Source: Candidatus Woesebacteria bacterium | GTDB taxonomy: Bacteria > Patescibacteriota > Microgenomatia > UBA8517 > UBA10165 | Length of the DNA stretch: 33,606 nucleotides | Assembly: GCA_002686465.1 (NCBI GenBank) | Contig: NZCP01000044.1 | Coordinates: 1 to 33,606, forward strand | Direction of reading: 5' to 3' | Shown here: positions 1-33,606 of the stretch, one piece after another | Position numbering within the stretch: the first letter of the stretch is position 1 | How the letters are laid out: each line of letters opens with the position of its first letter | Translations under genes and position numbers: made by a program | Notes under the pieces: generated by a model | Databases searched by the model: none | Seen by the model: only the letters and a program-made list of their open reading frames with translations | Told to the model about the DNA's origin: nothing

Positions 1-462
1 GTGGAAGCAGATGAAGTAACATACAACCTACACATCATCTTAAGATTTGAGCTGGAAAATGCTCTCATCAACAACAAATTAAAAGTCGAGGACCTCCAAT
101 CTGCATGGCGGGCAAAGATGAAAAAATACTTAGGGGTTGAGCCTAAAACGGACAGTGAGGGCGTGCTCCAAGACGTCCATTGGTCTTGGGGGAGCTTTGG
201 ATACTTCCCAACCTATGCTCTTGGAAACCTTTATGCCGCACAATTCACAAATAAAATGAGACAGGATCTTGATGTCGATCAATTGGTTAGCCGAGGTGAA
301 TTAGGAACAATGCTTGCATGGCTGCGAGAAAAAATTCACCAGCACGGAGGTCTTTACTGGCCTAGTGAGCTTGTTCAACGCGTCACCAGAGAAAAACTTA
401 ACCCCAAATATTTCCTCTCCTATATCAGAGAAAAATACGGCAAAATTTACAAACTCCGTTAG
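1..462 (+). CDS. Carboxypeptidase Taq (M32 family metallopeptidase), C-terminal part, truncated by window start
   Basis: Contains EADEVTYNLHIILRFELE and GVLQDVHWSWGSFGYFPTYALGNLYAAQ, characteristic of the C-terminal half of M32 carboxypeptidases; ORF is open at the window edge. Confidence 0.9.
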   Translation: MEADEVTYNLHIILRFELENALINNKLKVEDLQSAWRAKMKKYLGVEPKTDSEGVLQDVHWSWGSFGYFPTYALGNLYAAQFTNKMRQDLDVDQLVSRGELGTMLAWLREKIHQHGGLYWPSELVQRVTREKLNPKYFLSYIREKYGKIYKLR

Positions 463-517
463 TTCTCCTTGACTTTGTGAAAGATTATTTGTTAGGCTGG
501 AAGCACTCTAAAAGGGG

Positions 518-1099
518 GTGACAAGTTTGGTTTTATCACAATTAGCACAAGGAGCAAAAAATACAATAGTTGGAGCCGTTAAAGGCGCGGACGATGTTGC
601 CTCAGCCCTCAGAGACGCGGTTAAAAGCCAAGTCACAGGTGGAGTAAAAGACGCAAGTGGAGCAGCTGTTACAGGCATTGATGCGGTAACAGACGTTGTA
701 ACCGCTGCGGTCTCAGGTGCATCAGAAGTTGGATCATCTGCAACTGACGCCGCAAAGGGAGCTGTAAGTTCTGCAGTATCTGCGATCAGTGATGCGGGCG
801 GTGATGTAGTGGCAGCAGCCACAAAAGCCACTTCTGGCGCAGTTAATGCTGCAGGAGAAGTTGGTGGCGACGTTGGGTCAGTTGCAGTTTCTGCAGTAGA
901 AGGCTCAATCGATGCCGCTGGAAGCATTGGACAAAGCACTGCCAAGGCTGCGGAAGCATCAACAGTTGCAGCAATCCAGGCAGCAGACGCAATAGGCTCA
1001 GAGGCCGGTTCATCTGTTCGCAAAGCTCTTCTCAACACGGCATCTTTGCCACGCGACGTTATCGAGGCAGCTATCAAAGGTAGCGGAAAGTCGGAGTAA
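518..1099 (+). CDS. Ala/Val/Ser/Gly-rich low-complexity protein, predicted amphipathic helical (LEA/phasin-like composition)
   Basis: 193 aa ORF with GTG start just after AAAGGGGGTG; biased composition with repeated A-x-x-A/V-G-D patterns; no recognisable domain. Confidence 0.6.
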   Translation: MTSLVLSQLAQGAKNTIVGAVKGADDVASALRDAVKSQVTGGVKDASGAAVTGIDAVTDVVTAAVSGASEVGSSATDAAKGAVSSAVSAISDAGGDVVAAATKATSGAVNAAGEVGGDVGSVAVSAVEGSIDAAGSIGQSTAKAAEASTVAAIQAADAIGSEAGSSVRKALLNTASLPRDVIEAAIKGSGKSE

Positions 1100-1123
1100 A
1101 GGGTAATGTTTGTGTTATTACGT

Positions 1124-1149
1124 AAGCTACGTAATTAATTACGTAGCTT
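1124..1149. terminator. Perfect 26-nt palindrome AAGCTACGTAATTAATTACGTAGCTT followed by T-run; putative terminator in a convergent junction
   Basis: Exact palindrome read from sequence between the + ORF ending at 1099 and the - ORF ending at 1135; overlaps the last codons of the latter. Confidence 0.6.
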
Positions 1150-3318
1150 TTTCGTGTTCAGTTTCCTCACTAGAAATACTATCAAGAAAAGCAAAGCCGA
1201 GATAGAAATAACTCTTCCCCAGAGGAAAGATCCCGGTCGGTAAATGAATTCTACATTGTGGTCTCCTTTGGTTAAATAAACTGCTTTAAATAAGCCTGCT
1301 GCGATATGGACTTTCGTTTTTTGCCCATCAACCCAAGCTTCCCATCCAGGATAATAACTATCAGAAACAATTAGCCATCCAGGATTCTCCATTTGAGCCA
1401 TTAGTTGCAAATTAGTAGTACTTACGGTTTTTAGATTCGCTTCCCCATTAATCTTCTCAAAGATACCTGGCACAACGTTTGCGTCCGTACTATTTATATA
1501 GAATGCTCGAGGTAAAACATATTCGTTTTTGTAAGCATAGTAGTTAATATCACTAAAATTGGTTTTTCCTATCAGTTCTAAACCTTCACCTTTGAGGTTG
1601 TACGCAGAAATTAAATACCCCACGTTTTGTAAACCGAGTAGTTTTAGCGAATCCTCCGATATTGTGGCTGTCTGCTCGCCAATTCCTATACCGGCTCTCA
1701 CACGTGATTCGAACAGGGTATTTCTTTGCAAGAATAAACCACTATAACCACCGCTACTTGAGACATCGAAAAGCATGTTAATATTTGCATCCAAAGCATT
1801 CATGTGATTTACAACTAAATCCTGATTATTACGCCATCCGGAACGCTCGTTGATCTTATCGTAAGTTTGAGTACTTCCTATGGAATAAATCCTTGACGGA
1901 AAATCAACATCCGCCTCTACGACCTCTAGTATTTGCGGGGGAGAGAGGACTCTTTCCCCGTCAACTACCGGGTTATATTGGTAGCCGAATTTAAATAGAT
2001 CAAAAAGTAAGACCAATATAAAAATAGCGACTACCCAACTGATGAGTGACCTACTACGTAGTTTACTACGTAGATGATCTAAACCAATTCCTGCCAAAAC
2101 TGCTAGCGAGAATGTCGAAATCAGTAAAAATCTGGATGGTACTCTAAAAGAATTGAAACCTGGTAAATGAAAAACAAAAGAAGTTGGACTATATTTCCCC
2201 AAGGTCAGAAGAATCGAAACTGCAAAAAGTATTAAAAATGGAACCACTAATATTCTCTGCTTTTTCCACAAGAATACAGTAACTCCTGCAAAAACCAACG
2301 TTAAAAAACCGACATACCCGGTATTCTCCCAAAACATTCCCCAATTCCCACCAAATCTGGAATATGTCCCCAATCCTGGATCACCAAAATAGTAAGGAAG
2401 TATAAAAGTGATTAGGTTTCTCGGATGGTAAGGAAGAGAGTCAAGAGCGATATTTCCGAGACCTGCAGCTCGTGTTGACTCCCCTACCAGCTCCAAAGTT
2501 GGGAAAAACTGGATGGCAGAGAGCAAGATCCCAAACAAGATAATTCCGGAAAATTTTATAGACCATACAATAATCCTCTCTACATATTTGCCGATCTCTT
2601 TTCCCCGATCTAAAAATAATTTAATATGCAAAAATAAAAAGACAGAAAAAGCCGAGTACAGAACCATCTGTAATGACCCAGCAAAAACCTGAATAGCTAA
2701 AATTGCAGATCCTAAGAGGGCAAATTTATATTTCCCACTATCAAAAAAACGCAAAACCGCGTAGAAAAGAAGAGGCAGCCAAACACTAGATGCAACAATG
2801 TTTTGATGAGTTATATGAACAACCAAAAAACCACTTAGCCCAAATGCAATGCTGGAGAAAACAGAGGAAAGACGCGAAACACCCAAATATCGTACCAAAA
2901 CATACATTCCAAAAAAGGCTGTAAGAAAGTTGAAAACTTGCGTAAGATTATATGCTTGAACAAAAGAAAGAGTTGAGAACAGAACTAGATTGTAAGGATA
3001 TAACGATCCAACTTGTCCCTCGGCAAAAAGTGGAAAGCCTGTAAAGATTTTATCTGTCCAAAGAGGAAAGCTCCCCGATCTTAGAGATTCGTAAAGGGAA
3101 TACTTAAAAGGTAGGTTTTGATTTAGTGTGTCGCTTCTTAAAAAGTCTCCAGTTACAAAAATCTTGTCTTGAAAAACAATTTGATTAAAGAATAATACGG
3201 TAACGAAAAGAAGAAATAAAAAGGGAAGAGATTGAGATAAAGCCTGTTGGAGCTTCTTGATCAACTCTCGCATAATGGGGGTGTGTCTTAAGTATTCCCC
3301 TGCTTTCCGGTGGTCCAT
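1135..3318 (-). CDS. YfhO-family multi-pass membrane protein
   Basis: 727 aa, many hydrophobic segments, N-terminal GDFLRSDTLNQNLPFKYSLYESLRSGSFPLWTDKIFTGFPLFAEGQ and C-terminal SDSYYPGWEAWVDGQKTKVHIAAGLFKAVYLTKGDHNVEFIYRPGSF, typical of YfhO. Confidence 0.85.
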   Translation of the reverse strand: MDHRKAGEYLRHTPIMRELIKKLQQALSQSLPFLFLLFVTVLFFNQIVFQDKIFVTGDFLRSDTLNQNLPFKYSLYESLRSGSFPLWTDKIFTGFPLFAEGQVGSLYPYNLVLFSTLSFVQAYNLTQVFNFLTAFFGMYVLVRYLGVSRLSSVFSSIAFGLSGFLVVHITHQNIVASSVWLPLLFYAVLRFFDSGKYKFALLGSAILAIQVFAGSLQMVLYSAFSVFLFLHIKLFLDRGKEIGKYVERIIVWSIKFSGIILFGILLSAIQFFPTLELVGESTRAAGLGNIALDSLPYHPRNLITFILPYYFGDPGLGTYSRFGGNWGMFWENTGYVGFLTLVFAGVTVFLWKKQRILVVPFLILFAVSILLTLGKYSPTSFVFHLPGFNSFRVPSRFLLISTFSLAVLAGIGLDHLRSKLRSRSLISWVVAIFILVLLFDLFKFGYQYNPVVDGERVLSPPQILEVVEADVDFPSRIYSIGSTQTYDKINERSGWRNNQDLVVNHMNALDANINMLFDVSSSGGYSGLFLQRNTLFESRVRAGIGIGEQTATISEDSLKLLGLQNVGYLISAYNLKGEGLELIGKTNFSDINYYAYKNEYVLPRAFYINSTDANVVPGIFEKINGEANLKTVSTTNLQLMAQMENPGWLIVSDSYYPGWEAWVDGQKTKVHIAAGLFKAVYLTKGDHNVEFIYRPGSFLWGRVISISALLFLIVFLVRKLNTKKLRN

Positions 3319-3418
3319 GACACAAATTGTAGGAAATGGGAAGGAGAATGTCTAGCCAACTGGAGTTGATCTGGAGTATCACCCTCCTTTGTGTAATATA
3401 CTAAGAAATAGCGCTTGT

Positions 3419-4480
3419 ATGGCAAATCGGAATTTAGAACTGTTAGTTTTGGGTTTGCTCCTTGTTCTGGAAGTAGCTCTGATCTCTACTCAATCCCCAA
3501 TCCCCCAGAGAAATCTTGTTAAAAAAGAGACTTTATATAAACCACAAACACCTTCTCTCGAACAAGTATTCCAAAACGATCACAACTGGGTAGATGCATT
3601 ACCACAAGAACACATTCGTACTTTAGTAGCAACGGGTGATGTTATGCTTGGGCGAGTTGTGAACTCCAAAATGGTCCAATCAAAAGATTTTACCTGGCCT
3701 TTTAAAAAAACCATAGGTTTACTAAAGAACGCTGACATTAGCTTCGTAAATCTTGAAGGTCCGCTAACCGAAAACTGTCCAGTTACAACCGAGGGAATGA
3801 AGTTTTGTGGGGATATCCGGAACACACAGGGACTAGTTTATTCCGGAGTAGATGTGGCAAACCTCGCTAATAATCATACTAGTAACTATGAAGACGAAGG
3901 GTTAGACACAACAATCAACGTACTCAAAAAAAGTAATATTGCCGTTACCGGATTGTCTGGGGCAACATATAAAGATATCGAAAGGCTACGCTTTGCATTT
4001 TTGGGATACAACGCCATTAGCCCACAAGCACAAGGTACTTCTTGGGCAAAAGAAGATAAAATCATCTCAGAGATCAAAGAAGCAAAAAATAACTCGACCA
4101 TTGTTGTCGTTGCATTTCATTGGGGAGTTGAATATACAACGCAGCCTACTAACAAACAGAGAGAGTTGGCACATCTCGCAATCGATTCAGGAGCGGATGT
4201 AGTAATCGGTAATCACCCACACTGGATTCAACCAGTTGAAATATACAAAAATAAGGTTATTACTTACTCACACGGAAATTTTGTTTTTGACCAAATGTGG
4301 TCGCAAAAAACAAGAGAAGGAGTCGTGGGGAAATATACTTTTTATGACAACCAATTAATAGACGTAGAATTTCTGCCAGTGATAATCGAAGACTTTGGAC
4401 AACCAAGGTTTGCTACAGAGCTCGATAAGCAAAGGATTTTGAGCGGGATGAAAGAAGCGAGCTATCAGTTATACCAGTAG
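3419..4480 (+). CDS. CapA-family (poly-gamma-glutamate synthesis PGA_cap type) metallophosphoesterase-like protein
   Basis: N-terminal hydrophobic segment, then ATGDVMLGR, NLEGPLT, NLANNHTSNYEDEGL, VVAFHWGVEYTTQPTNKQRELAHLAIDSGADVVIGNHPHWIQPVEIYKNKVITYSHGNFVFDQ, diagnostic of CapA; start chosen at internal ATG. Confidence 0.88.
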   Translation: MANRNLELLVLGLLLVLEVALISTQSPIPQRNLVKKETLYKPQTPSLEQVFQNDHNWVDALPQEHIRTLVATGDVMLGRVVNSKMVQSKDFTWPFKKTIGLLKNADISFVNLEGPLTENCPVTTEGMKFCGDIRNTQGLVYSGVDVANLANNHTSNYEDEGLDTTINVLKKSNIAVTGLSGATYKDIERLRFAFLGYNAISPQAQGTSWAKEDKIISEIKEAKNNSTIVVVAFHWGVEYTTQPTNKQRELAHLAIDSGADVVIGNHPHWIQPVEIYKNKVITYSHGNFVFDQMWSQKTREGVVGKYTFYDNQLIDVEFLPVIIEDFGQPRFATELDKQRILSGMKEASYQLYQ

Positions 4481-4518
4481 TACACTCCCAGTACTTTGCC
4501 ATAGTACGTACGACGAAA

Positions 4519-4553
4519 GTAAATAACACGTTCTTCGAACGTTCGAAGAACGT
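4519..4553. repeat. Copy 1 of 35-bp exact repeat containing perfect palindrome ACGTTCTTCGAACGTTCGAAGAACGT (4528-4553)
   Basis: gtaaataacacgttcttcgaacgttcgaagaacgt is identical at 30535-30569; lies between convergent capA-like and secA genes. Confidence 0.85.
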
Positions 4554-4565
4554 ACGAAGTATATA

Positions 4566-7283
4566 CTACCCATATTTCGGATAATGACATTTTTTGAATT
4601 TCTTTCCTGATCCGCACCAACATGGATCATTGCGCCCAAGCTTTTTTTGGGCTTGCTGTCCGTTCTTTGATACTTGTTGACTTGCAGCTTTTGTTATTGG
4701 TGTTTGCTCAAGACCGGTCGCATCAGTCACATCAACATTAGTATCTATATTATCCAAGTTTATAGCTGGCCTTTGGGCGGCTTGCGGAACTACGCGGAAA
4801 ATGCGGCGGGTCATATTTGCATCAATATCGACCATTAATTTATCAAAAAGGTCAAAGGCTTCTTTTTTAAATTCAACAAGCGGATCCTTTTGTCCATACC
4901 CCCGAAGACCAACCCCTTCGCGAAGATCGGTTAAATTGTCCAAATGGTCCATCCAAAGAGAATCTATAGATGAAAGATAGGAATATTTTTCCGCTTGGCG
5001 CATGGCCTCATTCCCCAGTTGTTTTTCCCTCTTTGTATATAAATCATCGACCAACGCCAGCAAGAATTCTGTAATCTTGTCCGCACTCCCTAACTCCTGA
5101 ATTTTGCCAGATAATCTCTTTTGAGATTGGTCATCAAACGGCATCATTTCTAAAAACATCATTAACAACCTCTCATAATCTACCTCTTCCCCTTCCTCTA
5201 CGCTTACAAAGGCAAGGTTTACCAATGACTCCACCTGCTCTTTTAGCTTTTTGTTGACTTCCTTTTTGAGGTTTTTCTTCTTTAAAACTTTCTTTCTTAA
5301 TTTATAGATAATCTCTCTCTGTTGGTTGGCAACATCGTCATATTCAACCAAATGCTTTCGAGCATCAAAATGAAAACCTTCTACTTTAACTTGAGCTTGC
5401 CCTATCGCCTTACTAACTATAGTGTTCTCAATAGGTTGATCTTCCGGAATTTTCAAAGTCTCCATAAGACCCGATATTTGCTCACCGCCAAAAACACGCA
5501 TAAGGTCGTCTTCGAGCGAAAGGAAAAATTTTGTTGACCCAGGATCACCTAGTCGACCAGACCGGCCACGTAACTGGTTATCAATTCGGCGTGCTTCGTG
5601 TCTCTCAGTTCCAATAACATGCAGACCCCCGGCTTTTACGACGTGATCATGACTTTCCTTCCATTTCAAATATTCTTTGCTGTTGGCGTGCTTTTCGCGA
5701 TCAACCCCTGGAGGTGCATCTGGTCGGTCCCCTCCTAAAATTATGTCAACTCCACGGCCCGCCATGTTCGTCGCAACAGTCACCGCACCTGGTTCCCCCG
5801 CCTCTGCGATAATTGTTGCCTCTCGTTCATGGTTTTTAGCATTTAAAATGTTGTGGGGAACCTTTTTCCTTTTCAAGAATTCTGCTATAATCTCATTTTT
5901 TCCAATCGAAGTTGTACCGACTAAAATTGGACGACCTTGGCGTCTTACCTCATTGATTTCTCCGACCACAGCTGCATATTTAGCACGGGCGGTCTTATAG
6001 ATAGAATCTGGATGATCCTTGCGAACAAGTGGTTTGTATGTCGGGACAATAACAGCATCTAATTTGTAAATCTTGTGAAATTCTTCGGCTTCAGTTGCAG
6101 CAGTACCTGTCATCCCAGAAAGATGTTTGTACATACGGAAATAGTTTTGGAAAGAAATGGTTGCGAGTGTACGAGATTCCTGCTGGATAGTAACGTCTTC
6201 TTTTGCCTCAACTGATTGATGGAGTCCATCAGACCAACGTCTACCAAACATCAGCCTACCTGTAAACTCATCAACGATAACTATTTGGTTGTCGCGGACA
6301 ACATAATCTCTGTCTTTTTGGTAAAGAGTTCTTGCCCGAAGAGAATTTTCAATGTGGTGTAGTGTATCAAAATCTTTCTCGTAAAGATTATCAACTCCTA
6401 GTATCTTTTCCACTTTTGCAACTCCGTGCTCTGTAAGATTTGCTGTTTTCGTTTTTTCATCAATCGTATAATCAGTATCTGCAGACAACCCCTGAACAAT
6501 ACTTGCAAATTTGTAATACTTGTCTGTCGGCTCGGTGTCCGGGGCAGAGATAATAAGAGGGGTTCTCGCCTCATCAATTAGAATTGAGTCAACCTCGTCA
6601 ACAATCGCAAAATAATGCCCTCTTTGGACCATTTGAGAAAGGTCCGACACCATGTTGTCCCGTAGATAATCAAAACCAAACTCATTGTTAGTACCATATA
6701 CAACATCTGCTTGGTACACTTCTCGCCGGTCAACTGATCGCAGATGACTCAACCTTTCATCCCCATGCGAGTTATCCTCATGGTTAACGTCGAAAATAAG
6801 AGATTTTCCTTCTTGTATTATCGATCCAACAGAAAGGCCAAGGAGCTCAAAGGTTGGACCGTTCCACCCAGCGTCGCGCCTTGCAAGGTAGTCGTTGACT
6901 GTAACAAGGTGAACACACTTCCCTGTTAGAGCACGTAAATAAAGAGGAGCAACAGCAGATAAAGTTTTCCCCTCCCCTGTCTTTTGCTCGGCAATTTTGC
7001 CTTCAAAAAGGGCAATCCCTGCCATTAGCTGGGTATCATACGGCCGAAGACCAAGTGCACGCCAAGAAGCCTCTCGAGAAACGGCAAAAGCTTCAGGCAA
7101 AATATCATGAAGTGTCTCTCCTTTTTTGAGACGTTTCTTAAACTCCTCTGTTTTTTTCGCAAAATCGGCGTCCTTGAGCTTTGATATCTTAGATCCAAGC
7201 TCGTTTATACTCTCAACAATCTTCGACAGGCGAGAAACTTCTCGTGCGTTTGCGTCCACCAATTTAGAAAAAATCCCTAGCAT
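4566..7283 (-). CDS. secA: Preprotein translocase subunit SecA
   Basis: GEGKTLSAVAPLYLRALTGKCVHLVTVNDYLARRDA, IVDEVDSILIDEARTPLIIS, GMTGTAATEAEEF, VATNMAGRGVDIILGG, and C-terminal SEC-C zinc motif GRNDPCWCGSGKKFKKCH. Confidence 0.97.
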   Translation of the reverse strand: MLGIFSKLVDANAREVSRLSKIVESINELGSKISKLKDADFAKKTEEFKKRLKKGETLHDILPEAFAVSREASWRALGLRPYDTQLMAGIALFEGKIAEQKTGEGKTLSAVAPLYLRALTGKCVHLVTVNDYLARRDAGWNGPTFELLGLSVGSIIQEGKSLIFDVNHEDNSHGDERLSHLRSVDRREVYQADVVYGTNNEFGFDYLRDNMVSDLSQMVQRGHYFAIVDEVDSILIDEARTPLIISAPDTEPTDKYYKFASIVQGLSADTDYTIDEKTKTANLTEHGVAKVEKILGVDNLYEKDFDTLHHIENSLRARTLYQKDRDYVVRDNQIVIVDEFTGRLMFGRRWSDGLHQSVEAKEDVTIQQESRTLATISFQNYFRMYKHLSGMTGTAATEAEEFHKIYKLDAVIVPTYKPLVRKDHPDSIYKTARAKYAAVVGEINEVRRQGRPILVGTTSIGKNEIIAEFLKRKKVPHNILNAKNHEREATIIAEAGEPGAVTVATNMAGRGVDIILGGDRPDAPPGVDREKHANSKEYLKWKESHDHVVKAGGLHVIGTERHEARRIDNQLRGRSGRLGDPGSTKFFLSLEDDLMRVFGGEQISGLMETLKIPEDQPIENTIVSKAIGQAQVKVEGFHFDARKHLVEYDDVANQQREIIYKLRKKVLKKKNLKKEVNKKLKEQVESLVNLAFVSVEEGEEVDYERLLMMFLEMMPFDDQSQKRLSGKIQELGSADKITEFLLALVDDLYTKREKQLGNEAMRQAEKYSYLSSIDSLWMDHLDNLTDLREGVGLRGYGQKDPLVEFKKEAFDLFDKLMVDIDANMTRRIFRVVPQAAQRPAINLDNIDTNVDVTDATGLEQTPITKAASQQVSKNGQQAQKKLGRNDPCWCGSGKKFKKCHYPKYG

Positions 7284-7315
7284 TGTGCTGATATAAGTAT
7301 ACTCTAGATAAACCT

Positions 7316-7461
7316 CCGAGGCCTAAAAGGCCTCGGTTTCTCTCGTCAAGAGAAAACGGTTTGATCACTGCTTCGCTTCATCCCCGCTGAGCGGGGTTCT
7401 CGCGAAGTTTGAATAGAAAATTAGCACAAAAAAGAGGCATTTTAGCCCGATTTATCGGGCC
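7316..7461. other. Cluster of four short hairpins between the 7527-8156 methyltransferase gene and secA
   Basis: CCGAGGCC-TAAAA-GGCCTCGG (7316-7336), TTTCTCT-CGTCA-AGAGAAA (7337-7355), CCCCGC-TGA-GCGGGG (7382-7396), GCCCGA-TTTA-TCGGGC (7446-7461). Confidence 0.7.
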
Positions 7462-7526
7462 GCAAGTGTAATTAGCAAAATATAGCAGTCTTTGACCCCT
7501 TCTGATAACATTTGTTACACTTTGAC

Positions 7527-8156
7527 CTACTCTTTGAAGCAGAGGAAAATTATGTTTGCCTCAGGAGTTACACTCTTAAGAACTGGGAAGACTCTGCTGA
7601 GTTTCGACTCAAGTTGGTACTTATCAGTTATTCTTGACGGTGAATCAACATGATTGAATACTGCAACTCCCCCAGAGCTCAATAAATCCTTGATTGTTTT
7701 GAGAAATTTCGTGGTCTTAAATTTGTCAGGGGTATGATATCCGGTATAAATATCAATAAGAATCAAATCAAAAGATCCTTGCTGTTTCTTCACCCATTTT
7801 TCAGCATCTGCCTCGACAATCTTCAGGTTTTTTACCTCGTGGAGGCTCAGGTATTTTTTACCGAGATTTATCATTAAAGGATCAACATCAACGCCTACTA
7901 TCTTACTATTTGGCCAATATTTCTGTACCAATTCTGCCGCTGACCCCCCGCCAAGGCCGAGAATTAGAACTTGGGAAATATCGTTGCCACTCTTCTTAAC
8001 CTTTTTTAATGCAGTGTCCCACACCTTCTTTACCAACCACCCGCTCTGGCTCAAGCCTCCAGCTAAAATTCTAGTTCCCTCCAAAGTTCTAACAACCTGA
8101 ATCTTCCCATTAATTGGAGAGTTGACCTCCTCTAAAATTTTAATCAACTTAAACAT
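7527..8156 (-). CDS. Spermidine synthase-like class I SAM methyltransferase fold protein
   Basis: VLILGLGGGSAAELVQKYWPNSKIVGVDVDPLMINLGKKYL, FDLILIDIYTGYHTPDKFKTTKFLKTIKDLLSSGGVAVFN; start placed at MFKLIKILEE just after the upstream gene's stop. Confidence 0.8.
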   Translation of the reverse strand: MFKLIKILEEVNSPINGKIQVVRTLEGTRILAGGLSQSGWLVKKVWDTALKKVKKSGNDISQVLILGLGGGSAAELVQKYWPNSKIVGVDVDPLMINLGKKYLSLHEVKNLKIVEADAEKWVKKQQGSFDLILIDIYTGYHTPDKFKTTKFLKTIKDLLSSGGVAVFNHVDSPSRITDKYQLESKLSRVFPVLKSVTPEANIIFLCFKE

Positions 8157-8157
8157 A

Positions 8158-9228
8158 TTAGTTCCCCTCCCATGGATTAGTATTTTCTTGAGCCCTTTGC
8201 AACTGCTCACCCCATTCTTGCTCGCGCTGTTTTAACATCCAAAGTGAAACTTGAAAGGGCTTGATGCTCATGTCTTGGAATGCAGAATTCAAAAGCTCAA
8301 CAGCCCAAAGATCTCGAGCCCTTCTATCAGGGGCTCCAAGTAAAACAACCATGAAACGTTCACCTTCCCGTTCCGAGGTAACTATAGTAACGTATCCTGC
8401 CTCACCTGTATAGCCTATCTTTACCCCATCAACTCCAGGATAAACACCCAAGAGCGCATTCCAGTTGGGCAATTCGTAATATTTATGTTCTTTTGTTTCC
8501 TTTATAGTCGATTCCTCCATACTTACAATCTCCGTAATCTCCGGATAATTCTCCATCGCATAGTACGCAATCTTTGCAAGCTCGCGGGCAGTTGAAACTT
8601 GGTTCGGGTCATCATATCCTGTAGAGTTTGCAAAATGTGTCTTTGTTAATCCCATGTTTTTTACCTTTTCATTCATCAGCATCACAAAAAGACCCCTCGA
8701 TCCTCCAAGTTCTTTTGCCACACCATGTGCCAACACATCAGCTGCGTCATTAGCAGATGTTATGAGCGCCGCCTCTAAAAGATCCTCAACAGGCAATGTT
8801 TCTCCCTCGTCAACCATCAAAATGGTCGGCTCAAGTCCGACTGCATCTTCTGGAACTTTGAAAGCCTCCCTACCTTCTACAAGATCTAAAACCACCATTG
8901 CAGTTACAAGCTTCGTTAAAGACGCAGGTGATTGCTGAGAATCAGGATCTTTGGCATAAACAACCTCCCCATCTTTATCGATCACAATGTAAGAAGGTGT
9001 ATCAACCAATTCATGTAAACTCCCATTTCCCCTTGCCCAGTCAACAACTTCCGCTCCAACTCTATGCTTATGGTCGCTAAATACTTTCCTGTCAATTAGT
9101 TTTTGGAAGAATGACTGTTCCGCCTTTTTACCTAAAGGAGAAATCAAACCTCCGGAAGACATAGGCATTTGACTAACAAAAAACACCGCGGCCACTATTA
9201 AAAGAGAGACAACAATAATCTTCTTCAC
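8158..9228 (-). CDS. D-alanyl-D-alanine carboxypeptidase (peptidase S11, DacA/DacF-like)
   Basis: N-terminal signal/TM; SxxK motif ASLTKLVTAMVVLD, SAND motif ITSANDAADVLAHG, KIGYTGEAGYV (KTG-like box). Confidence 0.92.
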   Translation of the reverse strand: MKKIIVVSLLIVAAVFFVSQMPMSSGGLISPLGKKAEQSFFQKLIDRKVFSDHKHRVGAEVVDWARGNGSLHELVDTPSYIVIDKDGEVVYAKDPDSQQSPASLTKLVTAMVVLDLVEGREAFKVPEDAVGLEPTILMVDEGETLPVEDLLEAALITSANDAADVLAHGVAKELGGSRGLFVMLMNEKVKNMGLTKTHFANSTGYDDPNQVSTARELAKIAYYAMENYPEITEIVSMEESTIKETKEHKYYELPNWNALLGVYPGVDGVKIGYTGEAGYVTIVTSEREGERFMVVLLGAPDRRARDLWAVELLNSAFQDMSIKPFQVSLWMLKQREQEWGEQLQRAQENTNPWEGN

Positions 9229-9230
9229 AA

Positions 9231-10469
9231 TTATTTTGGAGAAATTTTATCCTTGCCCATATAGGGACGAAGAACTTCAGGAATAACAACCGATCCGTCT
9301 TTTTGTTGATTGTTTTCCAAAATCGCAATTATTGTCCGTCCAATAGCAAGGGCTGTTGCATCATTCATGTGCACAAATTCTGTACTTCCATCTTTTCTGC
9401 GTACCCTTGTATTTAGTCTTCTTGCTTGATAATCGGTCATAAGATCGGACGTATGAGTTTCTCTATACTTGCCTTGCCCCGGCATCCACGCCTCTATATC
9501 AATCTGTTTTACGTTGGGCGCACCCATGTCGCCGGTTGAAATATCTATAACTTGATATGGTATTCCAAGTTGCTGCATAAGGTCCTCCTGTATTGAAACA
9601 ATAAGCTCTTGCTCCTTTGTAGAATCCTCGGGCACAGTGAAAGACTCCATCTCAACCTTGTCAAACTGATGGACACGCAGTATCCCTTTTGTGTCCTTCC
9701 CGTAGGAACCTGCTTCCCGTCGAAAACTTGTAGAAAACCCTGCATATCGGATAGGAAGTTTGCCTTCCGGTATGGTTTCATCCATATGTAACGGTCCCAA
9801 TGTATGTTCAGCACTACCAACAAGATATAAATCATCTTTAGGGAGATGGTACCGATCATCTTTGTCATTTTTTCCAAGACGAGCCATTTTAGTAAAAACG
9901 TCAGGGCGTATCATTGTGGGTGGGACAACCGGAGTAAACCCCTTCTTTACAAGTGTGTCAAAAGCAAGTTTTACAAGAGCGAATTCCAAAAGGGCAGCAT
10001 CACCTTTGAGATAAGAAAAGCGTGTTCCTGATACTTTCGCAGCCGTCTTAAGATCGATAATCCCTAAGCGCTCCCCAATCTCGATATGATCTCGCACTTT
10101 AAAATCAAACTTTTTGGGCTTGCCCCACTTTCGCAGTACTTTATTTGCACTTTCGTCCTTGCCGACAGGGACATCGTCAAACGGCAAGTTTGGAATGTCG
10201 TAGATTGTTTGTTCAAAATCTTTCGTTGCCTTGCTCAGATCTGCTTCCAGCTTCTTTAATTCTTCTTTAACTTGCTGACCAAGTTTAACGTCTTTCTTTT
10301 TGGCAACTTCATTTCTCTCTTGACGAACTTTCTCAACTTCCTGCAAAAGCCCACGTCTTTTCTTGTCTAACTCCAAAACACGATCAACCACTTTTGGATC
10401 GTATCCCTTTTTCTGGACACCGTCTTTAACTTTATCTGGATTATCGCGAATAAGTTGAATATCTAACAT
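9231..10469 (-). CDS. serS: Serine--tRNA ligase
   Basis: N-terminal coiled coil MLDIQLIRDNPDKVKDGVQKKGYD; GFSTSFRREAGSYGKDTKGILRVHQFDKVEM; ALAIGRTIIAILENNQQKDGSVVIPEVLRPYMG. Confidence 0.97.
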   Translation of the reverse strand: MLDIQLIRDNPDKVKDGVQKKGYDPKVVDRVLELDKKRRGLLQEVEKVRQERNEVAKKKDVKLGQQVKEELKKLEADLSKATKDFEQTIYDIPNLPFDDVPVGKDESANKVLRKWGKPKKFDFKVRDHIEIGERLGIIDLKTAAKVSGTRFSYLKGDAALLEFALVKLAFDTLVKKGFTPVVPPTMIRPDVFTKMARLGKNDKDDRYHLPKDDLYLVGSAEHTLGPLHMDETIPEGKLPIRYAGFSTSFRREAGSYGKDTKGILRVHQFDKVEMESFTVPEDSTKEQELIVSIQEDLMQQLGIPYQVIDISTGDMGAPNVKQIDIEAWMPGQGKYRETHTSDLMTDYQARRLNTRVRRKDGSTEFVHMNDATALAIGRTIIAILENNQQKDGSVVIPEVLRPYMGKDKISPK

Positions 10470-10471
10470 GT

Positions 10472-11038
10472 TTAAAGACCTAAGTCGCCTGCCTTGGCTT
10501 GCATCGCTTTCAGAACTATTTCTATGAATTCCTCAAGCGGAATACCAAGCTTGTCATCACATTTTTCAATCTGTTCTCTGTGAACTCCGGCAGCAAAGTC
10601 CTTCTTGTCCCACTTCTTCATTATAGACTCTGGTGTTACTGAGGCAAGTTTTTTATCAGGTTTGACTAGTGTTACAGCAACAATAAAGCCTGTTAGATCG
10701 TCGCAACAATAAAGCGCCCATTCTAAATCATTTGCAGGAGGATCTTGATTTGTATGTGCATAGTTGTGAGAAAGTATTGCGCCTAAAATTTCTTTGTCTG
10801 TCTCACCAGCTTTTTTCAACCATTGATGCATAACCATCGTGTGCTTTTCTGGTGCGTCATGTGTCTTTTCATAATCACCATCATGTAGTAGTCCGACAAT
10901 CCCCCATTTCTCCTCGTCTCCCCCAAGTCTTTTTGCTAGAGCCCGCATCGCTGCCGAGGCAGCGTAACAGTGTCGCCGCAGATTTTGGTTCTGCATATTA
11001 GAGTGCAGAATTTCTAAAGCTTCTTTTCGAGAAATCAT
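10472..11038 (-). CDS. HD domain (HDIG-like) predicted metal-dependent phosphohydrolase
   Basis: MISRKEALEILHSNMQNQNLRRHCYAASAAMRALAKRLGG...WGIVGLLHDGDYEKTHD...ILSHNYAH; His/His-Asp signature; start overlaps the lysS stop. Confidence 0.82.
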   Translation of the reverse strand: MISRKEALEILHSNMQNQNLRRHCYAASAAMRALAKRLGGDEEKWGIVGLLHDGDYEKTHDAPEKHTMVMHQWLKKAGETDKEILGAILSHNYAHTNQDPPANDLEWALYCCDDLTGFIVAVTLVKPDKKLASVTPESIMKKWDKKDFAAGVHREQIEKCDDKLGIPLEEFIEIVLKAMQAKAGDLGL

Positions 11039-12495
11039 TTTTTCTTGTCGGGTCGAAGAGTTGGAAACAATATCACATCCCGTATACTTGGAGAGTCGGT
11101 CAGAATCATAACCCATCGATCAAGCCCAGGCCCGATACCTGAGGTTGGTGGCATTCCATACTCGAGCATATCTAAAAAGTCTGTATCTTCCCTTTGTGCC
11201 TCCTTATTTCCCTGCGCAGCTTTCTTTTTTTCCTCCTTCCAAGCCTCTAGTAAAACCTGGGAGTCATTTTGTTCAGACCAATTAGTTCCCATTTCCATGC
11301 CAGCCACATAAATGTCAAAACTCTCCACAAGCTTTGGGTTGTCTGCTTTTCTTTTTGCAAGAGGATAAAAGTCAGCCGGATAGTCGTAAACAAACGTGGG
11401 CTGGACAAGCTGGTCTGTACATTTCTTCTCAAAAATCTCGAGTAAAATTTCTCCATCAGTCATAAAATCTCGAACTTCTACTCCTAGTTTTTTCGCCAGG
11501 GTTGTTGCTTTCTTGAGAGTATCAATCTCATGAATACCAACTCCAGTATGTTCCTTGAAAAGGTCTTCTAATTTTATTCTTTCCCAGGGTCGTTTAAAGT
11601 CCAATACCAAACCTTGATAAGTAATTTTTGTTTTCCCAAAAACTTTTAAAACAACGTACTCAAACATCTCCTCAATCAAATCCATATTATCCATATAATC
11701 TGCGTATGCCTCCATTGTTTCAAGCATAGTAAACTCAGGATTATGACTTCGATCCATACCCTCGTTGCGAAAGACCTTAGCGATTTCAAAAACTTTCTCC
11801 AGACCTCCAGCAATTAAACGTTTAAGATAAAGCTCCGTTGAAATCCGAAGATAGATGTCTATATCGAGAGTGTTGTGATGAGTCTTAAATGGTCTTGCTC
11901 TACCACCGCCGTAGATTGTCTGCAGAACTGGTGTTTCAACCTCTATGTAATCTTTTTCCTCTACCAAAAACTTTCTAACACTATTGATAATTTGACTACG
12001 TTTCTCAAAGACCTCTTTGACACGTGGATTCATCAACATATCTAAGTAGCGCCTGCGGTAGCGTTCTTCAACATCCTCAAGGCTGTGCCAGGTCGAGGGT
12101 AACGGCCGGACACCTTTACTCAAGAGAGTAACGTCTGCCACATCGACAGTTACCTCACCCGCCTTGGTCTTCACTACGTGTCCTTTAGCATCGATAAAAT
12201 CACCAATATCGAAAAGCTTAAGAAGATCAAATTTTTTACCGAGCTTTTCTTTCTGGAACCACAATTGAACCTGGCCACTCGAATCGCGTATATCTGCAAA
12301 CACGAAGGCGCCATGTTTTCTCCATCCCCAAACTCGTCCTGCAACGACAACTTTTTTACCAAGATTCTTTTTTATATCCTGTGCCTTGTGTGTTACACGT
12401 TGACCTTTAGATGGATAGGGATTAATGCCTAATTCCCTAAGCTTGGATAGTTTCTTAAGACGCTCTGATTTTACAACTTCTAGCCTGCCAGCCAT
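11035..12495 (-). CDS. lysS: Lysine--tRNA ligase (class II)
   Basis: VVVAGRVWGWRKHGAFVFADIRDSSGQVQLW, LYLRISTELYLKRLIAGGLEKVFEIAKVFRNEGMDRSHNPEFTMLE, GMPPTSGIGPGLDRWVMILTDSPSIRDVILFPTLRP. Confidence 0.97.
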   Translation of the reverse strand: MAGRLEVVKSERLKKLSKLRELGINPYPSKGQRVTHKAQDIKKNLGKKVVVAGRVWGWRKHGAFVFADIRDSSGQVQLWFQKEKLGKKFDLLKLFDIGDFIDAKGHVVKTKAGEVTVDVADVTLLSKGVRPLPSTWHSLEDVEERYRRRYLDMLMNPRVKEVFEKRSQIINSVRKFLVEEKDYIEVETPVLQTIYGGGRARPFKTHHNTLDIDIYLRISTELYLKRLIAGGLEKVFEIAKVFRNEGMDRSHNPEFTMLETMEAYADYMDNMDLIEEMFEYVVLKVFGKTKITYQGLVLDFKRPWERIKLEDLFKEHTGVGIHEIDTLKKATTLAKKLGVEVRDFMTDGEILLEIFEKKCTDQLVQPTFVYDYPADFYPLAKRKADNPKLVESFDIYVAGMEMGTNWSEQNDSQVLLEAWKEEKKKAAQGNKEAQREDTDFLDMLEYGMPPTSGIGPGLDRWVMILTDSPSIRDVILFPTLRPDKKK

Positions 12496-12561
12496 GCTTG
12501 TAGTATACCTAAAGCAAAAAGAAGTTGCTAGTGAAGAACTTTGGCAAAAAAAAGGGGGAAA

Positions 12562-13041
12562 TTATTCAATACCAAGCACTGAATACATTATTTTACCAGC
12601 TGGAGCCTCAACTTCTACTTTGTCTCCAACCTTTTTACCTACAAGGGCTTGTCCTAGTGGAGATTCATGAGAAATTTTCTTTTCTTTAGGATCAGCTTCC
12701 CATTCTCCAACGATATGGAAAGAATGTTGCTTACCATTGGTGCCTACACGAACTGTAGTGCCAACTCCTACTGTTGTCTGCTTTCCAGAAGAGTTTTTTA
12801 CAACTTCTGCAGCCTGCAACACTTTCTCAAGCTCGGTAATTCTACCGTCCAAAAATTCCAAGGCTTCACGGGAGTTGTGATAGTCGTTATTTTCCGACAA
12901 ATCTCCCATAGCCCTAGCATTGGCAAGACGATCTACCGCCGCAGGGCGCTTCTCGTTTAGTTCTTTAAGCTCGTTCGTTAGCCCCTGAAATCCTTCCTGG
13001 GTAAGCTGAACTTTTTCGTTATTGTTAGGTTTATTTATCAT
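12562..13041 (-). CDS. greA: Transcription elongation factor GreA
   Basis: LTQEGFQGLTNELKELNEKRPAAVDRLANARAMGDLSENNDYHNSREALEFLDGRITELEKVL and SHESPLGQALVGKKVGDKVEVEAPAG. Confidence 0.95.
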   Translation of the reverse strand: MINKPNNNEKVQLTQEGFQGLTNELKELNEKRPAAVDRLANARAMGDLSENNDYHNSREALEFLDGRITELEKVLQAAEVVKNSSGKQTTVGVGTTVRVGTNGKQHSFHIVGEWEADPKEKKISHESPLGQALVGKKVGDKVEVEAPAGKIMYSVLGIE

Positions 13042-13227
13042 GATTTTCTAAAATCCTTCCCTCTTTAAAATTAAAAACCACCCTTTGATTACAGAGAGTG
13101 GCCTCAGGCGCCGATTAATGAGAATAACTTCTAGATACTAGACAATTGTTACACTTAAGTCAAGCGATTAGATTACAAAGAAGTGCCTGATTATACCTAA
13201 AACCTTGGCAAAAGTCCAGAAAAAGTG

Positions 13228-13277
13228 ACCCTGAGTCCTTCGGTCCTGAGCGCAGGGTCGGAAGACTTGTCGAAGGG
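13228..13277. repeat. REP-like element (CCTGAG...TCGAAGGG type) abutting tRNA-Glu 3' end
   Basis: ccctgagtccttcggtcctgagcgcagggtcggaagacttgtcgaaggg; related words ggtcctgagc and cttgccgaaggg recur at about 27679-27715. Confidence 0.45.
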
Positions 13278-13350
13278 TGACCCCACGGGGACTCGAACCC
13301 CGGTTTCCAGGATGAGAACCTGGTGTCCTAGACCACTAGACGATGGGGCC
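13278..13350 (-). tRNA. tRNA-Glu(CUC)
   Basis: Minus strand GGCCCCATCGTCTAGTGGTCTAGGACACCAGGTTCTCATCCTGGAAACCGGGGTTCGAGTCCCCGTGGGGTCA folds into a full cloverleaf; anticodon loop TTCTCAT gives CTC; CCA not encoded. Confidence 0.95.
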
Positions 13351-13417
13351 TCAAACCGTGCTCATTTTACCACTTTCAGCCTTGGATTGCGAGGGTTTTT
13401 CCGCTATAGTATGCATT

Positions 13418-14110
13418 GTGAAAGATATTGTAGGTGACCTACAAAAGCTAAAGGATCCAAAAAGAGCAAAAATTCTTGCCAGGTTTTTTAAGACCGGTAA
13501 GGGAGAATATGGGGAAGGAACTGTATTTTGGGGCATTACTGTTCCAGACGTCCGAAGTGTTGCAAAAAAACATCTGGACATTCCACTGAGTATAATCAAC
13601 AGGCTCCTTTCCAGCCGAATATACGAGCATCGCCTCACGGCATTAATCATTTTGGTTGAGAAATATAGAAAGGCAAAAGAGAGCGATAAAAAGAAAATTG
13701 TTAACTTTTATCTGAGCAACACAAAGAGAGTTAATAGTTGGGGCTTGGTTGATTTAACCGCAGACAAAATACTTGGCAATTATCTACTCAAGAAAGACAA
13801 ATCAATTTTGTACAGACTGGCAAGGTCAAAAAACTTATGGGAAAGAAGGATAGCGACAATTTCGACCTTTGAATTCATTAAAAACAACAAATTCACAGAC
13901 TCATTAAAGATTGCTCAGCTTCTCCTGCGTGATGAACACGATCTCATACATAAAGCAGTTGGGTGGATGCTGAGGGAAATTGGCAAAAGGGACCAGAGAA
14001 CCGAAGAACGGTTCTTAAAAAAGCACTACAACAGCATGCCAAGAACAATGCTTAGATATGCAATTGAGCGATTTAATGAAAGAAAAAGAAGGTTGTACCT
14101 CAGAAGGTAA
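13418..14110 (+). CDS. DNA alkylation repair protein (AlkD-like HEAT-repeat DNA glycosylase)
   Basis: FFKTGKGEYGEGTVFWGITVPDVRSVAKKH, NSWGLVDLTADKILGNYL, LWERRIATISTFEFIKNN, LLRDEHDLIHKAVGWMLREIGKRD; GTG start inferred. Confidence 0.88.
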   Translation: MKDIVGDLQKLKDPKRAKILARFFKTGKGEYGEGTVFWGITVPDVRSVAKKHLDIPLSIINRLLSSRIYEHRLTALIILVEKYRKAKESDKKKIVNFYLSNTKRVNSWGLVDLTADKILGNYLLKKDKSILYRLARSKNLWERRIATISTFEFIKNNKFTDSLKIAQLLLRDEHDLIHKAVGWMLREIGKRDQRTEERFLKKHYNSMPRTMLRYAIERFNERKRRLYLRR

Positions 14111-14112
14111 TC

Positions 14113-14403
14113 CTATCCTCTATCATCGCGGTCAAAACTACCACGATCCGGTCTGTCTTCGCGTGGCTTCGCAACTGAGACAAAAATCTTTCTTCCTTTA
14201 AAGTCAGATTCATTCAATTTTTGAATAGCTTTTTGGGCTTCTTCATCATTTGACATCTCAACAAAACCAAAACCTCGACTTTGACCAGTGTTTCTGTCCA
14301 TAACTACTTGAGCTGAAGAAACTTCGCCAAAATCCTTAAATAGATCGTTTAATTCTTGATCAGTTATACTGTAAGGCAAACTACCAATAAACAATTTTGT
14401 CAT
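14113..14403 (-). CDS. RNA-binding protein with one RRM domain
   Basis: KLFIGSLPYSITDQELNDLFKDFGEV (RNP2) and RGFGFVEM (RNP1); Arg/Asp-rich tail. Confidence 0.93.
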   Translation of the reverse strand: MTKLFIGSLPYSITDQELNDLFKDFGEVSSAQVVMDRNTGQSRGFGFVEMSNDEEAQKAIQKLNESDFKGRKIFVSVAKPREDRPDRGSFDRDDRG

Positions 14404-14460
14404 AAATTAACTATCACCACCTCTCGAGAATCAATATTATAGCATAATGTAGTCATAAAG

Positions 14461-16881
14461 CTAGCTTGAAGCGTAGGCTGAAACCGCAGAAGAGCTTGGC
14501 AGGACGTTGTGGCTCCTAATCAACTTTCTAAAAGCCACCTTTAATACTTGGTCTAAATGATCAACAAAAACGAATTTTATGTCTTTTTTAACCTTTTCTG
14601 GAACCTCTTCCATGTCTTTTTTACAATCTCTTGGGAGAACAATAACTTTGAGTCCTGCTCTATGCGCAGCAATAACCTTTTCCTTCACTCCACCTATTTC
14701 TAAAACTCGCCCACGCAGCGTTATTTCTCCTGTCATAGCAACATCCTTCCTTACTTTAATATTTGCAAGGGCCGAGACAAGAGAAGTTGCCACAGCGATG
14801 CCTGCAGAAGGACCATCTTTCGGTACTGCCCCTTCAGGAACGTGGATGTGAACGTCCAAATTCTTCGAAAAGTCTTGGCGTAAACCTAGCTCTCTCCAGT
14901 GACTTTTAGCATAGGAAAAGGCAGCTTGGGCCGATTCCTTCATCACATCACCAAGTTGTCCGGTAAGAGCGAGCTTCCCTTTACCCGGCATTAGCGCAGT
15001 CTCAACAAATAATATCTCGCCCCCAACAGGAGTTACTGCCAAACCTGTTGCCATTCCAATTTCATCTTTTGCTTCCGCAAGAAGAGATCTAAATTGGCGC
15101 GGTCCCAAGAGACGATGAACATCTTCCTTTTTAACTTGTTTTTTAGCTCTTTTCCCCTCGGCAACAGACCTTGCAAGCTTTCGGCAAAGCGTTGCCATAT
15201 TTCGTTCAAGACTGCGTACTCCCGCTTCTCTGGTGTAATGATTAATAACTTCGCGCAGGGCCAAAGGAGTTAGCTCAATACCCTTATCCAGTCCATGGCT
15301 AGACAACTGTTTTTTCCAAAGGAAATTTCGTGCGATATGGTATTTGTCATCCTCCGTATACCCAGGAAAGCGTATTACTTCCATCCTGTCTCGCAATGCT
15401 GGTGGTATTGTATCTAGCATATTACCTGTGCAAATAAACATAACTTGAGAAAGGTCAAATGGTACCTCTAGATAATGATCTGAAAACTCTTTATTTTGTT
15501 CGGGGTCCAAGGCCTCAAGAAGAGCAGATGACGGGTCGCCTCGAAAATCGCTTCCTAGTTTGTCAATCTCGTCAAGCATAAAAACTGGGTTTTTGGTCCC
15601 CGCATTCTTAATCCCTTGAATAATCCGACCTGGAAGCGACCCGACATAAGTTCTTCTGTGACCACGGATCTCTGCCTCATCCCTAACTCCCCCGAGGGAA
15701 ACCCTAACAAATTTGCGACCAAGGGCCCGCGCAATAGAACGACCTATAGAAGTCTTTCCAACCCCTGGTGGTCCAACAAAGCAAAGAATTGTTGGGTGAC
15801 CGTCAGTAGGATGCGTGCTCTTCTTTCCCTTACCTTGCTTTGCCTTTAGGTGTAAAACTGCCAAGAATTCCAAAATTCTTTCTTTGGCTTTCTTAAGAGC
15901 GTAGTGGTCTGTATCAAGAACTTTGGCAGCATTTTTTATAGAAACATTATTAGGGCTTACTTTACTCCAAGGCAAATCAATCAGCCAATCAAGATAATTC
16001 CTAATCCAACCTCGTTCAGGATTGTGTGGAGGCATTTGTGCCAATCTTTCAACCTCTTTTATTGCCCTTTTGTGGACATCTTTCGACATCTCGGCTTTTT
16101 TAATCTTGCGACGTAGTTCTATTGTTTCTTCATCTCCATCTGCATCTTCACCCATTCCCTTTAACTCATCCTCTATAGTCTTCTGTCTTTCCCGCAACAT
16201 AGCCTTTTTAATCTGGTCCTCAAACCTCCGCTGTGTTTTGGTCGAAATTGTTTTTTCTATCTCTAAAATTCCAAGCTCGTGGGAGAGATATTCAGCAACT
16301 TTCTTAAGCCTTCTTTCAAGAGATAGATCCTCCAAAAGATCTTGTTTTTGCGCAGTCTTTACGTCAAGAAGGTATGCAATCTGATCAACAATCTCAGGAG
16401 CACCAGACCGTCTCGACAACAATCGCATAACGGTTTGTACGTCTGCTGGTTTACCTAATTGTACGGATTTCTCAAAGAGACTAAGTAGATGTTTCGCGGC
16501 GGCCTCTTCACGAGGTGAGGATTTTATATTTTCCTGTAGTTCTTCAACCTTTGCCACTAAAAAGGGTTCTTCGGAAATGACTTCTGTCAATTTAATCCTG
16601 GCCTCCCCGCGAATAAGAACGTGGACCTCCTTATCTGTTGGCATTAATTGCTGAATCGTTCCTAGAGTACCGACTTGATAGAGATCCCGACGGCTTGGAT
16701 CCGAAACCCTCGCATCTTTTTGAGTAAAGATCGCGATCAATCGATCGTTGGCGAAAGCACTGTTAGTAGCAGCCTTTGTCTTGGGGCGACCGAATGTTAA
16801 TACTGATTCAACTCGAGGAAAAACAACAGCTCCTCTTATTGCAACAGCCGGTATGCCTCGTTTTTTCAAATCCATCTTCAA
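14461..16881 (-). CDS. lon: ATP-dependent protease Lon (LonA type)
   Basis: Walker A CFVGPPGVGKTSIGRSIARALGRKFVRVSLGGVRDEAEIRGHRRTYVGSLPGRIIQGI; protease PKDGPSAGIAVATSL and VKEKVIAAHRAGLKVIVLPRDCKKD. Confidence 0.97.
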   Translation of the reverse strand: MKMDLKKRGIPAVAIRGAVVFPRVESVLTFGRPKTKAATNSAFANDRLIAIFTQKDARVSDPSRRDLYQVGTLGTIQQLMPTDKEVHVLIRGEARIKLTEVISEEPFLVAKVEELQENIKSSPREEAAAKHLLSLFEKSVQLGKPADVQTVMRLLSRRSGAPEIVDQIAYLLDVKTAQKQDLLEDLSLERRLKKVAEYLSHELGILEIEKTISTKTQRRFEDQIKKAMLRERQKTIEDELKGMGEDADGDEETIELRRKIKKAEMSKDVHKRAIKEVERLAQMPPHNPERGWIRNYLDWLIDLPWSKVSPNNVSIKNAAKVLDTDHYALKKAKERILEFLAVLHLKAKQGKGKKSTHPTDGHPTILCFVGPPGVGKTSIGRSIARALGRKFVRVSLGGVRDEAEIRGHRRTYVGSLPGRIIQGIKNAGTKNPVFMLDEIDKLGSDFRGDPSSALLEALDPEQNKEFSDHYLEVPFDLSQVMFICTGNMLDTIPPALRDRMEVIRFPGYTEDDKYHIARNFLWKKQLSSHGLDKGIELTPLALREVINHYTREAGVRSLERNMATLCRKLARSVAEGKRAKKQVKKEDVHRLLGPRQFRSLLAEAKDEIGMATGLAVTPVGGEILFVETALMPGKGKLALTGQLGDVMKESAQAAFSYAKSHWRELGLRQDFSKNLDVHIHVPEGAVPKDGPSAGIAVATSLVSALANIKVRKDVAMTGEITLRGRVLEIGGVKEKVIAAHRAGLKVIVLPRDCKKDMEEVPEKVKKDIKFVFVDHLDQVLKVAFRKLIRSHNVLPSSSAVSAYASS

Positions 16882-16930
16882 TATTCTTTAGCAGTCTAGC
16901 ATACTGACTGCTAGGGTGTCAAGCGGTTTT

Positions 16931-17671
16931 TTACTCATGTATCACAACTCTAGTTCCGGGGTTATCACCAGATGCACGAATCATATTCGTCCCCTCTGGA
17001 GTCACAGGGTTAGCCCAATAGTACAATTTCTCAGCCATCGGAGTCGGCAAGTTCACACAACCGTGACTCCTTTGTGTCCCAAAATCTTCATGCCAATAAG
17101 TACCATGAAGACTATACCCCCGCATTCCAGCGATCTCAGCATTTTCAAAAAACATAACATACGGAACATTGGGCAAATAATAATAGTAACTACCCTCACC
17201 ACCTTCCATTTTAGTCGCACGAAACTTAGACCAGATTCGGAACTCACCAGTCGGTGTAGGTGTATGTGGAAGTCCAGAAGATATAGACGTTGTAAGCAAA
17301 ACCTTATCTCCCTCACGAGCCATCAGCTTTTGATCCGAAAGGTCCACTTCAATCCAACGTTCTTCTCCTGATGCCACACCAAGAACAAAACTACTATCGC
17401 TTTCCGCCTTAAGTGAAGATGGTATTTGAGAGGGGACATCAATCTCTTCTCCCTCAAAAAATGCCGTCTTTTCCCCTTCTTGGAAAAGACCTGAAAATTC
17501 CTGGATTGTGCACCCGCTATAAGCAAGCTCTCCTTCAACATCTTGGGTCGTATGCCAGACAATAAAACCCGCAAAAAGAATCGCTACGGGGAGAATAAGT
17601 AAAAAAAGATTATTTGAGGCAGAAGACCGGGATGTTCTAACTTTGGGCACTACCCTAATGCTAACGCGCAA
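16931..17671 (-). CDS. L,D-transpeptidase (YkuD/ErfK family), membrane anchored
   Basis: N-terminal TM NNLFLLILPVAILFAGFIVW; catalytic HGTYWHEDFGTQRSHGCVNLPTPMAEKLYYW. Confidence 0.93.
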   Translation of the reverse strand: MRVSIRVVPKVRTSRSSASNNLFLLILPVAILFAGFIVWHTTQDVEGELAYSGCTIQEFSGLFQEGEKTAFFEGEEIDVPSQIPSSLKAESDSSFVLGVASGEERWIEVDLSDQKLMAREGDKVLLTTSISSGLPHTPTPTGEFRIWSKFRATKMEGGEGSYYYYLPNVPYVMFFENAEIAGMRGYSLHGTYWHEDFGTQRSHGCVNLPTPMAEKLYYWANPVTPEGTNMIRASGDNPGTRVVIHE

Positions 17672-18425
17672 GCACCAATGTTGTCAATCCTGCAACCCAA
17701 CAATAAATAGCAAATATGCGAAATCGACGTTCCCGCAAAAGTTTCATCAGGATACCTATCGAAATATAGCCCACAACAAGGGCAGCCAACCAACCCGCAA
17801 AATAGCTAGAATAGCTAATACTACTTCCCGCATAATCAGTAAGCTGTAGTAGGATTGCCCCGCCTACTGCAGGAATAGATAGAAGGAAAGAAAAGGTTGC
17901 TGCCTCCGTCCTTGAAATTCCACAAAAGACCCCAGCAAAAATTGTGGATCCGGATCGGGAAATACCTGGAATGATAGCCAAAGCTTGAAAGACACCAACA
18001 ATCATTGCATCTTTCCATTTTAACTTCCCTTTGGATTTTGACTTTTCACTTTTCACTTTCAATTTTTTCCCATCTACTAGCCAATTCATTACTCCTGTAA
18101 AAAGAAGCGCTATGGCAACTAAGCGTGGATTTAAAAAAAGTGCCTCAAAGAAGTCTTTAAAGAAAAACCCTGCCAAACCCGCCGGAATACTACCAAGTAT
18201 TAATAGTATAATCATGCGGCTGTTCAAGCTAAGGATATTCTTCCTAAAATATACAACCACAGCCAATAGGGTCCCTCCATGGAGTATTACATCAAACAGT
18301 ACCCCAGGCTGAGAAAAGTTTGGAAGTAAACTTTGTGCGATTACTAAATGCCCAGATGAAGAAACTGGTAAAAACTCTGTTAGACCTTGGATAATCCCCA
18401 GAAATATGGCTTGCAAAAGGTCCAC
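17661..18425 (-). CDS. uppP: Undecaprenyl-diphosphatase UppP/BacA
   Basis: LLQAIFLGIIQGLTEFLPVSSSGHLVIAQSLL and IIPGISRSGSTIFAGVFCGISRTEAATFSFLLSIPAVGGA; GTG start inferred. Confidence 0.95.
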   Translation of the reverse strand: MDLLQAIFLGIIQGLTEFLPVSSSGHLVIAQSLLPNFSQPGVLFDVILHGGTLLAVVVYFRKNILSLNSRMIILLILGSIPAGLAGFFFKDFFEALFLNPRLVAIALLFTGVMNWLVDGKKLKVKSEKSKSKGKLKWKDAMIVGVFQALAIIPGISRSGSTIFAGVFCGISRTEAATFSFLLSIPAVGGAILLQLTDYAGSSISYSSYFAGWLAALVVGYISIGILMKLLRERRFRIFAIYCWVAGLTTLVLAR

Positions 18426-18438
18426 CGTAAAAATAAGT

Positions 18439-19215
18439 TTACAGCACTGGCTCTGCAACCACAATTGATCTCTTCCACGTCGTTCCTGGTGGCCAACAAG
18501 TTTGCAAAATTAGACGCTGTGACCCTTCTTTTGCATTAACAAGCCAGGAAATATCATCTGCGTCTACAACATGCTTTTCAGAAACCCTGTACTTGTAAAG
18601 TTTGTCCAAGAAGAAGATATAGATCTCATCATTATCCTCTGGAGAGAGCTCACGGAGAAGATAAAAAACAGCATTATATTGACTAATATTCCAAGGGGTA
18701 TTAGTTGAGTGGGCGAAAAGATAAGTTCCTCCTTCTGCCCCAGGAAAAGAAGACCCAGCTGCATGCGCAACACCTTCTGATAACGCATCCATATAGGCAT
18801 CTTGATCTCCCGGATCAACGTTTTCCAAAATTTTCGCCTTAGCACCAATCTTCGGGATGTAGACAGAGAAATTTGTATCAGAAATACCCCATTCTTGTGC
18901 AAGCCTTTGGGCAATTTCTCTATCCCGATCTTTTGAGTCTGCTAATACTTGGTCTACGAGCACCTGGTCTTCTTGGTGTGATCCACCCATCATCTGTTCC
19001 CACCTAAACGAAAGCTCTGCTGATACAATTGGGCGAAATGTAAAGATCAATCCAGCAAGTCCGGCAACAATAAACGCAGATCCAATTACACTCGCAAGCC
19101 GGCCAGTCCTAATTTTATCTATCCAAGACCTAGCAATCTCCTGGCTCGAGACAACAACCTCACCACGTTGGTTTTGCCATCCCGCATCATAGACAACACC
19201 ATGCCCTCTAATCAT
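18439..19215 (-). CDS. Sortase family transpeptidase
   Basis: N-terminal TM; catalytic His in GGTYLFAHSTNT, catalytic Cys/Arg in LILQTCWPPGTTWKRSIVVAEPV. Confidence 0.9.
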   Translation of the reverse strand: MIRGHGVVYDAGWQNQRGEVVVSSQEIARSWIDKIRTGRLASVIGSAFIVAGLAGLIFTFRPIVSAELSFRWEQMMGGSHQEDQVLVDQVLADSKDRDREIAQRLAQEWGISDTNFSVYIPKIGAKAKILENVDPGDQDAYMDALSEGVAHAAGSSFPGAEGGTYLFAHSTNTPWNISQYNAVFYLLRELSPEDNDEIYIFFLDKLYKYRVSEKHVVDADDISWLVNAKEGSQRLILQTCWPPGTTWKRSIVVAEPVL

Positions 19216-22144
19216 TTTTTCTCCGTAGTACCAATAGTAGTAGAAATCCGCCAGCCAGAATGAAACCTGCATATTCTAGGAGTTGCGGCCAGAAAATTAT
19301 CCTAATCTTACCACCCTCCCCCAATACCCACCCATTGGCCCAATTATTAACCAATACATGCTCATTAATCTTTTTTGGAATGAAACCATCCCATGTAAAA
19401 GCAATCCAACCTTTATGATACGCTTGTGATAAAACTAGTGTGGAATTTTCTTTTACTTCTATTTCGTAGTAGCTAGAATTAGGGTGATAAACATTGCCAG
19501 CCTCATGATAAATCGCCTCGCTCTGAGAATCACCACTGCGTAGAGCTAGCCCAACAAGAAACTGATAAGGAATCGGGTTGACCGTGACTTTTCCCACCTC
19601 ATTAACTGCTTTCTCGTCTCCAATCGATACATTGTCAAAATGTAAAGTGTATCCTAACCCATCCTCTTCCATTGGTGGCTGAACAAAATATGATGTAAAC
19701 ATCTTTGGACCTTTTGGCAAATATGTCTCTAGGTCTGCTCTCTGTGAGTTCAAATTCTCCATCCAAAGAAGAATAGGTCTTCCTGAAATATTTTTGCTCT
19801 CGACGTTTATAAGATAGGCAAATTTGTGGGGTAGATTTGGTAAGAAAAATGATTTTTCGCCACCTGCCTTTGAGGCATCATTTAACTCAGCACTGAAATA
19901 GCCATACACTTTAGGTACCTTAACTTGCAGCTCCCATCCGTCAAAATATATCTCCGGGTCTTTGTATTCAATCCCGCCTAGGTCACTTGGGTCAACCCAA
20001 ACCAATTGCTCTTGCCAACCTAAAGGAACGTCTAAGTGATATCCAGCCAAGTTTTCTGGAATAGTTTTCTTGAAAAGAAAATGATCATCTTTATCCTCAA
20101 TTTCGAATTCCAAATCCTCCTGTGTCTTACCAGTAAAAAGTGATCGGAAAGGATAGTAAGTAGTGGTAGGTAGTTGGTAGTGAGTAGTTGGATTAGAAAT
20201 GTATCCCCCACTTCCCTCAAATCCCACATCATAGTTATTCCATTTATATGCCGGTTCGATAACCGGAAGGTTTTCTGCCAAGAAAACAAAGTCACGAAGA
20301 GGTGTTTCAAGATCAACCTCATAAATTCTAATATGGCCAAATTCTTGAGAGAGGCTCACTTTGTTTGATTGAACTAGCATATCGGATAGTTCATCAAGAT
20401 AGGTAGTCTTTGCAGAGGAAGGATTAATGACACTTTCATCAACTAACAGCCATTGAATTTGATATTTTTCCAGAACGTTTTCAAATAAAGAAAGATTTTT
20501 GGAGTAGGTGGCGTACGAAATCTCCCAATAATAATTTTCATTGTAAGAAGACCAACGGTCAAATTCACGATCTAGTATTGGCTGACGTATTCCAAACCAT
20601 CTAAAACCGGCTCCCTCGTAACCCCATGTATGATATACCCAACCCCAAAAAGTGTGAACTGGAAACGGAGCCACTCTGCCGAACTCTTCTTTTTTTTCAA
20701 ACCTTTCAAATACACTAAAGTATTCCCTCGGAATCTCGGCCTTCATCGTAGAGCTCATTAAATTGCCAGAAAATGCTGGAAGCATATAGTAAAAAAGAGC
20801 AGCTAGAATAATAAATGGCACACAAAACACAACAAGTTTTCGTCTTCCTAACTTTTTGACCAAAAAGTTCAATGCTATAGCAAAATAAACCGCGTAAGAA
20901 AACATCAATAAAATAGAAAACTTTGTAAATGGGAAACGTAAAACCTCTCTAAAAAGGGGCGAGCTTTCTCGTAAAGAATGGAACAAACTACTGATGCCAG
21001 GAACATTATTGGAAATTGCAAGGAATGAAATTATGAAAACAGGTAAAACTGCAAGGCCATGTTTCCTTTTCTTTAGAAGAGAAAGGATAAGTCCAAAAAC
21101 CACAAGCAAGAAGACAGCATGCCCAACTAAAAGAACAGCCGGAGTTTGGAGATGAGAATCCCATTCGTCAAATAGATCAACAAACTCACCTCGCTCCGCG
21201 TCATAATCTCCCCAATCAAACAAAAAGTTCTTGAGAAGCGCTGTATCGGCAATAGTGCCAAACTTTTTTCCTGTCAGAAAGGCTTTGTCTGAAAATTGCG
21301 AGTGTATCTTAGACAGGCCAATATCCTGTCCGTTATTGACTACAAAGTAAACACTTGGCAACAGCCAAAAACTGTTAAGTGCTATAGTTGTCAGAACTAT
21401 CAACAGTCCACGATAAATATTCTTCTTTATCCTCCAAAAAGTTAAGACTCCAACGTACAGTAGCAAACCAATAAAATAAGCAAAGAAAAGTGTTGGCGTA
21501 TGTGCAATAGAGGTCGAGAAAACGGTTACAATAGAAAAAAGAAGTAAGTTTTTCTTCTTACCATCATTGATATATTGTGTGGCAAACAAAAATAACCAAG
21601 GGAGGGTAGCAAAATGGGTTGCAAACATCTCCAAAGGCACATAGTAGTGCTGCAAGACCCCAAGATTTAAAAAATAGACGAGAGATCCACCAAATGAGAC
21701 TATTTGTCGACGAGAAGTCGGGACAAACTGGAAGACTACTCTCTCTAGGAAAAAGTAAACTCCCAAAGTACCAAATATGATTGTTAAGAAAAAGTAGAAA
21801 TAGCGAAGGAAGGGATCTGATGAAAAAAGCGAGAGGAGATAGTAAAGAATTATCCTTGGCAGTTCGCTAGCATGGGCTTGTGATGCAACTGCACCAAGAC
21901 CTTGGTGTTCTTGCCAAACACCGAAGAAAATACGTTTAAAATAAAGTCCGAAATTAAACTCAGGATGCAGCGTGTCCCAACCAGAAAGCCAAGTTCCTGG
22001 TTGATAGTTAGTCCATGCCAAAAGAACACCGACAAGGGCCAAGGCCAGAACAAAACCTTTGCCTCTGATCTCACTCCATAACAACGGCAGCAATTTGGCG
22101 ACTAGTTTTTGTAAAGCTAACACAATTGTTTCCTTTGAAAACAA
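19208..22144 (-). CDS. Very large multi-pass membrane protein, GT-C glycosyltransferase-like (arabinofuranosyltransferase/YfhO-like architecture)
   Basis: 978 aa; about a dozen hydrophobic segments in the N-terminal half, large extracytoplasmic beta-rich part, C-terminal TM; YQPGTWLSGWDTLHPEF is an early conserved-looking segment. Confidence 0.65.
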   Translation of the reverse strand: MFSKETIVLALQKLVAKLLPLLWSEIRGKGFVLALALVGVLLAWTNYQPGTWLSGWDTLHPEFNFGLYFKRIFFGVWQEHQGLGAVASQAHASELPRIILYYLLSLFSSDPFLRYFYFFLTIIFGTLGVYFFLERVVFQFVPTSRRQIVSFGGSLVYFLNLGVLQHYYVPLEMFATHFATLPWLFLFATQYINDGKKKNLLLFSIVTVFSTSIAHTPTLFFAYFIGLLLYVGVLTFWRIKKNIYRGLLIVLTTIALNSFWLLPSVYFVVNNGQDIGLSKIHSQFSDKAFLTGKKFGTIADTALLKNFLFDWGDYDAERGEFVDLFDEWDSHLQTPAVLLVGHAVFLLVVFGLILSLLKKRKHGLAVLPVFIISFLAISNNVPGISSLFHSLRESSPLFREVLRFPFTKFSILLMFSYAVYFAIALNFLVKKLGRRKLVVFCVPFIILAALFYYMLPAFSGNLMSSTMKAEIPREYFSVFERFEKKEEFGRVAPFPVHTFWGWVYHTWGYEGAGFRWFGIRQPILDREFDRWSSYNENYYWEISYATYSKNLSLFENVLEKYQIQWLLVDESVINPSSAKTTYLDELSDMLVQSNKVSLSQEFGHIRIYEVDLETPLRDFVFLAENLPVIEPAYKWNNYDVGFEGSGGYISNPTTHYQLPTTTYYPFRSLFTGKTQEDLEFEIEDKDDHFLFKKTIPENLAGYHLDVPLGWQEQLVWVDPSDLGGIEYKDPEIYFDGWELQVKVPKVYGYFSAELNDASKAGGEKSFFLPNLPHKFAYLINVESKNISGRPILLWMENLNSQRADLETYLPKGPKMFTSYFVQPPMEEDGLGYTLHFDNVSIGDEKAVNEVGKVTVNPIPYQFLVGLALRSGDSQSEAIYHEAGNVYHPNSSYYEIEVKENSTLVLSQAYHKGWIAFTWDGFIPKKINEHVLVNNWANGWVLGEGGKIRIIFWPQLLEYAGFILAGGFLLLLVLRRKND

Positions 22145-22147
22145 AAA

Positions 22148-23122
22148 CTAGTTTCGCCAGTTGCTGTAAACCTCTTCCCAGTCTTGTGTGCGATCTCCTT
22201 CTCGACCCTGAATTTGCCTAAGAACTGACAAAGCGTGGGTGTTAGTATCATAGTAGACCACAGTCAATTGGGCACATCCTTCTGCTCCACAATTCGTATC
22301 GCCGGAGTGACTCACCTCGACCTTTTCTAAGAACTGGTTCTGTGACACAAAGGCAATATTTGGCCTTTTCTTATCAGGAGGATAGACCGAAGCTTCAACA
22401 TGTCCAGCTACGTAGTTACTCAAGCTAACGGTTGTATTTCGATCTGTACCTTGCTTCCCATCCGGATACAACCCTCTTGAAACAAAAAGATAGTTATTGT
22501 TTTCGGCATACGGCAACTTAACCACTTTATCGCGAAGTTCAAGATCCATCTGGCCACCCGAGATCACAACAAATCCGCCTTCTGGTAAGTTTATAGAAGC
22601 ATCTGGACTATTAATAATTCCAGATCTATCTTTGTCGAACAAACCTCCTGGTTCGGCAAGAAAAGCTTCTGTACCTTTACTAATGGTGTTCTCAAAGATC
22701 TTGTCATTGCCTGTAAGAACTTCAACAAGCTTAGCAACTTCAACAACACTTCGATCTACCTGATCTGGAATGTCACCTTTAATCCTAACCTCCTGTCCTT
22801 CTGCAACCATCACCGAGACTACTTTTACCTCTGGTTTCTCGACTACAAGTGAAGCTTTTCTCTCAACTACAACCTCCCTGGGCTTCTCTTCGACTGCAGC
22901 TTCGGCTCTCTTCACACGGTCTACCCTGGCTGCTGCCATAGCTTCATGGGCTTCGCGCGGCAGATACGGATATCGACTCGCCCAGTAACTAACAGTTGTA
23001 GGATCCTCATCCTCGCCAGCATGAGCTCGAGGAACTTCTAACTTCCCCAAGGCTGCAGTTGCACCAAGACCAACCAAAAACGCTCTCCTGGTTAACTTTC
23101 CTAAAATATTTTCTTTTGCCAT
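22148..23122 (-). CDS. Secreted protein of unknown function with Tat-like signal peptide
   Basis: N-terminus MAKENILGKLTRRAFLVGLGATAALGKLEVPRAHAGEDE: twin-Arg motif TRRAFL, hydrophobic core, AxA-like site; ATG preceded by GGAGGTGAG. Confidence 0.75.
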   Translation of the reverse strand: MAKENILGKLTRRAFLVGLGATAALGKLEVPRAHAGEDEDPTTVSYWASRYPYLPREAHEAMAAARVDRVKRAEAAVEEKPREVVVERKASLVVEKPEVKVVSVMVAEGQEVRIKGDIPDQVDRSVVEVAKLVEVLTGNDKIFENTISKGTEAFLAEPGGLFDKDRSGIINSPDASINLPEGGFVVISGGQMDLELRDKVVKLPYAENNNYLFVSRGLYPDGKQGTDRNTTVSLSNYVAGHVEASVYPPDKKRPNIAFVSQNQFLEKVEVSHSGDTNCGAEGCAQLTVVYYDTNTHALSVLRQIQGREGDRTQDWEEVYSNWRN

Positions 23123-23140
23123 CTATCTCACCTCCTTCAA

Positions 23141-23227
23141 GGTCGCCTCTGGCGACCGCAGTCCGCCGATAATCGCCCCTCAAGGCGTGTACGAATAGTA
23201 CGAGAAGCCTTGAGGCAAGATTGGGCG
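23141..23227. terminator. Two hairpins between the LPEAG-protein gene and the Tat-like gene; the second is long and composite
   Basis: GGTCGCC-TCT-GGCGACC (23141-23157); CGCCC...CCTCAAGGC...GTAC-GAATA-GTAC...GCCTTGAGG...GGGCG (23174-23227). Confidence 0.55.
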
Positions 23228-23232
23228 GGACA

Positions 23233-23865
23233 CTATCGTATTCTAAACCTTACCAAGTACATACCGATAGCCAAAACAAAAAGTGATCCAAATGCGATTA
23301 GCCAGTTCTCTGCTCCTGCTTCGGGGAGAGCTTTGGGCTCTACTTTTTTACCAACTTTCTTCTCAAGGCAAACTTGTGATGTATCACGATCATGATTATC
23401 TCCAGATCTTACCTCGGCCGTATTAACAATACAAATAAGGCTTTTGTCCGAGGGTAGCGCATCCTGGGATACTTTAACTTTTATCTCTCGCTCCTCTGAT
23501 TTTCCAACCCCCAAGTCTTTAATTTCAAACGAAGTACTACCAGAAACCAAGGTTAGTTGGGACGGAAGACTGTCGGTAACGTCAACCTTATCAAGGTTAT
23601 CATCCCCCACATTTTTTATTTTTAATCTGAAAGTGATCTCATCACCTGGAGCAAACTTGTGAGATGTGATACCGAGGTTGTCAACAAACTTTCTTCCTTG
23701 GGAATCCCAAACCTCTTTATCTATTTGAAGCTCTCCTGTTTTAACACAAACTTCTCCACCACCATATTGGGCTTCACAACGAACTGCGGCTTGGGTAGTT
23801 TTGGGAAGGAGTAAGAAAAAGCTCGCTAGTGTACTAAATACTACTATTTTTAACCATTTGTTCAT
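23233..23865 (-). CDS. Secreted DUF11-like repeat protein with C-terminal LPEAG sorting signal
   Basis: Signal peptide MNKWLKIVVFSTLASFFLLLPKTTQA; FRLKIKNVGDDNLDKVDVTDSLPSQLTLVSGS (DUF11-like); C-terminus LPEAGAENWLIAFGSLFVLAIGMYLVRFRIR. Confidence 0.82.
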   Translation of the reverse strand: MNKWLKIVVFSTLASFFLLLPKTTQAAVRCEAQYGGGEVCVKTGELQIDKEVWDSQGRKFVDNLGITSHKFAPGDEITFRLKIKNVGDDNLDKVDVTDSLPSQLTLVSGSTSFEIKDLGVGKSEEREIKVKVSQDALPSDKSLICIVNTAEVRSGDNHDRDTSQVCLEKKVGKKVEPKALPEAGAENWLIAFGSLFVLAIGMYLVRFRIR

Positions 23866-23966
23866 ACTCAATAAAAAAGCCCATCGGGTGACAGGCACTG
23901 ATATCTTAGAGGATAGGTATAGCTTTGTCAAGAAGTCTATATAGTACTGAGCTTGCAAGCTTGCTA

Positions 23967-23994
23967 TTGCAATTTGGAGAAAAAGGTATATAAT
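23967..23994 (+). promoter_or_regulatory. Sigma70-like promoter for the LPETG gene
   Basis: TTGCAA (23967-23972), 16-nt spacer, TATAAT (23989-23994). Confidence 0.6.
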
Positions 23995-24004
23995 GCCCCA
24001 TAAC

Positions 24005-24089
24005 TAATCACGAAACGTGATTAAGCTAGTTTCCAAAGGAAACTGAACTAATCTCCAAAGAGGAGATTAAGATAATCGTAAGCGCGATT
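24005..24089 (+). promoter_or_regulatory. 5' leader made of four consecutive hairpins
   Basis: TAATCACG-AAA-CGTGATTA (24005-24023); AGTTTCC-AAA-GGAAACT (24028-24044); TAATCTCC-AAAGA-GGAGATTA (24049-24069); AATCG-TAAGCG-CGATT (24074-24089); each separated by exactly 4 nt. Confidence 0.8.
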
Positions 24090-24096
24090 TGAAAAA

Positions 24097-24507
24097 ATGG
24101 AAGAGCAAGAACAACAAGAACAGAAACAAGAGCAGCAAGGAGTTGGCCTTCGAGCCAGAATCGCTCCGATCTTGCCGTTACTAGTCGGTGTCGCAGCATT
24201 ACTAGTAGTAGCATTAGTTGTAACTTTAGTAAGGCAATCTGGCGAGTCGGAAGCTCCAGAAGTAGAAACTACACAAACACCAGAAGAGGGCCCTGCTTTC
24301 AACTTTATTGAACCAACCTCTGAACCAGCACCATTCCAACTTCCGGGAGTTAAAGAAAGTATGGAGGTTGAAGCATCTGAGGTGGCTGAGCCAAAAGTTG
24401 TTGAAAAACTTCCAGAAACTGGTCTTCCAGCCTTTGCAGTTGGTATAGCCTCAGCCGGATTAGTAGCAATCGGGCTACTCTTCAAAAGAATTACAAGAAA
24501 AAGGTAG
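24097..24507 (+). CDS. Small membrane/surface protein with N-terminal TM and C-terminal LPETG sortase signal
   Basis: MEEQEQQEQKQEQQGVGLRARIAPILPLLVGVAALLVVALVVTLVRQ ... VVEKLPETGLPAFAVGIASAGLVAIGLLFKRITRKR. Confidence 0.85.
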   Translation: MEEQEQQEQKQEQQGVGLRARIAPILPLLVGVAALLVVALVVTLVRQSGESEAPEVETTQTPEEGPAFNFIEPTSEPAPFQLPGVKESMEVEASEVAEPKVVEKLPETGLPAFAVGIASAGLVAIGLLFKRITRKR

Positions 24508-24541
24508 AAAACTACTTGAGGATTCTTAGTGGTATGTTTCT

Positions 24542-24685
24542 TTAACTAAGTGCTTTTTGCAATGCCTCACGAAGATTTCCTCCGCCAAACCAACCGTTGA
24601 GGTATACAAGTGTATGCCTACCTTTGTTCCACCCTTGAAGATAATACTTGTTAATACGCCCGCCCCTTTTTAAAAATATGGCCAT
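24542..24685 (-). CDS. Candidate small protein (47 aa), not in the supplied ORF track
   Basis: MAIFLKRGGRINKYYLQGWNKGRHTLVYLNGWFGGGNLREALQKALS; preceded by an extended -10 (TGCTATAAT) on the minus strand. The open frame extends 12 codons further upstream without an ATG. Confidence 0.45.
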   Translation of the reverse strand: MAIFLKRGGRINKYYLQGWNKGRHTLVYLNGWFGGGNLREALQKALS

Positions 24686-24720
24686 TAACTCATCTACTGA
24701 AAGATTCTTGTTGATGGTTC

Positions 24721-24726
24721 ATTATA
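24721..24726 (-). promoter_or_regulatory. Extended -10 element (TATGCTATAAT) on minus strand, candidate promoter for the small ORF
   Basis: Reverse complement of attatagcata contains TGCTATAAT. Confidence 0.4.
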
Positions 24727-24773
24727 GCATACCGATATTAAGGCCATTTTAGGTTTCAGTCCACCAAAACTGA

Positions 24774-24779
24774 TATAAT
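24774..24779 (+). promoter_or_regulatory. -10 element TATAAT upstream of typA
   Basis: ctgaTATAATatcg about 60 nt upstream of the typA start. Confidence 0.45.
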
Positions 24780-24838
24780 ATCGTCTCCCTCTCTCTATGT
24801 ATGGAAGGAGGATTTTTTTTGTTCAAAAATTGTCAAAT

Positions 24839-26659
24839 ATGAAAAACGTAAGAAACGTAGCAATCATTGCGCACATCGATCATGGTAAAACCACGCTAGT
24901 GGATGCGCTGCTTAAGCAAACCCATACATTTCGGGAAAACCAGGAAGAAATGGGTACTGATCGCATTCTTGATAGTGATGATCAAGAAAAAGAGCGTGGT
25001 ATAACCATCACAGCTAAAAATTGTGCAATTGATTTTGAAGGTACCAAGATAAATATAATTGACACACCGGGGCACGCAGACTTCTCAGGCGAAGTCGAAC
25101 GTACGTTAGGCATGGCTGATGGAGCACTTTTAATAATCGACGCACAAGAAGGTCCGATGCCACAAACCCGATTTGTACTTAGGAAAGCCCTCGAACTCGG
25201 TTTAAAAATTATTGTTGTAATCAATAAAATAGATAAACCATATGCAAGAATTCCATACGTTATTGAAAAGACTGAAAATCTTTTCCTGGATCTTGCAGGA
25301 AATGAAGAACAACTTAATTTCCCAGTCCTTTACTCCGTTGGCAAAGATGGGAAGGTATTTGAAAATTTACCCAAGGATTTCAACATAAATGCGGATGTTA
25401 GCCCACTACTTAGAAAAATAGTCGACTTCATTCCCTCCCCTAAATCAAATGATAATAAAAAATTTAAAATGCTAATCTCTTCATTTGAACATGACAGTTA
25501 TTCAGGAAGAATATTAATCGGACGAATTCATCAAGGAATTGTTAAAAAAGGGCAAAAAGTAACTCTTGTACAGAAACCAAACACCAGCTATGTAGTTGAA
25601 AAAGTTTTTGTCTCTGAAGGTCTTTCTAAAAAAGAGGTTGAACATGCAGTCTCAGGCGACATTGTTGCACTGGCTGGGATTGGTGATGCCAAAATTGGCG
25701 AGACAATAGCAGATCTAGGTGAGACAAAAGCACTTCCTGTTATGGAAATTAGCGAACCTACTTTGCATATAGCAATTGGGCCTAATACCTCCCCTTTTTC
25801 AGGTCGTGAAGGAGAATTTTCCACTAGCCGTCAGCTGGAAGAGAGGCTCAACCGCGAGATGGAAAGAAACCTCAGCTTACGTGTCAAAAAGAATGCCAAT
25901 GGCAGATTTGAAGTATCAGGAAGAGGCGAGCTTCATTTGGCAGTTTTTCTTGAAGAACTTCGTCGCGATGGGTATGAGTTTGAGGTGGAAAAACCTGAGG
26001 TGATTGTAAAGGAAATAGATGGTGTAAAAAATGAACCAGTTGAGGAGTTGGACATTCTTGTTCTGAAAGAATATGTAGGTGTGATCAATCAAGAACTGGG
26101 AAAGAGAGGTGCAACCTTAGTAAGTACTGCCCCTATCAACGACCGTGAAGTTGAATTTGTTTATCGCATCCCGACCCGAGCTTTAATTGGTCTAAGAAGT
26201 CTTCTCCTCACACAAACCAAGGGAACTGTAATGTTTAACTCACAAGTTGTTGGTTATCAGCCTGTTGGGAAGCCAATCCAAAAATCAAGAAATGGTGTAC
26301 TTGTTGCTTCTCAAAGTGGCGATGCATTTTCATATGGGCTGCGCGCGGCACAACAAAGAGGAACTACTTTTGTTGATCCAGGAGTAATAGTTTATGAAGG
26401 AATGATAATTGGGCAAAATGTAAAAGATGAGGACATTGCCATTAATGTCTGTAAAGGTAAAAAGCTTACAAACGTCCGTTCCAAAAGCTCAGATGGTGTA
26501 ATTCAACTTGCTCCTCCGATCGAAATGACACTCGAAAAAGGACTTAATTTTATTGAATCCGACGAGTTGATGGAAATCACACCACAAAATATTCGTCTTA
26601 GAAAAAAAATACTTAATGAAGGTGAGCGCCGAAAGTTTCAGAAAAAATTGGTGAGCTAA
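24839..26659 (+). CDS. typA: Translational GTPase TypA/BipA
   Basis: MKNVRNVAIIAHIDHGKTTLVDALLKQ, DTPGHADFSGEVERTLGMADGALLIIDAQEGPMPQTRFV, VINKIDK, C-terminal GLRSLLLTQTKGTVMFN. Confidence 0.96.
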   Translation: MKNVRNVAIIAHIDHGKTTLVDALLKQTHTFRENQEEMGTDRILDSDDQEKERGITITAKNCAIDFEGTKINIIDTPGHADFSGEVERTLGMADGALLIIDAQEGPMPQTRFVLRKALELGLKIIVVINKIDKPYARIPYVIEKTENLFLDLAGNEEQLNFPVLYSVGKDGKVFENLPKDFNINADVSPLLRKIVDFIPSPKSNDNKKFKMLISSFEHDSYSGRILIGRIHQGIVKKGQKVTLVQKPNTSYVVEKVFVSEGLSKKEVEHAVSGDIVALAGIGDAKIGETIADLGETKALPVMEISEPTLHIAIGPNTSPFSGREGEFSTSRQLEERLNREMERNLSLRVKKNANGRFEVSGRGELHLAVFLEELRRDGYEFEVEKPEVIVKEIDGVKNEPVEELDILVLKEYVGVINQELGKRGATLVSTAPINDREVEFVYRIPTRALIGLRSLLLTQTKGTVMFNSQVVGYQPVGKPIQKSRNGVLVASQSGDAFSYGLRAAQQRGTTFVDPGVIVYEGMIIGQNVKDEDIAINVCKGKKLTNVRSKSSDGVIQLAPPIEMTLEKGLNFIESDELMEITPQNIRLRKKILNEGERRKFQKKLVS

Positions 26660-26928
26660 TGTAATTTGGGAGAGTAAGTATTTCCTGTGATTATGTCCTC
26701 TTTCTTGGCCCTAGGCCATTTCTTCAACTGAATTTCTCTCCGCATTGCCTCAGTTCTTGTTGGATACTTCTCAGAGTAGACAAGTTCAAATGAGGAAAAG
26801 TATCGGATGTATTTTGCTGATTTTGAGGATTTGCTTTTGTGCTCCTCGATTCTTTTTTCTAAATTATTCGTCTGACCAATGTACAAAGTGTTTGAAGAGG
26901 TTCGAAGGATGTAGATAAAATATTGCAC
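26656..26928 (-). CDS. GIY-YIG nuclease superfamily protein (UPF0213-like)
   Basis: YFIYILRTSSNTLYIGQTNNLEKRIEEHKSKSSKSAKYIRYFSSFELVYSEKYPTRTEAMRREIQLKKW. Confidence 0.93.
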   Translation of the reverse strand: MQYFIYILRTSSNTLYIGQTNNLEKRIEEHKSKSSKSAKYIRYFSSFELVYSEKYPTRTEAMRREIQLKKWPRAKKEDIITGNTYSPKLH

Positions 26929-26932
26929 AGAA

Positions 26933-27508
26933 TTAACCTACAGATTTCTTAATTCTATATACCGTATGACCTCTTCTTTTTTTTATTTCTTTCATATCCA
27001 AATGATGTTCTCTAGCTATTCTTGGTATTAAACGATTGAGTGCACTCACTACCACAATCCAATATTCCCCACCAGGATTAAGTTGCCCATACGGTTCTAA
27101 AATAAATTCCTGTTCAATAGCATCATCGCCTAACTTAGCTGGAATATTAGATACGATTAAATCAAACATTTTATCTTTTATCGCTTCAATTCCTAAACTA
27201 CCTAGCGCAGTTACATTCGCTACATTATTTTTTACAATGTTGTAATTAGTATAACGAACAGCAAGTAAATCACGATCAACCATGGTAACTTTGGCTTGTG
27301 GGTTAGTTTTCGCCAATATTATTCCTAAAGGTCCATATCCGCAACCAATGTCCAATATGCTTTTAGGATTACTCGGGGTAATAGCACGAATTAATATATC
27401 AGTACCACGATCAATATCAAAAGTTGAAAACAATGTGTTGCCAACATCAAATATATATTTCTCTCCTGCAAAAGGATAGGTTATTTCTTTTTTAAAGTAG
27501 ACATCCAT
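26933..27508 (-). CDS. Class I SAM-dependent methyltransferase (RsmC/MTS-like)
   Basis: PKSILDIGCGYGPLGIILAKTNPQAKVTMVDRDLLAVRYTNYN and FDLIVSNIPAKLG (NPPF-like position). Confidence 0.88.
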   Translation of the reverse strand: MDVYFKKEITYPFAGEKYIFDVGNTLFSTFDIDRGTDILIRAITPSNPKSILDIGCGYGPLGIILAKTNPQAKVTMVDRDLLAVRYTNYNIVKNNVANVTALGSLGIEAIKDKMFDLIVSNIPAKLGDDAIEQEFILEPYGQLNPGGEYWIVVVSALNRLIPRIAREHHLDMKEIKKRRGHTVYRIKKSVG

Positions 27509-27524
27509 GTAATTGTTACAACAG

Positions 27525-27584
27525 AAATGAATTACGTAATTTAATACGTATTTTAATACGTATTAAACTCAGTGGCAAACAATT
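27525..27584. repeat. AT-rich intergenic element, copy 1, with tandem palindromes AATTACGTAATT / AATACGTATT / TTAATACGTATTAA
   Basis: aaatgaattacg...tttaatacgtatttta...tcagtggcaaacaatt; colinear diverged copy at 29668-29784. Confidence 0.5.
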
Positions 27585-27791
27585 AACATATTCCACACCG
27601 GGTCGCATTGTAGTTTTTCTGATATAGATAAACTGGATTATATCAAAAAGTTGACTGAGCAGGCCGCAGGTCCTGAGCACTTCGATTGAACTCAGCATTA
27701 TAACTTGCCGAAGGGCCGGCCTAGACCCACTTGATCCAATATTATTTAATATACGAGAATAGAGCAGTGGGTGTGATAAAATCTTACTGCT

Positions 27792-28724
27792 ATGTCTGAT
27801 CAAATTTTTGAATATACTCCTGAAATTGATAAAAGGGTAGGGGAAGTTGTTCCGAAAATTCTTAATACAAATGTTAAAAAGATAAAAAGAATAACCCAAG
27901 GTGAGGTTGGTTATGTTTATAAAATAGAGACAGAAAACCAAACTCTTCTAGTCAAAGTGGCGAGATATAAAGACTGGCCAAAAATCGATAAACTTCTCTG
28001 GATATCTGACCAGTTAATAAAAGTGGAAATTCCACACGCTAAGGTCTTATTCTCAGATACTTCATCAAAATATTTTAAGTTTGGATTCATGATCGTCGAG
28101 TGGATCGAAGGCGAAGATGGGACGTATTTGATAAAGAGGAGTAAACTCACAAGGAAGACGGCTGTTAAAAAAATAGCCAAAACACTCTCTAAAATACACA
28201 AAATAAAGGTTGAAGGATTCGGGGAGTTTAATAGAGTTGGAAAAGCAATTTACAAAACTTGGGAAGAAAGCTTGTTCAGCTTTTTGGAAGATTCTCCATA
28301 CAAACGTGCCGTGAAGGAAAATAAGTATGAGGGCCATCTCAACCAAAAAGGAATAGAAGACATAAAGAGGATAATTAAAGAAATTAATTACAAACCAGAT
28401 TCTGTTCTAAGCCACCAGGACCCGACCCCCGAAAATGCAATTTTTAATAATGGTAAAATTGTTCTCGTTGATTGGGATAACGCAATTAGTTCAACTTGGA
28501 TCGAAGATCTTGCCTGGATTACTTTTTGGATGGGCAAAAAAGCACGTAGCTGGTTCCTCGAGGAACATCAATCAAACGAATCCCTAAGTTTAGTAGAAAA
28601 AGTGGAAAGAATATTTCACCTAAGACTAGCAATTACTACTATTCCTTATTATTTCTACTCAGCAAAGAACCATAAAGCGGGTGAAGAAATGAAAAGAAAA
28701 CTAAGATCTCTTGTTCTATCTTAG
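27792..28724 (+). CDS. Aminoglycoside phosphotransferase (APH)-family kinase-like protein
   Basis: VLSHQDPTPENAIFNNGKIVLVDWDNAISSTWIEDLAWITFWM resembles the APH catalytic loop and DxD motif. Confidence 0.85.
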   Translation: MSDQIFEYTPEIDKRVGEVVPKILNTNVKKIKRITQGEVGYVYKIETENQTLLVKVARYKDWPKIDKLLWISDQLIKVEIPHAKVLFSDTSSKYFKFGFMIVEWIEGEDGTYLIKRSKLTRKTAVKKIAKTLSKIHKIKVEGFGEFNRVGKAIYKTWEESLFSFLEDSPYKRAVKENKYEGHLNQKGIEDIKRIIKEINYKPDSVLSHQDPTPENAIFNNGKIVLVDWDNAISSTWIEDLAWITFWMGKKARSWFLEEHQSNESLSLVEKVERIFHLRLAITTIPYYFYSAKNHKAGEEMKRKLRSLVLS

Positions 28725-28735
28725 ATTACTTTCAA

Positions 28736-28758
28736 CTTGCTGTGGGACTAGGATTCGA
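28736..28758 (-). repeat. Partial duplication of tRNA-Gln 3' end (T-loop through 3' flank)
   Basis: cttgctgtgggactaggattcga matches 29499-29521 cttgctgcgggactaggatttga at 21/23 positions; both differences are transitions. Confidence 0.6.
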
Positions 28759-28857
28759 CAATTGCGCCTCCACCCCAATTTACTGGCTGGCGAGTATAAA
28801 CGCTATTCGAACCTATTTTATCACAATTAAGGAGCCTGTTTTTATCTCTACTTTCAC

Positions 28858-29487
28858 CTAATCTTTTCTCTCAATAAAATCTTGCCATGAACGCATTTTA
28901 AGTTTTTTTTGACCTCGTGGCTTGAAACGGACTTTTTTGTGGGTGTAAACAAACTTTAATCTTTGGTAACCAATGTAGCTTAGAATGATACCTGTACTTG
29001 TTCCAAGATTTAGGCTTTCAACTATACCTCCCATTGGAATCTGAATGCACATGTCAGCATTATTGACCGCTTTTTCAGAAACCCCTTTAGATTCATTACC
29101 AAACCACACAGCAAGACGCTTCTGGGTAAATGTTTCCTCATATAAATTTACATTCTCTTTTCCTATTTGATGAGATGAAGTCACTGCTATTGTGTAAAGA
29201 TTCTTTCGAAGATATGCAACGCACTCAGCTGTAGTGTTGAAGTGTTTTACAAATACCCATTTATTCGCACCAACACTGAGATTTTTTAAGCGCTTGTTCT
29301 TTCGTGCGGACTCAAAATTGTGCACGATTTTTGTGCCACCAACAACATACAATTTCTCTACCCCAAATGCAGAAATGTTTCTTATAGCTGAAGCAATATT
29401 TTTTATGTCTTTCGGGTATTCCAGGACACAAATAAAATACTTATTCTGTAAGTGTTTAATTTTCCTTATTCTTTCTCGTATGGACAT
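28858..29487 (-). CDS. TrmH/SpoU-family RNA methyltransferase
   Basis: KNIASAIRNISAFGVEKLYVVGG, LAVWFGNESKGVSEKAVNNADMCIQIPMGGIVESLNLGTSTGIILSYI, a SPOUT fold signature. Confidence 0.9.
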   Translation of the reverse strand: MSIRERIRKIKHLQNKYFICVLEYPKDIKNIASAIRNISAFGVEKLYVVGGTKIVHNFESARKNKRLKNLSVGANKWVFVKHFNTTAECVAYLRKNLYTIAVTSSHQIGKENVNLYEETFTQKRLAVWFGNESKGVSEKAVNNADMCIQIPMGGIVESLNLGTSTGIILSYIGYQRLKFVYTHKKVRFKPRGQKKLKMRSWQDFIERKD

Positions 29488-29502
29488 TTCTAGACTTCCT
29501 TG

Positions 29503-29573
29503 CTGCGGGACTAGGATTTGAACCTAGATCGGCGGATCCAGAATCCGCTGTCCTACCATTAGACGATCCCGCA
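29503..29573 (-). tRNA. tRNA-Gln(CUG)
   Basis: Minus strand TGCGGGATCGTCTAATGGTAGGACAGCGGATTCTGGATCCGCCGATCTAGGTTCAAATCCTAGTCCCGCAG; anticodon loop TTCTGGA gives CTG; U1-A72 and G73 fit Gln; CCA not encoded. Confidence 0.93.
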
Positions 29574-29663
29574 ACGTACGAAATCACAGATTTCTACGTT
29601 GCTGAAACGTAAATCACTGATTGTACGTTTCGCAATGTACGCCTAATTTTACCATTTTTAGGC
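29571..29663. other. Three consecutive hairpins immediately upstream of tRNA-Gln
   Basis: GCAACGTA(C)GAAATC-ACA-GATTTCTACGTTGC (29571-29602); GAAACGTAAATCA-C-TGATT(G)TACGTTTC (29604-29631); GCCTAA...TTAGGC (29641-29663). Confidence 0.65.
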
Positions 29664-29667
29664 TTGA

Positions 29668-29784
29668 AAATGAATTACGCGATTAACTTCATAATTAATC
29701 ATTGAGTTAAATACGTATTTTATTCATAAGCAGAGCTTGACTCCGTTTGAATAAATTCATGAATAAATTCAGCAGCAAACAATT
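29668..29784. repeat. AT-rich intergenic element, diverged copy 2
   Basis: aaatgaattacg...ttaaatacgtattttat...tcagcagcaaacaatt, colinear with 27525-27584 but longer; includes tandem GAATAAATTCAT. Confidence 0.45.
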
Positions 29785-29810
29785 GATACAATAAATGGGG
29801 CGCTATCCTT

Positions 29811-30185
29811 CTAAAGAAGGTTTAGTTTTTGAGTAATCTGTATCTCTCTTAAAAGAACATCTGGGGTTAGTGGGACCAACCCTCTTCTATCCTGAAGGTC
29901 TCGAGTTTGCCAAGATACTAAAGGTGTAATTGTATCATCAGGTTTTATACCAAAAAAGTGACTCTTCTCTGTGTGGTTCCCTGAAGATCTTCTACGCAAC
30001 TCAAAGACAACCATTTCCTTTGTCAAAAGAGGATTATCTCTGAGATCGGGACAATTACAAATATCTGACTTTCCGAGTCTTCTAATAAAATGCTCGGTAT
30101 GAGCATCTCCAATGCTGCCATCTTCTAAACCTGTAAGAGTAGTAAAGGTTCCTTGGGGAGCTTGATGCCCTCTTTCGACAGCCAT
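29811..30185 (-). CDS. Hypothetical protein (124 aa)
   Basis: ORF with GAGGAGG about 20 nt upstream of ATG; no recognised domain. Confidence 0.55.
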   Translation of the reverse strand: MAVERGHQAPQGTFTTLTGLEDGSIGDAHTEHFIRRLGKSDICNCPDLRDNPLLTKEMVVFELRRRSSGNHTEKSHFFGIKPDDTITPLVSWQTRDLQDRRGLVPLTPDVLLREIQITQKLNLL

Positions 30186-30275
30186 CTTAGACTAATATGT
30201 TATACCTCCTCGTGATAATTTGTCAATCAAAGTTTTTTTGGTAAACTCAGTAAACTCTTTACTTTATTTAGCGGC

Positions 30276-30458
30276 ATGGCAAAAAACGAATCCGAACACA
30301 CAATTTCAAAGGGAAATCGTCGCAAGACGCAAGCAGCAGCAAAATCCGCGATAATTTACCACCGACCACTTCCATATGTGGATCGATCTCCATCCCGCAG
30401 GCAGAAGGATAAAAAAATTGCAAAAGCTATTAAAAAGGCACGGAAGAGAGCTCGTTAG
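30276..30458 (+). CDS. Small highly basic protein (60 aa)
   Basis: MAKNESEHTISKGNRRKTQAAAKSAIIYHRPLPYVDRSPSRRQKDKKIAKAIKKARKRAR; Lys/Arg-rich, nucleic-acid-binding-like composition. Confidence 0.5.
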   Translation: MAKNESEHTISKGNRRKTQAAAKSAIIYHRPLPYVDRSPSRRQKDKKIAKAIKKARKRAR

Positions 30459-30534
30459 GCCTGATAATGAAAAGGGGGTCTTAGTAGAAAATTAGCACAA
30501 ATCAGAGGGCCATAGTTCAGTTCGAACGTCGAAC

Positions 30535-30569
30535 GTAAATAACACGTTCTTCGAACGTTCGAAGAACGT
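30535..30569. repeat. Copy 2 of the 35-bp exact repeat with 26-nt perfect palindrome (30544-30569)
   Basis: Identical to 4519-4553; again in a convergent gene junction. Confidence 0.85.
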
Positions 30570-30576
30570 TCTATCA

Positions 30577-30909
30577 CTATTTCTTTTTTGAAGCCTTGAT
30601 GTCTCCCAAAATTTCCTTCTTCAATTTCTCCATCTCATCCTTAACATGTTTTTCAACACTTTCTTCTATCCGGTCATCAACATAGTCAATTAATTCCGCG
30701 TCATAGGGAGCTTTATGAAAGCGGTCTAAGAATTCTGTATGATGATCTTTTGGGAGATGGGTTAAGATGCGATCGAAAACTCTGTGGTGCACCATCTCAT
30801 CAATAAGATGTTCCAACTCTTGTTTTTCCTCATGCTCAAGATCGAGCTTTCGAAGCCCAACTTCTACTTCGGCTAAGACTATGTATTTATCATAAAAAAT
30901 TTTACTCAT
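30577..30909 (-). CDS. Hypothetical charged helical protein (110 aa)
   Basis: MSKIFYDKYIVLAEVEVGLRKLDLEHEEKQELEHLIDEMVHHRVFDRILTHLPKDHHTEFLDRF...; coherent ORF, no function recognised. Confidence 0.65.
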   Translation of the reverse strand: MSKIFYDKYIVLAEVEVGLRKLDLEHEEKQELEHLIDEMVHHRVFDRILTHLPKDHHTEFLDRFHKAPYDAELIDYVDDRIEESVEKHVKDEMEKLKKEILGDIKASKKK

Positions 30910-30983
30910 AGACTCCTAAAATTTTTTGACTCCCCACCAAAAATGAATATTTGGGCGGGGCTATAGAAAACCTTGCTCATTTT

Positions 30984-31982
30984 CTATCCTCCCCTTCTTG
31001 GATAATCACTCTTTTGCGTAACCCATACTGTGTGTCCTGTTGGTGTCTCTAGTTTATTATAATGGCTGTAAGTCACAGGTCCTAGTGGAATTTTATTTTC
31101 CGGGTCATCTACAAAATATACAAGAACCCTACCCTTTCTGTATCTTGGGCCACCAAGCTCATTCATTACCTCAGGACTTCCGCCAAAATGTTTCCCTGTC
31201 CAGGATGCCGGTCCCGCATCCCCAACTACGGCAACTACGGCATTGCCGTTTTCAACGTTAACCATCATAACTTTGCGCCATTTATACCAATCCTTTAAAT
31301 AATTCCAACGTTTGTTCCAATCAGGAAGATAAAGAGTTTGGACTGCAAGATAATATTTCTCACGCTGGATCGCCTCGGGAGTCAACTTGCCTTTTTCTGT
31401 AAACCAACCCCAAGCACCGCGGGCAGGAGCCATGCCGGACTCTCGAAATTCATCATGCTTGGCAATAGTATCTCCTGGAAATCGACGTAGGTGTTGCTCT
31501 GCACCAGTATAACCATAGGTTGTATTGAGATGCTCTCCCTCCAGGGTCGCAACAGCTGGGATATTGGTCGATTTCCTTATTACCTGACCTATTTCTTTTT
31601 CTCGATCCGGATTGATAAAAGGTAGTGCCCAACGATCTTTGATGGGAGGTAAAAGACGAGATAGTTGATCAGTCAACCAGCTTTTGGGTTCTTGAGGAAG
31701 GGTTGTTGCAGAATCAGTAGTCGCCGACATAATTGCGGCCAAAGGTTCGGGGATAGCCAACTCCTGTCCATAAACTTTTGGAGGTGAAAGAAGAAGTGCT
31801 CCGCTTAATGCCCCTGCTGTTAACAGTTTTGCTGAATGTCTCCTAACTTGACCTAAATCAAATCCCTTTTTGGAAAAGTGTGCTTTAGCATGCGGGTGTT
31901 TTTCGTTAAAGCTTCTTGTCGTATCAAGATGACGTAGTTTTAACTTGTTGCGAAGATTGTCCTTGTGGGCAGAAATATCCAT
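30984..31982 (-). CDS. Secreted/periplasmic hypothetical protein with Arg-rich long N-region before a signal-like segment
   Basis: QVRRHSAKLLTAGALSGALLLSPPKVYGQELA; mature part includes VENGNAVVAVVGDAGPASWTGKHFGGSPEVMNELGG. The start ATG directly follows the gltX stop. Confidence 0.7.
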   Translation of the reverse strand: MDISAHKDNLRNKLKLRHLDTTRSFNEKHPHAKAHFSKKGFDLGQVRRHSAKLLTAGALSGALLLSPPKVYGQELAIPEPLAAIMSATTDSATTLPQEPKSWLTDQLSRLLPPIKDRWALPFINPDREKEIGQVIRKSTNIPAVATLEGEHLNTTYGYTGAEQHLRRFPGDTIAKHDEFRESGMAPARGAWGWFTEKGKLTPEAIQREKYYLAVQTLYLPDWNKRWNYLKDWYKWRKVMMVNVENGNAVVAVVGDAGPASWTGKHFGGSPEVMNELGGPRYRKGRVLVYFVDDPENKIPLGPVTYSHYNKLETPTGHTVWVTQKSDYPRRGG

Positions 31983-33281
31983 TCAATCAGCTGGTTGCAT
32001 TTCCAACAAAGCCTTCTGCGCTTCCTCTAATCTATGCAGAACCTTGTCTTGCCCTAAGATCACAATAGACTCATTAATCGGTGGTGTTATCTTTTTGCCA
32101 CTCAATGCAATTCTTAGACTCATATAAAAGTCTCCTGTCTTAAATTTCTTTTTTTTAATTTCCCCTGCAAATTTTTTATTCACTTGTCCCAAGTTCCAAT
32201 TCTTTATTTCTCCCAAGACACGAGCTGCCGATGCCAAATGGCGTGGACTTTCGTCTCCGAAGAGTTCCTTTCCTACCTGGGGTGCACTCCAAAAGAATTC
32301 AAGCAAGTCGTTGGCTTCAGAAAGTTTATTCACCCTATCTTTGATAAGAGGAGCAACTTCCTCGACGCTCGTCCCCGACACATCGTTTGTAACATGTTCG
32401 TTAACAAGATGAGCAAGGTCTTTATTATCTTTGTTCCGAATATAAATACCGTTAAGCCAGTCCAACTTTTTGATATCAAAGATGGGTCCTGCCTTTTTTA
32501 TCCGATCTAAGCTTAAATGTTTGATAAATTCATCCAATCCAAAAACTTCTTTTTCGTCCGGATGGGACCATCCAAGAAGACACAAGAAGTTAACAAGTGC
32601 TTCTGGTAAATACCCTTCCTTTCGAAAAGCACCCAAGTCAACAGCATCCCCTCTTTTGGAAAGTTTTTTGTGTTCCGCATTTCGCAAAGTAGGCAAGTGT
32701 GCAAACTCTGGTGGTTGAACTCCAAAAGCCTTGTAAAGAGCTAGTTGGCGAGGAGTGTTAGAAATATGTTCTTCCCCCCGAATTACATGCGTTATTTTCA
32801 TCTCTATGTCATCTACAACCACAGCAAAATTGTAGGTTGGATACCCATCAGACTTCATAATTACAAAGTCTCTCACTTCTCCTCCTGGGAAAGATATTTT
32901 ACCTCTTACCTTGTCTGTCCATTCCATGTCTGAACCCGAATTCTTAAATCTTATTGCACCTTCATCCTCAAAGGCATCTCCACTCCTCACAAGAGCATCT
33001 GCCTTCTTTTTGTAAATCTCAAGCCTCTCGGACTGACGGTAGGGACCAAACTTACCACCTTTGTCAGGACCTTCGTCCCAGGTAATCCCAAGCCAAGAAA
33101 GCCCGGCATAGACTGCCTCCTCTGCCCCTTTAACTTTTCTTTTTACATCAGTATCCTCAAGCCGCAAGACGAGTTTCCCTTTTCCTTTGCGTGCGTAGGC
33201 GTAGTTGAAAATTGCGGTATAGGCAGTTCCAACGTGCGCAAAACCTGTTGGAGAAGGAGCTATTCTTGTACGAATCATCAT
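31983..33281 (-). CDS. gltX: Glutamate--tRNA ligase (non-discriminating or discriminating not resolved)
   Basis: RIAPSPTGFAHVGTAYTAIFNYAYARKGKGKLVLRLEDTD (HIGH-like) and HKLSKRGDAVDLGAF (KLSKR). Confidence 0.96.
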   Translation of the reverse strand: MMIRTRIAPSPTGFAHVGTAYTAIFNYAYARKGKGKLVLRLEDTDVKRKVKGAEEAVYAGLSWLGITWDEGPDKGGKFGPYRQSERLEIYKKKADALVRSGDAFEDEGAIRFKNSGSDMEWTDKVRGKISFPGGEVRDFVIMKSDGYPTYNFAVVVDDIEMKITHVIRGEEHISNTPRQLALYKAFGVQPPEFAHLPTLRNAEHKKLSKRGDAVDLGAFRKEGYLPEALVNFLCLLGWSHPDEKEVFGLDEFIKHLSLDRIKKAGPIFDIKKLDWLNGIYIRNKDNKDLAHLVNEHVTNDVSGTSVEEVAPLIKDRVNKLSEANDLLEFFWSAPQVGKELFGDESPRHLASAARVLGEIKNWNLGQVNKKFAGEIKKKKFKTGDFYMSLRIALSGKKITPPINESIVILGQDKVLHRLEEAQKALLEMQPAD

Positions 33282-33340
33282 TTGATTCTAGCACGACCGG
33301 TGCGTATACTGAAGTGACAAACCATCAAAAATTACTACCT

Positions 33341-33606
33341 ATGACCTTAACTCAAACCGCCTTCTACACAAGAAGAATTATAAAATACGCAGTTTTCTTT
33401 CTTGTCTTTTTAATAGCCGTGAGAGTAACTTGGAGCGCCAGTAGTAGTATCTATAAAAGACTGTTTCCTCCACCTCCACCTTCCCCAACAGTTGATTTTG
33501 GACGTCTGCCTACACTTTCTGTTCCACAAAAACAAGATTTGCCCCAATTCTCTTATGCATTGGAAACAACCACAGGAGAACTCCCCACACTTTCAACAGT
33601 TGCAAA
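33341..33606 (+). CDS. N-terminal part of a membrane-anchored/secreted protein, truncated by window end
   Basis: ATG at 33341: MTLTQTAFYTRRIIKYAVFFLVFLIAVRVTWSASSSIYKRLFPPPPPSPTVDFGRLP...; open to the window end. Confidence 0.6.
   Translation, partial: MTLTQTAFYTRRIIKYAVFFLVFLIAVRVTWSASSSIYKRLFPPPPPSPTVDFGRLPTLSVPQKQDLPQFSYALETTTGELPTLSTVA

Follow-up and report, generated by a model that had tools for sequence, protein, structure and literature searches.

What are four consecutive hairpins, set one after another between a promoter and a start codon, doing in the leader of a small surface-protein gene, and how did they come to be there? The locus lies in the 0.9 Mb genome of an ultrasmall uncultured bacterium (G000), on contig C44, whose 33,606 nucleotides are referred to here as the window. 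The gene behind the leader (24097..24507, plus strand) encodes a protein of 136 aa with an N-terminal membrane anchor and a C-terminal LPETG sorting signal. The C-terminus, LPETGLPAFAVGIASAGLVAIGLLFKRITRKR, comprises the LPxTG motif, a hydrophobic stretch and a basic tail, is conserved in the orthologs, and has the features by which the protein is predicted to be an LPXTG sortase substrate; a TIGR01167 search did not report the protein, and the genome holds two sortase genes. Its divergent partner (23233..23865, minus strand) encodes a DUF11 protein with an LPEAG sorting signal, whose orthologs show 45-52% identity. An apparent surface-protein cluster extends over window positions 18439-24507 and consists of a sortase, a large membrane protein, a secreted protein, the DUF11-LPEAG protein and the divergent LPETG protein. 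The leader of the DUF11-LPEAG gene has, on the minus strand and a few nucleotides before the ATG, a terminator-like hairpin with a U6 tract (window 23879-23896), which is possibly an attenuator of that gene.

Architecture and folding of the leader

The four hairpins, all perfectly or almost perfectly paired, occupy the leader from a sigma70-type promoter (TTGCAA-16-TATAAT, 23967-23994) to the ATG at 24097. A consensus scan places the -35 box TTGCAA at 23967..23972 and the -10 box TATAAT at 23989..23994, in the context TATATAATGCCCCATA, both on the plus strand, with a predicted transcription start at about 24000-24002; hairpin 1 would therefore begin roughly 3-5 nt past the 5' end of the transcript. 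Hairpin 1 (24005..24023) has 8 bp and a loop AAA (-6.5 kcal/mol alone); hairpin 2 (24028..24044) has 7 bp and a loop AAA, with an optional U-G pair (24027-24045) that brings it to -6.9 kcal/mol and shortens the flanking spacers from 4 to 3 nt; hairpin 3 (24049..24069) has 8 bp and a loop AAAGA (-8.8 kcal/mol alone); and hairpin 4 (24074..24089) has 6 bp, one of them U-G, and a loop AAGC (-4.0 kcal/mol alone). Their centres are spaced 22, 23 and 22.5 nt apart, and all four loops are A-rich. The first-pass annotation had described these inverted repeats, their loops, the 4-nt spacers AGCT, GAAC and AGAT, the 7 nt between the last repeat and the ATG, and the promoter, and all of this was correct when we re-checked it.

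The hairpin string is real and goes beyond chance. RNAfold, which the first-pass annotation had proposed as a check, recovered exactly hairpins 1-4 (-29.9 kcal/mol, z = -5.56, with 0 of 200 shuffles as stable), and the z-score of the leader fold lay at about -5.6 to -5.9. Pair probabilities were mostly 0.87-1.0 in hairpins 1-3, with 0.79 for the outermost pair of hairpin 3 and 0.44 for the U-G of hairpin 2, and ranged from 0.65 to 0.96 in hairpin 4. When the 96-nt leader was shuffled 20,000 times with its dinucleotide composition preserved, no shuffle had four hairpins with 6 bp or more and four shuffles had three; the 30 stem pairs observed compare with at most 20 in these shuffles. A whole-genome ranking of folds is by itself uninformative, because z-scores just as strong come from lone terminators and tRNAs that belong to neighbouring genes. 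The automatic gene list used for that ranking contained an antisense ORF in place of the LPETG gene, so the leader of this gene was scored separately.

Structured leaders include riboswitches, RNA thermometers and attenuators, and here the 3' arm of hairpin 1 could partially pair in an alternative way with the 5' arm of hairpin 3 (16-nt arms, 75% complementary). We nevertheless consider such a switch highly improbable. A search of Rfam 15 gave no match above the gathering score for the leader, the only matches in the window being two tRNAs; no hairpin is followed by a U-tract, and no plus-strand terminator site was reported at 24005-24089; the model hairpins stay unchanged from 20 to 50 C; and there is neither a Shine-Dalgarno sequence to mask nor a closed start codon. 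In the model, the unpaired probability around the AUG is 0.76 against a mean of 0.50, which corresponds to the 98th percentile of the starts in this genome. The missing Shine-Dalgarno sequence is itself ordinary in this genome, since SD-like 4-mers are just slightly enriched, occurring at 31% of starts and at 22% of control positions.

Kinship of the four units

The first-pass annotation had considered the stems mutually different and the array not a simple tandem duplication. The first statement holds in part and the second is partly wrong, for the units are related: the 5' arms of hairpins 1-4 share 64% identity, above that of shuffled arms (p ~3e-5). Hairpins 1 and 3 have in common AACTAATCwCsAAA (86%) and GATTAAGmTA (90%), in copies 44-46 nt apart. 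The former corresponds to a direct repeat of 24002..24015 with 24046-24059 on the plus strand (family D1), which we read as a trace of tandem duplication, and the latter to a second such trace, 24019-24028 with 24065-24074 (family D3). The TAATC arm also recurs in hairpin 4, so that this half-site is present in three of the four hairpins. Because the 5' arms are alike and hairpins 1 and 3 share their flanks as direct repeats, the array is most readily explained as an old tandem duplication that has decayed with its pairing retained, and it probably arose by repeated copying of one hairpin.

Aligned from the outermost pair inwards, hairpins 1-4 read TA, TG, TA and (TT) at position 1; AT in all four at position 2; AT, GC, AT and AT at position 3; TA in all four at position 4; CG, TA, CG and CG at position 5; AT, TA, TA and GC at position 6; CG, CG, CG and TG at position 7; and GC, CG and CG at position 8, which hairpin 4 lacks. 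Thus at four of the eight pair positions (3, 5, 6 and 8) the units differ on both sides while the pairing is intact, which points to the hairpin, and not a DNA half-site, as the feature that was retained. These paired differences are no proof of selection on the RNA, because template switching at quasi-palindromes can also yield perfect palindromes.

The same comparison bears on the proposal that the palindromes are DNA operators, arrayed directly behind the promoter and bound by a dimeric transcription factor. Their location near a promoter in a divergent intergenic region and the recurrence of TAATC would suit an operator, but the inner stem positions vary and yet remain complementary up to a loop of 3-5 nt, a pairing that a half-site does not need. 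Only two other intergenic TAATC...GATTA palindromes occur in the genome, neither of them repeated, which gives no sign of a regulon, and the relative G004 has the promoter without these palindromes. An operator array is accordingly improbable in our assessment. Of the two readings offered by the first-pass annotation, the one that takes the array as an RNA element is thus supported, with mRNA stabilisation as its most likely role, and the operator is disfavoured.

Distribution within the genome and among orthologous leaders

A uniqueness scan covered 901,311 of the 901,573 bases of the genome on both strands and sought runs of three or more hairpins whose last member ended 2-40 nt ahead of an ATG. 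It returned this leader, with its four hairpins, and one other match made of three weak hairpins (L045); a sample of about 1.0 Mb drawn from the genomes of three relatives gave one further weak match. No comparable four-hairpin array was found at any other gene of the genome, nor was a second copy of the array sequence, for which reason a dispersed palindromic (REP-like) repeat was rejected. Comparison of the leader DNA with 57 genomes of the order gave just short A-rich or chance matches. The first-pass annotation had suggested looking for the same architecture before other sortase substrates; where the loci extended to the gene starts, no hairpin strings were seen before the other LPxTG genes of the order. 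Literature searches on leaders with tandem hairpins yielded nothing relevant.

Other repeated or palindromic structures were observed along the way. Three identical 23-nt hairpins, TATTTTGGCATCCAGCCGAAATA, lie in tandem at L043 5234-5316 (G000:C16) and constitute a different hairpin array. A stem-loop element about 57-72 nt long, with the form GTTTGATCACTGCTTCG...hairpin...CGAAGTTTGAATA, is dispersed in four copies over G000 (window 7358-7416; L045, minus strand, 2400; L081, 1221; L083, minus strand, 7462) and has one copy in G003 (G003:C3:140816-140877), and an exact-pattern search of 55 other genomes of the order gave none; its copies stand in both orientations relative to genes, and in one of them the outer stem is altered on both sides (CTCCCA/TGGGAG). 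A palindrome cluster adjoining a tRNA gene at window 29575-29700 (CGTACGAAATCACAGATTTC..., GTACGTTTCGCAATGTAC ...) is single-copy in the genome.

The A-rich loops of all four hairpins (AAA, AAA, AAAGA and AAGC), repeated in related units at regular centre-to-centre intervals, could be imagined as the docking site of a regulator that binds RNA, recognises such loops at a spacing of about 22 nt and controls the translation or stability of this surface-protein mRNA. We find this unlikely: no similar four-hairpin array lies at any other gene of the genome, the loops are not kept in G004, and there is no free ribosome-binding site to regulate, the start being open.

Searching with the LPETG protein by itself gave no close relative, and orthologs were therefore traced by way of the DUF11 neighbour and with a profile built from four sequences. 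G004 and G005 have an LPxTG gene with two membrane segments in the same divergent position; the divergent DUF11/LPxTG pair is thus also seen in these two genomes. More distant LPETG orthologs lie at other places in G001, G002, G003 and G006. The promoter is kept in orthologs as TTGCAAT(TT) and TATATAAT, the former standing ahead of the ortholog in G004, G001 and G005. Of the 38 positions in the promoter stretch, 29 are shared with G004 and 27 with G001, and TATATAATrCCCCATA is common to this promoter and that of G004. This conservation supports the predicted start near 24001. The leaders behind the promoter differ. That of G004 has two hairpins of 9 and 11 bp with other sequence (ATAGTTTT/AAAACTGT and ACAGTTTTCTT/AAGAAAATTGT), both running into GTAAGTAAAA, and two such hairpins appeared in 37 of 5000 shuffles; they too are duplicated, separately from the array described here. 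The G005 leader has one hairpin, not beyond chance, and those of G001, G002, G003 and G006 have none. Global fold z-scores are about -1.1 for G004 and -1.6 for G005, and the -4.1 of G003 reflects pairing of an 18-nt leader with the start of the coding sequence and not a leader hairpin. A CTGCC motif suspected in the ortholog leaders was absent among the enriched 5-mers of this genome.

Across the orthologous leaders, therefore, no covariation of one and the same structure was found (none in G001-G003, one hairpin in G005, two different ones in G004). The first-pass annotation had taken homologous leaders without conserved pairing or spacing as evidence against its reading, and at the level of the family this is largely what is seen, G004 alone being comparable, with a different pair. 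Since the promoter is conserved in the orthologs and the leader is not, the array is a lineage-specific structured leader and not a conserved RNA family, regulatory RNA or operator. The gene does not need hairpin strings, because they are absent from the G001, G002 and G003 orthologs and not significant in G005. The case shows that a leader's hairpins can be duplicated and changed in sequence from one relative to another even as the promoter stays recognisable.

Such turnover also fits a neutral product of duplication, in which palindromes were duplicated and perfected by replication template switching and are merely tolerated by the leader. The related units in tandem, the complete turnover of hairpin number and sequence beside a lasting promoter, and the uniqueness of the array in the genome all agree with it. 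Against it, all four units are still paired despite their differing sequence, the array ends 7 nt before an ATG that it leaves open, and the same leader of G004 has its own duplicated hairpin pair. We judge a neutral origin possible, though doubtful.

A candidate barrier to decay from the 5' end

Our preferred reading, to which we give somewhat less than even odds, is that the array is a lineage-specific, transcribed leader of duplicated hairpins that most likely acts at the 5' end of the mRNA. Its function would most likely be that of a 5'-end roadblock or insulator, which stabilises the mRNA and leaves initiation unhindered. Tandem duplication would have copied a hairpin unit of about 22 nt, probably including a two-hairpin unit of 44-46 nt, and later sequence changes would have preserved the base pairing. 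The four hairpins would fold independently in the transcribed leader, and hairpin 1, some 3-5 nt from the predicted end, together with the next three, would form an obstacle to 5'-end-dependent decay by an RNase J-type exonuclease and a pyrophosphohydrolase. Because the hairpins would fold on themselves, the AUG without a Shine-Dalgarno sequence would stay single-stranded and translatable. We infer the transcription start, the folding in vivo and the stabilising role alike. The genome has an RNase J-like ORF of 552 aa with an RMMBL domain (L257), and no match to RNase E/G was found in it; by gene content alone, mRNA decay in the host would be sensitive to the state of the 5' end. A roadblock does not account for the number of hairpins, since a single one at the 5' end would be enough to protect the message.

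There is little firm knowledge of how Patescibacteria degrade mRNA or select translation starts. As a natural construct this leader is clean, offering a promoter, four hairpins and an open AUG lacking a Shine-Dalgarno sequence, and it could be transferred to a laboratory strain to ask if hairpin number sets the life of the mRNA. A bolder idea, and in our opinion a long shot, is that in Blackburnbacteria-like bacteria the leaders of this gene repeatedly expand by hairpin duplication and that hairpin number tunes mRNA life or output; if true, decay would be set by an evolvable RNA rheostat of variable length, lying between a conserved promoter and an SD-less start codon.

Three kinds of known systems resemble this array. 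REP/MITE-like dispersed elements are likewise palindromic, with duplicated units, and intergenic, but the present array is single-copy in its genome and confined to a single leader, where it lies between promoter and ATG. In operator arrays bound by dimeric transcription factors, too, regularly spaced palindromes stand beside a promoter, whereas here the half-site is not conserved across units or orthologs and pairing is kept instead. The third kind is the stabilising stem-loop. In B. subtilis, which has RNase J, hairpins close to the 5' end confer stability on long downstream mRNA, and the exonuclease activity of RNase J is said to explain the protection by a 5' roadblock (PMC3997798). Known examples include the 5'-terminal stem-loops of E. 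coli ompA and papA and the stabilising leaders of ermC, atpE and cryIIIA (PMC3997798, and references therein). Like these, the present leader has a hairpin near its (predicted) 5' end and an accessible start, in a genome that encodes an RNase J-like protein; it differs from them in having four short, related hairpins, no Shine-Dalgarno sequence, no conservation between relatives, and a stabilising effect that we infer.
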